64,000 nt of DNA, taken from assembly GCF_014750655.1 (NCBI RefSeq), contig NZ_JABBXD010000001.1, positions 729,102 through 793,101 of the forward strand, in the 5' to 3' direction. This DNA comes from Salinimonas profundi (GTDB taxonomy: Bacteria > Pseudomonadota > Gammaproteobacteria > Enterobacterales > Alteromonadaceae). Below the pieces are notes generated by a model, which did no database searches, was not told where the DNA came from, and saw nothing but the letters and a program-made list of their open reading frames with translations. The position numbers were made by a program, and so were the translations under genes. Below, one piece after another: positions 1-64,000 of this stretch. How positions within the stretch are numbered: the first letter of the stretch is position 1; every line of letters starts with the position of its first letter.

Positions 1-28
1 TGAAACCAGCTGGTCGGGGTGACACTTT

Positions 29-1873
29 ATGACGCGATTTGGCCTAATAAAACAGTGTCATAAATGGGCATCTGTCATCGTTGGCGTTCAGTTGATCATC
101 TGGCTGGCTACCGGTCTTTACTTTGGATTAGCTGAGCATGAACGGCTTCAGTTGCGGCCTTCCTCATCACCACTGGGGCAGACCACTACCCAACATGGCG
201 AAATCGTCCCTGCGTCGAATCTACCGGTAAACCAGGTCCAGTCTCTGACATTACGCACCCTGCTTGGCAAACCGGTGTATGTGGCTGTCATTGAAGCCGG
301 CGCGCATATCAGCCAGACGAGTCAGATACAGCTGTTCGATGCAATTTCAGCTGCGCCCATCAGTATCGAACAGCCTCTTGCCGAGAAAATTGCCAAACAT
401 GCCTATCCGGGTCCCTCACAAATTGCCAGTGCTACGTTCCGCCAGGCACCATTATCAGAATTGCCCGGTCAGAAGAACGACGTATGGCACATTGTGTTTG
501 CCGATGAGCAAAATACTTATATGTTCATTGACAGCCGAACCGGCAACATTATTGCGCACTCGACACTCGACAGACGCTTTTTTGATTTGATGCTCAAACT
601 GCATTTTATGGATTATGGTAACAGTGGCGGCTTTAACCACTGGTTAATCATAACTTTTGCGCTGGCTACACTTTTGTTTGTGATTACCGGATTAATCTGG
701 CTTGGTATATTAATTAAGGACGGTCAGATTACGCCGGGACGCGGTAAGAAGACGACCTTTCGGGCAACACTCAACACCGGCGAGGCGCAATTGCGTATAT
801 CAACGCGCAGTAGTGAGACAATCTTGCACGCATTACAACATGCGCATATCCATCTGCCTTCTGCCTGCGGTGGCGGTGGCAGCTGTGGAAAATGCCGGAT
901 TCAGACGCCCGGCGACATTAAGCCCACATCAGCAGAACGTGAATGGCTAACCTCCGAAGAGCTTCAAAACGGTATGCGTCTGGCGTGTCAGCATACGGCT
1001 GCAGACGTGGATGCTATCCATGCGCCGAAAGCCTATCGCGACAAACTGATTCTGGAGGTGGAGCACGCGCGGTTTGTGACGCCCTCCATTAAATATATTC
1101 AGTTTACAGTGAAAGCCGGAGACTTGCAGGCATATAAAGCGGGGGCGTGCATGCGCTTTATGATCCCTCCGGCAGAAAATGCCATCCGACCACACGATAT
1201 TCCTGAGTATTTTACAGCTTACTGGCAAGATACGCCCAGCGGATACCATGCCCATGATGGCGGCGTGCGTCACTACTCTATCGCCGACTTTGATGCTGGC
1301 AAAGATACGTTGAGCATTGCGGTGAAATGGCAGCAATCAGACGATAAAACACAATCCGGTATAGGATCGGCGTACTTGTGCCAGCTCACTACCGGACAAA
1401 CCATCCAGGCTGTAGGTCCGATTGAGTCATTTCATTTATCGGATGCAGCGGTAGCACAACGCTTTTTCATTGGCGCCGGTTCTGGTATCGCCCCATTGCG
1501 GGCGATGATTCACGAGCAGTTGTTAAAACATAAGCGTGTCATGCCGGTTACCTTTCTGTATGGTGCACGCACCCAAGCTGACCTGGCCTTTCAAAGTGAA
1601 TTCGAAGCACTCTCCAGACAGTTTTCCCAGTTTCATTACTGCCCTGTGCTATCAAGGCCTGATGATAACTGGCCGGGTCAGTCAGGTTATGTTCAGGATG
1701 CACTGGTGACAATACTTCATCAGGCCAGTTTTAACCCGGGAATGGCAGAATTTTATCTCTGTGGTCCGCATCCCCTTATGCAGGACGTTGAGACATTGCT
1801 GTATCGATACGGTGTCTCACCTGCCAACATTTACAAAGATATATTCAATCCTACAGCGAGTACAAATCAATGA
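29..1873 (+). CDS. PepSY-TM / 2Fe-2S ferredoxin / FAD-NAD(P) reductase fusion
   Basis: A membrane-anchored reductase of 614 residues. The N-terminal third is PepSY-like, with membrane helices at about residues 13-34 and 204-230 flanking a periplasmic part. Next comes a plant-type ferredoxin domain whose cluster ligands are visible as C280, C286, C289 and C320. The rest (about 340-610) is a ferredoxin-NADP reductase/NqrF-like module with a flavin-binding RHYSI-like segment and the nucleotide-binding GAGSGIAPLR motif. Such proteins are expected to move electrons from NAD(P)H through FAD and the cluster to a periplasmic or membrane acceptor, for example in ferric or copper reduction; the acceptor is inferred, not seen. 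The stop overlaps the start of the copC-like gene by four bases, so the two are probably co-transcribed. An upstream partner gene may lie outside the window. Confidence 0.85.
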   Translation: MTRFGLIKQCHKWASVIVGVQLIIWLATGLYFGLAEHERLQLRPSSSPLGQTTTQHGEIVPASNLPVNQVQSLTLRTLLGKPVYVAVIEAGAHISQTSQIQLFDAISAAPISIEQPLAEKIAKHAYPGPSQIASATFRQAPLSELPGQKNDVWHIVFADEQNTYMFIDSRTGNIIAHSTLDRRFFDLMLKLHFMDYGNSGGFNHWLIITFALATLLFVITGLIWLGILIKDGQITPGRGKKTTFRATLNTGEAQLRISTRSSETILHALQHAHIHLPSACGGGGSCGKCRIQTPGDIKPTSAEREWLTSEELQNGMRLACQHTAADVDAIHAPKAYRDKLILEVEHARFVTPSIKYIQFTVKAGDLQAYKAGACMRFMIPPAENAIRPHDIPEYFTAYWQDTPSGYHAHDGGVRHYSIADFDAGKDTLSIAVKWQQSDDKTQSGIGSAYLCQLTTGQTIQAVGPIESFHLSDAAVAQRFFIGAGSGIAPLRAMIHEQLLKHKRVMPVTFLYGARTQADLAFQSEFEALSRQFSQFHYCPVLSRPDDNWPGQSGYVQDALVTILHQASFNPGMAEFYLCGPHPLMQDVETLLYRYGVSPANIYKDIFNPTASTNQ

Positions 1874-2232
1874 AATATAAAAATTTATTCTTATCTGCTT
1901 CTTTGGTGTTAGCGACGTCAATCGCACAGCCGGCGTTTGCCCACTCTCAGATGACGCTCAGTCAAAGCAGCCCCTCAGACAATGCGATGCTGATGAGCGC
2001 CCCTGAAAAATTGTCACTGACATTCTCTGAAAGTGTTCGCTTGACCAATGTAACATTGGCCAGTAAAAACGGTGAAAAGATTGATTTTGGCTTTGCACCC
2101 GCCTTTGACAAAAGCGCGCGCTTTGAATGGACATTACCCTCTTTATCGCCAGACACATACAAAGTCAGCTATGTGGTGATGAGCGATGATGGTCATAAGA
2201 TGACTGACAGCTACACATTTATGGTGCATTAA
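1870..2232 (+). CDS. copC: CopC-family periplasmic copper-binding protein
   Basis: A 120-residue secreted protein. The signal peptide (residues 1 to about 24, ending in PAFA) would be cut before a His, so the mature chain starts with the N-terminal histidine that binds Cu(II) in CopC proteins. The C-terminal DDGHKM segment supplies the other conserved Asp/His ligands. The length matches the single-domain CopC/YobA family. It overlaps the preceding reductase gene by four bases and is followed 13 bases later by a CopD-type membrane protein. That CopC-CopD pairing suggests periplasmic copper handling or uptake. The physiological role (copper resistance or copper supply) cannot be told from sequence. 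Confidence 0.9.
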   Translation: MKYKNLFLSASLVLATSIAQPAFAHSQMTLSQSSPSDNAMLMSAPEKLSLTFSESVRLTNVTLASKNGEKIDFGFAPAFDKSARFEWTLPSLSPDTYKVSYVVMSDDGHKMTDSYTFMVH

Positions 2233-2245
2233 GTCAGAGTCTGTA

Positions 2246-3139
2246 ATGACGCTTTCCATCTTTGGCTTCCTGCAAATCACGGGAAAGTTACTGAGCTATC
2301 TGGGTTATGCTGCAATAGCGGGCGCGTTTTATGCGCCCTTGCTATGTGGCGGTAGCTTACAAGAAAATGTCAGGCGAGATACGTTGCCTACGTATCTGCG
2401 ATGGTGTTGTATCGCGCTGATTATCGGTATCGCCGGCGCCTTGGTATGGTTTTTCGCTAAAAGCGGTGCTCTGGCCTCGCGCGGGATAAACGGTGCTTTC
2501 GATCCGGTTATACTCAAAATACTGTGGTCAACAGCCCCCGGCGATGCGTTATTGATAAAGCTTTCAGCGTTTTCAGCCGCACTTGTCATGATCTTTTTAT
2601 ACTCATTGGCACGGTATCAACACCGACAATGGTTTCTCATGGGAGTCGGTGTTGCAATGGTGGTTGCTGCCACCAGTAGTACGCTGACCGGTCACATTTC
2701 TCAGCAAGCCCTGCCCGAGCACATTGCACTGGTGTTGCATATTATTGCGATGTCGTGGTGGATAGGTGCCCTTCCCCTGCTGATAGTTATCAGCTACCAG
2801 CATCCGCCACAATGTGTAAAAGCAATAATGGTACGATTTGGGCACCATGCCTGGTTGCCGGTGATACTACTTTTGGTGACAGGCACAGGGATGCTTGCTT
2901 CTCTGGTTGACTTACCGGGTGCCTTATACCGCTCGCTATACGGCAACATTTTTATGGTGAAAGCCGTTTTCGTGCTGATGATACTGGGGCTGGCAGCATG
3001 GCACAAATGGCAGCTTGTCCCCAAATTAACACATCGGCAGCATACACTGGCGCGATCCATTCAGATTGAATGTCTCATTGCGATAAGTATTTTGCTCGTT
3101 ACCGCGACGTTTACGACAATCACAGGGCCAGAGCACTGA
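2246..3139 (+). CDS. copD: CopD-family inner-membrane copper protein
   Basis: A 297-residue polytopic membrane protein with about eight hydrophobic segments and conserved-looking His residues in or near helices (for example in TGHIS, VLHIIAMSWW and FGHHAW). These fit the CopD/PcoD family, which is thought to pass copper across the inner membrane together with periplasmic CopC. It directly follows the copC-like gene on the same strand, which supports the call. The following gene converges from the other strand only about 18 bases after the stop. Family identity is fairly clear. Transport direction is family knowledge only. Confidence 0.85.
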   Translation: MTLSIFGFLQITGKLLSYLGYAAIAGAFYAPLLCGGSLQENVRRDTLPTYLRWCCIALIIGIAGALVWFFAKSGALASRGINGAFDPVILKILWSTAPGDALLIKLSAFSAALVMIFLYSLARYQHRQWFLMGVGVAMVVAATSSTLTGHISQQALPEHIALVLHIIAMSWWIGALPLLIVISYQHPPQCVKAIMVRFGHHAWLPVILLLVTGTGMLASLVDLPGALYRSLYGNIFMVKAVFVLMILGLAAWHKWQLVPKLTHRQHTLARSIQIECLIAISILLVTATFTTITGPEH

Positions 3140-3157
3140 AACACTGACGATCAGAAC

Positions 3158-6007
3158 TTAATTTGGGTGCGTGGGCGCGGGGTACGAAAGCTTATGCTCT
3201 TCAACCTGCAGCAGAATGGGTGTGAGGTCATCAAGATTAATTGGCTTTACCAGGTGATGATGAAAACCAGACGCCTTGGAGCGTTGTATGTGAGACGGTT
3301 GGCCCCAACCGGTTTGCGCTACGAAAATAGCCTGCTTGAGTGCCGGATTTTGCTGTAGCGCAATACACAAATCGTAACCATTCATGCCCGGCATTCCAAT
3401 ATCAAGCAAGACCAAATCGGGAGTAAATGATGCGACGGCTTTGAGCGCTGCCTCACCACTATCAACCACCTCCACGGTGCAGCCTTTTGCTTCCAGCAAC
3501 CAGCCCATGGTGATTGCCGCATCCTGATTATCGTCAGCGATCAAAACATTTAATGAAGACTGCTGCACACGTTTATTAAATGCGGGCGTTTTTTCTGGTT
3601 GCCGGGCAGGTTGCTTATCAGTAAGCGGTAGCGTCACGGTGAATGTCGTCCCCTTGCCGGCTCCCCCACTTTCTACATTGACAACGCCGTCGTGTAGCTC
3701 AGTAAGGCGTCTGACCAGCGTTAAACCGATACCAAGCCCCCCTTTCGAACGCTCAAGCATACCTTCTATCTGAGAAAACATGTCAAACACATTTTTCAGC
3801 TTTTCTTTCGGAATACCGGCGCCATTGTCACTGATAGCCACATGTAGATTGTCAGCGTCACTGGTTACGCTGATATTAATAATTCCTTTCTCTGGCGTAT
3901 ATTTAGCTGCATTATTGATAATATTTGAAAATATTTGTGACAGGCGGATCAGGTCGCCGTTGACCCACAAATCATCTTCAGGGTACGTCACGTTGAGGGT
4001 ATGTGAACATTCATCAATAAGCGGTTGAATCGTTTCTGTTGCTGCATCCAAAACATGTCTGATTTTAAGCGGTGTGCGCGCTAACCGGATTTTGCCCCGG
4101 GTAATTCGTGAAACATCCATCAGATCATCCACCAGCTGAATCATCTGGGTGACCTGGCGCTCCACCAGGGCAAATGACGCCTCTTTCTGGCGTTCATCGA
4201 ATTTATCAGATTGCAGGATCGCCAAAGAATTTCTGATTGGCGCCAGGGGATTGCGAAGTTCATGAGCCAGCGTGGCAAGAAACTCATCTTTGCGTTTATC
4301 TGCATCGTGCAAGGCATCAATGGCGTTGCGCTCCCGGGTAACATCCACACCCACGCCGGGGAATCTTGCAGCATTGCCCATTTCATCGTAGATCACACGC
4401 CCGCGGAACGATGCCCAACGAATGCTGCCGTTTTGCTGAACAATCCGATACTCCTCATCATAAGGTGTACCATGTTCTATACTTGCCTCAATAGCGGCTT
4501 TAATTCGTTCTTTGTCATCAGGATGAATGGATGCCAGCGGCTTTTCTATAGCCACACCATAACGCGCTTCCTCACCACTGATGTTGAAAAGTTCAGCTAA
4601 CCGTTCATCTGCGGTAAAGATATTCTTCTGGATATCCCAGTCCCAGATACCGAAACTGTGCGATGCCTCCAGTGCAAGACGGCGCCTGGCCTCAGCCTTT
4701 TTGGCCAGCTCTTCAGCTTCCTTTCGCTCGGTAACATCACGGGTAGATCCGGCAATGGCTTCAACCCGTCCGTCATCTGAAATGACCGGGACAAAAATGT
4801 AATCATAAATTCGTCGCCCCTGTGTACCATCAAAAGGTACGTCGCTACGAATAGGCTGCTTTGTTTCAATAACCTTTTTAATCTCATCCATGTGCATTTG
4901 GGCATGCCAGGGTTCGTAGCCCAGCTCAAGACAAGTCTTACCAACAGAGTCATCCCAGGTACGACCCCACATCTTCAGCAGCGCATCATTGGCATAGGTG
5001 AAACGGCCCTGCAAATCGAAGATATAAATTAGGTCCGGGGTATTTGATAACGCGGTCTCGTAGAGCCTGCGCTGTTTATTCAGTGTTTCAGTATTGGCAG
5101 ACAAAGCCGTTTCTGCGCGCAAACGCGCCTTATTCTCACGATCTCTTTCTACCACCATCGCGGCTGAGCGCGATAACGCATCAACTACATGCCGATCCGA
5201 CTCAACGGGAAGACGGGGTTCAGTATAAAAAACAGAAAATATTCCAATGACCGATTTACTTTGCGTAGAAAGCAGCGGCGTGCACCAGAAAGCATGCAAT
5301 CCAGATTCAAAAGCTGTCTGACAAAACGCAGGCCACTTTGTTTTGCCCTGCATGTCTCTTATCCTGATAAGTTCCCTGGTAAGATAACATTCAGTGAGAG
5401 GGTGATCGGCTACCGTTAAGGCTACATCGTTAAGTTCATCAACCATGCTCTGCGGTAAACCAGAAGATGTCGCACATCGAATCAGCGCGTTTTCCTCATC
5501 AATCAATGAGATAGCAGCCTTAGCGCCGTGTCCGGCCTGCCCTTCAACGGCATTTGTGAGGATGTTTAATACATCTGACTGACGGGCTCCGGCAAGCGCG
5601 GCACTCAGCGCCTCCCGCTGACTATTTGCCACAGCCTCAAGTCTGCGTTTAACCGCACTTTCGTGAAACGCGATGCAGACACAATTTTGTTCAATCAGGA
5701 AAACGCTGGCCCAAACCCACAGAAACGCGGGCCCGAAAGGGGCTTCAAAAGACTCGGAGACGCCTGTATTACGTACGCTGAGATAGCGTTGCTCAAAAAC
5801 AGATCCTTCGAAATCGTCAATCGCTTGATAGATGGTATGTTGACGAATTGAGGGCGCCGCAAGACCGGTGACCAATTCAGCCTGATGATTGTGATGAATA
5901 ATGTTATGAAATTTATCGACCAGAAACACGGCATCGGAAATATTGTCTATTAACGACAGTGTTGAAGGGGACATGTTTATTCTGGTTACAACATCAGATT
6001 TATTCAC
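3158..6007 (-). CDS. Hybrid sensor histidine kinase (PAS-GAF-PAS-PAS-HisKA-HATPase-REC)
   Basis: A 949-residue cytosolic kinase without clear membrane helices. Domains in order: N-terminal PAS (about 12-110), GAF (about 135-290), PAS (about 312-428), PAS with PAC (about 440-560), dimerisation domain with phospho-acceptor His582 in AHELRNP, ATPase domain with N-box near N695-N699 and glycine-rich GLGIGLTL at about 757-764, and a receiver with Asp869 in LLDIGMPG and Lys921. A soluble multi-PAS kinase senses an internal cue such as redox state, light or a ligand; which one is not evident. No response regulator with an output domain is adjacent. The gene diverges from the chemoreceptor gene across about 330 bases. 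The final residues after the receiver show no added domain. Confidence 0.92.
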   Translation of the reverse strand: MNKSDVVTRINMSPSTLSLIDNISDAVFLVDKFHNIIHHNHQAELVTGLAAPSIRQHTIYQAIDDFEGSVFEQRYLSVRNTGVSESFEAPFGPAFLWVWASVFLIEQNCVCIAFHESAVKRRLEAVANSQREALSAALAGARQSDVLNILTNAVEGQAGHGAKAAISLIDEENALIRCATSSGLPQSMVDELNDVALTVADHPLTECYLTRELIRIRDMQGKTKWPAFCQTAFESGLHAFWCTPLLSTQSKSVIGIFSVFYTEPRLPVESDRHVVDALSRSAAMVVERDRENKARLRAETALSANTETLNKQRRLYETALSNTPDLIYIFDLQGRFTYANDALLKMWGRTWDDSVGKTCLELGYEPWHAQMHMDEIKKVIETKQPIRSDVPFDGTQGRRIYDYIFVPVISDDGRVEAIAGSTRDVTERKEAEELAKKAEARRRLALEASHSFGIWDWDIQKNIFTADERLAELFNISGEEARYGVAIEKPLASIHPDDKERIKAAIEASIEHGTPYDEEYRIVQQNGSIRWASFRGRVIYDEMGNAARFPGVGVDVTRERNAIDALHDADKRKDEFLATLAHELRNPLAPIRNSLAILQSDKFDERQKEASFALVERQVTQMIQLVDDLMDVSRITRGKIRLARTPLKIRHVLDAATETIQPLIDECSHTLNVTYPEDDLWVNGDLIRLSQIFSNIINNAAKYTPEKGIINISVTSDADNLHVAISDNGAGIPKEKLKNVFDMFSQIEGMLERSKGGLGIGLTLVRRLTELHDGVVNVESGGAGKGTTFTVTLPLTDKQPARQPEKTPAFNKRVQQSSLNVLIADDNQDAAITMGWLLEAKGCTVEVVDSGEAALKAVASFTPDLVLLDIGMPGMNGYDLCIALQQNPALKQAIFVAQTGWGQPSHIQRSKASGFHHHLVKPINLDDLTPILLQVEEHKLSYPAPTHPN

Positions 6008-6341
6008 TACAGGTTTCTTAGATTGAAGAAAATTAACACTCCCATCATAGCTGAGTGCTACGTAACAAGCGAATCAAATACACTGATTAAAAGTAACAGA
6101 AAAACATACTGTTAGGATGCTTATTTATAAAATGTCAGTGCTGGCGCGGTTTCTCTTTCCAACTCCCCTTTTTTCTTAATGCTGACTCATGCCAAACAGA
6201 ACGAAGCCAAGGCATGCTCAATCAACAGATATACTTTTCGGTTATTTAAGCAGAAACACCGTTTAATTTGTTTACATTGTTTTAACTTATTGACTACGCT
6301 TAGCTACGGTTTTTTGCATTACATGTAGCAGAGATAGAAAG
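6008..6341. other. Divergent intergenic region between kinase and chemoreceptor
   Basis: This 334-base AT-rich stretch separates the divergent kinase and chemoreceptor starts, so it should hold promoters for both. I found no convincing sigma-28 promoter, operator palindrome or small gene in it. Confidence 0.5.
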
Positions 6342-8027
6342 ATGTTAAGTAAGTTTTCTATTAAAACACGCCTTATATCACTGGCCACTTTGCCCCTCAT
6401 TCTGATCACACTTATTTTGCTATTGGTGACTGCCAGTCAGATCAAGAAAATGCAAAGTGAAAGTGTCCGCAGCGCTGAAGAAATTCTCACTCAAAGTAAG
6501 CAGGAAGAGCTTAAACATATCATCGATATGGCCTACTCAGCGATTGCCCCCCTTTACGAGGGTGGAGGAAGCAGAAATGATGCCGTATCAATTCTGCAGA
6601 ATATGTCATTTGGAGAAGACGGTTACATTTTTGGTTACACAGAGGATGCAGTGCGAGTCTTCAGTGGTAACAGCCAGGAAAATATTGGGAAAAGTTATTA
6701 TGACTTTAAAGATACCAATGGCGTTTATTTAATTAGGGAGCTTATTGAAGCAGGTAAGAAAAATACTGCTGGGCAGTCGGCGGAATTCGTAACTTATCAT
6801 TTTCCAAGACTGGGCGGAGATATCGCTTATCCCAAGCTCTCGTATGCCATTTTCCTTGATGAATGGAATTTGATGATCGGTACCGGTATCTATGTTGACC
6901 ACATCGAGCAACAGGTAAGCACACTGGAAGCAATTATAAGTCAGTCCAGTGAGCATTTGCTGATGCTGGTATTTATCGTGGCTCTGATAGCACTGCTGAT
7001 ATTTGCCAGTACGGGTTTAATGATTTCAAGATCTATCCTCAAACCGCTTGATGAAGCCACGCAATCCATCTTCAGCTTATCTCAGGGTGAAGGTGACCTT
7101 ACCCAGCGCCTCAACGTTTCAGATCAACATGAAATGGGCGCGCTGGCTACACACACAAACGCCCTTTTGTCGACGCTTCAGACACTCATTGAAAAAGTCA
7201 AACAGGTCGCCAATGCGGTTTCAGACCAGGGGCATACCCTTACCGAACAGGCCAACAGTATAAACCGGCTGAGCTCGACCCAGCACACCGAAATAGACCA
7301 AATTGCTTCGGCCACCACACAAATGTCTGAATCCGCCGCTCAGGCGGCGCGAAATGCATCCAATGCAGCGCGCGCGGCTCATAATGCAGAACAGGAAAGT
7401 CAGGCGGCGCTGGCCAGCGCAGATCGGACTCGCAGGGAAATGCACAACCTGATTGACGCACTTGCCAGAACCAGCGATGTCGTTAGTCATGTCGGCGCGG
7501 ACGTTGAAAATATCAGTGTCGTCTTGCAGGTCATTGGAAATATCGCAGAACAGACAAACCTGCTGGCCCTCAATGCGGCTATTGAAGCTGCGCGTGCCGG
7601 CGATCAGGGACGAGGCTTTGCGGTAGTTGCCGATGAGGTGAGAACACTTGCCTCCAGAACGCAGGGCAGCACGGAAGAAATTCAACAAATGATAGAAAAA
7701 CTGCAGAAAAGCGCCAGGGATGCCGCTAATGTGATGGCAGCCAGTATCAAAAACAGCGAAAACACATCCGCTGGTATTGATGCTACTGCAGCCAACCTTG
7801 ATGCGATTAGCCAGGCTGTAAATACGCTTAATGACGAGAATACACAAATCGCCACCGCTGCTGAACAGCAGCGCGTAGTCAGTGGTGACATTTCAGGCAG
7901 AATTGTTGGCGTGGCAGAACAAACAACCGAGCTGGCAGGGATCTCCACTCAAAATGCCCGGGTCGCTAACGAGCTTGAAGCCAAAGTGCGCGAACTGGAA
8001 GATTTAATCGGGCAGTTCAAAGTATAA
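6342..8027 (+). CDS. Methyl-accepting chemotaxis protein with periplasmic Cache domain
   Basis: A 561-residue chemoreceptor. Membrane helices lie at about 10-31 and 205-229, enclosing a periplasmic single-Cache (sCache_2-type) sensor at about 34-190 that includes DGYIFGY and a C-terminal [13 protein letters not shown]-like pattern (here [13 protein letters not shown]). A HAMP linker follows (about 229-282), then the signalling coiled coil whose conserved hairpin tip, [18 protein letters not shown], sits at 401-418. Cache domains of this type often bind small carboxylates; the ligand here is unknown. It would couple to CheA/CheW and drive flagellar chemotaxis, but no che genes are nearby. The chain ends without a CheR-tethering pentapeptide. 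Confidence 0.95.
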
Positions 8028-8122
8028 AATGTAATGGTTTAATGAAAATAAGATAGTTATTGCCTTCGGTATTGGCTCTGCTAAGGTGTTCATTATTTTT
8101 TTGATTAGTAAAGTTTTCGTCG

Positions 8123-8524
8123 ATGTTTGAAGCCCACGGGTCTTTTAAAACGACAATACATAATAATGTATTGCTGGTAGATATTATTGGCCCCTGGAAT
8201 CTGGAGACAGCCCTGAATTATGAGCGTCATATCAGTCAGATTACGGCGTCTCTGGTTGGTGCTCCCTGGGCGATGATCACTGATTTATATGACTGGGAAC
8301 TTTACACGCCGGACTGTTATCCGATCATCCATCAGTTGGTGAACAAATGTATTGAAAACGGGTTACATCGCGAGGCTGTGATAAGTCCACAGAAAAGTAT
8401 CAAACGACGGCCGTTTGAGGTTGATCGCGCCCATTATCCTCAATTCAGCCGCGCTTTTTTTATTGATTATCCCCCGGCCAGGCAATGGCTGGCGGAACAG
8501 GCATTCTTTGCACCAGATAGATAG
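8123..8524 (+). CDS. Hypothetical small cytosolic protein, STAS/SpoIIAA-like fold suspected
   Basis: A 133-residue protein without signal peptide or membrane helix. The pattern (short N-terminal strands, LVDIIGPWNLETALNYERHI, then PWAMITDLYDWELYTP) resembles the small STAS/SpoIIAA-like proteins found near signalling genes in marine gammaproteobacteria. The match is by overall pattern only. It starts about 95 bases after the chemoreceptor gene on the same strand and ends three bases before a convergent gene. A role in the chemoreceptor pathway is possible but unproven. Confidence 0.6.
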   Translation: MFEAHGSFKTTIHNNVLLVDIIGPWNLETALNYERHISQITASLVGAPWAMITDLYDWELYTPDCYPIIHQLVNKCIENGLHREAVISPQKSIKRRPFEVDRAHYPQFSRAFFIDYPPARQWLAEQAFFAPDR

Positions 8525-8527
8525 CAG

Positions 8528-9337
8528 TTATTGATCGAAAAAGCGCTCTTGGTGGTCAACGTAACGTTGCATAATTTTGTCATACTGACCACTTGCCTTC
8601 ACACTTTCCAGTGCTGTTTTTATCTCCTGCACATGAAACCGAACAGGCGAGCTTTTCGAAATTGCGATATAGCAAATTTCCCCCTTAATAACATAAGGCG
8701 ATCGAATAAAACTCAATTGCAGTTGTTTCATCACAGATTTGGCTACCAACTCAGGAATGATGACAAGATCCACCCGACCGGCTTTTAGCATTCTTAGTGC
8801 CTGGTGATAATCATTCAGTTTTATTATCGTGATGTCAGCAATGCTACTCAAAAAAGTCAGGTAGTCACTGCCCCGTTGGACGCCAATGGTTTTGCCGGTA
8901 AAGTCTGCCGCATCACGAATGATATTGGTCGTACTGTTCACCAGTACTAATTTTTTTACTGGTGGAAAAGCCGGTACAGAAAAATCGACATAATCGTCAC
9001 GTTTATCATTTTTAATCGGCCCTAACATCACGTCCACCTGCCCCGTTTTCAACAGGTGTAATGCCCGTTTAAAAGGCACTTCAAAATAGTCGGTTTGAAT
9101 ATTTATTTGTTTCATCACCTCTTCGTAGATATCTACATAGATACCACTAACAGAGTCTCCGGCGATAATTCGGTAAGGGGGCGCATTATCGATGGCAGCT
9201 TCCACATAAGCCGGCCAGGCAACAGACTCTTCCGGTTCTGTTGCCACAGATTGAAATGAAAAAGTCGTCAATAACAGGGCCGATAAAAGCCGACATAACA
9301 GGTAGTGATCAGGTAAAGCTAACGTGAAAAAAAACAT
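8528..9337 (-). CDS. Periplasmic solute-binding protein, family 3-like (orphan)
   Basis: A secreted protein of about 269 residues. I prefer the ATG at 9337, which places the hydrophobic signal segment at the N terminus; a TTG 21 bases upstream would add seven residues. The mature part has the SBP_bac_3 pattern (APPYRI, GISVGIYVDIYEEV-like start, DVMLGPI, TGKTIGVQRGSDY, GRVDLVII). Usual partners are ABC permease and ATPase genes, but none is adjacent. It may therefore act with distant transport genes or as a sensory binding protein for the nearby chemoreceptor or cyclase. The ligand is probably an amino acid or small organic acid, from family knowledge. Confidence 0.82.
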   Translation of the reverse strand: MFFFTLALPDHYLLCRLLSALLLTTFSFQSVATEPEESVAWPAYVEAAIDNAPPYRIIAGDSVSGIYVDIYEEVMKQINIQTDYFEVPFKRALHLLKTGQVDVMLGPIKNDKRDDYVDFSVPAFPPVKKLVLVNSTTNIIRDAADFTGKTIGVQRGSDYLTFLSSIADITIIKLNDYHQALRMLKAGRVDLVIIPELVAKSVMKQLQLSFIRSPYVIKGEICYIAISKSSPVRFHVQEIKTALESVKASGQYDKIMQRYVDHQERFFDQ

Positions 9338-9558
9338 CCTGCTGATTACCTCACTCAACAGCCGACATTTGAAAAGATATACAGAATACCTAATATTTAA
9401 GTGCGCGACACCAGTTCTTCTATAAATAGTCGATAATGAGTAGGTGAGAGTGTCCAGTAACTTTTACATACTAGGAAATGTATATGGGGCAGTTGTTTGT
9501 GCTCTGGACGCTTCAGGGTGTGAGTAGCAGATTAACTTCATTCGCAAACAATAGCTTA

Positions 9559-10458
9559 TCAGAAGCCTACCACTTTGTTCTTGCCTCTGTTTTTAGCTTC
9601 GTAAAGGAGTTTATCGGCGCGGCGAAGTGTTGTTTCGTGAGAATCGTCATCGGCAGAAATAGCAGTAACGCCGATACTCACTGTCACCTCGATCTCTCCT
9701 GCTGTTAATGAATCGGCCTGAGCTGCAAACTGACTGTTCAACCGTTCGGCGAATGTAATCGCCTGCTTGAGATCGGTATTAGGTAAAACAATGACAAATT
9801 CATCACCGCCAAAACGATAGGCGGCGTCAGCTTCACGCATTTGCTCGCGCAAAATATCCGCAAGCGCCACGATGATTTCGTCGCCTTTATGGTGCCCTTC
9901 TATGTCGTTGACCGATTTGAGGTTATCAAGATCAAGCATAAGCACCGAGGTAGATACATCGTAACGATTAAAGCTGGCTAAGTGTGCGGCAAGATCCTGT
10001 TCAAGACGGCGGCGATTATAAAGCTCAGTCAGTTGATCGGTATCCCCCCAGTAACGAAGCTTTTTTTCTAACTGGTAACGCTCTGATATATTACTGGCAA
10101 CCCAAAGGACAACTGACTCATCGTTCACTTTGAAGTCAAGCGCCTGGATCCTCCCCTCAAACCAAATAGGCTCCTCCGGCCCTTCATCAGGCAAGCCCAG
10201 AACATCTTTATCACTGAGCTGATACTCTTCTACCATCATCTCACCGGATGTGAGCGCTTCATTGATTTTGCGGATAAAATAATCGGCTTTCTCTGGCTTG
10301 AGAACATCATATAGATTCTGACCAACCAGAGACGTACCATCATGGTAATATCGAACATCCTGACCACCGAAAAGCGCCACATACTTTCCGGACGTGGAAA
10401 GAATAAATACGGGATCGGGCAATGATTCCAACACTGACCGCATCTGTTCGATATTCAT
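9559..10458 (-). CDS. PAS-GGDEF diguanylate cyclase
   Basis: A 299-residue cytosolic enzyme. A PAS domain (about 6-128) precedes a GGDEF domain (about 135-299). The active-site motif is intact: GGDEF at 217-221. An inhibitory I-site RxxD is also present (R208, D211), exactly five residues before it, so the enzyme should make c-di-GMP from two GTP and be subject to product inhibition. No EAL or HD-GYP domain is fused. The PAS part may bind a ligand or cofactor; there is no transmembrane segment. A c-di-GMP riboswitch at about 28 kb shows the messenger is read by this genome. Confidence 0.93.
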   Translation of the reverse strand: MNIEQMRSVLESLPDPVFILSTSGKYVALFGGQDVRYYHDGTSLVGQNLYDVLKPEKADYFIRKINEALTSGEMMVEEYQLSDKDVLGLPDEGPEEPIWFEGRIQALDFKVNDESVVLWVASNISERYQLEKKLRYWGDTDQLTELYNRRRLEQDLAAHLASFNRYDVSTSVLMLDLDNLKSVNDIEGHHKGDEIIVALADILREQMREADAAYRFGGDEFVIVLPNTDLKQAITFAERLNSQFAAQADSLTAGEIEVTVSIGVTAISADDDSHETTLRRADKLLYEAKNRGKNKVVGF

Positions 10459-10732
10459 AAGAGCTCAATCATTAACAAACGCATATAAACCAAAGATACA
10501 CTGTTTTCAAGCCAGCGCAAAAGTTTAATACCAAGAAAGTATGACACCTTACTTACCCTTTCGCTTTCTATCTGTCGTAGCGCGTAATTACACCCGATGA
10601 AAGATCAGCTCGCTGTATTAATGTGTATAAGCAACAGGCAGTTGGATGGACATGTTTCCTCTTGGCCTTCATTTTTGTATTGGTAGATAAGATAACGCGT
10701 CACTTGTATAGTCCCCTTATATCGGAGAAGTT

Positions 10733-11179
10733 ATGAGAAAAATATTAGCCGCACTGTCAGCACTTTTATTGTTAGGTGCGTGTACAGACGACAATTCAGT
10801 CAGAACTGGCATTTTCAGTGCCTCAACGGTGGACTGGGAAGTTGCGAAAGATCCGGATTTACCGGGGGTGACCTGTCATGTACAGCATATTTCCGCCAAT
10901 CTTTCTATCAGCGATCCGTCAAACATGTCTATTGCATGCCGACAATCAGGTGAAATTACGCTATTTGATTTAGAAAAGGCTGAAATCGAAGAGCCGAAAA
11001 TGATATTTAAAGAATCAAAATCGATATTTTTTAAATCCATTAAAGTAAGACGCACTTACGATAAAGATAATCAGGTAATTGTTTATACCGCGTTTTCTAC
11101 CAAAGAAACCAGCGGTAGCTTTAAGCATGCTATATCGACAGTGCCGCTGTACGGCACCAGCGCTTTCCAGACTAATTAA
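10733..11179 (+). CDS. creA: CreA family lipoprotein/exported protein
   Basis: A 148-residue protein with the CreA family core: PDLPGVTCHVQHISA, DPSNMSIACRQSGEI and a conserved basic C-terminal half. Unlike E. coli CreA it carries a clear lipobox (LLGAC, with C17 as the lipidated Cys), so it is predicted to be a lipoprotein. CreA is widespread but its function is unknown. It stands alone here; the creBCD genes are not present. A good intrinsic terminator follows about 20 bases after the stop. Confidence 0.88.
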   Translation: MRKILAALSALLLLGACTDDNSVRTGIFSASTVDWEVAKDPDLPGVTCHVQHISANLSISDPSNMSIACRQSGEITLFDLEKAEIEEPKMIFKESKSIFFKSIKVRRTYDKDNQVIVYTAFSTKETSGSFKHAISTVPLYGTSAFQTN

Positions 11180-11198
11180 GCCTTTGTACCACCGCTAA

Positions 11199-11240
11199 AG
11201 TGGGTATGCCATTGCGATACCCACTGCTTTTCACTTTTTC
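11199..11240 (+). terminator. Intrinsic terminator after creA
   Basis: Nine-base arms AGTGGGTAT (11199-11207) and ATACCCACT (11217-11225) with a nine-base loop, followed by the T-rich GCTTTTCACTTTTT. It lies just after the creA stop. Confidence 0.8.
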
Positions 11241-11455
11241 CTCCGATCTATAAATTTAATAATATTCATTTTTCTCTATAAACTCCCGCTATCTCAGCAT
11301 CTTAAGTTCTTCAAATCTTTTGTAGCTTCTCGAGGCTCATCTTAAAAGAGCACTCTCCCCCTTGAATAAACTTTTTCATTTACTATTATGTAACAAATTA
11401 TTAACACCTCAGACCTCCGAGTAGTTGGGAGCCACTTCACGACACAGGATAAATT

Positions 11456-12391
11456 ATGAAAAAAGTTTTGATGCTGATTACGCTCATCACCTCGTTGATG
11501 TTGCCCGCCATGAATGCTCAGGCCTCAACCTATGCCAAGACACAGTATCCCATTGTGCTGGTGCACGGTCTTTTTGGCTTTGATGACGTATTGTGGGTAG
11601 ATTACTTCTATAAAATACCCTACAAACTTTCCAGTCAGGGTGCTGTCGTCTACACCTCTACCGTTTCCCCCGCGAACTCGACAGAAGTACGCGGCGAACA
11701 GTTACTTGCATATATCGATCAGGTGCTGGCACACTCTGGGGCAGATAAAGTAAACCTGATTGGTCATAGCCATGGTGGACCAACCGCGCGTTATGCCGCC
11801 AGTGTTGCGCCACACAAGGTCGCATCGGTTACATCAGTGGGCGGCGTAAACCAGGGCAGCAAAGTAGCAGACATTCTGCGTGCAGGCTTAGCTGAAGGTT
11901 CAACCCTGGAAGGCGTTGCTGCAACAACATTCAATGCGTTTTCCAATCTGCTGGAGCTGATTTCCGGCTCTGGAATTTCAAGCTTACCTACCGACAGTAT
12001 TGCCGCGCTAAATTCTTTATCGACGCAAGGTAGCAAGACGTTTAATGCCCGCTACCCGGAAGGATTACCAAGCAGCTATTGTGCAAATGACGGTAAAATG
12101 CGTGAATCTAACGGTGTTATGTATTTCTCATGGAGTGGTGGCAGTCGCTATACTAACGTACTGGACGCCGCCGACCCCTTTCTGGCGCTGACAGGTTTGT
12201 CTTTCGGAGAGAAGAATGATGGTCTGGTGTCCTCCTGCAGCTCGCGTCTGGGCTACGTCATCCGTGATGATTATCGTATGAACCACCTTGATGAAGTCAA
12301 TCAGACACTGGGTATACACCACTTGTTTGAAACTGATCCCGTACAAGTCTACCTCACCCATGCTAACCGCCTGAAATCACTGGGCTTATAA
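11456..12391 (+). CDS. Secreted triacylglycerol lipase, Pseudomonas LipA type (family I)
   Basis: A 311-residue secreted alpha/beta hydrolase with a signal peptide ending at about A23. The family I lipase triad is visible: nucleophile Ser105 in GHSHGG, Asp255 in KNDGLV and His277 in MNHLDEVNQ. Two cysteines (C209, C261) match the disulphide of Pseudomonas lipases. The oxyanion segment is VLVHGLFGF. These enzymes hydrolyse long-chain triglycerides outside the cell after export through Sec and the type II system. The next gene, starting one base after the stop, is the dedicated foldase, which confirms the subtype. Confidence 0.95.
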   Translation: MKKVLMLITLITSLMLPAMNAQASTYAKTQYPIVLVHGLFGFDDVLWVDYFYKIPYKLSSQGAVVYTSTVSPANSTEVRGEQLLAYIDQVLAHSGADKVNLIGHSHGGPTARYAASVAPHKVASVTSVGGVNQGSKVADILRAGLAEGSTLEGVAATTFNAFSNLLELISGSGISSLPTDSIAALNSLSTQGSKTFNARYPEGLPSSYCANDGKMRESNGVMYFSWSGGSRYTNVLDAADPFLALTGLSFGEKNDGLVSSCSSRLGYVIRDDYRMNHLDEVNQTLGIHHLFETDPVQVYLTHANRLKSLGL

Positions 12392-12392
12392 T

Positions 12393-13373
12393 ATGCAGCG
12401 CCGCGGACAAATACTGTGCACAGGTTTGGCCGTCAGCCTGCTGATCGCAGGCTGGGCGTTACGGTTTGGTTTTGGTGTATCGCAGACTCAGCCTGCCACA
12501 TCAAAGCCCCCTGTCGCGGTATCCGTCCCGTCGTCGGCACTCCGGTTTCACTCCGGTACTGAAGCTAACAATGACAAACATTACACGCGTACCGCGGTAA
12601 GTGGCAGGCATTTTTCCTTAAGTGAAAATACCAGACTCGAATTCGATCGGTTTATTTTTAACAATGAGGGAAGCGCGCCACAGGTATTGAAAAAACGCTA
12701 TGCAGAAGAAGTGGTCGCACCGCAGTTTGAGCCCATTTCTGCCAGTTACTTAATTGATTTGTTTACTCGCTATATTGATTATAAAGCTCAGTTGAAAGCA
12801 CTGGATGAGCCGGTCATGAGTACAGATATAAAGGCCATGGCTAATCGGCTACAACTTAAGCAGGATCTACAGCAAACACTGTTTAGTGAAAAAGAGTATG
12901 ATTATTTGTTTGCTCAGGATGCCGCTTATGACACTGCAGCGCTTGAACGACTGCAGATAGCCGCAGATGATGGATTATCGGCACAGCAAAAAGCCCGGTA
13001 TATCGAAAGTCAGCTTGATACTTTACCCGACGCACAAAAGCAAAGTTTTCAACCAAGTATTCATGTAAACAGGCTTAATTCACTGCAGCGCAACTTTGAC
13101 AATCCGGAAACGCGCTATCAGGCGGTGTCTGCTGAATTCGGGCATGAAGTCGCACAGCGTCTGAATAAGGCTGCAGATAACCAGTCTCGCTGGCAGCAAA
13201 AAGTGAAGTCATTTAAACGATGGCGCGAAAATCTGAACAATTCGGTCGAACTCTCCGCTGAACAGATAAATGCCCAGGTCAGACAAAAAAGAGAGTCTAT
13301 GTTTTCCGCTACAGAGCAGCGCAGATTGCAGGTTTATCTTGAAAACCCCACGTTGCTAAAAGAAGGCAAATGA
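12393..13373 (+). CDS. Lipase-specific foldase (LifO-type lipase chaperone)
   Basis: A 326-residue membrane-anchored periplasmic protein: one helix at about 8-28, a Pro/Ala-rich linker, then an all-helical chaperone domain. It matches lipase foldases by size, topology, position right after the lipase, and features such as the QQTLFSEKEYDYLF-like segment and the C-terminal arrangement of helices. Foldases wrap around their lipase and lock the active fold before type II secretion. The family signature RxxFDY(F/C)L(S/T)A is only partly kept: R81, F84 and D85 remain, but the rest reads RFIFN. Confidence 0.88.
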   Translation: MQRRGQILCTGLAVSLLIAGWALRFGFGVSQTQPATSKPPVAVSVPSSALRFHSGTEANNDKHYTRTAVSGRHFSLSENTRLEFDRFIFNNEGSAPQVLKKRYAEEVVAPQFEPISASYLIDLFTRYIDYKAQLKALDEPVMSTDIKAMANRLQLKQDLQQTLFSEKEYDYLFAQDAAYDTAALERLQIAADDGLSAQQKARYIESQLDTLPDAQKQSFQPSIHVNRLNSLQRNFDNPETRYQAVSAEFGHEVAQRLNKAADNQSRWQQKVKSFKRWRENLNNSVELSAEQINAQVRQKRESMFSATEQRRLQVYLENPTLLKEGK

Positions 13374-13466
13374 AGGGGTCGCCCTCTTTTAGTGCGCTGC
13401 CATCACCACACTCATCTTATCTGAGTGATGGACGCTGTTTGAACGCTGAACTTAGCATTGACACGC

Positions 13467-14180
13467 TTACTCAAACATTTCGCCAAGGAAAGCTTTAAAC
13501 AGGTCCCATGCGCGTTCGGAGGCCTGTTTGTTGTATTTCAGTCCTAACTCATCGTTGCTTGCATCAGGATTAGTAAACGCATGGGAGACACCACCGAAAA
13601 TGTGTAATTGCCAATCGGCATTTCGCTTCGTCATCTCATTGCCAAAGCTGACCAGCGCATCCGGATCAGCCATGGGATCATCGAACCCCTGGAAACACAT
13701 TACTTTGGGCAGAATATCATCACTTCCTGGTTTACCCGGCTTACCAATGACCGCGTGAAAGGCAGACACACCCAGCACCGGGGCATTCGTGCGCGCCATG
13801 TCCAGCGCACAAAGGCCGCCAAAGCAAAATCCGGTTACCGACACATTATTCTCGTCTGTTTCAGGCTGTTCGCACATTGCAGCCAGTGCGCCTCGTAGTC
13901 GTTGCTGTAGTTCATCGCGATCTTCAACCAAAGGCGTCATCAACGCCTGATTTTCCTCGATTGTCTCACCGCGCACATCCTTACCATAAACATCGGCAGC
14001 AAAGGCGGTGTAGCCTAGTTCAGCGATACGTTTAGCGGTTTCCTCCTCGTGCTCTTTACGACCTCCCCACGCATGACAGACCATAACAGTCGGACGTGAT
14101 TGTTGTCCGTCAGTGGCCAGTAAACCTTCAAAAACCTTTCCGTTAACCGTGTATTCAATGGTGCGTGTGGTAATTGCCAT
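13467..14180 (-). CDS. Dienelactone hydrolase family protein
   Basis: A 237-residue cytosolic alpha/beta hydrolase of the DLH type. The nucleophile is Cys119 in GFCFGG rather than Ser; Asp168 in FQGFDDP and His200 in GVSHAF complete the triad. The family cleaves dienelactones in aromatic breakdown, but many members of this subgroup have unknown substrates, and no aromatic catabolic genes are adjacent. It lies alone on the minus strand, converging with the lipase pair. Confidence 0.9.
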   Translation of the reverse strand: MAITTRTIEYTVNGKVFEGLLATDGQQSRPTVMVCHAWGGRKEHEEETAKRIAELGYTAFAADVYGKDVRGETIEENQALMTPLVEDRDELQQRLRGALAAMCEQPETDENNVSVTGFCFGGLCALDMARTNAPVLGVSAFHAVIGKPGKPGSDDILPKVMCFQGFDDPMADPDALVSFGNEMTKRNADWQLHIFGGVSHAFTNPDASNDELGLKYNKQASERAWDLFKAFLGEMFE

Positions 14181-14440
14181 AAAAACCTCAATTGGTGAAA
14201 AATCGATGAATGCCAGGGTGATAACTGACTACACAGTCAGTATCAGTGAAGTAGTTTAGTTACGGCATCAGCAATGATTAGTTCATACCGGGCGTACAGA
14301 GAGTAAACAACCGCCCACGGAAATAAAAAATGCCCGCGCAGGAAGAATCTGTCTCAGGTAATTTTATGATAACATCGCTATTCGCGGTAACACTTCTGCC
14401 GCACTACCAGACACTGACATTTAACTTGTAGATTGATGCT

Positions 14441-15313
14441 ATGCAAACGACAAACTCAACACGCTTAAATAAATTTATCAGCGAAACCGGCTTTTGTTCG
14501 CGCCGTGATGCCGATAAATATATTGAACAGGGTGCAGTACAAATCAATGGCGTGCGAGCTGAAGTTGGAACAAAGGTCGTGCCTGGCGATACGGTCAAAG
14601 TAAACGGAAAGCTGATTAAACCTGCTGACAAAAGTAAATTTGTCGTTCTGGCTTTAAATAAACCTGTTGGGGTGGTAAGCACGACTGACAGCGCTGAAAG
14701 AGCAAACATTGTTAATCACGTACGATACAAAGAGCGCATATTCCCTATCGGTCGGCTTGATAAAGACTCACAGGGGCTTATTTTCCTTACCAATAACGGT
14801 GATTTGGTCAATAAGGTTTTACGGGCAGGAAATCAACACGAAAAAGAATATGTCGTTACGGTAAATAAGCCTGTCACTGATGAATTTTTAAAAGGCATGC
14901 GCAGTGGTGTACCTATTCTGGGGACGACAACCAAGCGTTGTAAAGTCACAAAAGAAGGTCATTTCTCGTTTAAAATAATCCTGATAGAAGGCCTTAATCG
15001 CCAGATTCGTCGGATGTGTAGTTACTTTGACTTTGAGGTAACCAGATTGGAACGCATCCGAATCATGAATGTAAACCTGAAGGGATTGAAAACCGGTCAG
15101 TGGCGTGAATTATCCAAAGATGAACTTTCAACGCTGTTAAAATCGGTTGAACATTCATCTTCTGAAGCCCCTGTCGGCCATAGAAGTTCGCGCCCCAAAC
15201 CGACCGGAAGCCGTAATGCAAATACGCCGAAGCCGGGTAAAAGCCGCTCAAAAAACCGCACGGGCAATACACTTAGCTTGAGCGCAAATCGCAAAGGTAA
15301 GGGAGCGCGCTGA
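14441..15313 (+). CDS. rluF: 23S rRNA pseudouridine(2604) synthase RluF
   Basis: A 290-residue enzyme: S4 RNA-binding domain at about 8-60 followed by the RsuA/RluB-type pseudouridine synthase domain, with catalytic Asp107 in [11 protein letters not shown]. The N-terminal arrangement and [15 protein letters not shown] fit RluF, which modifies U2604 (and U2605) of 23S rRNA. The C terminus has a basic, low-complexity tail from about residue 235 (Ser, Pro, Lys, Arg-rich) that probably adds RNA affinity. RluF rather than RluB/RluE is judged by pattern and length. Confidence 0.87.
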
Positions 15314-15471
15314 CATTGTCATTTCTCTTCAGGATAGTGTTGAGTGGACGAAAAACCTTTGATTGACTGAAAAATCAGTTCCTTACAGCTTCAGGCGGTA
15401 CGTTTTTACATCGAAAGTTGCTGTACAAAAAGTAACCCTATGATTTTATTGGCACTTTTTGGAAATAGTGC

Positions 15472-15500
15472 TTGACCTATCGGCTTCTGATCATTAAGAT
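15472..15500 (+). promoter_or_regulatory. Sigma-70 promoter of tRNA-Tyr
   Basis: A -35 TTGACC (15472-15477), a 17-base spacer and a -10 TAAGAT (15495-15500) lie about 70 bases before the tRNA. The GC-containing GCACTCC after the -10 box is of the kind seen at stringently controlled stable-RNA promoters. Confidence 0.75.
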
Positions 15501-15570
15501 GCACTCCTCAAATGGCGCAGGGCCAGTTAGCAAACTAGCACTGTTTATCCTGTTGCTGTTTACGTAATGT

Positions 15571-15655
15571 GGAGTGGTACCCAAGCGGTCAACGGGAGCA
15601 GACTGTAAATCTGCCGGCTCAGCCTTCGCAGGTTCGAATCCTGCCCGCTCCACCA
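15571..15655 (+). tRNA. tRNA-Tyr (GTA)
   Basis: A class II tRNA of 85 bases including the encoded CCA. The acceptor stem GGAGTGG (15571-15577) pairs with CCGCTCC (15645-15651) with one G-T pair. The anticodon GTA is at 15605-15607, flanked by CT and AA in the loop. The T arm contains GGTTCGAATCC. A long variable arm (GCTCAGCCTTCGCA region) is present, as bacterial tRNA-Tyr requires. It is a single copy here, with a T-rich tail just after the CCA. Confidence 0.97.
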
Positions 15656-15825
15656 TATTTTTTCGCTATGTGCGATATCTATCGGTGCGCCCGCACTAAA
15701 CCAATCAATTTACCTGGTCGTTGCTGTCATCAATGACGCTGTATTCGTTATAGTTAGCAAGCCCACTGCTTAATCCGACATTGAGCGTGCACAGTATTTC
15801 GGGCGATCGCCGCGCCCCGTTGAAA

Positions 15826-16824
15826 TTAGCGCTTTTTCATGCGCTCGCTCTGCGCCTGTCGCTTTTCGTTTCGTTTTTCTTTGCGATCCCGTTTTTGCGG
15901 TGTCAGCGACCCTTCTTTGAATCGCTGTTTACGTTTATCTTTATCCGCCTTTTTCCTGGCCGCGGCTTCTTCCACTTCCCGATTTTCGCTGATGACCATT
16001 TCAGGTGTCTCCAGGGTAATCTTGCCCAGTTTCCCTGATTGCAATTCTTTGAGCAGAATCTCGCAAATCTTGTGCAGATTGACCCTGCCCCCGGTCATAA
16101 TGGCGCCACGTTTTTTCGCAGCCGCTTCTAAAAACGCCAGTTCGGTATCCGGCAGTTCATCCAGCTGATACCGTTCCTGCATTAGCTGGGGGTACGCTTT
16201 TATCAGATAATCCGCAGCAAAAAAGCCCACATCATCATATTCCATCGCGGTATTTTTAACCGCGCCAGAGGCCGCCAAACGATAAATTGACTGGGGATTT
16301 TCCACCTTGGGCCATAGTACTCCGGGCGTGTCATACAATACGATGCCACTCCCTAAATTTATTCGTTGCTGCCCCTTGGTCACCGCAGGCTCATTACCGG
16401 TCTTGGCTATGGTGCGTTGCGCCAGAATGTTTATCAGCGTGGATTTGCCTACGTTCGGGATCCCGGTAATCATTGCGTTAATTGATTTAATATGGGCATC
16501 TTTTTGCGCACAGACACTTCGAATAAGATTAATAATCTGCTTGCTGCCAGCCGGGTTGTCACTTGAGGTAGTGATGGTTTTTACCCCTCGCTCTGATTCA
16601 AGATGCGTTTGCCAGCGTGCGGTAAGCGCAGGATCGGCTAAATCAAATTTATTCAGAATCTTTATGCAGGGTTTGTCCCCTCTGATACGGGCTATCTCAG
16701 GGTTTTCGCTGGAAAAAGGAATACGCGCATCAAGCACCTCGATCAACACATCGACTTGCTTCAAAGATTCCTTTATTTCTTTCAGGGCTTTATGCATGTG
16801 CCCGGGAAACCAATGTAACGCCAC
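15826..16824 (-). CDS. YlqF/RbgA-family ribosome biogenesis GTPase
   Basis: A circularly permuted GTPase of about 332 residues. I chose the GTG at 16824, giving MALHWFPGHM as in homologues, with an AGGA ribosome site just upstream; a TTG at 16842 is the longer option. Motifs occur in permuted order: NKFD (G4) comes before GIPNVGKST (G1), followed by DTPG (G3). The family assembles the large ribosomal subunit in Bacillus; gammaproteobacterial members are less studied. The C terminus ends in a very basic Lys/Arg-rich tail (about the last 60 residues) that probably binds rRNA. Confidence 0.88.
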   Translation of the reverse strand: MALHWFPGHMHKALKEIKESLKQVDVLIEVLDARIPFSSENPEIARIRGDKPCIKILNKFDLADPALTARWQTHLESERGVKTITTSSDNPAGSKQIINLIRSVCAQKDAHIKSINAMITGIPNVGKSTLINILAQRTIAKTGNEPAVTKGQQRINLGSGIVLYDTPGVLWPKVENPQSIYRLAASGAVKNTAMEYDDVGFFAADYLIKAYPQLMQERYQLDELPDTELAFLEAAAKKRGAIMTGGRVNLHKICEILLKELQSGKLGKITLETPEMVISENREVEEAAARKKADKDKRKQRFKEGSLTPQKRDRKEKRNEKRQAQSERMKKR

Positions 16825-16912
16825 GTTATCTTTCCTTTGCAATGATTAATGTGAAAACCGTCTTTCTCAGCCTGGTTACGACACAGATGAAATTAGCACA
16901 GACAGCAACGGT

Positions 16913-17650
16913 TTATAGAGACAACTGATACACAGACAATGTCACTGCACTGGCCAGATTTAATGAGTCAATGTGTCCACTGCCGCTAATGGTGAACGCT
17001 TGGGCGTCACATTTTTGCAGCGCGTCAAAAGGCACGCCCCGGGCTTCGTTACCAAACAGGTAGCAGTCAAAATCTTTAAACGTAATATCGCTGATACTGG
17101 TGCCCTGCATATCCAGATAAGCAAACGTACCAAAACGCGTGGACAGACTCGCCAGAGTTACATCCATCTCAATAGGAACATGAAATATCGCGCCCATGCT
17201 TGCACGCACAACCTTCGCGTTATACGGATCGACACTACCCGGGCTAAGCAGCAGGCGGCATTGGCCAAACCATGCGAGGCTTCGCAAAATAGTACCCAGA
17301 TTGCCTGGATCCTGAACTTCGTGAAGATAGATACAGCGTTCCGTTTGTGTCAGTGATTCTAAGTGAGCTTCAGGCAGGGGAACAGTAGCAATTATCCCCT
17401 GCGGTGTTTTGGTTCCGCTCAATTGCGCCATTTGCCGCTGATTAATGGTTTTGACCACATACTGATGCTGCAACTGATGGATGCATTTTTCACTGTCAGC
17501 AGTAACGTATACTGTTACCCTGGCGCGTAAGGCATCATCAATACCGGCTTTATCAAGCTCCAGTAAAAGATGTTCGCCTTCAATCAGGTAGTAGCCAAAC
17601 TGAGAGCGGTACTTTTTTTGATGAAGTTTTTTAACATCGTCCAGTTTCAT
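16913..17650 (-). CDS. TrmH/SpoU-family RNA 2'-O-methyltransferase
   Basis: A 245-residue SPOUT methyltransferase. A substrate-binding N-terminal domain (YLIEGEHLL) precedes the knotted catalytic domain, with motif 1 region HEVQDPGNLGTILR, motif 2 LFGNEARGV and motif 3 SLNLASAVTLSVYQ. These enzymes use S-adenosylmethionine to methylate the 2'-OH of rRNA or tRNA nucleotides; the target nucleotide here is not evident. It lies just upstream of, and on the same strand as, the YlqF-type GTPase (about 70 bases away), which fits a shared ribosome-maturation theme. Confidence 0.88.
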   Translation of the reverse strand: MKLDDVKKLHQKKYRSQFGYYLIEGEHLLLELDKAGIDDALRARVTVYVTADSEKCIHQLQHQYVVKTINQRQMAQLSGTKTPQGIIATVPLPEAHLESLTQTERCIYLHEVQDPGNLGTILRSLAWFGQCRLLLSPGSVDPYNAKVVRASMGAIFHVPIEMDVTLASLSTRFGTFAYLDMQGTSISDITFKDFDCYLFGNEARGVPFDALQKCDAQAFTISGSGHIDSLNLASAVTLSVYQLSL

Positions 17651-18058
17651 AACAACCTGCTAAGTATCAATCCCGAAAAGTGCATGCTGTGCGTTGTCGG
17701 CACGAGCGTTACCCGAAATAGCGTAGCCAGAGACCTGTATGAGTGCCACGCGATAAATCAAATCTATCTGGCGCTGATATCGCTATCACATTATCCGGGG
17801 TCTGAAACGGTAGATAAAAAATACAATCAGAATTAAGCATGCTGCTGACTGAATTTACCGCCGACAAGTCTAAAGTAGCGTGGATAAAACTCAAGCTTTC
17901 TTGCCTGTTTCCCTTATTAACCGCCCATTAATCCGCCTTTATCAAGCGCCAGCTTCTGCTTAGTCGACATCCGCGGTTCTGGCCCGCCACCAACAGGGCT
18001 TGCATCTTGCACTTATTGCTGCTCCTATAATGGCTCATTTTGTCACTGAGAGTAATCA
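17651..18058. other. Intergenic stretch without a convincing gene
   Basis: These 408 bases separate the divergent methyltransferase and kynurenine-unit genes. Short open frames exist on both strands but lack homology patterns and good ribosome sites. Promoters for both flanks are expected; none stands out. Confidence 0.45.
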
Positions 18059-18934
18059 ATGCGCGTTTGGTTGTTGTTTGCAGCTGTAATAATGATAAGT
18101 GGGTGTCAGCTTCTCAGGTCCGCCGATAAAACTGGCCGCGAGAATGACAATGAAATAACAAAAACAGACTGGGGGACTTACCCATCTGCTCAGGCGGTGA
18201 GCTTCTCAGAGGTACTTGCTCTGGATTATGACGAGGCAACCGCAACCCTTTCATACGGTGACGACCCTTTACAATTTGGTAAACTCTGGTTACCTGACGA
18301 CAAAACAGCGCCTCCCCCGCTGCTCATTTTTGTTCATGGCGGTTGCTGGTTATCGGCGTATGACATTACGCACAGCTATGCTATGGCCACAGCGCTGAAA
18401 AATGCAGGATTCGCTGTCTGGTCAGTTGAATATCGTCGCACCGGCGATCCGGGAGGCGGCTGGCCGGGAAGCCTTGATGATGTAGTCAAGTCTATTGATT
18501 TTATTCATCAACAGAAGCAATACACATTTGACCGTCAACAGATAACCCTGGCAGGACATTCCGCCGGAGGGCATCTGGCGATGCTGGCTGTACAGCAACT
18601 CTCCGGGCCAATCGGTCACGTTATAGGTCTGGCACCTATCATCGATATTGAAAAATATGCCAGAGGAAGCAACAGCTGCCAGCGTGCTACTACTGAATTT
18701 ATGCGCGGAACACCTCAGCGGCGGCCGTCGCAATACCAGCAAGCCAGCCTGGTAAATGCACAATTTGAAAAAAGCGTGACAATTTTCACCGGCGATAAAG
18801 ACAGTATTGTACCGCTACCTGATAATCCGCTACCTGCAGTATCATTTACCTCTGTTAAAAATGCCGGACACTTTGACTGGCTTCATCCTGGTACACCAGC
18901 CTTTGCGGCTTTCATGGAAAAACTGAAAAAATAA
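18059..18934 (+). CDS. Lipoprotein alpha/beta hydrolase, candidate kynurenine formamidase
   Basis: A 291-residue esterase of the BD-FAE/kynurenine-formamidase type. It shows the oxyanion motif HGGCW at 93-97, nucleophile Ser168 in GHSAGGH, a likely acid Asp248 in TGDKDSI and His271 in AGHFDW. It begins with a lipobox (MISGC, Cys16), so it should be a membrane-tethered lipoprotein outside the cytosol. It ends eight bases before kynureninase on the same strand. That context suggests it hydrolyses N-formylkynurenine to kynurenine. The location is odd, since kynureninase itself is cytosolic. A general carboxylesterase is the alternative. Confidence 0.75.
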   Translation: MRVWLLFAAVIMISGCQLLRSADKTGRENDNEITKTDWGTYPSAQAVSFSEVLALDYDEATATLSYGDDPLQFGKLWLPDDKTAPPPLLIFVHGGCWLSAYDITHSYAMATALKNAGFAVWSVEYRRTGDPGGGWPGSLDDVVKSIDFIHQQKQYTFDRQQITLAGHSAGGHLAMLAVQQLSGPIGHVIGLAPIIDIEKYARGSNSCQRATTEFMRGTPQRRPSQYQQASLVNAQFEKSVTIFTGDKDSIVPLPDNPLPAVSFTSVKNAGHFDWLHPGTPAFAAFMEKLKK

Positions 18935-18942
18935 GTGAGTCT

Positions 18943-20175
18943 ATGACGCATAATATTGAACAACTTGACCGCCTTGATCCTCTTGCCGCCTGTCGCGAAC
19001 AGTTTGCGCTGCCGGAAAATACCATTTATCTGGATGGCAACTCTTTAGGGGCCTTGCCCAAAGCAAGTGCCGCGCGTGTGCATGAAGTCGTCAGCCATCA
19101 ATGGGGCAACGACTTAATCAGTGCCTGGAATAAGCATAGCTGGATTGAGCTTCCATTGACGGTGGGAGATAAGATTGCACCACTGCTTGGTGCCGCTGCC
19201 GGCCAGGTGGTGGTAACGGATTCCATTTCAATCAACCTTTATAAATTGTTAGTTACCGCTTTGAATATGCAGCCAGGTCGCAACACCGTGGTCTCAGAAC
19301 AAGGCAACTTTCCTACCGATCTGTATATGGTTCAGGGAATAGAAGCGCTGCTTGGTAGCCAACGCTGCGAACTCAACAGTGTGCCCACTGAAGAACTCGA
19401 TGATGCATTAGATGAAAACGTTGCTGTTTTGATGCTCACGCATGTTAACTTTCGTTCTGGTCGCATTCACGATATGCAGCGTTTGACCAGGCTGGCACAG
19501 GATAAAGGCATACTGGTCATCTGGGATCTTGCTCACAGCACCGGTGCTGTGCCCCTCAATCTGGATGCCTGTAATGTCGACTTTGCGGTTGGGTGCGGTT
19601 ATAAATATCTTAACGGCGGCCCAGGAGCGCCTGCGTTTATTTATGCAGCCGCCAGACATCATGCACAGATTAAACAGCCGCTCAGCGGTTGGATGGGTCA
19701 CGCAAATCCCTTCGCATTTTCTGACAACTATGAACCCGCAGCGGGGGTCCGGCAGTTTCTGACGGGTACGCCATCTATTATTGCAATGGCGGCGTTAGAT
19801 GCGGCGCTTGATGTCTTTGCTGATGTGGATATGCAGGCGGTGCGCAATAAATCGATTGAACTGACAGAACTGTTTTTATCGCTCAAAAAAGACCACGCCT
19901 GCCTGTTCGATTTAACACTTCAGTCACCTGCTGATCCAGCCGTACGAGGCAGCCAGTTATCGTTTTCTCACCCTGATGCTTATGCCATTTGTCAGGCGCT
20001 CATCGGGCATGGAGTGATACCGGATTTCCGCGCACCTGACATCGTCCGGTTTGGGTTTACGCCTTTATATCTGCGCTACAGTGATATTGCTCAGGCTATA
20101 GATATTTTAGCGACGATTATGGACCACGCGCTTTACCGGGATTCAAAATACAACCAGCGGGCAACCGTCACTTAA
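18943..20175 (+). CDS. kynU: Kynureninase
   Basis: A 410-residue fold-type I pyridoxal-phosphate enzyme that cleaves kynurenine to anthranilate and alanine. The PLP lysine is Lys221 in GCGYKYLNGGPG. Other family signatures are YLDGNSLGALP near the start, WDLAHSTGA (cofactor Asp195) and FLTGTPSI. The length is normal. It is the second gene of a two-gene unit with a candidate formamidase. Tryptophan dioxygenase (kynA) is not in the window, and no anthranilate-using genes are adjacent, so the pathway is split in this genome or acts on imported kynurenine. Confidence 0.96.
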   Translation: MTHNIEQLDRLDPLAACREQFALPENTIYLDGNSLGALPKASAARVHEVVSHQWGNDLISAWNKHSWIELPLTVGDKIAPLLGAAAGQVVVTDSISINLYKLLVTALNMQPGRNTVVSEQGNFPTDLYMVQGIEALLGSQRCELNSVPTEELDDALDENVAVLMLTHVNFRSGRIHDMQRLTRLAQDKGILVIWDLAHSTGAVPLNLDACNVDFAVGCGYKYLNGGPGAPAFIYAAARHHAQIKQPLSGWMGHANPFAFSDNYEPAAGVRQFLTGTPSIIAMAALDAALDVFADVDMQAVRNKSIELTELFLSLKKDHACLFDLTLQSPADPAVRGSQLSFSHPDAYAICQALIGHGVIPDFRAPDIVRFGFTPLYLRYSDIAQAIDILATIMDHALYRDSKYNQRATVT

Positions 20176-20234
20176 GCGGCGATGCAAAAAGAAAAGTAAT
20201 GCAATTATCTGACGCAGCGAATAGTTAGCGTATT

Positions 20235-21626
20235 TCATTTTTCTGCTGCCTGATGATGGTAATATGGATAGTCATCAGGTAGCTTCGCTGGCGGGATAAA
20301 AGCAGGTTGGACAGGAATATGCCATTGATTCTTCTGCTGGTCTGTACGGGCGCCCTGAATTTGTTTCACAACACGATCAACGATATTTATGCCGCGTGCC
20401 GCCATGGATGAAAACTGATCAATACCATCGTTGTCGAACCCGCCGCGGGTTCGGTGGATATTGAATGTTTCTGAAAAGGTTCGGTCAAACTGTGCCTCTA
20501 ATGCTTTTTTACCCATGACAAAACCCAGCATCCCGCCCCATGTGGCGGCCGGGTTGTCAGCATCCCAGCCACAAAGTACGGCTATTTTAACCGTCTTTTG
20601 GTAGTCACCCTCCCCGTAAAACAGACTAATCAGACTGGCTGCGAAATTGATGCCGGAGGCAAAACAGCCGTTACAATAAAGGTTTCTGGATGTCACAGTA
20701 TAGCCATCTTGTTGTTCCACCTGATAACGCTGATAAACAGCGTCTCTGGTTACTTCCCACGGCACACCCTGGCGAAACCTGGCAAGCACAAAATCAAACA
20801 TGCGAGCCGTGTAGGACGCATCAGGAAGTCGTTGTCGCGCTTTTTGCGCAAGCGCCAATATCTGTTCGCTATCAGGCGTATTTTTAATTGTTGCTGCCAG
20901 CGAATACATTATGACGTAAAACTCCGCAGCCCAGCGGGCATCTTCTCTGGCGGTGGTTAATATTGGCAGGCGAGCCATTTCCAGCGCAATATCAGGCCGT
21001 CCGGGTGCAAACAATCCGAATATTTCTGTGGTCAGTTGCGCATCAATCATATCGAAGTGCGGATTCTTCGACGGCTTGCTGGTATCGGGAGGTAACACAC
21101 CCTGTCGCATCAGATCATGCGCCGTTTGATTCGACACCCAGAGAAAGTTTTCCTTTTCGCCTTTATCATTGGTAAAAGGGGTGTTTTCGTCAGAATAGAT
21201 ATGTGTCAGCCAGCCTTCACGAATTTGCTGTGCCGTTAAATGTGTGGTCTCATATTTTGTCAGCAGGTGCTGGTACAGGTACTCAATATCAGTATCGTCA
21301 TCCGAGCCCCACATGCCGTCTTTCTCAAATACCCAGTCAATTGTTGCCGATAAATCACTGGGAACGCCCTGCCCCCATATGCTTGGCTGATCTTTTGTGC
21401 CCCAGTCCTGACGAGTATAAAAGTCTCCATGGGGTCCCTCGCCGCCGATTTTATCCATTTCGGTGACCAGACCTGTCCAGTTTGCAATACTTTGCCCCAG
21501 CCAGAACCCTTCCAATTTGTCCTGATAGTCAGCGCGAGACAGTGTCAGCGTTTCCTGGGCCGAAACTGACATTGCCGGAAGTGAAAGGATACTGACGAGC
21601 AACAAGAGAGAAGAAAAGGCGTTCAT
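20235..21626 (-). CDS. Secreted ADP-ribosylglycohydrolase-family protein
   Basis: A protein of about 463 residues. I use the ATG at 21626, which puts a typical signal peptide (ending SVSAQ) first; an upstream start would add 17 unlikely residues. The body matches the all-helical ADP-ribosylglycohydrolase family: DKLEGFWLGQSIANW near the N terminus, metal-binding SDDDTDIEYLYQ, and a second Asp cluster in GWDADNPAATWGGMLG. Cytosolic family members remove ADP-ribose from proteins. Secreted versions are common in marine and plant-degrading bacteria, and their substrates (possibly nucleoside or sugar derivatives) are unknown. Confidence 0.85.
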   Translation of the reverse strand: MNAFSSLLLLVSILSLPAMSVSAQETLTLSRADYQDKLEGFWLGQSIANWTGLVTEMDKIGGEGPHGDFYTRQDWGTKDQPSIWGQGVPSDLSATIDWVFEKDGMWGSDDDTDIEYLYQHLLTKYETTHLTAQQIREGWLTHIYSDENTPFTNDKGEKENFLWVSNQTAHDLMRQGVLPPDTSKPSKNPHFDMIDAQLTTEIFGLFAPGRPDIALEMARLPILTTAREDARWAAEFYVIMYSLAATIKNTPDSEQILALAQKARQRLPDASYTARMFDFVLARFRQGVPWEVTRDAVYQRYQVEQQDGYTVTSRNLYCNGCFASGINFAASLISLFYGEGDYQKTVKIAVLCGWDADNPAATWGGMLGFVMGKKALEAQFDRTFSETFNIHRTRGGFDNDGIDQFSSMAARGINIVDRVVKQIQGARTDQQKNQWHIPVQPAFIPPAKLPDDYPYYHHQAAEK

Positions 21627-21753
21627 TTTAAATCCGGGACGTAATCGTACCGTTGAGCATGATTGAACTCGTAGCATGAGTCAATAAGTTGGTACTGTGC
21701 CTGACTTCACAACAGGAAACAGAGAATCAGATATAAAAAGTTGTATCAATGAA

Positions 21754-22035
21754 TTAAGAGAAAATCGCATTGTAAAGGTAAACGACTACGCCAAGCATAA
21801 TCATACTATCTCCTGCTACGCTGGCGCAGACAGAAAAACAATCTTCGAAAACTTCTTTGTGTAAGAGATCCTCTTTACAAGTTATTTCCTTCAATAAAAA
21901 TTGACGGGATAAAAATTGCACAGAGATTGATGCACCTGAAAACATCAGGCCCAGGCCAATCTGATTTTTCGACAGCAGAAATACCGCTAGCGAAAAGAAA
22001 AACAATGACAACAGGTTTTTAAGCGTGAAGGCCAT
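21754..22035 (-). CDS. Small three-helix membrane protein, candidate bacteriocin immunity protein
   Basis: About 93 residues from the ATG at 22035, which has AAAAAGG nine bases upstream; an ATG at 22083 would add 16 residues but lies inside the intercistronic hairpin. Hydrophobic segments cover about two thirds of the chain: an LLSLFFFSLAVFLL helix, a second ending SVQFL and a C-terminal LGVVVYLYNAIF helix. I recognise no family. It directly follows the double-glycine peptide gene on the same strand, and small hydrophobic proteins in that position commonly give immunity to the peptide. That function is inferred from context alone. Confidence 0.6.
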   Translation of the reverse strand: MAFTLKNLLSLFFFSLAVFLLSKNQIGLGLMFSGASISVQFLSRQFLLKEITCKEDLLHKEVFEDCFSVCASVAGDSMIMLGVVVYLYNAIFS

Positions 22036-22056
22036 GGCGTTAGCCCTTTTTTGTTT

Positions 22057-22086
22057 GAAGTGTGGTGCCAGCAGGCACCACATTTA
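22057..22086 (-). promoter_or_regulatory. Perfect hairpin between peptide gene and candidate immunity gene
   Basis: TGTGGTGCC (22062-22070) and GGCACCACA (22075-22083) form perfect nine-base arms around a four-base loop. The stem starts just after the peptide stop codon. No T-run follows on the minus strand, so it more likely stabilises the upstream message or sets the peptide:immunity ratio than terminates fully. Confidence 0.65.
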
Positions 22087-22087
22087 C

Positions 22088-22312
22088 TTAATGTGTCAAA
22101 CCCCAGGCGGCATCAGCTATCCACTCATCAATACCGGTATTTTCAGCCAGATATGTTCCCGCGGAATAGCCCATTCCGAAGGCCATACCCACCAAACCCA
22201 TTCCCCTGAACGTAGTTAATGCCAGCCTAGCATTCATGCCTGGAAATATATTTGTGGGAGGACGAAAACCACCGTCAACGGCGTTGACAGAATTTATGTC
22301 TAAAACTTCCAT
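22088..22312 (-). CDS. Double-glycine-leader bacteriocin-like peptide precursor
   Basis: A 74-residue precursor with a class II leader: MEVLDINSVNAVDGG, having the usual acidic/hydrophobic pattern before a Gly-Gly cut site at residues 14-15. The predicted 59-residue mature peptide is rich in Gly and Ala with GxxxG-type spacing (GLVGMAFGMGYSAG), typical of membrane-inserting two-peptide or one-peptide class II bacteriocins and class II microcins. An AAGGAT ribosome site lies eight bases before the ATG. Export would need a C39-peptidase ABC transporter, which is not in the window. A candidate immunity gene follows. Activity is inferred. Confidence 0.75.
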   Translation of the reverse strand: MEVLDINSVNAVDGGFRPPTNIFPGMNARLALTTFRGMGLVGMAFGMGYSAGTYLAENTGIDEWIADAAWGLTH

Positions 22313-22343
22313 TTTTTTATATCCTTATAAAGTATGTGAGTCA

Positions 22344-22357
22344 CAAGATTTATCTTG
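22344..22357. promoter_or_regulatory. Palindrome upstream of the bacteriocin-like gene
   Basis: CAAGAT-TT-ATCTTG forms six-base perfect arms about 30 bases before the ATG, where a repressor or activator could act. No known regulator motif is recognised. Confidence 0.35.
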
Positions 22358-22424
22358 CAAAACAACTGTAAAAGAAAAATGTGAATAAACCATCTGTCTC
22401 TCAGATCTAATTTTTATGCGTTGT

Positions 22425-22745
22425 TTACCTTTTAGACGGTGTTTGATTGACCTTAAGGGAAAATTGCTCAGCCATAGACCCTATAATTCTGGACATGCCT
22501 GAAATACTGCCAGCCTTATTGCGATCCCACAGGCAGTTGAGTGTCTGATGGCCTTTTCGTAGTTTGCACGACCATTTCTTGCTATCAGCGTCAAACGGCC
22601 TGAACGCGTCGGTTTTCTCCCACCCCTGCGAACAATACTGTTCAATGATCTGCTCAAAGGTTCCTGCGCTGATTTTTTCTATGATATTTAAGTCATTCCG
22701 CTTATAGCGGTAGGCAACCCATTGATGTCTGAACATTGCGAACAC
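22425..22745 (-). CDS. Hypothetical protein upstream of the bacteriocin-like gene
   Basis: A 106-residue basic protein without signal peptide or membrane helix. The GTG start at 22745 is supported by AGGAG nine bases upstream. A central segment (IIEQYCSQGWEKTDAFRPF) faintly recalls small DUF4177-like proteins with a GWE motif, but I do not claim the family. It ends about 110 bases before the bacteriocin-like gene on the same strand, so it could be part of the same unit or an independent gene. Function unknown. Confidence 0.55.
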   Translation of the reverse strand: MFAMFRHQWVAYRYKRNDLNIIEKISAGTFEQIIEQYCSQGWEKTDAFRPFDADSKKWSCKLRKGHQTLNCLWDRNKAGSISGMSRIIGSMAEQFSLKVNQTPSKR

Positions 22746-22999
22746 GCTATTCTACTCCTGCTTTACAAACGTGCGATCACGAAGGATTATCCATGAAAAT
22801 GACCGCATGGTCAGTATTTTAAGTTTATCTCTTCTGGCTTTTAGTCAGAACCTTTGATTGTTTCACACTGCTTTTCTAACTAGTGACATGATGAAATGGA
22901 ATTGCTCTTCTCTACGCAGTCTGTCAATTGAAACGCGCTGGTTAATCATTGCGCTATCTCGTACACTGACAGTTAATCTCTCCCTATTATCAGTCCATT

Positions 23000-23956
23000 A
23001 TGAACAGCCGACTCTATCTTTTCATCTTTGTATTACTTAGCGGTATGGCGAACGCGCAGTCTTCCACAGATACCCCCAAAATGGATGATATCAGCGACCT
23101 GACGCCTCGCGAGACATTGGAAAATACGGTTGTTTCGATCGTTCATAATTTTATAGAGCACCTGCCCTACCTGTTCGCCGGTCTGATTATTCTGTTGTTA
23201 ACCTGGCTGGTTGCTTACCTGGTTGGCAAAGTTGTTCTTAAGCTAACCCGTCATATGCGACAGTCGCTCAGCGAACTGTTCGAGCGGCTGTCGCATATTG
23301 GTATCTGGGCGTTAGGTTTATTGCTGGCCGCCATGGTCGTTTTCCCAGGCCTCACCCCCGCTAAAGCACTGGGCGGTTTGGGCTTGGCTTCCATCGCCAT
23401 CGGCTTTGCATTCAAAGAGATATTTGAAAACTTTTTTGCCGGCGTGCTGTTGTTATGGAAGTATCCGTTCGAGAAAGGCGACTTTATCGAGTGTCAGTCC
23501 ATTCTGGGAAAAGTAGAGAATATTTCAGTGCGCATGACGACTATTCGTAAAACCAACGGCGAACTGGTAGTGGTTCCGAATTCTTTCTTGTTCAAAAATG
23601 CCGTCAACGTATTAACTGATCAAGATAAACGTCGCATCACAGTGATGACCGGCGTGGCATATTCAGAAGATGCCGATCACGCTGTGGAGTTGCTGCAGCA
23701 AGCATTATCTCACTGTGACACAGTGGATCAGCAGCTACCCATTCAGATTTTTCTAAACGGCTTTGGCGACAGCAGTATTGATATTGAAATCACCTGGTGG
23801 ACCGGGCCAACCCCGTTAGATCACAGACGCTCTCGCAGCGAAGTGGTCAGCATTGTGAAGCGTACGCTGGATGATGCGGGTATCGAGATCCCCTTCCCAT
23901 ACCGAACCATGACATTTAAAGAACCGCTGGTAATAAATCAGGAGCAGCGAGACTAA
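23000..23956 (+). CDS. MscS-family mechanosensitive ion channel
   Basis: A 318-residue protein with a signal-peptide-like N terminus (about 1-20), then hydrophobic helices at about 54-78 and 95-117 and the pore-lining helix followed by the beta domain. The MscS core is clear: GLASIAIGFAFKEIFENFFAG, then LLLWKYPFEKGDFIECQ and the RMTTIRKTNGELVVVPNSFL segment. The Gly/Ala-rich pore helix precedes the F-K-E turn typical of short MscS paralogues. Such channels open under membrane tension and release solutes on hypo-osmotic shock. It stands alone. Confidence 0.92.
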   Translation: MNSRLYLFIFVLLSGMANAQSSTDTPKMDDISDLTPRETLENTVVSIVHNFIEHLPYLFAGLIILLLTWLVAYLVGKVVLKLTRHMRQSLSELFERLSHIGIWALGLLLAAMVVFPGLTPAKALGGLGLASIAIGFAFKEIFENFFAGVLLLWKYPFEKGDFIECQSILGKVENISVRMTTIRKTNGELVVVPNSFLFKNAVNVLTDQDKRRITVMTGVAYSEDADHAVELLQQALSHCDTVDQQLPIQIFLNGFGDSSIDIEITWWTGPTPLDHRRSRSEVVSIVKRTLDDAGIEIPFPYRTMTFKEPLVINQEQRD

Positions 23957-24108
23957 CCAATGAGAAGCTTTTTGAGTGCGATACTCCTGGCATGACAATA
24001 ATGTTCAGTCGGGCAAAGGACGTTGATAAACGTCAGAAAGAAAAGCATGATTAGGTAAGTGAAGCAGACTGCACTCCCAACGACTGAGAGAATGCAGTCT
24101 TCAGTAAA

Positions 24109-25713
24109 CTATCGTCCGGATGCCTTTCGGGCATCTTTAAATTCTGAATCGCCGGTCCACTTTGGCCAGTCGCCATTATTTGCCAGCTCAGCCATGATCT
24201 GACCGATAAGATCCAAATCTTGCTTTACGCCACCCAGTGTCCAGCTTTCAAAATAGTCATCACCACTTTTATGATAGCGGTTAGCGATAAATTGTGGGTC
24301 GGTATCCCCCAGACTCATGAACAGGTAAGAAGGAATACCTTCACGTGCGGCCGCAAAGTGATCAGAGCGGAAAAATAACCCGTTTTGCGGTCTTGGATCA
24401 GGCTTTACGGTTCGTCCCTGAGATTTAGACACTTTCTCTACGTAGTCTTCCAGCTCTGAAACATTATCGCCATACTGCAGCGTGTAATCGGTAGCATCGT
24501 TTACATTCATGCCATCAATATTTAAAAACGCAACGATATCTTTTGCCGGAATGGGTGGGTTTTGTGCGAAATGCTTTGCACCAATCAGCCCGGTTTCCTC
24601 AGCAGTAAACGCGCCGAACATCATCGTTCGCTTGTAAGGATTCTCTTTAGCCTGCGATTTGAATACACGCGCGAGCTCTAAAACACCGGCAGTACCAGAA
24701 GCATTATCTACCGCTCCGTTCAGAACAACTTCTTTACCGTTCTCCATTCCTTTACCCAGCGCGTCCCAGTGCGCGTGAAGTGCCACCCACTCATCGGGTG
24801 ACTCGCTGCCCGGTAAAATAGCCGCCACATTGCGTGACTCTTTGTGCTCGATGGTATTATTCAGCGTCAACTGTGCTGTCTGCTTCAGATCAACCGCCTC
24901 AAAGTCTCGCTGACCTGCGGCTTTCTTCATTTCACGATAGTTCAGACCGGCAGCTTCAAACACTTTTTGCGCAGCACGCAGGTGCATCCATCCCATTACG
25001 CCGACCTGGGATTGGTTTTTGTTATCATCAACCAGCGTGAATTTGGCGGTGGTGCCGCCTGCCTGAACAACGCCCCAGCCATAGCCAGCCGGCATGGTTT
25101 CATGGACGATGAACACCGCCTTTGCACCCTGCCGTGCCGCCTCTTCATATTTATAGGTCCAGCGCCCGTAATAGGTCATGGCATTGCCGGTAAAAAAATC
25201 GGGTTTGCCGGATGAGAACCCCGGATCGTTGACAAGCACGATCACCGTTTTGTCCTTTACGTCAACGCCTTCATAATCGTTCCAGTCATATTCAGGGGCA
25301 TTAATGCCATAACCAACAAAAACCACATCATTATTAATTTTCACGGTCTCGCTGATGCGTTGGGTGCGGGCCACAAACTCACTGCCATTCTCAAATGTCA
25401 GATCGCCCATTTTCAACGAGAAATCCTGATCAGCCAGGATGCGAGCCAGCGGCACGTTTTGAATATAACTATCGCCAAATGCAGGTTTTAGTCCTATTTC
25501 CTTAAACTGTTTAACCAGGTAATCAATGGTTTTATCCTCGCCAGCCGACAGCGGTGCTCGCCCTTCAAACTCGTCGCTGGCAAGGGTTTTAACATCTTCA
25601 CGAAAATTATCTAGATTCAGCGACTGCCCAATCTCTGACAATGTATTTTCCGCGGCATTTACCGCCATACTGCTGGAAAGCAGTACAGCGCCGGCAATGA
25701 GTTTTTTGACCAT
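24109..25713 (-). CDS. Secreted M28-family zinc metallopeptidase
   Basis: About 534 residues from the ATG at 25713, giving a clean signal peptide (MVKKLIAGAVLL to VNAA); an upstream start would add 19 residues. A PA (protease-associated) insert lies in the N-terminal half. The two-zinc M28 site is visible, numbered from that upstream start: H334 in HAHWDALG, D355 in DNASGT, E391-E392 in AEETGLIG, D419 in NIDGM and H500 near the end. Such enzymes are aminopeptidases or carboxypeptidases acting in the periplasm or outside the cell. No other protease genes are adjacent. Confidence 0.93.
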   Translation of the reverse strand: MVKKLIAGAVLLSSSMAVNAAENTLSEIGQSLNLDNFREDVKTLASDEFEGRAPLSAGEDKTIDYLVKQFKEIGLKPAFGDSYIQNVPLARILADQDFSLKMGDLTFENGSEFVARTQRISETVKINNDVVFVGYGINAPEYDWNDYEGVDVKDKTVIVLVNDPGFSSGKPDFFTGNAMTYYGRWTYKYEEAARQGAKAVFIVHETMPAGYGWGVVQAGGTTAKFTLVDDNKNQSQVGVMGWMHLRAAQKVFEAAGLNYREMKKAAGQRDFEAVDLKQTAQLTLNNTIEHKESRNVAAILPGSESPDEWVALHAHWDALGKGMENGKEVVLNGAVDNASGTAGVLELARVFKSQAKENPYKRTMMFGAFTAEETGLIGAKHFAQNPPIPAKDIVAFLNIDGMNVNDATDYTLQYGDNVSELEDYVEKVSKSQGRTVKPDPRPQNGLFFRSDHFAAAREGIPSYLFMSLGDTDPQFIANRYHKSGDDYFESWTLGGVKQDLDLIGQIMAELANNGDWPKWTGDSEFKDARKASGR

Positions 25714-25940
25714 GAGGTTACTCTTTATTGATGATTTGTCTGAAGAGTAACGAATAGGGAAACCTAACACAAACGTTCACAGACCAAAGTCTGATTCCTC
25801 TGGTTAAGAAACAGATTTAAACGAGTATGGGACTAAGAAGAAATCGCGACTTGTACTAAAAGTTAGTGCACGATGAGGACGCATTTACATGAAGCATCTA
25901 ATGCTCACAGAATTATGCAAAGAACGAGTCCGGAAAACGA

Positions 25941-25966
25941 AAACGCCGGACAATTGTCCGGCGTTT
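25941..25966 (-). terminator. Intrinsic terminator of the PKD lipoprotein gene
   Basis: A 26-base perfect palindrome: AAACGCCGGACAA (25941-25953) and its complement (25954-25966). Read on the minus strand it is followed by TTTTCGTTTT. It lies about 25 bases beyond the stop at 25990 and could also work weakly in the other direction. Confidence 0.85.
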
Positions 25967-25989
25967 AATCACGATAACGTGGTTATCTG

Positions 25990-27852
25990 TTATAGCTTAA
26001 TGTAATCACCGGTTTTTAAGTCAACAACGGTAATGATAAGGTCGAAGCTGTCTTTACTTATAGAAGCCATGTAAAGCAGACCTCGTGCTTCATCTAACTC
26101 CAGTCCGGTCGCCTCATCTTCAGGCATAGTAGATGTTGCATCGCGAGCGACACCCTCTACGATAACTTCAGCGGTTTCAGAAGCGGTATCAAATCGAACC
26201 AGATCACTATCCTTTACATAATAAAGTGATGCACCATCAGTAGTGATAGCTAAATCACCTACCGTATCAGCAAGTGTTCCTGTGACCTCTGAAATCGCTT
26301 TCGATGTCAAATCTACTGCACTAAATGGCACATCGGTCCAAGAGTTAAATGCAACCACAAGGCGATTAGCACTTTCGTCAAAGATTGCAGAAATCGGCGC
26401 TTCATTGAGTGTTGATTCCGCCTGGTCAACGACCAATGTACGTTTACCAGTATCAGGATTCAGTGTCAGGATTTGATTGTTCGTATTATCAACAATATAA
26501 ATATTGTTGTCAGGTGCAGCTACCAGGTCGATAGCCAGACCAACAACCGGACCATTGGCCGCGTCGTTAGACGACACAACTGTTTGTTCAAGCGTGTCCA
26601 AATCAGTGGTCATGATCTCAGATCCCGTACTGGAGAAGAAACGATTGCCCACAGGGTCCAGATAGAAGCTCCATACAGTCCTGTCCTCAAACCCTTCCGC
26701 TTTTTGAACCTCAAGTAGTTCAAGCTCACCGGTATTCAGGTCCAGTACCCGGGTCGCCACGTCACTTACCATGAAGCCACTTGACTGGATATAGAGCTTA
26801 TTTGTTTTGGTATTCAAACCAATATCCACAAGCTCGCTGTCGATGGTCGTCGCATTGGCAGCATCTGCAGTTACAGGATGAGAAAGCTGTTTTTTCAGGC
26901 CTTTTGAATCTGTCGCAATAATTGTCAGTTCACTGATATCAGCAACGCTGACATTTTCTGCGCGCCATTTACCAGTATCCGCCTCCACAACAGCGTTATA
27001 TTCTGTGCTACCGGATGATACGGTAACTGTCGCCAGCGTTGCTTCATTTTTAGTCTCAACACTACCAAACACATCAACTTCAGTCGCTGTAACTACCCCA
27101 TAGGCAGACGGGAATGTAACACTCACCTCGGGGATATATTGAGAATCGACAGTAACTTCCACAGTATCGCTTGCTGTTGCCCCTTCACTGTCTGTCACAG
27201 TGACGGTAAATGTAAGTGTCTCGCTCTGTTCTACCTGAGGGGCAGTAAAGCTGGCACTGGAACTGTCACTATTGGTTATTGCGTCTACCGCAACACCTGA
27301 GCCTGTTTGTTCCCACAAGTAAGAAACAACTGAGTCGTTGGTATTGCTATCCTGCGCCGTAGCCGTCAGCGTGACAGTATCGCCGGAAGTCACGTTCTGA
27401 GCCTCCCCCGCATCGACGGTGGGTGCGACGTTATCTTCAGTCACGGTTATTTTGAAGCTGTCCTCTACAGATGCTTCTGCGGTCTTACATGTAACCGTAA
27501 CAGAAACCTCTCCAGAGGCATTAGGCTGGCCTTCAATTCTTTCAAAGTTAATGATAGACAGGCCCAGTCCGTTCTTAACCTGGGTGATCTGGGCGTCGAT
27601 ATCAGCATCGTCTCCAGCGGTACACAGGTTTTCGGGGATCGCAAATTTAAATTCTTCACCGACTTTAGCGCTCATATCTGCAATCGGATTAGCCACTTCC
27701 AGAGATGCGCTGGCCGTAGGTGTTGTGGTAACCGGCGCGGCTGTTTGCTCTGGCGTAGACGACGAGGAGTCGCTACCACCACCGCCACATGCGGTCAGGC
27801 CTACAGCAGACATCAGAACTAAAATTTTGGTAAATTGGAATTGGGGAGACAT
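25990..27852 (-). CDS. PKD/Ig-domain lipoprotein with C-terminal beta-propeller, riboswitch-controlled
   Basis: A 620-residue surface lipoprotein. The lipobox is LTAC (Cys22), followed by a Gly/Ser/Thr-rich linker. About 145-235 is a PKD/REJ-like Ig domain (PTVDAGEAQNVTSGDTVTL, then FTVTVTDSEGATASDTVEV); about 237-330 is a second Ig-like domain; about 335-620 looks like a repeated-blade propeller with TGKRTLVV and DAVGDLA-type turns. It is probably an adhesin or matrix-binding protein; no enzyme site is seen. A c-di-GMP-I riboswitch in its leader implies control by the motile/sessile switch. A strong terminator follows the gene. Confidence 0.82.
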   Translation of the reverse strand: MSPQFQFTKILVLMSAVGLTACGGGGSDSSSSTPEQTAAPVTTTPTASASLEVANPIADMSAKVGEEFKFAIPENLCTAGDDADIDAQITQVKNGLGLSIINFERIEGQPNASGEVSVTVTCKTAEASVEDSFKITVTEDNVAPTVDAGEAQNVTSGDTVTLTATAQDSNTNDSVVSYLWEQTGSGVAVDAITNSDSSSASFTAPQVEQSETLTFTVTVTDSEGATASDTVEVTVDSQYIPEVSVTFPSAYGVVTATEVDVFGSVETKNEATLATVTVSSGSTEYNAVVEADTGKWRAENVSVADISELTIIATDSKGLKKQLSHPVTADAANATTIDSELVDIGLNTKTNKLYIQSSGFMVSDVATRVLDLNTGELELLEVQKAEGFEDRTVWSFYLDPVGNRFFSSTGSEIMTTDLDTLEQTVVSSNDAANGPVVGLAIDLVAAPDNNIYIVDNTNNQILTLNPDTGKRTLVVDQAESTLNEAPISAIFDESANRLVVAFNSWTDVPFSAVDLTSKAISEVTGTLADTVGDLAITTDGASLYYVKDSDLVRFDTASETAEVIVEGVARDATSTMPEDEATGLELDEARGLLYMASISKDSFDLIITVVDLKTGDYIKL

Positions 27853-27872
27853 TTTTCATCCTTAAAAATTAA

Positions 27873-27895
27873 TACTTCAAAGTACACGTGTACTT
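27873..27895 (-). promoter_or_regulatory. Two overlapping hairpins in the riboswitch expression platform
   Basis: AAGTACACGTGTACTT (27880-27895) and TACTTCAAAGTA (27873-27884) are inverted repeats that share bases, so they cannot both form. They sit between the aptamer and the AAGGAT ribosome site (27858-27863), where a switch would act. Confidence 0.5.
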
Positions 27896-27973
27896 ACATA
27901 ATTAATTCGGATAAAAACAAAGATGACGCTGCAAAAGCTCAAGATGACCAGCTTCCAAACTGGCTTCTTACTT

Positions 27974-28055
27974 AGGTAACCCCACTATCTGCAATCCGAT
28001 GCAGACTGGTGGCTTTGCGTCCAGACCTCACGATCTGTTTGCCTTTATCTGTGTG
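27974..28055 (-). ncRNA. Cyclic di-GMP-I (GEMM-I) riboswitch aptamer
   Basis: Read on the minus strand the element contains the family's conserved blocks in order: AAGGCAAAC, stem CAGATC/GGTCTG closed by a GNRA loop (GTGA), the near-invariant GGACGCAAAGCCAC, a second stem CTGCA/TGCAG, and the closing GTGGGGTTACC. All spacings fit GEMM-I. It lies about 120 bases before the ATG of the PKD lipoprotein gene and just after a good promoter. Whether ligand turns the gene on or off depends on the downstream hairpins and cannot be settled by eye. Confidence 0.94.
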
Positions 28056-28056
28056 T

Positions 28057-28075
28057 CATCAACAGGGCGTTGATG
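28057..28075 (-). promoter_or_regulatory. Hairpin at the 5' end of the riboswitch transcript
   Basis: CATCAAC and GTTGATG form perfect seven-base arms with a five-base loop between the predicted transcription start and the aptamer. It may protect the 5' end or aid aptamer folding. Confidence 0.45.
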
Positions 28076-28082
28076 CGAGCGA

Positions 28083-28111
28083 ATACTAGGCTAACGATTC
28101 AGGTTACGCAA
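28083..28111 (-). promoter_or_regulatory. Sigma-70 promoter of the riboswitch leader
   Basis: On the minus strand: -35 TTGCGT (28111-28106), 17-base spacer, -10 TAGTAT (28088-28083). The start site would fall near 28076, about 20 bases before the aptamer. Confidence 0.65.
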
Positions 28112-28183
28112 CCAGTAAAAATTAAAAAACCACATCTAAATAGTAATTCTATTAATTTTCATACCCTTATATAAAATTAAATT

Positions 28184-29464
28184 TTACTGTGGTCTGATCT
28201 CTTCCGCGTCTTTGTCTTCGGTAACTAATAATTGTTCTTGCGCAATATCCTCTTCAATACGGGGATCGAGTGTCGCTGCCAGCGGTGATTGTGTAACATC
28301 TGAGGCACTGACGACATAATCAGAATGCGCCATCCGTTCAGCGTTCTGACGACTGTTAATCAGTGTAAGTGCGGCAAACATCATGGCACAGAGAACGGCA
28401 ATAGCACCGTAGAGTGCCTGATGCCCGAAAAGTGTCATTACCTGTGCCAATACCACTGAGCCGATTCCGGCGCCAGCACCAAAAACAACCAGTAATGCTG
28501 CTGATACACCGACGCGCTCGTCATCACTAACACGGGAGTTTGCCAGTGCAGAGGCCAGTGGATAGAGCGTGAATGCAAACGTCCCGAAAAGATAGGTCAG
28601 TGCCAGCATGTGTGCCTGACTCAAATTTTCCATCATGAATGCCGCGCCTACGAACAACAACGCTAAGGCGTTGAATCGCAGTAGTAAGCTTCGGCGCACC
28701 TTGTCTGAAAGTGCCCCCATCGGCCACTGTGCTACCAACCCGGCAATAATTGACACTGACATGAATATTGCAATGCCTTGTGCATCAAAGCCGGCCTGAC
28801 TGGCGAAAACCGGCGCCAGGCCATAAAAACTTCCATTGATAATACCGGCAAATGCCATCGCGGTAAGCGATTGGGGCACTATTTTAAAATAGCTGAACAT
28901 ACCAACCTGTAATGGCTTGAGCGGTTTGGGGTGGATGCGTCGGGTCAATGCTATTGGCACGATGCCCACGGATACTACAAAACAGACCAAAAACAATGGC
29001 GCATAACCCAGCTCAGGAAACCGTGATAACACCAATTGACCAACGACTGTCCCAAGATAAGAAGTAATCATGTAAACGGAAAAGACCCGGCCGCGCTGCT
29101 CATGATTGGCCTGCTCGTTTAGCCAGCTTTCCAGGATCATAAAATTGCACATCATTCCAATGCCCACTACCAGCCTGAGTGCCAGCCAGATATACAGATT
29201 ATCAACCACACCATGGAGTGATACACAGGCAGTCACTGCCGCTGTACAAGCGGCGAATGAGCGAATATGACCTACTGACTTTATCAGGTAGTAACCGATT
29301 TTTGCGCCAAACAGAAGCCCCAGGTAGTACAAGCCTGTCAGTGCACCAATCCATATCGTAGACACGCTTTTCTGACCCAGGTACAGCGCCAGATAAGTAG
29401 TGAGCAACCCCATTCCGCCAACCAGAAAAAAGTTGGCAATGTATAAAGAAATAAACGCGCGCAA
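28184..29464 (-). CDS. MFS transporter, YcaD-like
   Basis: A 426-residue major facilitator with about twelve membrane helices. The N-terminal half has the GALTGLYYLGLLFGAK pattern and the loop region WLNEQANHEQRGRVFSVYM, both characteristic of the YcaD/UMF-type subgroup; the second half contains PMGALSDKVRRSLLLR. The C-terminal cytosolic tail is acidic and about 45 residues long. Substrate unknown; the subgroup has been linked to purine or sugar-like compounds only loosely. It stands alone between the riboswitch gene and the DUF3313 lipoprotein. Confidence 0.88.
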   Translation of the reverse strand: MRAFISLYIANFFLVGGMGLLTTYLALYLGQKSVSTIWIGALTGLYYLGLLFGAKIGYYLIKSVGHIRSFAACTAAVTACVSLHGVVDNLYIWLALRLVVGIGMMCNFMILESWLNEQANHEQRGRVFSVYMITSYLGTVVGQLVLSRFPELGYAPLFLVCFVVSVGIVPIALTRRIHPKPLKPLQVGMFSYFKIVPQSLTAMAFAGIINGSFYGLAPVFASQAGFDAQGIAIFMSVSIIAGLVAQWPMGALSDKVRRSLLLRFNALALLFVGAAFMMENLSQAHMLALTYLFGTFAFTLYPLASALANSRVSDDERVGVSAALLVVFGAGAGIGSVVLAQVMTLFGHQALYGAIAVLCAMMFAALTLINSRQNAERMAHSDYVVSASDVTQSPLAATLDPRIEEDIAQEQLLVTEDKDAEEIRPQ

Positions 29465-29618
29465 TCAGAATAACCCTTTAAACATACATTATGCGGAAAG
29501 ATAGACTGGTTTCACCTTGTACCGCAAAGTTTTTTAATACCTTTTGTCCCGTTGTTTAATCCCCTGCGCACAGTTAATCCTGACCATATAAAGACTATCG
29601 CGGCGTTTTCAGCAGGAC

Positions 29619-30320
29619 TTAAGGTTGCATACGCAATGCGTTAAACCCGGTTAAAAACTCATCGGCCCAGCGATTCACAACACGTTTTGCATCTGCGGTA
29701 TTGCTTGCCCGGGTAGACCACTCCAGATACATATCCTCTCTGTCTTCAAGATCTTCTATCCATCTGGCCAGAATTTCACCGCTCGTGGCATCATAGATTT
29801 CCAGATACATGGTCAGGCTACCTGACGAGCGCACATAAGTACGGTTTATTCCGGTGGTATTGATGTCCGGCGCACTGACATCCAGGTTGATGACATTGGG
29901 CTTTATCAGAAGCGTGTTATTGTCTGGCTGCGAAGTAATGGTCATGCCCGGCACATCAGCAAGTCGCTCAGTTACAGCCTGATCGACAATATTCCCCATC
30001 CGCTCACGGATAGCTTCCATATCTGCAGGCCGGATCCTGCCGGCGCGATGGTCACTGTTATAGTCCCGCTCCCAGTTTTTCCTGAACGCCACATGACTGG
30101 GCTCAACAATGATCTTGTCATAACGCTGCCAATTCAGGTCCTGCTTGATCTGAAGCTGTGAATTTCTGTCAGATTTTTGTGTCATCAACCCATCGTGCGT
30201 TAATTCACCGCGAACAGGCTGGTCGGCGGGAATCCCGGAGCAGGCTGAAAGGCTCATCAGCCCCCAGACCAATAAAAAATACCAGGGTATCGGCGTTTGT
30301 CTAAGCGTAAATGTATACAT
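29619..30320 (-). CDS. DUF3313 family lipoprotein
   Basis: A 233-residue lipoprotein with a hydrophobic leader ending in the lipobox LSAC. The rest fits DUF3313: LNWQRYDKIIVEPSHVAF, a central TITSQPDNNTLLIKPNVINLD and a C-terminal ARWIEDLEDRE...VNRWADEF segment. Family members are outer-membrane-associated with unknown function. The gene stands alone; nothing nearby suggests a partner. Confidence 0.85.
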   Translation of the reverse strand: MYTFTLRQTPIPWYFLLVWGLMSLSACSGIPADQPVRGELTHDGLMTQKSDRNSQLQIKQDLNWQRYDKIIVEPSHVAFRKNWERDYNSDHRAGRIRPADMEAIRERMGNIVDQAVTERLADVPGMTITSQPDNNTLLIKPNVINLDVSAPDINTTGINRTYVRSSGSLTMYLEIYDATSGEILARWIEDLEDREDMYLEWSTRASNTADAKRVVNRWADEFLTGFNALRMQP

Positions 30321-30722
30321 AAGTCACTCCAAAGCAATTGTAAGAACAACAATGGCAGATATCAGTAAAAGTATAGTGAATATACTGAGCAGATAATGCT
30401 GGTGATAAGCGCGTACGACAGGTAGCTTATGCGACCGGGCAAAAAATCCCTTTTCAGTACGTCATACATAAGTTGTCAGATGGCGCTATCCTCAGCTGAC
30501 AACTATCTCAAGGCTATTATTCAAATTACCAAATCGAGATGTAGGAAAAAATGCATTGCCCGTGACACTTCCCAGGCTCAGAACAATCACAGATCCCTTG
30601 GTTATTACCAAACATACAGGCGGATTACTCTATACTGATAATAGCGTAAGACATCGAAAAGCGGTCAGCTTCTTTTTTAACTAACGGACCTGCCAGCCTT
30701 ACCGTGGCTTTACCTTTCCTTT

Positions 30723-30756
30723 ATGGCGGTCATACATATATGGCGGTCATACATAA
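30723..30756. repeat. Two tandem copies of a 17-base unit
   Basis: ATGGCGGTCATACATAT (30723-30739) is followed at once by ATGGCGGTCATACATAA (30740-30756). They differ only in the last base. No function is evident. Confidence 0.8.
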
Positions 30757-30933
30757 ATAAGTCAGCATCTTCCTGCGATCACGTTCGCCCTTTTGTATTT
30801 CACGAGGCCGACAAACCCGTATAGGTCTTTCACGCTAATAATTGCACAAGATCAAATAAGGGATTATCAAAGCCACAATAGGCATGCGAACGCATTAAGC
30901 GCTATAGCGCTTAAAAACCAAACAAAAAAATGC

Positions 30934-30962
30934 TTGCATGTTTATTTATACAGTACTACTGT
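30934..30962 (+). promoter_or_regulatory. Candidate promoter of the SulA-like gene
   Basis: TTGCAT (30934-30939), a 17-base spacer and TACTGT (30957-30962). The -10 region lies inside a perfect inverted repeat ATACAGTA-C-TACTGTAT (30948-30964) that resembles LexA half-sites. Confidence 0.5.
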
Positions 30963-30971
30963 ATACACATA

Positions 30972-30987
30972 CTGTATAAACAAACAG
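30972..30987 (+). promoter_or_regulatory. lexA box: LexA (SOS) box
   Basis: CTGT-ATAAACAA-ACAG is an exact match to the gammaproteobacterial CTGT-N8-ACAG consensus. It lies eight bases before the ATG and covers the ribosome site. A near-copy, CTGT-N8-ACTG, is at 30959-30974. Confidence 0.85.
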
Positions 30988-30995
30988 GTGTCGAT

Positions 30996-31346
30996 ATGAA
31001 CACACAAGGTCGCAATGAGTTCCAATTACCTCTGCCTTTGGATAGTGGCGTCGTTCCGCAACCCAGACCTCGCAGCTGGCGCTACCTTTTAGCTGAAACT
31101 ATTGGTTTTTCTAAAGACATTGAAGATGGCATCCGTATTCAAAAGCCGGCAAGAGCAAAACTGGCTGCATGGCTTATCAGACTGATTCAGTGTGGCCAGT
31201 GTGAAACGATTTACGTGGAAAATCTTTCTCTTACAAAAAGCGAGAAAAAACGTATTGATGCGCTGTGCGAGTCGCGGTCGGTCTCCGTCATTAATATCTC
31301 GGTAAATAGAGACGGCGCAAAGAATATTGTGGTGGGTCCGTGGTAA
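30996..31346 (+). CDS. sulA: SulA-like SOS cell-division inhibitor
   Basis: A 116-residue cytosolic protein from the ATG at 30996; a longer upstream reading would run through the operator. The central part (KLAAWLIRLIQCGQCETIYVE, then LSLTKSEKKRIDALCESRS) matches the SulA core in which a helix follows an ARxG-like segment and a short strand. It is shorter than E. coli SulA (169 residues), lacking most of the N-terminal extension. SulA binds FtsZ and halts septation after DNA damage. The perfect LexA box overlapping the translation start supports the call strongly; sequence similarity alone is moderate. Confidence 0.78.
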   Translation: MNTQGRNEFQLPLPLDSGVVPQPRPRSWRYLLAETIGFSKDIEDGIRIQKPARAKLAAWLIRLIQCGQCETIYVENLSLTKSEKKRIDALCESRSVSVINISVNRDGAKNIVVGPW

Positions 31347-31416
31347 CGCCTCTGCATCGATACGGATGATACAACACGTTATACTGTACGCCTTAATGCA
31401 ATAAAACGTAAACCTT

Positions 31417-31884
31417 ATGAATTGTTATTGTTGTTCAGGTGTCGCTTTTACAAAATGCTGCGCTCCCCTGGTAGAAAGAAAAAAGTCAGCCGAATCAGCT
31501 GAAGCGCTCATGCGATCGAGATTTACAGCATACTGTCTGGGTGACTATCAGTATATCTTCGATACCTATACGACTGCACAAAAAAAGGACCTGAGCGTTG
31601 AATCATTGGCTAAAAGCGCCAGTGGCACAAAATGGTTTGCCCTGAACGCGCGTCCAGTGGCAGGTACTGATAGCTACGTGGAGTTTTCAGCCTATTATTT
31701 TGAAAACAAAAAAACCGGCGTATTACACGAAACCTCTCAATTTGTTTTTGAAAATAATGCATGGCGTTACGACACCGGCACTATTCACCCCGATACTGGC
31801 ACGATTAAAATTGGTCGCAATGATCACTGTCCCTGTGGAAGCGGTAAAAAATTTAAACAGTGCTGCATGAAACTCACTGCCTGA
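31417..31884 (+). CDS. YchJ-family protein with SEC-C motif
   Basis: A 155-residue protein of the YchJ (UPF0225) family. It has cysteine clusters at both ends: [16 protein letters not shown] at the start and the SEC-C zinc motif [18 protein letters not shown] at the end. The middle is an NTF2-like domain ([17 protein letters not shown]). SEC-C motifs bind zinc and often nucleic acid or ribosome-linked partners; the biological role is unknown. It follows the SulA-like gene by 70 bases on the same strand but probably has its own promoter. Confidence 0.9.
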
Positions 31885-32448
31885 TAGGCGTTTTTATCTT
31901 TTAAGCAGAACAGACCGTCGCGAAATTACCGGCCGTTTATTATGGCTATAGCCATGAGTGCGATATAAGCTGAAACATATAGTAATGGAAAGTTACAACC
32001 TTATCGCGACGTCAGCGTCTATCAATTTTCTATTTTCAGGATAATGTAAAAACAACAGTGTTTTTCATATAGGCAGTTTCACATAGCCACCTCCGCTATG
32101 TTTTTTACCCTAGCGCGACTAATCTTTATGCGATGCATCTTGATTACCATGACAGACGTTTGTGACGCTTATTCTTTGCAGTAACCCGCCCCAAACGTTA
32201 CGCCCCTCTAAATGGTTTTACTTTTTTCCTCTTTAGGTCGCATTCTGGCGGAAGTTGTTCAATCAGATCAATGATGAGAGGCTTGTGCCAGCCAGGTCGC
32301 TTTGGCAGTCAGCGGGAAATCCCATCGGGCGTCATATACCCGGCTGACATGTCATATAGCGCAATAGCCTGATCCTCTGACCTGCTAATGAAGAATTAGA
32401 GTTACACCCCTTTGATAAAATCGTTGAACAATTCAGCAGGAGATCTTT
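31885..32448. other. Intergenic region with an isolated terminator
   Basis: These 564 bases carry no open frame worth calling. An intrinsic terminator sits at 32081-32106, almost 200 bases after the preceding stop, which is far for that gene and could mark the end of a small RNA. Confidence 0.45.
32081..32106 (+). terminator. Isolated intrinsic terminator
   Basis: ACATAGC (32081-32087) and GCTATGT (32095-32101) around a seven-base loop, followed by a run of T to 32106. Confidence 0.7.
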
Positions 32449-33084
32449 ATGAGTCATATTCTAGTGATTGGTGCCAGTGGACAAATTGGTAAGCAAGCGA
32501 CAGAAAAACTACTGGATGCCGGACACACAGTCACTGCGCTAGTTCGCAACAAAGACAAACTTTCCGATGTAACTGCAGATAACCTGAACATTTATGAAGG
32601 CGATCTGGAGCAGGACTTTTCAGGTGCATTCAAGGGCTGTGACACAGTAGTCTTTTGCGCCGGCTCTGGCGCTAATACCGGCCCTGATAAAACCCTTCTT
32701 ATCGACCTTTGGGCGGCCAGAAACGCGGTCGAATACGCCAGGCAATACAACATAAAACAGTTTGTTATGGTCAGCTCAGTAGGCTCTGATGATCCGGATG
32801 CCATAGACTCCCCCATCAAACCTTACCTGGTAGCCAAGCACATGGCAGATGAGCATTTACGAAACAGCGATGTGCCTTATACCATTCTTCGTCCAGGTTC
32901 TTTAACTGACGAAGCGGGCACAGAGTATGTTCAGGAGCTACTGCCAGGGGATGAAGATAAGCGCGAGATACCCCGGGAAGATGTGGCCACCGCCATTGTC
33001 TACAGTATCGATAATGAAAAGGCGCTAAACCGAATTTATGGTCTGTTCAAAGGTGATCAACCACTGAAGTCGGTTATTCAATAA
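32449..33084 (+). CDS. NAD(P)-binding oxidoreductase-like protein (atypical SDR, NmrA/YwnB-like)
   Basis: A 211-residue single-domain Rossmann protein. The dinucleotide motif VIGASGQIGKQ is at the N terminus, followed by LVRNKDKL, which favours NADP(H), then DTVVFCAGSG and the YxxxK-like segment near KPYLVAKHMADE. The C-terminal IPREDVATAIVYSID is typical of the NmrA-like/atypical SDR group (YwnB, YhfK). Members often act as flavin or NADPH reductases or redox sensors; the substrate here is unknown. A bidirectional terminator follows. Confidence 0.87.
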   Translation: MSHILVIGASGQIGKQATEKLLDAGHTVTALVRNKDKLSDVTADNLNIYEGDLEQDFSGAFKGCDTVVFCAGSGANTGPDKTLLIDLWAARNAVEYARQYNIKQFVMVSSVGSDDPDAIDSPIKPYLVAKHMADEHLRNSDVPYTILRPGSLTDEAGTEYVQELLPGDEDKREIPREDVATAIVYSIDNEKALNRIYGLFKGDQPLKSVIQ

Positions 33085-33093
33085 CTTAATCAA

Positions 33094-33125
33094 CCTTAGC
33101 CACTTTCAGTGATAAGTGGCTAAGG
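33094..33125. terminator. Bidirectional terminator between convergent genes
   Basis: Twelve-base perfect arms CCTTAGCCACTT (33094-33105) and AAGTGGCTAAGG (33114-33125) around an eight-base loop. The right arm overlaps the stop codon of the minus-strand gene. Confidence 0.75.
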
Positions 33126-33680
33126 TATCACAGGTTGCGTGATCCAGTTACCGTCTTTATCCTGCCAGTGCTTTTCACGGTATTGTGGATTCCCCTGCAA
33201 AGAAAGGTAGTCGACAGCCTGAATTTTAAACTTCATTACACAAAAGTGTTCGGGCGGTTGCGACATATCCTGATTTACCCGCAGAGGTGCATCGTTTTGT
33301 CTGACGGATGCAGGCCTCCCCCAGAAGTATTGCTTGCGACCAGCATCAGATAACTTACTCCAATGCTTATTGATAAGCGCCGGATCATTATCCCGCGTCA
33401 GACATGTGCCGCATACGGTAAATCGGTATTGTTCGCGCGTTTTGGAAAAGTACCAACATATCGAAGCCAGGGGCTGATGGGACAACGACGTCCACTTGCC
33501 CGAGCGTGTATCTGAGACAATAATCAAAGAATAATCTGCATCATCCAGATGACGAAAAACGACGGTCCGGTTTTCCGGAACGCCATCCCTGTCGATTGTA
33601 GCCAACTGAAAATAACGACTTTCAGGTTGATTTCTGGTCTGATGTAAACTCTTGGTCAGACGCTGGTTCCATGCTGGCAT
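33120..33680 (-). CDS. Pyridoxamine-phosphate-oxidase-like FMN-binding protein
   Basis: A 186-residue protein of the Pyridox_oxase_2/Alr4036-like group. The pattern is PESRYFQLATIDRDGVPENRTVVFR, SLIIVSDTRSGKWTSLSHQPLASICWYF and a C-terminal WVQP-like block (here WITQPVIP). The fold is an FMN-binding split barrel. True PNPOx (PdxH) makes pyridoxal phosphate; this divergent subgroup is not proven to do so. It ends 13 bases before tatD begins in the reading direction and could be co-transcribed with the upstream minus-strand cluster. Confidence 0.85.
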   Translation of the reverse strand: MPAWNQRLTKSLHQTRNQPESRYFQLATIDRDGVPENRTVVFRHLDDADYSLIIVSDTRSGKWTSLSHQPLASICWYFSKTREQYRFTVCGTCLTRDNDPALINKHWSKLSDAGRKQYFWGRPASVRQNDAPLRVNQDMSQPPEHFCVMKFKIQAVDYLSLQGNPQYREKHWQDKDGNWITQPVIP

Positions 33681-33692
33681 ATCATTCCTTAA

Positions 33693-34466
33693 TTACGCGT
33701 GCGTAATCTGATCGAAAAGACGATAAAAGTTTTGGGTTGTCGCCTGCGCGAGCGCCTCAACACTGACGCCTTTCAACTCGGCGATGAATTCAGCAACTTC
33801 AACCACATACCCGGGTTGATTGCTTTTACCGCGATGCGGCACCGGTGCCAGCCAAGGAGAGTCTGTCTCAATCAACAAGCGGTCCAGAGGCACTGCTTTT
33901 ACAACCTCTCTGAGTGACTCAGCAGAGTTAAACGTAACAATGCCGGAAATTGAAATATAAAAGCCCAGATCGATGGCCGCTTCAGCCATCTCTAAAGACT
34001 CGGTAAAACAATGCAATACTCCCTTCGTACCGGGATCTTTATATTCGCGCAGTAATGCAATCGTATCTTCCCGGGCATCACGGGTATGGATTATCAGTGG
34101 TTTGTTTAACACATTGGCGACCTTAATGTGGTCGATAAAAGATTGTCGTTGTACTTCCTGCGTATCAGCGCTGTAAAAATAATCCAGACCGGTCTCACCA
34201 ATTGCAACCACTTCTGGTTTTGATGCTTTTTGTAAAAGCTGTTCATAGCTACATGCATCTTCCTGATGTAGCGGGTGCACACCGCAAGATACCGACACAT
34301 CGTCAAATGCCCGGACTTTTTCAAACATGGCATCAAAGTCTTTGACTGAAACACTGACACATAGAAAATGCTCAACGCCTCTGTTGCGCGCAAACTCCAG
34401 TGTTTCATTTAATGGCGTGTCGCCCTGTTCAAGACGATCAAGATGACAATGTGAATCTACAAACAA
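33693..34466 (-). CDS. ycfH: TatD-family metal-dependent hydrolase
   Basis: A 257-residue TIM-barrel hydrolase. Metal ligands are visible: HCHLD at the start, the Glu in GETGLDYFY, His in IHTRDARED, His in LHCFTES and Asp in IETDSPWLAP. TatD proteins are 3'-5' DNA exonucleases or D-aminoacyl-tRNA deacylase-like quality-control enzymes; this position after holB matches YcfH. A pilZ gene often found between holB and tatD in other gammaproteobacteria is absent. Confidence 0.93.
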   Translation of the reverse strand: MFVDSHCHLDRLEQGDTPLNETLEFARNRGVEHFLCVSVSVKDFDAMFEKVRAFDDVSVSCGVHPLHQEDACSYEQLLQKASKPEVVAIGETGLDYFYSADTQEVQRQSFIDHIKVANVLNKPLIIHTRDAREDTIALLREYKDPGTKGVLHCFTESLEMAEAAIDLGFYISISGIVTFNSAESLREVVKAVPLDRLLIETDSPWLAPVPHRGKSNQPGYVVEVAEFIAELKGVSVEALAQATTQNFYRLFDQITHA

Positions 34467-34528
34467 AATAACCTCGCATAGTGTTTCTGATAGGGTTGGG
34501 CAGTAACTTGAGTAATTGGTTCCGTATC

Positions 34529-35428
34529 TTATACCGAACTGGCGGGCCGTTTTATTTCGGCCAGAACACCACTCAGGATCATAATTTTATTAACGCCGGG
34601 GTTCTGCAATGCCTGGTGGGCATGAATACAGGTTTTGTACAGTTTGAAAAACGCCGGGCTATTATATTGGATAAACGTTTGATGGGCGTATTGCTGTAGC
34701 CAATCAACAATTGTGGCTGCTGACGCCTGCCACTCAGTGGCCAGTGTCACCGCATCAGCAGTCCCGCTGAGCAACTGTTCAAGCCCTTCCTGATAGCTTG
34801 GATAGCTGATACCGGCGGCGTTATCTTCCAGTGCTGCCTGTACCCGAAGCGGAGCGCCGGCGTAGGCTTCCAGTAATGCAGCATTTACGTCGGTCAAACC
34901 TTGCTCAGATAACCATGCCAGTGCCACTTCCTGATGCGGTCTGGACAGTACGTGCTTTTCACAGCGACTGATAATGGTGGGTAGTAAACGGTGCATTCTG
35001 TCAGTGACTAAAATGAGAAACGTGTTAGCCGTGGGCTCTTCCAGTGTTTTTAGCAGCGCATTAGCGGCTGACTCAGTCATCATGTCGGCACGCGGAATAA
35101 TAAGCACTTTATTACCACTTAGTTGTGATGTGGCACTCAATCGTCCTATCCCTTCCCGAATTTTATCTACACCAAGCTGTTTATCACTAACCAGCTCGCT
35201 GTAATCAGGATGGGTTTGTGCATCAAACAGCTGACAGGACTGACAGGCACCACAAAACCCGGCCTTGTTCGCGGATTTGCACAACAAGGTTTTCGCCAGC
35301 GTTTGAGCCAGTAACATCTTTCCAATGCCAGACTGACCGGTTAACAACAGGCCATGATGAAGTCGATTGGCTGCGTGACGCGTTACCAAACGCTGAAAAG
35401 TATGCTCGAACCAGGGTGGCATCAGCAT
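34529..35428 (-). CDS. holB: DNA polymerase III delta-prime subunit
   Basis: A 299-residue clamp-loader subunit. It has a P-loop-like GQSGIGKM at 31-38, a zinc-binding cysteine set (C50, C59, C62, C65), LEEPTANTFLILVTD and the SRC motif in IISRCEKHVL. Delta-prime lacks ATPase activity in E. coli and acts as the stator that supplies the arginine finger to gamma. It overlaps tmk by seven bases; an internal ATG at 35422 overlapping the tmk stop is an alternative start. Confidence 0.95.
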   Translation of the reverse strand: MLMPPWFEHTFQRLVTRHAANRLHHGLLLTGQSGIGKMLLAQTLAKTLLCKSANKAGFCGACQSCQLFDAQTHPDYSELVSDKQLGVDKIREGIGRLSATSQLSGNKVLIIPRADMMTESAANALLKTLEEPTANTFLILVTDRMHRLLPTIISRCEKHVLSRPHQEVALAWLSEQGLTDVNAALLEAYAGAPLRVQAALEDNAAGISYPSYQEGLEQLLSGTADAVTLATEWQASAATIVDWLQQYAHQTFIQYNSPAFFKLYKTCIHAHQALQNPGVNKIMILSGVLAEIKRPASSV

Positions 35429-36042
35429 TCCAGAAATGCCTTTATTCTGGCGATTACATCACGATGGACTAATTCCATCGACCGCATCGTATCAATGGTA
35501 ATTATGGTGTCGTCCGATGCTGCCAGCTCAAGATAGCGCTCACGGGTGCGCTTAAAAAACGCCATACCTTCCTGTTCAATACGATCTAACTCACCGCGGC
35601 CGCGGGCCCGTTGCAGTCCTGTTTCGGGAGTAACATCCAAATACAATGTCAGATCCGGCTTGAAGCCTTTAAGGGTAATCTGGCTCAGGGTCGCCATAAT
35701 CTCAGCATCAATCTGACGACCGCCGCCCTGATAGGCCTGTGAGGAAAGCTCATGTCTGTCACCCACTACCCACACGTTGTCATTCAGGGCCGGAAAGATT
35801 TTATTAATTAACAGCTGACGGCGCGCAGCATACATGAGCATCAGCTCGGTCTCCTGGGCAACCGTTTCGTCCCAGGGCTGTTTAACACACTCCCTTATCG
35901 CTTCGGCCATCGCGGTGCCACCCGGTTCACGCGTAGTCACGCAGCGATGGCCCGCCGCTTCAATGCAGTCGACCAGTAGTTGGATTACGGAACTTTTACC
36001 AGCGCCTTCCAGCCCTTCTACGACGATAAATTTACCACGCAT
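35422..36042 (-). CDS. tmk: Thymidylate kinase
   Basis: About 206 residues from the ATG at 36042 (MRGKFIVVEGLEGAGKSS, with AGG upstream). An ATG at 36057 overlapping the mltG stop as ATGA would add five residues. The P-loop GLEGAGKS, the TREPGGT dTMP loop and LID-region RGRGELDRIE define the enzyme, which phosphorylates dTMP to dTDP in the cytosol. It sits in a compact run mltG-tmk-holB, the usual gammaproteobacterial order. Confidence 0.95.
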   Translation of the reverse strand: MRGKFIVVEGLEGAGKSSVIQLLVDCIEAAGHRCVTTREPGGTAMAEAIRECVKQPWDETVAQETELMLMYAARRQLLINKIFPALNDNVWVVGDRHELSSQAYQGGGRQIDAEIMATLSQITLKGFKPDLTLYLDVTPETGLQRARGRGELDRIEQEGMAFFKRTRERYLELAASDDTIITIDTMRSMELVHRDVIARIKAFLEC

Positions 36043-36053
36043 AATACTGCCTA

Positions 36054-37064
36054 TCATTGATTAAGCTGATACTTTCGTACCGCTTCATTATGTTGTTCCA
36101 ATGTCTGTGAAAACTGATGCGACCCATCACCTCTGGCTACAAAATAAAGTGCCTCGGTGGGAACAGGCTGCAATGCTGCCTTTATCGCAGGGCGCCCCGC
36201 CATTGCTATAGGCGTAGGAGGTAATCCTTTAATTACGTAAGTATTATAAGCCGTTTTTTGTCTCAGGTGAGCGCGGGTGATATTGCCATCGTACTGTTCA
36301 CCGATACCGTATATGACGGTAGGATCGGTCTGCAGCCGCATGTTCTGCCGAAGCCGGTTTACAAACACACCGGCAATCTGAGCGCGCTCTGCCGGCACGG
36401 CGGTTTCTTTTTCAATAATTGATGCCAATATTAATGCTTCATAGGGCGTTTCGATAGGCAGCCCTGTTTGGCGAGCCTGCCATTGTTCATTAAGCTGCGA
36501 TTTCATTGCGTCCATCGCCCGGGCTAACAACCCCGATGCTGTTGTGCCAGCAGTGAAGTGGTAGGTGTCGGCCAAAAACAGTCCTTCCAGCGACTGTAAC
36601 CCTGAGGCAGGCGGCCAGGGCCAGCGCGTTTTCAATGATTCAAGTTTATCCGGGCTGAGATCAAAGTCGATGTGGGCATGATTATTAAGTATCGTCTGCC
36701 ATTGTGAGAACGTCAGTCCGTCGATCAGGCTGACAGAAAACTGATGCTCCCTGCCACTGGCAAATTTTTCAAAAACCAGCGGTAATGTCATTTCAGGCGT
36801 AAGCTCGTACGTACCGGCGCGGATATGCTGATCCCTGAAAACGAGTTTAAGCCAGATTCGGGCGCTGAAATCATCAACAACGGTAATATTGGCGTTCTGT
36901 AACTGTGCTAAAGCACTATGACCTGTTGCCCCTTCGTTGATCGTTATCAACGTCGGCGATGCGATAGCCAGAGGTTTATCCACTTGTTGTTGCCAGTAGC
37001 TGATAGCTAAAGCAGCAACCAGTAAGCAAAGAATGGTTAAAAGAAGAATACGTTTAAATCGCAT
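36054..37064 (-). CDS. mltG: Endolytic murein transglycosylase MltG
   Basis: About 336 residues from the ATG at 37064, which has AGGA nine bases upstream and overlaps the end of pabC by 11 bases; the longer upstream reading adds an unlikely 26 residues. One membrane helix (about 5-23), then a LysM-like part and the YceG catalytic domain with the conserved Glu in ASIIEKETAVPAER. MltG cuts nascent peptidoglycan strands and sets glycan chain length at the inner membrane. Confidence 0.94.
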   Translation of the reverse strand: MRFKRILLLTILCLLVAALAISYWQQQVDKPLAIASPTLITINEGATGHSALAQLQNANITVVDDFSARIWLKLVFRDQHIRAGTYELTPEMTLPLVFEKFASGREHQFSVSLIDGLTFSQWQTILNNHAHIDFDLSPDKLESLKTRWPWPPASGLQSLEGLFLADTYHFTAGTTASGLLARAMDAMKSQLNEQWQARQTGLPIETPYEALILASIIEKETAVPAERAQIAGVFVNRLRQNMRLQTDPTVIYGIGEQYDGNITRAHLRQKTAYNTYVIKGLPPTPIAMAGRPAIKAALQPVPTEALYFVARGDGSHQFSQTLEQHNEAVRKYQLNQ

Positions 37065-37875
37065 TAAATTCGTCCTGATAAGCTGACTTAACTTCGTCCT
37101 GCAATGTATGTACTGGTTCCACCGGATAATGATGCACCTCATCCAGCTTTAAGGTATGCACAGGTATTACCTGCATCAGCGCATTGGTAAGAAAAATCGC
37201 TGATGCGTCCTCTAACGCAGCCGGTTGCACCAGAACTTCACTTACTGTCTCACCTTGTTGCGCTAGCCAGTCTATCAGGAATTCGCGCATGACTCCTGCC
37301 ACGCCACATTGCTCTAAAGAGGGTGTATACCAGTGGCCTTGTTTTAGCCAGAAAACGTTGGCAGCGCTGGCTTCGATAATTTGATTGTTATAATCACATA
37401 CCAAAACATCATCGACACTGGCTGGCATGCGGCTTTTAACAAGAACCTGTTCAAGCCGGTTACAGTGTTTGGCACCCGCCAGCAGAGGTTGCGCCGCCAT
37501 ACATACATTACTAATCCCCACGCTAATGCCGTCAATACGCCAGCTACGGTAATGGTCAGGTAACGCATGTTGAGAAAAATACAAACAGATAGTATTTTCC
37601 TCTGACCTGCGATATCCCCGCCCCCCCTGACCAGCGCTTATCAGCAATTTCAGTGTACCGGCTGTCATCGATTGCGCCTGAATACAGATTTCAGCGCGCA
37701 GTCGCGCGGCTTCCACGACCAGGCCAAGTAATTGTGCATCCCGGCAAAGTCGGTTTATATGACGCTCAAGCAAAGCAACACGGCCACGTTGAACCATCAT
37801 GGTAGTAAAAACACCATCGCCGTAATTGGCGGCACGATCGTTTAGAGGGAGTGTCTGCAATCTGTCTCGTTCCAA
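37054..37875 (-). CDS. pabC: Aminodeoxychorismate lyase
   Basis: A 273-residue fold-type IV PLP enzyme. Lys136 in AGAKHCNRLEQVLVK is the predicted cofactor lysine; the start NDRAANYGDGVFTTM is typical. It converts 4-amino-4-deoxychorismate to 4-aminobenzoate and pyruvate in folate synthesis. It sits between fabF and mltG as in E. coli. Branched-chain or D-amino-acid aminotransferases share the fold, but position and motifs favour PabC. Confidence 0.93.
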   Translation of the reverse strand: MERDRLQTLPLNDRAANYGDGVFTTMMVQRGRVALLERHINRLCRDAQLLGLVVEAARLRAEICIQAQSMTAGTLKLLISAGQGGRGYRRSEENTICLYFSQHALPDHYRSWRIDGISVGISNVCMAAQPLLAGAKHCNRLEQVLVKSRMPASVDDVLVCDYNNQIIEASAANVFWLKQGHWYTPSLEQCGVAGVMREFLIDWLAQQGETVSEVLVQPAALEDASAIFLTNALMQVIPVHTLKLDEVHHYPVEPVHTLQDEVKSAYQDEFNAI

Positions 37876-37941
37876 CGGTACTCTATTTAGAAAACGAGTA
37901 TATCAATCACAGCACAGAGAAGGTAGTGCACGCAGGATAAG

Positions 37942-37965
37942 AAAAAGGCGACCGTCGGGTCGCCT
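37942..37965 (-). terminator. Intrinsic terminator of the fab cluster after fabF
   Basis: AGGCGACC (37946-37953) and GGTCGCCT (37958-37965) with a four-base loop; on the minus strand TTTTTC follows. It lies just beyond the fabF stop at 37973 and separates fabF from pabC. Confidence 0.85.
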
Positions 37966-37972
37966 GATAATT

Positions 37973-39211
37973 TTATAAACGCTTGAAAATGAGTGTACCG
38001 TTGGTACCACCAAAGCCAAACGAATTACACAATGCATAAGGCGACTCAAACGCCTTTGCTTTGTGTGCTACAAAGTCAAGATCACAGCCTTCACCCGGTA
38101 CATCGAGATTGATGGTAGGTGGTGCCATTTTGTCGCGTAACGCCAAAATGGTAAAAATGGCTTCTACCGAACCAGCGGCACCTAACAGATGACCGGTCAT
38201 TGACTTGGTAGAACTCACCATCAGCTTATAAGCATGCTCGCCAAAAACACGTTTGACAGCTGCCACTTCAGCTTTGTCACCAGCAGGCGTTGATGTCCCA
38301 TGTGCATTGATATAACCAATTTGCGCCACATCTAAGCCCGCATCATTTAATGCGTATTCCATGGATGCAGCGGCACCCTCACCGTCTTCCGGTGGCGAGG
38401 TCATATGGTGAGCATCTCCACTCATACCAAAACCTACCAATTCGCCATAGATTGTGGCACCACGCGCTTTGGCTGCTTCGTATTCTTCAAGCATCACTAC
38501 ACCGGCACCTTCACCCATAACAAAGCCGTCGCGGTCTTTATCCCACGGACGGCTGGCCGCCTTGGGATCATCGTTGCGGGACGATAATGCTCGCGCAGCG
38601 GCGAATCCGGCTATACCCAGTGGCGTAATGGAAGCCTCAGCGCCGCCAGCCAGCATTGCATCTGCATCACCATAAGCGATAGTCCTTGCTGCAATTCCCA
38701 GATTATGAACACCTGTTGTACAAGCAGTCACGACATTAAGGTTCGGCCCCTTTAATCCTTCCATAATAGAAAGAAAGCCCGAAATCATATTCGTTATGGT
38801 TGATGGAACAAAGAATGGTGAAACACGTTTAGGTCCACTTTCCACAAGTTTGGTGTGGTTTTGTTCGATTTGCTGAAGTCCGCCAATCCCCGAACCAATC
38901 GCAACGCCAACGCGATGAGCGTTGTCACTGGTTATAGTTAAACCGGAATCAGCTAAGGCCTGTTTACCCGCGGCAATGCCGAGCTGGATAAACCGATCCA
39001 TTTTCTTCGCTTCTTTTTTTTCTATATATTCTTGCGGGTCAAAATCATTTACCTGACCGGCAAAACGAGTCGAATAGTTACTGCAATCGAAGTGGCTGAT
39101 TTCACCAATACCACTTTCACCGGCAAGCACCCCACGCCAGGTTTGCTCTACCGAGGAAGCCAGTGGTGACAACATGCCAAGACCAGTAACCACTACGCGA
39201 CGTTTTGTCAC
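37973..39211 (-). CDS. fabF: 3-oxoacyl-ACP synthase II
   Basis: A 412-residue condensing enzyme with a GTG start preceded by GAGGG. The Cys-His-His triad is Cys164 in VTACTTG, His304 in NAHGTSTP and His341 in [10 protein letters not shown]. It elongates acyl-ACP with malonyl-ACP and controls cis-vaccenate formation at low temperature in E. coli. An intrinsic terminator lies between acpP and this gene, so it is probably transcribed partly by read-through and partly from its own promoter. Confidence 0.96.
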
Positions 39212-39247
39212 ACAAAAGCCCTCGCATTGGAACTAGGTAGGAAATAG

Positions 39248-39272
39248 AAAACGGCTCATGGTGAGCCGTTTT
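39248..39272 (-). terminator. Intrinsic terminator between acpP and fabF
   Basis: AAAACGGCTCA (39248-39258) and TGAGCCGTTTT (39262-39272) with a three-base loop. It would let acpP be made in excess over fabF. Confidence 0.85.
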
Positions 39273-39284
39273 GCTAAGAGTTAA

Positions 39285-39524
39285 TTACGCGTCTTTATTA
39301 GCGTTGATATAGTCGATAGCTGACTGAACAGTAGTAATTTTTTCTGCTTCTTCGTCAGGAATCTCAGTGTCAAACTCTTCTTCCAACGCCATCACCAGCT
39401 CTACGGTATCAAGTGAATCTGCGCCCAGATCGTCTACAAACGAAGCTTCAGGCTTTACTTCTTCTTCTTTAACGCCCAGTTGCTCAACGATAATCTTTTT
39501 AACGCGCTCTTCGATGTTACTCAT
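39285..39524 (-). CDS. acpP: Acyl carrier protein
   Basis: A 79-residue acidic helical protein. Ser37 in [10 protein letters not shown] carries the 4'-phosphopantetheine arm. It shuttles growing acyl chains among Fab enzymes. An AAGGGAAACC ribosome region lies upstream. The nearly 200-base gap between fabG and acpP suggests an extra promoter, and the terminator after acpP gives it a separate abundant transcript. Confidence 0.98.
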
Positions 39525-39720
39525 AATTCTAGGTTTCCCTTAACGTAACTAGATATAAAAAGTGCCGCTAGTTTATTTTGCAAGCCCAACGCTTGCAAGC
39601 ACCAGACTAAACTAATTTTCTGGTCTAACCAGCAACGAACCAAAGTTTAATAAACAATTCTTTTACATGCAGAGATGAAAAATCTCATCACTGTCAATCA
39701 GTTAACGTGGCCTGGCCACA

Positions 39721-40461
39721 TTAACTCATATACATACCACCATTCACATGAATAGTTTCGCCGGTGATATATGCTGCACTGTCACTGACTAAAAATGCAA
39801 CAGTTGCAGCAATTTCTTCCGGACGGCCTAAACGATTTGCGGGAATATCTTTGAAGATAGCTTCCTTCTGTTCATCGGTTAACGCCTTGGTCATATCAGT
39901 GTCGATAAAACCCGGAGCGACTACGTTGATAGTAATTCCGCGTGATGCCACTTCTCTGGCCATTGACTTGCTAAAACCGATGACGCCTGCTTTTGCAGCC
40001 GCATAATTAGCCTGACCAGGATTACCGGAACTACCCACCACAGAGCCCACATTGACGATGCGTCCGTGCTTTTTCTTCATCATGCCGCGTAAAACGGCTT
40101 TCGACAAGCTGAAAATTGCGGTCAGATTGGTATCGATAATATCCTGCCACTCATCATCTTTCATGCGCATTAGCAGATTATCACGGGTAATACCGGCATT
40201 ATTAACCAGAATATCCACCCCACCAAACTCTTCTTTAATGCTATTTAACACATCATCAATGGAGGCTTTATCAGTCACATTCAGACAAAACCCCTTGCCA
40301 GAATAGTCTGCCAGATATTCAGTGATATTGTTGGCACCATTTTCACTGGTTGCCGTGCCAATAACGGTTGCGCCCTGCTCGGCCAGCTGTTGAGCAATCG
40401 CTTTACCGATTCCACGGCTGGCACCCGTAACCAGCGCAACTTTAGACGCTAATTGTGACAT
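39721..40461 (-). CDS. fabG: 3-oxoacyl-ACP reductase
   Basis: A 246-residue short-chain dehydrogenase. The NADP site is TGASRGIGK; catalytic residues are Ser140, Tyr153 and Lys157 (YAAAK). It reduces 3-ketoacyl-ACP in each round of fatty-acid elongation. It lies three bases after fabD and is the last gene of the tightly packed plsX-fabH-fabD-fabG set before the gap to acpP. Confidence 0.97.
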   Translation of the reverse strand: MSQLASKVALVTGASRGIGKAIAQQLAEQGATVIGTATSENGANNITEYLADYSGKGFCLNVTDKASIDDVLNSIKEEFGGVDILVNNAGITRDNLLMRMKDDEWQDIIDTNLTAIFSLSKAVLRGMMKKKHGRIVNVGSVVGSSGNPGQANYAAAKAGVIGFSKSMAREVASRGITINVVAPGFIDTDMTKALTDEQKEAIFKDIPANRLGRPEEIAATVAFLVSDSAAYITGETIHVNGGMYMS

Positions 40462-40464
40462 GAT

Positions 40465-41400
40465 TTATCCTTTTTCTGCACACGCTTGTATATCCGCCGG
40501 CGTATTAACCGCCGCCGCCTCAAGCGATTTATCAATTCGTTTAACCAGGCCGGTAAGTACTTTACCCGGGCCAACTTCATACACGCGCTCAACACCCTGT
40601 GCAGCAAGATAGCGAATCGTATCTGTCCACCTGACCGGACAATACAGCTGTCTTATCAGTGCGTCTTTAATTGCTGTTGGTTCAGATTCATTGTTTACAT
40701 CAACGTTATTGATGACTGACACAGTGGGGGTGGACAACGAAACAGCAGTAAATGCCTCTTCGAGTTGATCCGCTGCCGGGCGCATAAGTTCACAGTGTGA
40801 TGGCACGCTAACCGGTAACGGTAAAGCACGCTTCGCACCCGCTTCTTTACAGGCTGTCGCTGCCTGCTCCGTTGCCGATTTTTCACCGGCAATCACAACC
40901 TGACCCGGCGAGTTGAAATTGACCGGCGCTACCACCTCGCCAGTAGCAATCGCGGTTTGCTGGCAAATATCGGCAATTTTGTCATCATCCAGATTAATGA
41001 TGGCATACATTGCACCAGCGCCGGCCGGAACGGCTTGTTGCATAAATTTACCGCGGGCTTCGACCAACTTTACTGCTTCGGCAAATTTCAACACGCCGGC
41101 ACACACCAGCGCTGAATATTCACCCAAACTGTGGCCGGCCATGTAGTCTGCCTGGATACCTTGCTTATCCAGCAAACGAAAAATAGCGACACTGGCCGTC
41201 AGTAGTGCCGGCTGTGTGATATGCGTCTCATTTAACTTGCCGTCAGTGTCAGACTGAACAAGTGCCCACAGATCATAGCCCAGTGCGTCTGAGGCTTCCT
41301 GAAATGTGTCCAGCACTTCTGGATGCGCGTCGGCCAGTTCGGCCAACATACCGGGGGATTGCGATCCCTGACCGGGAAAGACAAAGGCTGTACGAGTCAT
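40465..41400 (-). CDS. fabD: Malonyl-CoA:ACP transacylase
   Basis: A 311-residue acyltransferase. Nucleophile Ser91 is in GHSLGEYSA; the N-terminal FVFPGQGSQSPGM loop and the catalytic His in VSVPSHCELM are present. It loads malonyl groups from CoA to ACP. Gene order fabH-fabD-fabG is the standard one. Confidence 0.97.
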   Translation of the reverse strand: MTRTAFVFPGQGSQSPGMLAELADAHPEVLDTFQEASDALGYDLWALVQSDTDGKLNETHITQPALLTASVAIFRLLDKQGIQADYMAGHSLGEYSALVCAGVLKFAEAVKLVEARGKFMQQAVPAGAGAMYAIINLDDDKIADICQQTAIATGEVVAPVNFNSPGQVVIAGEKSATEQAATACKEAGAKRALPLPVSVPSHCELMRPAADQLEEAFTAVSLSTPTVSVINNVDVNNESEPTAIKDALIRQLYCPVRWTDTIRYLAAQGVERVYEVGPGKVLTGLVKRIDKSLEAAAVNTPADIQACAEKG

Positions 41401-41437
41401 AGTCGATCCTTATTGTTATAATGTCTTCAAAGCCACT

Positions 41438-42403
41438 TCAGTAGCGTACCAGAGCAGATGCCCAGGCAAAACCGCCACCAAAGGCCTCTAGCAGAAGATT
41501 CTGACCACGCTGAATACGTCCGTCACGGATTGCAGTATCAAGCGCAGTAGGTACCGTTGCAGCAGAGGTATTACCATAATTTTCCAGCGTCATTACCACC
41601 TGGTCCAGTGACATATTCAGCTTTTTAGCGGTCGCTTTGATAATCCTGAAGTTCGCCTGATGCGGTACCAACCAGTCAAGCTCAGATTTATCCATATTAT
41701 TTGCCTGTAAAGTTTGCTCTACCAGCTCAGACAGCTTGGTGACCGCAACCTTAAATACCTCGTTACCGCGCATAACACCCCAGTTATCATGTACTGAAGA
41801 TTCATCGCCGCGAGTGGGATTTCCCACATAAAGTAAGTCTTTATAAGAACCGGCGGCGTGGATATGTGTAGATAAAATACCAGGTTCGTCACTGGCTTCG
41901 ATAACCGCAGCCCCGGCGGCATCGCCGAATAAGATAACCATGCTGCGATCAGCAGGATCCACCAAACGGCTTAGGCAATCGGTACCCACAACGAGTACCC
42001 GTTTAGCCATGCCGGATTTAACATATTGATCAGCAACACTTAGCGCATAACACCAGCCGGCGCACGCAGCGGCAACGTCAAACGCGGGAATGCCGTCTAT
42101 TTTAAGATGGTACTGAATTTCGCATGCGGTACTGGGAAGTGAATAGCGGCCACTGGTGGTGGCACAGACAATCATATCGATATCGCTGGCCTGTAATCCG
42201 GCCGCATCAAGTGCCTTTTTGCATGCCTCAACACCCATGGTTGCTGCTGTTTCGTCAGCGCCTATGATACGCCGCTCTTTTATACCTGTTCTGTCAGTGA
42301 TCCATTCATCGGTGGTATCCACCATCGTTTCAAGATCTGCGTTGGTACGCACTTCGCTAGGATAATAGCTGCCGGTCCCGATAATTCGTGAATATTTACT
42401 CAA
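41438..42403 (-). CDS. fabH: 3-oxoacyl-ACP synthase III
   Basis: A 321-residue initiating condensing enzyme with the Cys114-His248-Asn278 triad (AAACAGW, VPHQAN, ENYGNTS). It joins acetyl-CoA with malonyl-ACP to start fatty-acid synthesis. Its ATG overlaps the plsX stop by four bases, implying translational coupling. Confidence 0.97.
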
Positions 42404-43425
42404 AGTTGCTCCAACAAAACCGTTTCTATTTTACTTTTTATTTTTTCCGGAACACGTAAACGCGCTTCCTGCATTGCCTGATTAATTGCATAATAAAATG
42501 CATCGGCTGATGCGTTTCCGTGACTCTTTATTACAATGCCGCGCAATCCTATCAGACTGGCGCCATTATACTGGTCGGGGTTCACACGATTATAAATAGT
42601 TTTTAGAAGCGGAAGAGCAACCCGGGCCATCGTCCGGGTCCACAGATTGGCTTCAGAAAAGCGTTTCGCCTCGTTGACGACAAGCTTTGCCAAACCTTCG
42701 CTGGATTTAAGTGCCACATTGCCGGTAAAGCCATCCGTCACGACGACATCCGCATAATCGGTGAAAATATCATCACCTTCCACGTAACCTATATAATTTA
42801 AGGCTGGCGTTTGTTTAAGCTGCTGATTCGCCATTTTTACCAATGCATTGCCTTTAATGTCTTCTTCACCGACATTTAACAGTGCAACACGGGGCGCCGG
42901 CTTTCCGGTCATCTCTTCTGCCAATACCGACCCCATTACCGCATATTGAAAAAGGGTATCGGCCGTGCAGTTTACATTGGCCCCAAGATCAAGCAGCAAC
43001 ACTTTATGATTACCCGCGGTGGGCATGAAGGACACTAACGCGGGACGATCAACGCCTTGCAACGTTTTCAGGCGATAATAGGCGAGCGCAAGCAGCGCAC
43101 CGGTATTACCCGCACTGACACACGCATCAGCGCTGCCCTGCTCTACCAGTTCAACAATTTTTTTCATCGATGAATCTTGCTTGGTGCGAAGCGCCGAGGC
43201 GGGTTTATCGTCCATCTCGACCACATCTTCACAATGCTCGATCTGCACGCGTTGCCGTTCTTCTGCATTTAAATTAGAAAGCGCGGGTTCGATGATGGCG
43301 CGTTGGCCACAAAATATGAAATGGGTATCGGGGTGTTGGCGAACTGCTCTCAGTGAGGCTGAGAGAATAACAGGGGGACCATGATCGCCCCCCATGATAT
43401 CTAACGCTATGGTTAGCTTAGACAA
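42400..43425 (-). CDS. plsX: Phosphate acyltransferase PlsX
   Basis: About 341 residues. By alignment with other PlsX proteins the likely start is the TTG at 43425, giving [17 protein letters not shown]; another TTG at 43440 would add five residues. No ATG is available, so translation is probably weak or coupled. PlsX makes acyl-phosphate from acyl-ACP for phospholipid synthesis by PlsY. Conserved [16 protein letters not shown] and [13 protein letters not shown] segments are present. The gene follows rpmF by about 20 bases. Confidence 0.94.
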
Positions 43426-43446
43426 AATGTTAATTACCAAACGCGG

Positions 43447-43617
43447 TTAGCGTTCAATAACTTTTTTGCCTTTATAGTAACCATCAGCGGTTACGTGGTG
43501 ACGACGGTGCGTCTCACCTGATGTTGAGTCGACAGACAAAGTTTCGCATGTCAACGCATCGTGTGAACGACGCATACCGCGCTTAGCACGCGTTTTACGA
43601 TTTTGTTGTACGGCCAT
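43447..43617 (-). CDS. rpmF: 50S ribosomal protein L32
   Basis: A 56-residue basic protein beginning [20 protein letters not shown], the standard L32 start, and ending [11 protein letters not shown]. An AGGAG ribosome site overlaps the end of yceD; the two genes are three bases apart. The gamma-type L32 lacks the zinc cysteine pairs (only one Cys is present). It links ribosome and lipid synthesis genes in one transcript, as in E. coli. Confidence 0.97.
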
Positions 43618-43620
43618 AAC

Positions 43621-44148
43621 TTACTCCTGGTCTCGCTTAAGTTCTTTCAAAACCGCGAAAGGGTTTGGTCGCTCATTTTCCGGTTCGATTTTACCAAACG
43701 TCATATCATCCTTACTCAGTGCGCAATCCTTCTCTGCATGAAGGGCTACAATAGGTAAAGCAATAATCAACTCGTCTTCTAAAAGCTGAAGCAAATCGAC
43801 ATTTCCGTGGTCGTCGACCTCTACCGGATCATAAGCTTCGGGTAACAAATCGATTTCGTCTGACCGCTGCACCGGGCTATAACAAAATTCGACATTAAGC
43901 GGGTAATCAAACTCGCCGTTACACCGTTGACAGATAAGTGTGACCTGTGTAGCCAGATGGCCGTGAAAAACAGTAAGACCCTGCGCGTCTTTTATAAACT
44001 GTACTTCTGCGTCCACCCACTCATCACAGTTAACAACTGCACCGAGTAAACGTTCCATATCTTTACTGGCAATCACGCCCTGATAATCAGAGCGCTTGAC
44101 AGCACTTTTAACCGGATCGACCTGGTGAGGTAATTTCACTTTCTGCAT
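43621..44148 (-). CDS. yceD: YceD/DUF177 family protein
   Basis: A 175-residue acidic protein. It has the CQRCNGEFDYPL segment of the family and the C-terminal NPFAVLKELK that is nearly universal in YceD. In other bacteria and in plants the family is tied to 23S rRNA maturation or processing. It is the first gene of the yceD-rpmF-plsX-fab run, and its promoter should lie in the 149 bases before it. Confidence 0.93.
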   Translation of the reverse strand: MQKVKLPHQVDPVKSAVKRSDYQGVIASKDMERLLGAVVNCDEWVDAEVQFIKDAQGLTVFHGHLATQVTLICQRCNGEFDYPLNVEFCYSPVQRSDEIDLLPEAYDPVEVDDHGNVDLLQLLEDELIIALPIVALHAEKDCALSKDDMTFGKIEPENERPNPFAVLKELKRDQE

Positions 44149-44188
44149 AGGGCGCGAATAATATAGCGTCAGCCCATATCTGTCAAAG

Positions 44189-44220
44189 GATTAATCGGGT
44201 AAAAAGTGATTAATCGGGTA
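44189..44220. repeat. Direct repeat in the yceD/yceF divergent region
   Basis: GATTAATCGGGTA occurs at 44189-44201 and again at 44208-44220, a 19-base period (close to two helical turns). It could bind a regulator, but no known motif is recognised. Confidence 0.5.
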
Positions 44221-44297
44221 TTCTCTTTCTAACAGGGCTTTTACCTGTGTCCAGGCCTGTTTAGACTTAAGCCATGCGAACCTAACCGGCTTCCTTT

Positions 44298-44936
44298 ATG
44301 AGCACACTTTTACTGGCGTCTTCTTCCAAATACCGCAAAGCGCAGCTTAATGCACTGGGGCTAACTGTGAAAACACAATCGCCTGATATTGACGAAACCC
44401 CTCACCCCGGTGAAGCGCCCGATGCACTTGCATGTCGCTTAGCGTCACAAAAAGCGCGTAAGGTTGGCAATTTGCATCCTGACGCATTGACCCTGGGGTC
44501 TGATCAGGTCGCGGTGGTAAAACAGCAAGACGATACCATTATGCTTGGAAAGCCTGGCTCCTTCGACAACGCTGTGCGCCAACTCTCTCTATGTCAGGGC
44601 AATATTGTTACATTTTATACTGCCCTGGCTGTCTATCAGGGAGCTTCAGAAACACTGCATGTGGATGTCGAGATAACACGCGTGCACTTTCGTCCCCTCA
44701 GCGAACAGGAAATTACTGGCTATGTTGAAGCTGAGCAGCCACTGGATTGCGCAGGTAGCTTTAAATGTGAAGGATTGGGCGCACTGTTATTTGAGCGTAT
44801 CGATAGCCGGGACCCTAATAGTTTGATAGGCCTTCCCGTCATGCTACTTCGTGAATTACTGGCAAAGTTTGATATTGATCTGCTTACCCTTGCCAGCCAG
44901 GCCCACATTAAAAAAGCCGCGCTAGCGCGGCAATAA
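44298..44936 (+). CDS. yceF: Maf-like nucleoside triphosphate pyrophosphatase, YceF type
   Basis: A 212-residue Maf-family protein: LLASSSKYRKAQLNALGL at the start, the catalytic Asp in LTLGSDQVAV and the C-terminal ESIDSRDPNSLIGLPV-like block. The YceF subgroup hydrolyses 7-methyl-GTP, cleaning modified nucleotides. Its divergent position beside yceD is conserved. The last 15 bases overlap the end of the convergent HAD gene and contain that gene's terminator. Confidence 0.92.
   Translation: MSTLLLASSSKYRKAQLNALGLTVKTQSPDIDETPHPGEAPDALACRLASQKARKVGNLHPDALTLGSDQVAVVKQQDDTIMLGKPGSFDNAVRQLSLCQGNIVTFYTALAVYQGASETLHVDVEITRVHFRPLSEQEITGYVEAEQPLDCAGSFKCEGLGALLFERIDSRDPNSLIGLPVMLLRELLAKFDIDLLTLASQAHIKKAALARQ
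44910..44931 (-). terminator. Intrinsic terminator embedded in two overlapping coding ends
   Basis: GCCGCG and CGCGGC around CTAG (44916-44931), followed on the minus strand by TTTTTT (44915-44910). It terminates the HAD gene, yet its bases also encode the last residues of YceF and include the HAD stop codon. Confidence 0.85.
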
Positions 44937-45575
44937 TATTGAATGCATGTCAGTTACAGTATCAACGATAGCAACGGGGTGATGCGCCGCCAACCGCTCG
45001 CTATTATGTACGCCGTATGAAACCGCAAGCCTGTCCATGCCAATCTGCTCAGCCATTTGCATGTCGAACACGGTGTCGCCGACCATAATGGCATCACTGG
45101 CATTTACCCCGGTCTCCGTCAAAATTTGTTCAAGCATATCGGATGAGGGTTTTGATGCCGCCTCACACGCTGTGCGTGAGGTGGTAAAAAAATGCCCGGT
45201 TTGCGTATTCTTCCAGGCCCTGTCCAAGCCGCGGCGGGCCTTGCCTGTAGCTACTGCCAGGGTTTTATTTTGCTGCTTGAGTGACGTCAGTAATTCACGG
45301 GTGCCATCAAATAACGGACATGGGGTCACATCTTTTTCAAGATAAGCGGATTTATACCCTTCCAGCAGCGCGTCGGTAAGCGTCTCATTCTGTGTATTAA
45401 ACAAAATCTGAATTGCCGGTCGCAAGCTGATGCCGATGATATTCCCTACCGCTTGCGCATCCGGAACAGGCACATCGCACTGCTGGGCGGCCAGCTGCAT
45501 GCAACTAACAATTTTGGCGGCGGAATCCATTAATGTGCCGTCCCAGTCAAAAATAATAAGCTGGTAATCTTTCAT
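44922..45575 (-). CDS. HAD-superfamily phosphatase (phosphoglycolate-phosphatase-like)
   Basis: A 217-residue HAD-IA hydrolase. Catalytic Asp10 and Asp12 lie in IIFDWDGTLMDS, motif II is AVATGKA, the motif III Lys is in ASKPSSDML, and motif IV is MVGDTVFDMQMA. The small helical cap fits Gph-like enzymes. The substrate is unknown. Its ATG overlaps the end of rluC by four bases, a pairing seen widely in gammaproteobacteria. Confidence 0.9.
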   Translation of the reverse strand: MKDYQLIIFDWDGTLMDSAAKIVSCMQLAAQQCDVPVPDAQAVGNIIGISLRPAIQILFNTQNETLTDALLEGYKSAYLEKDVTPCPLFDGTRELLTSLKQQNKTLAVATGKARRGLDRAWKNTQTGHFFTTSRTACEAASKPSSDMLEQILTETGVNASDAIMVGDTVFDMQMAEQIGMDRLAVSYGVHNSERLAAHHPVAIVDTVTDMHSILLPR

Positions 45576-46516
45576 CTTAAGGCTTCCAGTATTGCTGTGA
45601 GTTGCGCATCCAGCGGCGCAATGAAGGTAACGGGCTCTTCTGTTTGCGGGTGAAGTAAGCGAATACTGGCCGCGTGCAGGAATAATCTGTTGAGTCCGCT
45701 TTGCTGCATTTTCTGATCAAACTCAGTATTGCCGTATTTGCTGTCACAGGCGATAGGATGGCCCGCATGTAAACAATGCACGCGGATTTGGTGGGTCCGG
45801 CCGGTTATTGGTGATGCTTCCACCAGCGTCGCATCGGTGAATCGTTCCAACACGCGATAGCGTGTCTCAGAAGGTTTGCCCGCATCTGACACATTCACCA
45901 GTCGCTCACCGGATTGCAGCACATTTTTACGCAGCGGTGCCTTCACTTTGAAGCGATTTTCCGGCCATTGTCCACACACTAACGCCTGATAGCGCTTATC
46001 CATCTGACCGTTTCGCAGCTGTTCATGCATATGGCGCAGTGCCGAGCGCTTCTTTGCGATTAAAATACACCCGGAGGTGTCACGATCAAGTCGATGGACC
46101 AGTTCCATAAATTTGGCATCCGGGCGCAACGCGCGCAGCCCTTCAATCAGTCCAAAACTTAATCCGCTGCCACCGTGAACGGCGATGCCCGAAGGTTTGT
46201 TTATTACCATAATCCGGTCATCTTCATAAAGAATCTGATCGGTCAGCGCAGCAACCTTATCCAACTTTGGATTTGGCTTATCATCAGCCACCGGCACTCT
46301 GACCGGCGGCACCCGCACGACATCGTCTGCCTGCAGTTTGTATTCAGGTTTCACTCTGCCTTTATTTACCCGCACTTCGCCTTTACGCAAAATGCGATAG
46401 ATCATACTTTTGGGCACACCTTTTAACTGTGTGCGAAGAAAATTGTCGATGCGCTGGCCTGCCAAATCGGCTTCAACCGTGACAAATTTTACTTGAGGGG
46501 GGCTCTGTTCTTTCAT
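45572..46516 (-). CDS. rluC: 23S rRNA pseudouridine synthase RluC
   Basis: A 314-residue enzyme: S4 domain at about 19-70, then the RluA-type catalytic domain with Asp144 in HRLDRDTSG. Position next to rne and in front of the HAD phosphatase gene fits RluC, which makes pseudouridines 955, 2504 and 2580 in E. coli 23S rRNA. The gene diverges from rne across about 610 bases. Confidence 0.95.
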   Translation of the reverse strand: MKEQSPPQVKFVTVEADLAGQRIDNFLRTQLKGVPKSMIYRILRKGEVRVNKGRVKPEYKLQADDVVRVPPVRVPVADDKPNPKLDKVAALTDQILYEDDRIMVINKPSGIAVHGGSGLSFGLIEGLRALRPDAKFMELVHRLDRDTSGCILIAKKRSALRHMHEQLRNGQMDKRYQALVCGQWPENRFKVKAPLRKNVLQSGERLVNVSDAGKPSETRYRVLERFTDATLVEASPITGRTHQIRVHCLHAGHPIACDSKYGNTEFDQKMQQSGLNRLFLHAASIRLLHPQTEEPVTFIAPLDAQLTAILEALR

Positions 46517-47128
46517 GGCGGAGAGTATAAAGGATTTTTATTGTCTGTTCCTATCAGAGTTTGCTGTGTGACATTAAAAAACAGCCGTTTTGTCTCATAA
46601 TCACCGGGCTGATTAAAATAAGTCGCGCACGCACCTTTCTTTCCTTGCTTAGTTTCATACAATGGTGCGATAATCAAAGGGTTTAACGCGCATTGAACTG
46701 CCGTAAAACCGGTTTGAACAACCGAAATGTAACAGCCGCAATGATTCGGCAGCACAAATTCATTGCCTGAAGTGAGCCGCGTAGGTAGTACTAAAACCTT
46801 CCCTCACCAGAATATTGCGGCATTAAAACACCATGTTCGCCGTTTAGAAAACAGAATTGAAATGACAATCCTGATAGCAACGACATACCGCTATGAGGAT
46901 GATTAAAACGAAGTAAGAAACAGGGTCAGTCGTTCCCGACATCCACTAAATCACAGCCCGGGTGCGCGTTTGAAAGTGAAGTTAACGCGCAATGAAACAA
47001 GCAGGCTACGTGGATATTACGACGCAACAACAAAGTCCGCACCTTGCCGGGAGGCATCGTGATGAGGGTTTGCACACGTCAGTTTAATTTTGTGTCTAAG
47101 CGGCTGTAGCAAAGCAGAGTTAGATACA
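46517..47128. other. rluC-rne divergent region and long rne leader
   Basis: These 612 bases lie between rluC and rne. A long rne leader with autoregulatory structure is known in E. coli, and this one is of similar size. It contains a short upstream open frame at 47062-47109. The open frame on the minus strand in 46513-46755 looks fortuitous. Confidence 0.6.
47062..47109 (+). CDS. Possible 15-codon upstream open frame before rne
   Basis: ATG AGG GTT opens a 15-residue frame ending TAG at 47107-47109. A strong Shine-Dalgarno GGGAGG (47049-47054) lies seven bases before it, far better than the one before rne itself (19 bases further on). It could couple or restrain rne translation, or mark a ribosome standby site. 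Confidence 0.4.
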
Positions 47129-50100
47129 ATGAAAAGAATGTTAATAAATGCAACTCAGCAAGAAGAGTTGCGTGTTGCCCTTGTTGATGGGCAGCGCTTG
47201 TACGATTTGGACATCGAAAGCCCCGGTCACGAGCAAAAAAAGGCCAACATTTACAAAGGTAAAATCACCCGCGTAGAGCCTAGCCTTGAAGCTGCTTTTG
47301 TCGACTACGGCGCTGAGCGTCACGGATTCCTCCCTCTAAAAGAAATTGCCCGCACCTACTTTCCTAAAGGCTACAAATTTGAAGGCCGGCCTAATATCAA
47401 AGATGTCATCAAAGAAGGCCAGGAAGTTATTGTACAAATTGATAAAGAAGAACGTGGTCAAAAAGGTGCTGCATTAACCACCTTTTTGTCTCTGGCTGGC
47501 AGCTATCTGGTTCTGATGCCGAACAATCCTCGGGCCGGTGGAATTTCCCGTCGTATTGAAGGTGACGAGCGTACTGAACTTAAGCAGGCGCTAAGTAAAT
47601 TAGAGCTTCCGGACGGAATGGGTCTTATCGTACGTACCGCCGGAGTGGGTAAATCTTACGAAGAACTTGAATGGGATTTACGCGTACTTCTTAAGCACTG
47701 GCAGGCTGTTTGCGAAGAAGCAGACAAACGCCCTGCTCCCTTCCTGATTCATCAGGAGAGCAACGTTATTGTTCGTGCAATCCGGGATTATCTGCGCCGT
47801 GATATCGGTGAGATTCTGGTAGATAAAACTGCCGTTTATGAGCAGGCCGTTCAGCACATTGAGCTGGTGCGTCCCGACTTTGCTAATCGTGTAAAAAAAT
47901 ACGATGGCGGCGTTCCACTTTTCAGTCACTACCAAATCGAAAGTCAGATAGAATCCGCATTTCAGCGTGAAGTCCGTCTTCCCTCAGGCGGTTCAATTGT
48001 TATCGATCCGACTGAAGCCCTGACGTCGATAGACATTAACTCCGCTCGCGCCACGAAGGGTGGAGACATTGAAGAGACTGCACTGAACACGAACCTGGAA
48101 GCGGCAGATGAAATTGCTCGCCAGCTTCGTCTGCGAGACCTGGGTGGTCTGGTGGTCATCGATTTTATTGATATGACACCGGTACGCCATCAACGTGAAG
48201 TCGAGAATCGCCTGAAAGACGCGGTGCGCTCCGACCGGGCGCGGGTGCAGCTGGGACGTATTTCACGTTTTGGCCTGTTAGAAATGTCCCGACAGCGCTT
48301 ACGCCCTTCTCTGGGTGAGTCAAGCCATCATGTATGTCCACGCTGCTCTGGTCATGGGACTATCCGCGGTACCGAGTCGCTGGCGCTGTCTATTTTGCGC
48401 ATTATCGAAGAAGAAAGTATCAAAGATAACACCGGTCAGATTGAAGCCCAGCTGCCTGTACCGGTAGCCACTTATCTGCTGAATGAAAAGCGTAAATCCA
48501 TCAATGTGATTGAAAAGCGTCATGGGGTTCAGCTGCTGATTATCCCTAATCCAAACCTGGAAACGCCACATTATGAAGTCAGCCGTCGTCGCCCCGATGA
48601 GCTGATTGATGATGTCAGTTATGGCGTGACGCTGATTGACACGCCACAAACCAATGCAGATAAGCCTGCTGCAGCACCGGTCAAACGTGAAGAGCCAGCC
48701 ATTAAAGGCATGGTTGCGCCTGATGCCGCGCCTAAAGCACCGGTGAAGCCGGAAGCGAAGCCGGAAGCACCTGCGCCATCGCTGCTTTCCCGCATATCTG
48801 GCTGGTTAGGCGGTCTGCTTGGTGGTGGTTCTGCCAAAGAAGAGCAGGAAGCGGAAGAAGCACGTCAGGAACGCGAGAAACAGTCACGTAATAATCAGCG
48901 ACGTGGCGGTGATAACCGAAACCGCAAACCGCGCAACAATAAACAGCGCCGTGGAAAGCCCGCAGACAGTCAGGAGCGCGATGACAGTAACAAAGGCCAG
49001 CAAAAGCCTCAGCAGGATAAGCGTTCAGGTAAACCGAGCCCGCAAAATCGTAAGCCGCGTAAACAACAGCGCGACGAGAAACCTGACAACCGCGAAATCA
49101 AAGATCAGCCTGATGATAAGAGCAGCAAAGACGCTGGGAAGGATACCCAGCCAACGCCTAAGAAGAAGCAGGTAGCCGAGCGGCGTAAACGTCGTGATAT
49201 GCGTCGTTCAGTTCGGGTCCAGAAAGAAGAAACTCAGGTAAACGAGCAGGTTGATACGCAGGCTCAGGATAAGCCAGAGAATCAGGCAGCGACCACAACG
49301 CAAACCCGACAGCCAGATGCTGTGAATACGCCGGCTTCACCAGCGAAGGCACAGGAACCGGTTGTCGCCGAAGATAAAAAAGCCCCATCCTCTGACGAGC
49401 AACAGGAAGGTACGTCAGATGATAAGCGCGATAACACCGCAAACCGCGGTCGTAGCCGTCGCTCTCCACGTCATGTTCGTGCAGCGGGCCAACGACGCAA
49501 AAAAGGTGCACAGGAAGACAGTCAGTCACACAGCGGTGAGACCAGTGGTAAGACCGCATCTGAGCAAGAGTCAGCGCCTGCGACCAAAGATACAATTGCC
49601 GATCCGGTCAACAAAGCGTCTGAAATGCAGGCTAAGACAACGGGTAGCTCTGAGGACGCCGGGACTGAGCAAACGGCGCACAACGCACCGAAAAAGATGA
49701 AAGCGCAGACCGCCCAGCCCGTTGCTTATGATGAAAAGTCTGAAGCAGCAGCATATGCGACGCATTCCGACGAGTCGCAGGACGATGTCAAACAAACGCT
49801 GACTCAACAGGAAGATCAGTCAGTAAATACTGAACAAGCGCAAACGACGGCCAAGCCGGTTGAAATGCCGGACCAGGTTGATGCAGAAGCTGTCCAGAGC
49901 AATGATGATCATAAGCAGGATGAGCTGGCTCTTGATGTACCGGAAGCGACCACAAAGCCAGAGGAAAAGCCGCGTGAAAAGTACCGTGCCGATGGTCAGC
50001 GCCTGAATAGTCAGGATAGCACGCCTCAACAGGTCGAAATTAACCTTGATACCGAAGAGCGCGCGCCTGTAGTTGAAACGTCACAGCCAGAGCAAAAGGC

Positions 50101-50386
50101 CGTTGAAACTAACGCCGATAAAGCCAGTCAGTCTGTGCCAAAAGCTGATACACGAGGCGATGTTGCACCGACCAGCCTTGCGGCAAGTGGTCGAGGTAAA
50201 ATCCGCGTATCACATCCAACAGCAGTACCGGAGACTGTCAACACTGAGTTTCAGGACGTCAGTCTGACGGCGCGTAAAGATGATGATCGCCCTTCTCTTG
50301 CTGTTTCAGGAAAGCGAGCTGTGCAGTCTGAAGCGAAATCCCGCGCTTCAGCACCTGCTACCAACCCGGGCAATAATGCGGCCTGA
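47129..50386 (+). CDS. rne: Ribonuclease E
   Basis: About 1085 residues from [10 protein letters not shown] at 47129. The catalytic N-terminal half has the S1 domain (about 36-120), metal residues Asp302 and Asp345 and the zinc-link CPRCSGHG (C403, C406). After about residue 540 the chain is disordered: an amphipathic membrane anchor [15 protein letters not shown] at about 550-570, an Arg-rich RNA-binding tract, a very long Gln/Glu/Lys/Pro-rich scaffold region and a short conserved tail near the end that probably binds PNPase. RNase E starts mRNA decay and processes rRNA and tRNA. The scaffold half is longer than or equal to the E. coli one and poorly conserved in sequence. Confidence 0.97.
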
Positions 50387-50398
50387 TGGCCATCTATC

Positions 50399-50429
50399 CA
50401 GGCTGCTGCGTCTTGCAGCAGCCTGATTT
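50399..50429 (+). terminator. Intrinsic terminator of rne
   Basis: CAGGCTGCTGC (50399-50409) and GCAGCAGCCTG (50415-50425) with a five-base loop, followed by ATTTATT. The next gene starts at 50433. Confidence 0.75.
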
Positions 50430-50432
50430 ATT

Positions 50433-51440
50433 ATGAATGAGACAGTCGACCAGGTATTTAAAGCATGGGTGAGTGAGCAGCTTGATGATCCTGATGTTCA
50501 TGCTTTTTCTCTGCTTCAGAGGTTATGGAGCGGCTATGGACAATGTTTTCGCTTCTTCTCTCCAAAATATAATTGCAGTCTGGTTGCTAAAGCTGTAAAG
50601 CCGCCCGACATACTCAGCCACCCTAAAGGCTGGAATAATAACGACAGCCATCAACGAAAACTCACGTCCTATCAGATTGAACGCACTTTTTATTCACAGT
50701 TTCGCGCCCGTCTGATGCTCCCTGCCCCTGAATTAATTACAGAAGATAAACGCGGTGACGCAATGCTTCTGATTATGACAGATTTAGACAGTCAGGGATT
50801 TGACCAACGCTATGAAACACTTAACATTGACCAGGCCAGCCTCGTGCTTCGCTATCTGGCTGGTTTTCATGCCACATTTCTCTTTTCCCGTGAGGATATC
50901 GTCACGCAGGCGCAGGGATTATGGCCCAGGGGAACATACTGGCACTTAGATACGCGTCAGCATGAGTTTAGCGCTATGGCTGATGGTTTCCTAAAACACT
51001 CTGCGCACAGGATTGACAGAGCGCTTGCCAACTGCCCCTATCAGACTGTTGTTCACGGTGATGCTAAAGTGGCAAACTTTTGTTTTACAGCCGACGCTAA
51101 ACAAACCTGCAATATAGCAGCAGTGGACTTCCAGTACCCGGGTGCAGGTATCGGCGTTCAGGATGTTGCTTATTTCATTGGTAGTGCGCTAAGTGAAGAC
51201 GACCAGGCTGAGGCGACTGGCACCTGTCTGGATGTATATTTTGAGGCGCTACGAAATGCTATGCCGCTATCTTCATCGGCTAGCAGGTTTCACCCTGAAG
51301 AGGTGGAACAAAGCTGGCGGGCCCTCTATCCCATAGCATGTGCCGATTTTCAGCGCTTTCTGGAAGGCTGGAGCCCCGGGCACTGGAAGCTCAACACAAC
51401 ACTGAATCACTATACGCAAAAAGCATTATCGTCTTTTTAG
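50433..51440 (+). CDS. CHK/ecdysteroid-kinase-like phosphotransferase
   Basis: A 335-residue protein-kinase-fold phosphotransferase of the EcKinase-like/CHK or aminoglycoside-phosphotransferase superfamily. The Brenner motif is VVHGDAKVANFCF and the metal-binding DFQ in AAVDFQYPG. Bacterial members occur in marine proteobacteria with unknown small-molecule substrates. It begins within about 50 bases of the rne stop, after a terminator, and is not linked to any pathway gene. Confidence 0.82.
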   Translation: MNETVDQVFKAWVSEQLDDPDVHAFSLLQRLWSGYGQCFRFFSPKYNCSLVAKAVKPPDILSHPKGWNNNDSHQRKLTSYQIERTFYSQFRARLMLPAPELITEDKRGDAMLLIMTDLDSQGFDQRYETLNIDQASLVLRYLAGFHATFLFSREDIVTQAQGLWPRGTYWHLDTRQHEFSAMADGFLKHSAHRIDRALANCPYQTVVHGDAKVANFCFTADAKQTCNIAAVDFQYPGAGIGVQDVAYFIGSALSEDDQAEATGTCLDVYFEALRNAMPLSSSASRFHPEEVEQSWRALYPIACADFQRFLEGWSPGHWKLNTTLNHYTQKALSSF

Positions 51441-51468
51441 GAGTGATTCAGCATCCATTTGCCTGACC

Positions 51469-52386
51469 TCAAAGCGCCGGATGTTGAAGCGTCTCCTCCA
51501 TCCATTTTCTTACCGTTTTAAGTAGTGGATCATTGTCCGTGGAATTATGCCAGTACATATGTATAGGCAAAGCGGGAATATCCACGGGCATCGGATGTTG
51601 TGCCAACGGTATCTCACGACAAATTTGACGGGCATAGTTATCGGGCACCGTGAGCAATAAGTCCGAATGCATTGCTACATCCGCGGCGGCAATATAATGC
51701 TCACATATCATTGCGATATGCCGGTGATGCCCACTTGCGGCTAATGCCATATCCACATGATTGACTAGCGAACGTCTGGCCGATATCAGCACATGTTGTG
51801 CCGTTACGTATGCGGTTTTCGTCAGGCGCTTGCCGAGTGGGTGGTCCGGACGGCACAACAGAACAAACGGCTCTGTACAAATCCCTCGCTGTTGGATATC
51901 GGCCCTGGCGGGCACCATTGCATCTATTGCTATATCAATCTCGCCACGGCTAAGACTTTCGGTCATTTCTTCCAGTGGTATATGCATGCTTTGAATGCTC
52001 ACCCTGGGCGCATTTTCATCCAGCTTTCTCTTCAGCGTTTTAAGCAGTGATAGTTCAAAAACATCTCTGAGCCCCAGTTTTACAGTACGACTGAAAGACG
52101 ACAATGTACCGGACCATGGCGTAGTAATACTCAGATGTAAGGCGTCCAGAGATTGTTGAACATCAGGGATGATCTGCTGACACCGACCCGTGGGTACCAT
52201 TCGCCGCCCGTGTCGCTCAAATAGAGGATCATCAAGCATGTCCCTTAGCCGGGACAAAGCATGACTCACCGCTGGCTGGGTCAGGTTAAGGTCCTGTGCG
52301 GCTGCGGTAATGGAGCCCTCACGATAAATCGCGGCGAGTACCACAAATAAATTCAAATCAAATTTGCTATGCATGGCATTTATCAT
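51469..52386 (-). CDS. LysR-family transcriptional regulator
   Basis: A 305-residue regulator. The winged-helix DNA-binding domain (about 8-68) includes GSITAAAQDLNLTQPAVSHALSRLR; the effector domain follows and ends normally. The start may instead be the ATG at 52374 (MHSKFDLNLF), which matches typical LysR starts. LysR proteins usually control a divergently transcribed neighbour, but the 1.2 kb on that side has no clear gene. The CHK-like kinase gene converges from the other side. Confidence 0.93.
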   Translation of the reverse strand: MINAMHSKFDLNLFVVLAAIYREGSITAAAQDLNLTQPAVSHALSRLRDMLDDPLFERHGRRMVPTGRCQQIIPDVQQSLDALHLSITTPWSGTLSSFSRTVKLGLRDVFELSLLKTLKRKLDENAPRVSIQSMHIPLEEMTESLSRGEIDIAIDAMVPARADIQQRGICTEPFVLLCRPDHPLGKRLTKTAYVTAQHVLISARRSLVNHVDMALAASGHHRHIAMICEHYIAAADVAMHSDLLLTVPDNYARQICREIPLAQHPMPVDIPALPIHMYWHNSTDNDPLLKTVRKWMEETLQHPAL

Positions 52387-53562
52387 ATCGCATTAACATC
52401 AATCACTTTTCTTTATTATTCACAGCCCTACTTTGTATATAACCAATACAGCAGAATAGCTTTGTCATCAACACCCGTTCCCGAAAGATTGACCCGAGGC
52501 GCTGATCGTTTTGCGATGATGTCCCCCCACTTTCGATAACGCTGCTGACCGCCAGTATTGTAAGAAGTGCCGGCTTTCACCGGTATTTCATTTGTTCGCC
52601 AACTAAGGGGGGTGGTGAAGGACCCGCCTGTCACATTTCGCTTTAAAACTGTATATCTTCTGACCCATTGTGGATTAACCCAGTGGGTCAACAGTTTTCA
52701 ATGATGCGGACATCAGACTTGGTCAGCGTCTCTCACGAGTTAGAAATTGTCGATGGCCGCTTTCCTGTCAATAATTCAGCGTTTGCTTCACTGGCTAGAA
52801 ACTGGATCTCATCTCGCAGGACGTCTGTATTTTTGAAAACGGCGACCGTTAATGCCTCTGAATGAGTAACATGTGGGAATTTTCAGCCGGGTACCATAAG
52901 TTACTTCACGAAGATGACAGCTTGTTAAATTAATCCGACAACGCTCGTATTGGCAAAAACCTTTACAACCGGCAGCATTCGTCATCATGTTTGATATCGA
53001 ACTGTCTTTTCAGACGAACGCGTTAACATCTTTACGCCGAACACACCGACAGGTTTATGCAGGCATTTTCGTTGATGCCTTTTACTACTCTGCCCGTCTT
53101 ATTACGTCCCCCTGTGACACCAAACATCACCTCAAGGGCTTATACTCGCTGTCAGCCTGAACAGTATGGCAGTGGAGTGCGAAATACTCTTACAGACGCA
53201 TGTTGCACTTGTTAGATTTATCGCGCGCCAGGCAGTGCAACAGGTTACCTGATTAGAAACGATGTACGCTTTTCGCCAATATTTGCAAAACATTATTTAT
53301 TGAAGCCGGAATTCAGCATGTCGTCATGGCACGAGTTATTGCGATTGCTCTTCTGGATACGCCCTGTCATTCCATGGTAGTTGCTCTTCACAGTCTTTTA
53401 ATCTTTACCGGGCCTCTCACCGATACTTTCCTGGCGCCAAAACTTTTTTCAAAATTGTTACATAGAGATAGGTCATCCAACGCCAATTATTCATAAAAAT
53501 GTTCTGCGATTTTGACGCTTTTCGCGTAAGCTTAAGCAAAAATAACTATAGGGAAACTGGGA
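52387..53562. other. 1.2-kb stretch without a convincing gene
   Basis: The region after the LysR gene's start holds only short open frames. One, on the minus strand at 52428-52691 (87 codons), reads like protein in places but shows no family and may be a decayed fragment. A seven-base inverted repeat TGACCCA/TGGGTCA lies at 52661-52690. Nothing else stands out. Confidence 0.5.
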
Positions 53563-54018
53563 TTGACGATTTGGGTAGATGCGGATGCCTGCCCGGCACC
53601 GATAAAAGAAATACTGTTTCGTGCAGCATCGCGTACCAAGGTTCAGGTCACGTTAGTAGCCAACCATTATATGAAGACACCAGCGACCAAGTTCGTTAAC
53701 TTGCTTCAGGTAAGCAGCGGGTTTGACGTTGCTGATGATGAGATTGTACAGCGATGTCAGTCTGGCGAACTTGTCATTACCTCTGATATTCCCCTGGCAG
53801 ATATGGTGATAGATAAAGGCTGTACCGTGTTAAGTGCACGTGGAGAGCGCCTGACCAAAGAAAATATTAAGTCCCGTCTCAACATTCGAGACTTTATGGA
53901 CACGCTGAGAAGCAGCGGTGTTCAGACAGGCGGACCGGCAGCATTGTCGCAATCCGAAAAACAAGAATTTGCTAACCAATTGGATCGGTGGCTCAACCAG
54001 CATAGTGCTGGTAATTAG
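53563..54018 (+). CDS. yaiI: YaiI/YqxD family (DUF188) protein
   Basis: A 151-residue protein with the family start [14 protein letters not shown], then [30 protein letters not shown] and [14 protein letters not shown]. It starts with TTG after a GGGAAACTGGG ribosome region. The fold is PIN-like, with conserved Asp residues suggesting nuclease activity, but the function is unknown. A GNAT gene follows after 24 bases on the same strand. Confidence 0.93.
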
Positions 54019-54042
54019 CCGCGCGGTAATACAGTAAGAAAT

Positions 54043-54549
54043 ATGGATATTCGTATTATTTCCCCAACAGAGGCATTTGAATCCTGCTACCGTCAATATA
54101 TTGAAGAACTCGGCGAAGAAGAACGCTATCCAATGCCGATGGATTTAGCCTACCGGGATTTTCCGGCCTTAATTCAAACCCTTGAAGACTACGAATACGG
54201 CTTAAATTTGCCAGAAGGGCTGGTACCCAATTCCACATACTGGCTAATCTGTAACAATAAATTGGCCGGAGTGGCCAACCTTCGACATGATCTCAATGCG
54301 CAATTGATTCACGCTGGCGGTCATATTGGTATTGGTATCAGACCCCGGTTCAGGGGAGTCGGTCTTGGTGCATTGCTACTGGCTTACACCATTGAGAAAG
54401 CGCACGACCGGGCAATCAAGCCAGTCATGGTTCACTGTTATCAGGACAACGCTGCATCGGTGGGAATGATTACCGCTTGTGGTGGCCGACTGGAAAGCCA
54501 GATTGAGTTAAACGATAAAATAGTATCGCGCTACACCATATTCAGATAA
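54043..54549 (+). CDS. GNAT-family N-acetyltransferase
   Basis: A 168-residue acetyltransferase. The acetyl-CoA motif A is GIGIRPRFRGVGLGALLLAY and the following region KPVMVHCYQDNAAS resembles motif B. The N-terminal part (FESCYRQYIEELGEEERYPMP) matches a group annotated only as GNAT, possibly acting on a small molecule. Downstream is a very strong bidirectional terminator. Confidence 0.87.
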   Translation: MDIRIISPTEAFESCYRQYIEELGEEERYPMPMDLAYRDFPALIQTLEDYEYGLNLPEGLVPNSTYWLICNNKLAGVANLRHDLNAQLIHAGGHIGIGIRPRFRGVGLGALLLAYTIEKAHDRAIKPVMVHCYQDNAASVGMITACGGRLESQIELNDKIVSRYTIFR

Positions 54550-54584
54550 TGCATTAACACATCAGGACAACACGTCTGGTGCTT

Positions 54585-54630
54585 ACAGACATAGAAAAGC
54601 CCGTCTCAAAGCGGGCTTTTCTATGTCTGT
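54585..54630. terminator. Bidirectional terminator with 19-base perfect arms
   Basis: ACAGACATAGAAAAGCCCG (54585-54603) pairs with its complement at 54612-54630 around an eight-base loop. It separates the convergent GNAT and solute-binding genes. The A- and T-rich bases within the arms serve as T-tracts in both directions. Confidence 0.9.
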
Positions 54631-54642
54631 AGAAGACTGCGT

Positions 54643-55443
54643 CTATCGGCGGTCGTAATTGACCGGCTTCTCAGGATGCTGATAAAACCCTTCTTTAAGC
54701 AAGCGTTTGAAACGCTGCATTTTTCCTTCTAGCGTGATTTCTTCAAGCCCTCTGTTAAATAACTCCAAAACAAGACGACTGTTTTTACGTCCTTTAGGAA
54801 TAAGAAGGTGAGTCGTTACCGTTGAAAGATAGGTTTCCAGGCGAACCACGTCGTTACGATCATCCTGATTAAACTCGCGCTCGAGCAAATACCAGCCCGT
54901 CAGTTCATCAATAGGAAAAATATCAATTTCGCCATCAATCAGCGCCTGAAAATTTTCTTCGTCTGTATCAAAGGTGGCAACATTCTTATTATTTTCGATA
55001 TAGCCGGTCAGCTCATCGGTATACAAGTAACCTTTTGTAATCCCCATTTTGTACTGGTCTAAATCGCTCAATGTATTCCATTGTTGCACCGGACCATTAC
55101 GACGCACATAGAAAACCAGACTTTCCGCTGTTATAGGTTTGCTGTGCAGAAACTCATCTTCACGGCTGCGCACAAAATTTCCGTAAGATACCGCATCATA
55201 GTCACCATTTTTAGCGGCTTGCAGCGCATCTTCCCACTTCAGGGACGTGAATTCGACCACAACGCCGGTCTCAAGAAATGCTTCAGTGATAATGTGATTG
55301 ATGTACCCCTCATGTTCCATGTCAGTTGAGGTGTAAGGTGGGTATTCCGTTGTCGCGATCTCAAGCTTTAACCATGCATGGGCCCAGCTTTGGGCGGGCA
55401 ATAGCAAAACCGCCGTAAGTAATAAAGTAGTAATTCGCATCAT
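54643..55443 (-). CDS. Periplasmic solute-binding protein, family 3-like
   Basis: A 266-residue secreted protein (signal peptide ending SWAHAW region) with the SBP_bac_3 pattern: TEYPPYTSTDMEHEGYIN, GDYDAVSYGNFVRSREDEF and a C-terminal LLKEGFYQ. It lies eight bases after a porin gene on the same strand, and the GGGGATAC ribosome site is good. No permease is nearby. Together with the porin it may bring a solute to the inner membrane or sense one. Confidence 0.82.
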   Translation of the reverse strand: MMRITTLLLTAVLLLPAQSWAHAWLKLEIATTEYPPYTSTDMEHEGYINHIITEAFLETGVVVEFTSLKWEDALQAAKNGDYDAVSYGNFVRSREDEFLHSKPITAESLVFYVRRNGPVQQWNTLSDLDQYKMGITKGYLYTDELTGYIENNKNVATFDTDEENFQALIDGEIDIFPIDELTGWYLLEREFNQDDRNDVVRLETYLSTVTTHLLIPKGRKNSRLVLELFNRGLEEITLEGKMQRFKRLLKEGFYQHPEKPVNYDRR

Positions 55444-55451
55444 GTATCCCC

Positions 55452-56570
55452 TTAAAAATATATACCCAGGCTAATGTTCAGACGGTGCGTTGTATCTTGC
55501 AAACCTCCCAGGTCGAGGGCGATTCCGGGACCTCCTGAAAACCACATATTCCGACCCTGGATGCTATCTACATACACAAACAACTTATCCCAGCCAAAAC
55601 TACAACCGTTTACCCACTGGGACGATGCCTTGTTGCTTTCAACGTCGCCTTCTACCCGGCTGTACTCTGTATAGCAGCTTAAATCTGAGAGCGTTTTAAA
55701 TTTGATTGGCACGCTGTATACCAGGTTTGCCATATAGCTTTGACCTTCGGCAGCCTGGAGAAACGGAAAATTGAATGACGATAAGGCGACCCGATCCCGC
55801 AATTGACCTTCTGGCGCTTCAAGATTGTAGTCAAAATCGATATATTGCAATTCAACCTTAACTGGCCCCTGAGTGTGTCGCATATGCAATGCATACGCTG
55901 TCATGTCACCATTTTCCAGTGTATCAAGGTTCAGGATATCACCGTATTGAAAAGACACGCCTAAATCGGTGGTTGCGCCTCGGAAAAAGTTAGCAGTGTA
56001 ATTAGCCCGAAGGTTAATCTGGCCGTCTTCTTTATTACGATATTCACCATCATCCGCGACATCAAACGTATAGCGACCAAACTCAGCCGGATCGTTATAT
56101 TCATCATTCAGAAAATAGCCAAAATGGAAATCCCAGTCTCCCCGGGTGTAATTGGTCGTTATACCGGCGTCATAGTCATCTTCAAAACCGAGGTAATAAT
56201 TTACAGAAAACCAAAAACTGTTTGATGCAAAAGGCAGAAGACCAAAAGGCACTTTTGTTATCCCGCCGGTGACACTAAGTTCCTCATCGAAGGTGTAAGT
56301 AAGATCGGCATAGCGAACCGTGTCAAAATCGACATTCTCGTACCAGCGATATTCTGCTTTATAGGAAAAATTGTCCAATTCACCGGATAAGTTAAGTCGC
56401 AAGGACTCAAACTCAAAGCCGTCTCTGATTTCCGACTCTTGCCAGTCAAGATGACCATAATTAACCCGAATATGGCCGCCCAAATCTACCGGTAGTTCAT
56501 CGGCAAAAGAAGACGACGCAGCCAATGCACCCGTAATGAGTACTGATAATCTGGTCAGTGTCTTTTTCAT
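55452..56570 (-). CDS. Outer-membrane porin, OprO/OprP-like
   Basis: A 372-residue beta-barrel protein: signal peptide (MKKTLTRLSVLITGALA to SFA), alternating strand pattern, aromatic girdle residues and a C-terminal Phe in ISLGIYF, as expected for barrel insertion. The start DLGGHIRVNYGHLDWQE resembles phosphate-selective (OprO/P) porins. The paired solute-binding gene follows after eight bases. Substrate selectivity is unknown. A LacI-type-looking inverted repeat lies upstream. Confidence 0.85.
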   Translation of the reverse strand: MKKTLTRLSVLITGALAASSSFADELPVDLGGHIRVNYGHLDWQESEIRDGFEFESLRLNLSGELDNFSYKAEYRWYENVDFDTVRYADLTYTFDEELSVTGGITKVPFGLLPFASNSFWFSVNYYLGFEDDYDAGITTNYTRGDWDFHFGYFLNDEYNDPAEFGRYTFDVADDGEYRNKEDGQINLRANYTANFFRGATTDLGVSFQYGDILNLDTLENGDMTAYALHMRHTQGPVKVELQYIDFDYNLEAPEGQLRDRVALSSFNFPFLQAAEGQSYMANLVYSVPIKFKTLSDLSCYTEYSRVEGDVESNKASSQWVNGCSFGWDKLFVYVDSIQGRNMWFSGGPGIALDLGGLQDTTHRLNISLGIYF

Positions 56571-56944
56571 TTATCAACCTTTTTATGAGAAGCCTGGATA
56601 GCTGCGAAGACGACCTGAGGAGCGTCTGTCCAGTTTTGGAAACCTGATCAGTGCATGTGCCTGACGGGTGCAGATTTAACAGGTAACCGATACCGTTACA
56701 GATTTAAGCCTTGTCCACTATCCTTGTTCATGTAAGAAATAGATTAAATACTCCCTAGCAAGTATTCGCAGCAGGCTAAAAAAGATCACTTCTTTCTCTT
56801 TATAACCAGCGCCTTATAACATTTTCTGTTGCGCGAAACTAAAATTAGGTGAGCGTGCTGCTATCGCTATAAATTGCTGGGATTTACGTTATCGCATTGG
56901 TATTCTATTGCAGATACAAAAGTCAGCATTTATAGGGAAATAAC
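56571..56944. other. Porin upstream region with an inverted repeat
   Basis: The 374-base divergent region contains the imperfect palindrome GTAACCGATACCGTTAC (56683-56699) flanked by a direct repeat CAGATTTAA (56671-56679 and 56699-56707). No small gene is apparent. Confidence 0.5.
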
Positions 56945-57193
56945 ATGAATCATGTATTGCACGTAACATATAAAAATCAGGTCTTGTCACTTAAACTTGC
57001 ATTCGTGCTTTTCCCCATCGTTATGCTGATGGCTGGACTAGCATTGGGCATGCTGTTCAGCAGTAATCTCACCTTCTCATCCCCTCTGTCTCTGGTATCA
57101 GTGATTGCACCCGGTGTCAGTGCGGTAATCGCACTTGGATACGGTTTCACTTATTATTTTAAAAAAATCGATCGCCTGACCCAAAAGCGCTGA
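56945..57193 (+). CDS. Hypothetical small inner-membrane protein
   Basis: An 82-residue protein with two hydrophobic helices (about 17-38 and 46-70) and a positively charged end (FKKIDRLTQKR). I recognise no family. The ribosome site is TATAGGGAAATAAC. It lies upstream of the YqiJ-YqiK unit by about 130 bases on the same strand, and a link is possible. Confidence 0.6.
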   Translation: MNHVLHVTYKNQVLSLKLAFVLFPIVMLMAGLALGMLFSSNLTFSSPLSLVSVIAPGVSAVIALGYGFTYYFKKIDRLTQKR

Positions 57194-57323
57194 ATGTCAA
57201 CGCCCGACCCAAAAGGATCTGACTGGTCCTGAAAACTGTCCTTTTGACAGTATTTTTTGGCATCGTTTTTAATCATTTTTGTGGTATAACGTTGGTCGAT
57301 AGTTTCATCAAGGACGGTGATGT

Positions 57324-57950
57324 ATGCCAGCTTTTATTCTTAGTGACACCAATCTGTGGTTTAGCGCTGCAATCGCGATTGTATTGGTCGTGTTTTTGAT
57401 TGAACTACTCGGCATGTTTTTGGGTGCCAGCATTTTGGGCGTCTTTGACGATGTTGAGGTAGTCAGCTCCCCGGACGCGGCTACCGGAAGTTCGTTGTCC
57501 GTACTATCCAACTGGCTTTGTCTGGATAAACTGCCCTTTATGATTTGGATGATCATATTTCTGACGTTTTTCGGCCTGTGTGGTCTGATGTTTAACGTCG
57601 TATCGCAAGCCATAATCTCATCGTCTCTGCCTGTCGCACTCTCTATTCCCCTTGCTTTTGCAATTGCGCTTCCTCTGACGGCACGATTCGGTCTTCGCCT
57701 GGCACGCCTGTTACCCAAAAATGAATCATCAGCATTATCTGCTGATGCGTTTGTGGGGGTAACAGCCTGTATTACGTCAGGTAAAGCTCAGCGCGACAAC
57801 CCTGCAGAAGCTAAATTCATAGATCAGCACCAACAGCCTCATTATGTGTTAGTTGAACCGATAGACGCGCAAGATATTTTTGTTCGTGGTGATAACGTGA
57901 TCCTGGTAGAAAAAGCCGAGGGTCGCTGGCTCGCCATGCGCTACCAATAG
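57324..57950 (+). CDS. yqiJ: YqiJ-like inner-membrane protein (OB-fold, DUF1449)
   Basis: A 208-residue protein with three or four membrane helices (about 10-32, 70-90, 100-122) and a C-terminal OB-like cytosolic domain (FVGVTACITSGKAQRDN, then YVLVEPIDAQDIFVRGDNVILV). Ribosome site AAGGAC is upstream of the ATG. It is directly followed by the flotillin gene. YqiJ-YqiK pairs are conserved in gammaproteobacteria and are like NfeD-flotillin pairs: the OB domain is thought to work with the flotillin scaffold in membrane microdomains. Confidence 0.9.
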   Translation: MPAFILSDTNLWFSAAIAIVLVVFLIELLGMFLGASILGVFDDVEVVSSPDAATGSSLSVLSNWLCLDKLPFMIWMIIFLTFFGLCGLMFNVVSQAIISSSLPVALSIPLAFAIALPLTARFGLRLARLLPKNESSALSADAFVGVTACITSGKAQRDNPAEAKFIDQHQQPHYVLVEPIDAQDIFVRGDNVILVEKAEGRWLAMRYQ

Positions 57951-57986
57951 ATCGGCTCTAGCCGCCAATTACCAAGGAAGTTTATA

Positions 57987-59768
57987 ATGGAAGCATCAGC
58001 AAACATGGGGAACCTCACCTCTATTCTGATTATCTGCGGCATCGTACTGGTCGCCTTAATGGCGATCGGGATTATCTTTGCCCGGCTCTATAAAAGAGCA
58101 ACAAAAGAGATAGCCTTTGTCAGAACCGGGCTGGGCGGTGAAAAAGTGATTAAGGATGGGGGCGCCATCGTCCTGCCTGTTGTGCACGAAACCATTCCCG
58201 TCAATATGAATACGCTTCGTATCGAGGTAGAAAAAACACAAAAAGATGCCCTGATCACCAAAGACAGAATGCGGGTTGATGTTAAAGCCGACTTTTATCT
58301 TCGGGTCGCCCCTAATGCCAGCGGCATTTCGATGGCTGCACAAACACTTGGAACGCGCACCACGCGGGCCGAGGAAGTGAAAAAACTGATGGAGTCCAAG
58401 TTTGTTGATGTACTGCGCGCTGTCGCAGCAGAGATGTCAATGACAGAGATGCACGAACAACGCGCCGATTTCGTCCAGAAGGTTCAACAAAGTGTTGCAA
58501 ACGATCTGGAGAAAAATGGATTGGAGCTGGAATCGGTGAGTCTCACAGGTTTTGACCAGACCGACCTTGAATTTTTCAATGAAAATAATGCGTTCGACGC
58601 AGAAGGTCGCGCTCGTCTTGCCAAGATTATTGAGCAAAAGCGTAAAGAGACGAATGATATTCAGCAGGAAAACAGGATCCAGATTGAAACCCGAAACCTG
58701 GAAGCTGAAAAGCAATCACTTACCATTAAGCAGGATGAGGAAGAAGCCAGATTAATGCAGGAGCAGGCCCTGGCGTTTAAACGTCAGGAGCAAAAAGCTG
58801 AAATAGCCAAACAGCGCGAGCAAAAAGAGCGGGAGGAGCGTGAAGCCGCCATTGCCAAAGAACGCGCCATTGAAGCAGCAGAAATCGAAAAATCCCGTGA
58901 GCTTGAGACACAGGAAATTGCTAAACGAAAAGCGTTAGAGCAAGCGCGTATCCTGCAGCAACAGGAAGTAGAAGTAGCACAACAGGTTAAGCAGATTGCA
59001 GTAGCCAATAAGTCTGAAGAAGAGTCGGCGGCGCGGGCTAAGGCAGCAGAAGCAGAAAAAGCCAAGGTGGAAAAAGAAGAGGCAGTAATATCGGCAAAGC
59101 AAATCGCCGAGGCAAACCGACGCAAAGAAATTGAAGTTATCGATGCCCGTAAAGAAGCAGAGCGAGAAGCAGTAAGTATAACCGTTGAAGCTGCGGCGAA
59201 AAAAGAGGCCGCTACGAATACTGCTGAAGCTATTCTAACCGAATCCAAAGCTAACGCTGATGCGAAAATCATGCAGGCGGAAGCAGATGAAAAAGTACTG
59301 GCTGTTGAAGCGGCAGGTAAGCAGGCGTTGTATGAAGCCGAAAACACACTTAAAAATGAACAAATTGAATTACAAAAATCAATGGCTATTCTGAAGGTAT
59401 TACCAGAAATCATCGCCAGTGCAGTTAAACCTCTGGAAAACATAGAGGGCATTAAGATATTACAGGGGTACAACGGCGCAGGCGCAGTACAAAATACTGC
59501 AACAGGAAACACTGATGGTGGCTCAATGGCAGATCAGGTGACCCAGGCAGCCTTAAATTACCGGGCTAATGCGCCGGTTGTAGATGCCCTGTTAAAAGAA
59601 GTGGGGCTGGTAGACAGCGAATCAGGCACATTGAGTGATCTGATAAGAGGTAACAGTCAAATTCTGGCAACGCATACGGCAGCGGCGACCAGGAATGTAG
59701 CGTCTGCACCTGTTAATCAGTCCACAAATGGTGTCGGCGAATCGCCCTCCTCTCCCACCTCTGATTAA
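57987..59768 (+). CDS. yqiK: Flotillin family protein, YqiK type
   Basis: A 593-residue membrane scaffold. One N-terminal membrane helix (about 10-32) is followed by the SPFH/band-7 domain (about 40-220) and a long Glu/Lys/Ala-rich coiled coil (about 210-470), then a Gly/Ala-rich tail. The ATG has AAGGAAG upstream. Flotillins form oligomers in lipid microdomains and affect motility, envelope stress and protein sorting. It is the partner of the YqiJ-like gene just upstream; a hairpin follows the stop at 59782-59809. Confidence 0.94.
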   Translation: MEASANMGNLTSILIICGIVLVALMAIGIIFARLYKRATKEIAFVRTGLGGEKVIKDGGAIVLPVVHETIPVNMNTLRIEVEKTQKDALITKDRMRVDVKADFYLRVAPNASGISMAAQTLGTRTTRAEEVKKLMESKFVDVLRAVAAEMSMTEMHEQRADFVQKVQQSVANDLEKNGLELESVSLTGFDQTDLEFFNENNAFDAEGRARLAKIIEQKRKETNDIQQENRIQIETRNLEAEKQSLTIKQDEEEARLMQEQALAFKRQEQKAEIAKQREQKEREEREAAIAKERAIEAAEIEKSRELETQEIAKRKALEQARILQQQEVEVAQQVKQIAVANKSEEESAARAKAAEAEKAKVEKEEAVISAKQIAEANRRKEIEVIDARKEAEREAVSITVEAAAKKEAATNTAEAILTESKANADAKIMQAEADEKVLAVEAAGKQALYEAENTLKNEQIELQKSMAILKVLPEIIASAVKPLENIEGIKILQGYNGAGAVQNTATGNTDGGSMADQVTQAALNYRANAPVVDALLKEVGLVDSESGTLSDLIRGNSQILATHTAAATRNVASAPVNQSTNGVGESPSSPTSD

Positions 59769-59781
59769 TGGTATAAAGACC

Positions 59782-59820
59782 TGGCAGCTGTTGCTTATAG
59801 CAGCTGCCAAATTTCTCTTT
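59782..59820 (+). terminator. Intrinsic terminator after flotillin
   Basis: TGGCAGCTG (59782-59790) and CAGCTGCCA (59801-59809) with a ten-base loop, followed by the T-rich AATTTCTCTTT. Confidence 0.7.
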
Positions 59821-60018
59821 GATTTTTCCTGGCCAACAAAAGAACTATCCCCGCTTTATAGCCACCGGGCAAAGTCATCTTTATTATCAATTAGCAGATA
59901 ATAGTAAGTATCCGGGGCTGCGTTGCCGTGTCACTTTTAAACACACGCATAGCGGGTAATTCACAAATGCAACTGATATGATGTCGAATAAGACGCTTAT
60001 CGTTAACAGGTGTTCGAC

Positions 60019-60492
60019 ATGCAGACAGTCAGTATTTTTGTCGACGTACAAAATGTGTATTACACCACGCGTTCTGCCTTTAAGCAGAACTTTGATTACA
60101 ATGCATTCTGGGCGCAGGCTACACGGGACAGAACACTCATAAACGCGTTTGCTTATGCCATAGAGCGTAATGATGAAAAGCAGAAACAATTCCAGAACAT
60201 CCTCCGGGCTATCGGTTTTGATGTAAAACTAAAGCCTTTTATTCAACGTTCAGATGGCTCAGCAAAGGGCGACTGGGACGTTGGGATCACGATTGATGTG
60301 ATGGAAGCCGCTCCTAAAAGTGATGTCATTGTATTGGTATCAGGGGATGGGGATTTTGGGATATTGGCAGAAAAGGTACGCAAAAAATACCACTGCCATG
60401 TAGAAGTATATGGTGTAGAGGCACTGAGTGCATCTAATCTAATGCTATCTGCTAGTGCTTTTTACCCTATTGAAAATTCACTCTTGTTATAG
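60019..60492 (+). CDS. NYN-domain (LabA/DUF88) protein
   Basis: About 157 residues from the ATG at 60019, with AGG nine bases upstream; an upstream GTG adds three residues. Motifs: VSIFVDVQNVYY, KGDWDVGITIDVMEAA and VLVSGDGDFGILAEKVRK, ending with ALSASNLML. The conserved Asp residues fit a metal-dependent PIN-like RNase. Family members act in RNA processing, cell-envelope regulation or circadian control in different bacteria. It stands alone on the plus strand. Confidence 0.9.
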   Translation: MQTVSIFVDVQNVYYTTRSAFKQNFDYNAFWAQATRDRTLINAFAYAIERNDEKQKQFQNILRAIGFDVKLKPFIQRSDGSAKGDWDVGITIDVMEAAPKSDVIVLVSGDGDFGILAEKVRKKYHCHVEVYGVEALSASNLMLSASAFYPIENSLLL

Positions 60493-60639
60493 AGTCTCAT
60501 ATCTTGCTGATCATTTTTAAAGTCTAGTTTACTACGATGTGTCCTTTTGCATTGATGCTTAAGCTTTCTTTCCTTTCCCTACCCTGCAGCACGTTTTATC
60601 TGTCACGCTCGCATCCAGGTTGCAACTCCCATTGTTGAT

Positions 60640-60655
60640 ATTTTGTAAACAAAAT
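60640..60655. promoter_or_regulatory. Palindromic candidate operator before the GH43 gene
   Basis: ATTTTGT-AA-ACAAAAT has seven-base perfect arms. It lies between a possible -35 TTGATA (60635-60640) and the TATATA-like -10 near 60659-60664, a common repressor position. Confidence 0.45.
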
Positions 60656-60707
60656 GTTTATATAACCAACCCATAAATAATACAATATTATTAAAGGTCA
60701 CCCGTTT

Positions 60708-62120
60708 ATGAAAATAAAATCCAGATATTCTCTTTTTTTACTCTGTTTGGGAATGAACACTGTTTCGGCTTACGCAATCGACAATGGCGTCTATACGATA
60801 AACTCGCGTGCCACAGGCAAGCCTATTGAAGTTGGAGCTGCAGAGCTCACTGACGGCGCAAACATAATTCAATGGGCAAATACTAACCACGATACACAGC
60901 GGTGGCTTATAACAGAGCAAAATAATGGGTATTATAGTGTAATAAACCTAAACTCAGGCAAAGCATTGGAAGTGTTTGAGTGGTCTGAGGCGAATGGTGG
61001 CAATGTTGTCCAATACGAGTATATCGGCGGAGAATCTCAGCTTTGGGCAATTGAGAATACAAGCGATGGCTATGTCAGGTTCATAAACCAAAATAGCAAC
61101 AAAGCGCTAGATCTGGTTAATGGCGATTCTTCTAACGGCACAAATGTCATTCAGTGGGACTATACGGGTAGCCGAAACCAGCAATGGCAGCTGACTAAAC
61201 TGGCCAATGTCGAAACTACACCCTGGGATCCCTCCACTACCAATGGAGCAGCCAATCATTGGCCACTTTCAGGTAGCCTGGTTACGCACGATCCGACTAT
61301 AGCGAACGAGAATGGAACATGGTGGATATTTCAAACAGGACCCGGAATAGCCGGTAAATCATCATCTGACGGTATTAACTGGAACGACGCGCCAGCGATT
61401 TTTCCAAACGGACTGAGTTGGTGGCAAAACTATGTACCTGACCACGATGGAAGTGATGTATGGGCGCCTGATATAAAGCCTTACAATGGCCGCACCTGGA
61501 TGTACTACAGTATTTCAACATTTGGCTCAAGAACGTCCGTTATTGGACTGACCTCAGCAAGCAGTATCGCGGCAGGAGACTGGCGTGATGATGGTGTGGT
61601 AATCAATACCGTCAATTCAAATAATTATAATGCCATTGATCCGGATCTGATTAAAGCGGAGGATGGCAGTCCCTGGCTTGTGCTTGGCTCTTGGAATTCT
61701 GGTATCAAACTGACCCGCATCAATCCAATGTCAATGAAGCCTATGGGTGAATTGTATTCTATCGCAAGTCAGTCTGGCGGAAGCATCGAAGCTCCGACTA
61801 TAATTTATCGCCAAGGCTATTATTATCTATTTGTATCTCTTGGTAAATGTTGTGAAGGCGTTGATAGCACCTACCGGATTGCCTACGGCCGGGCTACCGA
61901 TATTCGCGGCCCATATTTAGACAAAAATGGTAATGACATGATGAATGGGGGCGGCACCATTCTTGATGCGGGCAACAGTCGCTGGATCGGACCAGGTGGT
62001 CAGGATATTTTAAATACAGATGTAATGGTCCGTCATGCTTATGATGCGAGTGATGATGGTACGCCTAAATTACTTATCAGCACGTTGAACTGGGATAGTA
62101 ATGGCTGGCCCCGTTTTTAA
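60708..62120 (+). CDS. Secreted GH43 glycosidase with ricin-type lectin domain, arabinanase-like
   Basis: A 470-residue secreted enzyme: signal peptide (about 1-23), a ricin B-like carbohydrate-binding domain (about 25-165, with repeated N-I-Q-W and Q-x-W units) and a five-bladed GH43 domain (about 185-470). Likely catalytic residues are base Asp195 (HDPTI), pKa-modulating Asp311 (IDPDL) and acid Glu361 (SIEAPT). The closest known activity is endo-1,5-alpha-arabinanase. It stands alone, without sugar-transport genes, but a palindrome overlaps its promoter. Confidence 0.9.
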   Translation: MKIKSRYSLFLLCLGMNTVSAYAIDNGVYTINSRATGKPIEVGAAELTDGANIIQWANTNHDTQRWLITEQNNGYYSVINLNSGKALEVFEWSEANGGNVVQYEYIGGESQLWAIENTSDGYVRFINQNSNKALDLVNGDSSNGTNVIQWDYTGSRNQQWQLTKLANVETTPWDPSTTNGAANHWPLSGSLVTHDPTIANENGTWWIFQTGPGIAGKSSSDGINWNDAPAIFPNGLSWWQNYVPDHDGSDVWAPDIKPYNGRTWMYYSISTFGSRTSVIGLTSASSIAAGDWRDDGVVINTVNSNNYNAIDPDLIKAEDGSPWLVLGSWNSGIKLTRINPMSMKPMGELYSIASQSGGSIEAPTIIYRQGYYYLFVSLGKCCEGVDSTYRIAYGRATDIRGPYLDKNGNDMMNGGGTILDAGNSRWIGPGGQDILNTDVMVRHAYDASDDGTPKLLISTLNWDSNGWPRF

Positions 62121-62498
62121 CCGTTCACTATTTCTATTGTAAACCTAAAAATAGCTTGCGCCTGAACTTCTTTACTAATAGTCAGGTTCAAGGCGCCAAG
62201 CTAAGATTTAATGCCGCAATGATCTTCATGCGCTTACCCACCCATCGTAGCTCACACAATCACGCTCAACTTCGAGCTTATTTTATGCATTTGAGAATAA
62301 AACCATGCTGAGTTCTTCTACCGGCTTTTCTGCTCCCTATCAACTTCACTTTTAGAACATCCAGTTCGGTTTAATTATTAAGGCACAAGTGCTACGCCTC
62401 TTTGTTGTACTGCTATTCAATGTGGATGAGCTAAAACGTCTAAACACAACAGTATTTTACACACAGCCAGCAGAACCGGGTTGATATGACTATCTGCA
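62121..62498. other. Intergenic region after the GH43 gene
   Basis: A 378-base AT-rich gap between convergent genes. A bulged inverted repeat (AGCTTGCGCCTGAAC with GGTTCAAGGCGCCAAGCT, about 62153-62204) could end the GH43 transcript, although no T-run follows. No gene seen. Confidence 0.45.
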
Positions 62499-63053
62499 TT
62501 ACCAGGTCAGGTCATCAGGTATCTGGTAGTCTGCATACCAGTCATCCTGCTCGTCGCCTGCCTCTGATTGTGACTGATCCAGAGCATCAGCCCGGTGTAT
62601 CACAGACGCTTCATCGCGTTCCGCAATTTTATCAGCCACCGGCATAGGTACCAGATGGTATTCTTCATCCAACCTGACTACCGCCAATCGACCTTTCGTC
62701 ACCTGAACACGCACATCCTCAGATACATGCATGCGTTTCACGACGTTGTCATCAGTGAAATTAAGCACAACCTCATCCTTGCCTTTAGATTGTGAATTAA
62801 TCGTGATGAGCTGACGAACCTGCGCCGCAATTGAACGCTCCTCGCGTGCCTTTTGCTGTTGCTCGTTGAGCGCACGATCTCGAGCCTTTTTCTCTTCGAT
62901 TGCCTGCTGCGCAGCCTGTTTACTTTCATCCTCTGTCTGCTGCTTGCTTTTGTTCTTTATCTTTTGCTTTTTGCGCTTTTCCTGACGCGCCTGGCGAGCG
63001 GCGGACTTATCCGCCAGCCCCGCTTTGAGTAATTGGTCCTGAAGTGATGCCAC
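62499..63053 (-). CDS. DUF2058 family protein (YaiL-like)
   Basis: A 184-residue protein. The start MASLQDQLLKAGLADKSAA is the family signature. A highly charged Lys/Gln-rich coiled region follows (about 18-80), then a compact domain with VLNFTDDNVVKRMHVSEDVR and a C-terminal DWYADYQIPDDLTW. It is widespread in gammaproteobacteria and described only as nucleoprotein or polynucleotide-associated. It lies 11 bases downstream of topA on the same strand. Confidence 0.92.
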   Translation of the reverse strand: MASLQDQLLKAGLADKSAARQARQEKRKKQKIKNKSKQQTEDESKQAAQQAIEEKKARDRALNEQQQKAREERSIAAQVRQLITINSQSKGKDEVVLNFTDDNVVKRMHVSEDVRVQVTKGRLAVVRLDEEYHLVPMPVADKIAERDEASVIHRADALDQSQSEAGDEQDDWYADYQIPDDLTW

Positions 63054-63064
63054 AGGAATACTCC

Positions 63065-64000
63065 TTACTTTGATTTTTTACGGGTATCTTTTGCGGCCCA
63101 TTTGCCGTTTTCATACCACGCTGACCAACCCGATGCCTTACCATTCTCATTTTCTGACATGACATACTGTTGCTTTGTCTTTCGACTGAACCGGACGACT
63201 GTTGGGTTACCATCCGGGTCCTGTTGTGGTGCGTCCGCCAGATAATAAAACTTCGGCGAAATTCGGTCCCGGAAACGGGCCAGTTCTTCTACTTTCGGAG
63301 CCCGGGTTTCCCTGGATTTGGGAAAGTTATGGGCGGCTAAGAAGATACCGGAGGCACCATCCCTGAGCACAAAGTGCGCATCACTTTTTTCACAGGGAAG
63401 TTCAGGCAAATCAACAGGATCTTCCTTCGGTGGCGCCGGCTCGCCATTACGTAACAACTTACGGGTGTTTTTACACTCGTCGTTTGTACAGCCAAAGTAT
63501 TTACCAAAACGGCCATTCTTCAGCTCCATATCGCTGCCACACTTATCGCACTCGATAATAGGACCGTCATAGCCTTTTATTTTGAATGTACCTGACTCAA
63601 TGTACGTGCCGTGGCACGTCGGCGCATTACCACATACATGGAGTTTACGGGTTTCATCCACCAGGTAACTGTCCATTGCGGTTCCGCACACCTGACACCG
63701 CCGCTTCGCGCGCAGCGCTTCAGTTTCCATTTCCTCATCATCGTCCACTTTCACTACTTCATCACCCGGCGTCAGGTTGATGGTGTTGGTGCAGCGTTCT
63801 TTCGGTGGGAGGTTATAACCTGAGCAGCCAAGAAACACGCCGGTGCTGGCAGTACGAACATTCATTTCGCGGCCACATTTATCGCAACTGATGCCGGCTG
63901 GAATCGCCTGATTCAGGCGCATCCCGCCTTCTTCGGTATCTTTTTCCGCCGTGAGTAATTTGTTGTAAAAGTCAGCGTAGAAATCGTTTAACACCTGCTT
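63065..64000 (-). CDS. topA: DNA topoisomerase I, C-terminal part (cut by window edge)
   Basis: Only the last 312 residues are in the window; the frame runs off the end, and the catalytic domain lies beyond. What is seen is the end of the topoisomerase core ([19 protein letters not shown]) and the C-terminal DNA-binding zinc ribbons: CDKCGREM with a later C-x-C pair, [10 protein letters not shown] and [20 protein letters not shown] last domain without cysteine clusters ([25 protein letters not shown]) follows, as in E. coli TopA. TopA relaxes negative supercoils and suppresses R-loops. Confidence 0.93.

Follow-up and report, generated by a model that had tools for sequence, protein, structure and literature searches.

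The 64-kb stretch of DNA analysed here (the window) likely encodes a chromosomal orphan class II microcin together with its cognate immunity protein, the peptide being exported in trans. We put the probability of this reading at roughly 0.78. The kind of system is known; what appears to be new is the peptide family, its orphan arrangement, and a locus found in three states. The features on which this reading rests are the following:

22088 to 22312, minus strand: microcin-like precursor gene, 74 aa, stop included, supported by the ORF and its homologues
22268 to 22312, minus strand: double-glycine leader of 15 residues, with V at −4, V at −7, and L at −12
22091 to 22267, minus strand: predicted mature core of 59 residues, ~6338 Da, assuming cleavage after the double glycine
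22321 to 22326, minus strand: ribosome-binding-like AAGGAT, 8 nt 5′ of the peptide start, read from the sequence
21754 to 22035, minus strand: candidate immunity protein, 93 aa, stop included, with hydrophobic segments near both ends and homologues in G023 and G004
22044 to 22048, minus strand: ribosome-binding-like AAGGG, 8 nt 5′ of the immunity start, read from the sequence
22061 to 22082, minus strand: perfect intergenic 9-bp hairpin with a 4-nt loop

The GG-leader peptide ORF lies on the minus strand exactly where an earlier sequence-only reading of this DNA had placed it. The leader, MEVLDINSVNAVDGG, ends in DGG, and the core (59 aa, 6.3 kDa, pI 5.5) contains 9 Gly, 8 Ala, and no Cys, in agreement with the glycine-rich core described earlier. 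Leader positions −4, −7, and −12 are those that pack into the groove of the C39 protease structure, according to the available text of PMC6363468. The strict leader pattern was matched by two short ORFs of the 64-kb window, the peptide ORF and another whose leader ends in GS; 40 second-order Markov windows gave 1.0 match on average. The leader alone is therefore no proof, and the pattern was rejected as evidence for the peptide gene because its count is at the chance level. Judged from sequence comparison, it is homology, not the leader pattern, that places the peptide gene beyond chance.

Nine peptide homologues were accepted: one in a congener (G023), seven in genus g33 of the same family, and one on Acinetobacter plasmids. 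The G023 peptide is 59% identical to that of the window (E 4.8e-24), the seven g33 peptides, detected among 395 family genomes, gave E values of 2.7e-27 to 3.3e-10, and the A. baumannii plasmid homologue shares 34.6% identity over 99% of the query (E 1e-3). The leader ends in GG in eight of the nine homologues and in AG in the one from G023. Residues M1, V12, G15, A31, G39, G48, G52, L55, N58, and T59 are invariant in the 10-row alignment. These homologues support the bacteriocin or microcin layout proposed by the sequence-only reading, which we would narrow on the sequence data to a class II microcin of a Gram-negative host. The dN/dS of the peptide gene against G023 is 0.15, with synonymous sites near saturation; to the extent that sequence divergence can tell, this value reflects past selection.

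Within the genus, a convincing peptide was present in 2 of 59 genomes, the window's own and G023. Neither the single peptide nor alignment A1 retrieved any relative in scans of genome contigs. A search of 98 genomes at E ≤ 0.1 matched four, of which the window's own and G023 were kept, and G019 and G080 were dropped as weak partial matches. Alignment A1 against 394 genomes (E ≤ 0.01) matched three; only the window's own was kept, the matches in G300 and G298 lying within frames of 464 and 1142 aa. A search of 369 genomes at E ≤ 0.001 matched the window's own genome alone. Alignment A3 against the 395 family genomes (E ≤ 0.01) matched 12, of which the window's own, G023, and the seven g33 genomes were kept; G019 and G816 were dropped as weak matches and G051 as a different GG peptide. 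This G051 peptide (L042:1308-1695) has 62 aa and the leader MQELTTQELETVSGG and is followed by a 68-aa membrane protein, possibly a further orphan microcin pair. Three of 72,556 plasmid records were matched, two of them encoding an identical Acinetobacter protein and the third, from Haematobacter, being dropped since the match sits in an annotated enzyme. Searches of phage and viral contigs returned no peptide homologue, and the single match of a PDB profile search, glycerol kinase (E 0.0013), was taken as chance.

The sequence-only reading could name no matching peptide, and the window peptide in fact had no match to Pfam or NCBIfam at E ≤ 1. Among the ten family rows, TIGR01847 was matched by one and PF10439 by two, and the Acinetobacter homologue passed the TIGR01847 cut-off (16.0 versus 15.7 bits). 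TIGR03949 was matched by seven rows (best E 0.048). Unrelated models scored about as well, PF03060 in three rows (best E 0.0053) and an ATP synthase subunit C model in two (best E 0.0094), so that the curated models carry little weight in either direction. Directly 5′ of the peptide gene, no sigma-70-like promoter was detected. The missing curated match, the chance-level leader, and the missing promoter count against the microcin reading.

The small membrane protein that the sequence-only reading placed beside the peptide is present, but its start is most likely not the ATG at 22083. The sequence of the ORF (21754-22083) points to the internal ATG at 22035 as the true start, hence a protein of 93 aa. 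This start is preferred because AAGGG sits 8 nt before it, because the ATG at 22083 overlaps the hairpin, and because the ORF of the sister species (G004) opens at the corresponding Met. The membrane proteins of the window and G023 are related (29% identity over 84 positions, E 1e-5 in a single comparison). Comparison with the g33 cluster partners gave an hhalign probability of 12%, at most a hint of kinship, and none was detected with the partners at the g33 orphan loci; homology of the window immunity protein to the g33 partners was thus not established by profile comparison. Immunity profile A2 matched five of the 59 genus genomes, of which the window's own, G023, and G004 were kept and G013 and G021 dropped as weak. 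At E ≤ 0.001, the same profile matched 3 of 395 family genomes.

Exporter genes were absent from the 64-kb window, making the pair an orphan. The sequence-only reading had expected a C39 exporter elsewhere, and the genome indeed contains a single C39 domain, in a 718-aa C39-ABC transporter on contig C10, which is not the window contig. Its triad of Cys26, His99, and Asp115 is spaced by 73 and 16 residues, the same as reported for CvaB in the source text available. An HlyD-family ORF, above the Pfam cut-offs, adjoins the exporter upstream, and TolC scored 378.9 bits against a cut-off of 225.15. Two absences had been named beforehand as telling against a bacteriocin, that of any C39 exporter in the genome and that of related leader peptides in close relatives; both the exporter and the peptides were found.

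Downstream of the exporter lie a LuxR-type ORF and a 62-aa GG-leader peptide, both recognised by eye. They are accompanied by an ATP-grasp protein, which among NCBIfam models matches a ribosomal-peptide maturase best, with a score under that model's cut-off. The HlyD gene, C39-ABC exporter, LuxR-type ORF, GG-leader peptide, and ATP-grasp ligase make up a putative graspetide cluster (L003:3975-8859, G000 contig C10). The five-gene exporter cluster is flanked by the same two genes in G004 and, at lower identity (33-65%), in G023. At the exporter locus of G030 (L033, contig C16), HlyD and C39 are present along with part of the LuxR-type ORF; the GG peptide and ligase were not found in the remainder of the fetched stretch. 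C39 matches occurred in 58 of the 59 genus genomes, a count that takes in weak ones such as the sole match of G019, in a 350-aa frame. The ORFs surrounding the window pair include no ATP-grasp ligase, the enzyme expected beside a graspetide precursor.

That the sole C39 exporter adjoins a different GG-leader peptide, and that none lies near the window pair, counts against the microcin reading. The microcin V exporter can carry very diverse cargo, as described in the available text of PMC10231218, and we infer that the exporter on contig C10 carries the orphan peptide of the window. In the proposed mechanism, this C39 ABC exporter would cut the 15-residue leader of the precursor after GG and, together with HlyD and TolC, would send the 59-residue core out of the cell. 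The core may then act on related bacteria, probably at the inner membrane, and the 93-aa membrane protein would protect the producer. A broader model, tentative and at rather less than even odds, is that the conserved chromosomal exporter of the graspetide cluster (C39-ABC plus HlyD) is a shared port for scattered orphan microcin-immunity cassettes with swappable immunity, in which the weapon may be lost and the immunity stay, leaving resistant non-producers. This arrangement suggests that orphan microcins may depend on the exporters of other peptide clusters; searches that require a linked exporter would miss such peptides.

Comparison of gene neighbourhoods disclosed a small membrane protein adjoining the peptide in all nine relatives. 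In G996 and G934, tblastn with the exporter proteins of the window genome revealed the order HlyD, peptide, membrane protein, C39 ABC exporter, with additional small ORFs before the C39 exporter in G934. In G1070 the order is peptide, membrane protein, C39 exporter, on a contig that starts 49 bases before the peptide. The parts seen at these three loci match the class II microcin components set out in the available text of PMC9746304. Between pair and exporter, G934 also encodes another immunity-like membrane protein, of 96 aa, and an additional small ORF (L046:9333-9958). Stretches of 13 kb surrounding the G023 pair, 12 kb surrounding the G982 pair, and 16 kb of the Acinetobacter plasmid yielded no C39 exporter; the neighbourhoods of G1060, G1080, and G967 were covered for ~1.5 kb per side. 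The C39 exporter at three related loci, two also with HlyD, and the retention of the leader in relatives make it highly improbable that the two products work without export, within the producing cell, as a toxin-antitoxin or self-lysis pair. Such a pair could account for a small glycine-rich peptide adjoining a small membrane protein, and autolysis by GG-leader bacteriocin-like peptides is described for Neisseria in the available text of PMC11798529.

In the window, the gene order is kynureninase (by eye), ADP-ribosylglycohydrolase, membrane protein, peptide, a 106-aa ORF, and MscS, the hydrolase and MscS being identified by Pfam. The sister species G004 has the same order and retains the membrane-protein gene, with a dN/dS of 0.14 and 75% protein identity to the window. 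Of its peptide gene, only a 58-base stretch near the 3′ end was recognised; it aligns with a gap at 84% identity, and tblastn detected 17 residues. In G030, the kynureninase, 106-aa ORF, and MscS genes are adjacent to one another, with no match to the hydrolase, membrane protein, or peptide at that place. A protector under selection while the weapon is lost would be as bacteriocin immunity predicts, although this is a single case in one sister species. Since three species present three states (pair, protector only, and neither), the ecology of weapon loss is directly testable.

The 106-aa ORF (22425-22745, GTG start) is conserved at 70% in G004 and 50% in G030, has a dN/dS of 0.15, and matched no Pfam or NCBIfam family over cut-off. 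By these sequence comparisons it is a real gene; its presence in G030, whose locus lacks the pair, led to its rejection as a component of the module. The ADP-ribosylglycohydrolase-family gene (window 20235-21677) adjoins the pair, and its presence in G004 and absence from the same place in G030 mean that it may perhaps belong to the same gained or lost block.

The decay of the peptide gene in G004 could also be read as a sign that the window strain carries a former microcin module, now silent, and the distance to the exporter and the lack of a consensus promoter directly upstream would fit such a module. The intact frame, leader, core motif, and ribosome-binding-like sites speak against silence, as does the dN/dS of the peptide gene against G023, though that is past selection, and we regard a silent module as quite unlikely. 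Slightly less unlikely, but still improbable, is a secreted GG-leader signal or biofilm peptide that is exported by this C39 system and for which the membrane protein would be a partner or sensor. GG-leader peptides reportedly have other roles as well, as in the small secreted proteins of Synechococcus biofilms, according to the available text of PMC4997328. Against such a role, the membrane-protein gene is selected in G004, where the peptide gene decayed, the plasmid homologue is annotated as a bacteriocin, and the core is better conserved than the partner membrane proteins, which differ markedly from group to group. The microcin reading is supported by this G004 locus, by the absence of both genes from the G030 locus, by the nine homologues with their partners and the exporter genes beside three of them, and by the leader residues, the Acinetobacter annotation, and the genome's own C39 triad, HlyD, and TolC.

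Class II microcin precursors have an N-terminal leader ending in GG or GA, and the cognate immunity gene next to them mostly encodes a small inner-membrane protein. Compared with known class II microcins, the system shares a GG-leader precursor, an adjacent small membrane protein, a C39 exporter, an HlyD-type fusion protein, and TolC in the genome. This is a likeness by components and not by sequence comparison with the ten verified microcins, the peptide matching no curated model. The window precursor differs in being unlinked to an exporter, linkage being usual but not required. On the Acinetobacter baumannii plasmids NZ_CP040260.1 and NZ_CP050386.1, the homologue is annotated as a bacteriocin, its leader ends in VSGG, and a 101-aa membrane protein adjoins it; in contrast to the window, the membrane protein lies upstream and has weak similarity to that of the window (19%), and the core is longer, with a C-terminal extension. 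Two further systems were compared by description, from the available text of their sources. Mcc17978 of Acinetobacter baumannii (PMC10333792) has a leader with a double-glycine-type site (GA), a C39-type exporter, and HlyD, but its exporter genes share its locus. McbC/McbI of Moraxella catarrhalis (PMC2761928) pairs a GG-leader bacteriocin with a small immunity gene downstream; its exporter genes are linked, and McbI immunity was demonstrated experimentally in that species. No published description of the present peptide family was found among the matches listed in the open-access literature. Together the peptides form a family of microcin-like sequences, within a family of Gammaproteobacteria for which the literature found describes none, and with a distant plasmid-borne member in Acinetobacter.

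The perfect nine-base hairpin that the sequence-only reading saw between the two genes was confirmed at 22061-22082 and reads TGTGGTGCC-AGCA-GGCACCACA. The window contains 11 raw (6 distinct) perfect hairpins of at least 9 bp and a loop length of 3-8, whereas 20 first-order Markov windows averaged 1.4 raw hits. The hairpin with its flanks folded with a z of −2.35, and 5 of 200 shuffles were equally stable. Across nine family loci, the Acinetobacter locus being left out for its different gene order, the same gap reached z ≤ −2 in eight, the exception being G023; control same-strand gene gaps of 35-115 nt, from the window and nine fetched loci, did so in 3 of 19. The difference gave a Fisher p of 0.0004, or 0.014 with related loci merged to 4 of 5, the merging being the analysts' choice. 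A perfect Watson-Crick stem of at least 8 bp was present in 2 of 9 family gaps versus 4 of 19 controls, i.e., there was no enrichment by stem length. Since the stem sequence is nearly fixed in the four g33 orphan loci, covariation is not assessable there. These data suggest that a stem likely recurs in the gap between peptide and membrane protein across the family loci.

An intrinsic terminator of the peptide gene was not supported, as the coding strand has no T run after the stem and the hairpin is absent from the six terminator-like sites predicted. The hairpin would rather set the expression of the two genes, probably by fixing the ratio of the two products or by protecting the peptide mRNA. 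Within the leader-coding part of the peptide gene, at window 22272-22290, there is an 8-pair stem that resembles a terminator and has a T-rich tail.
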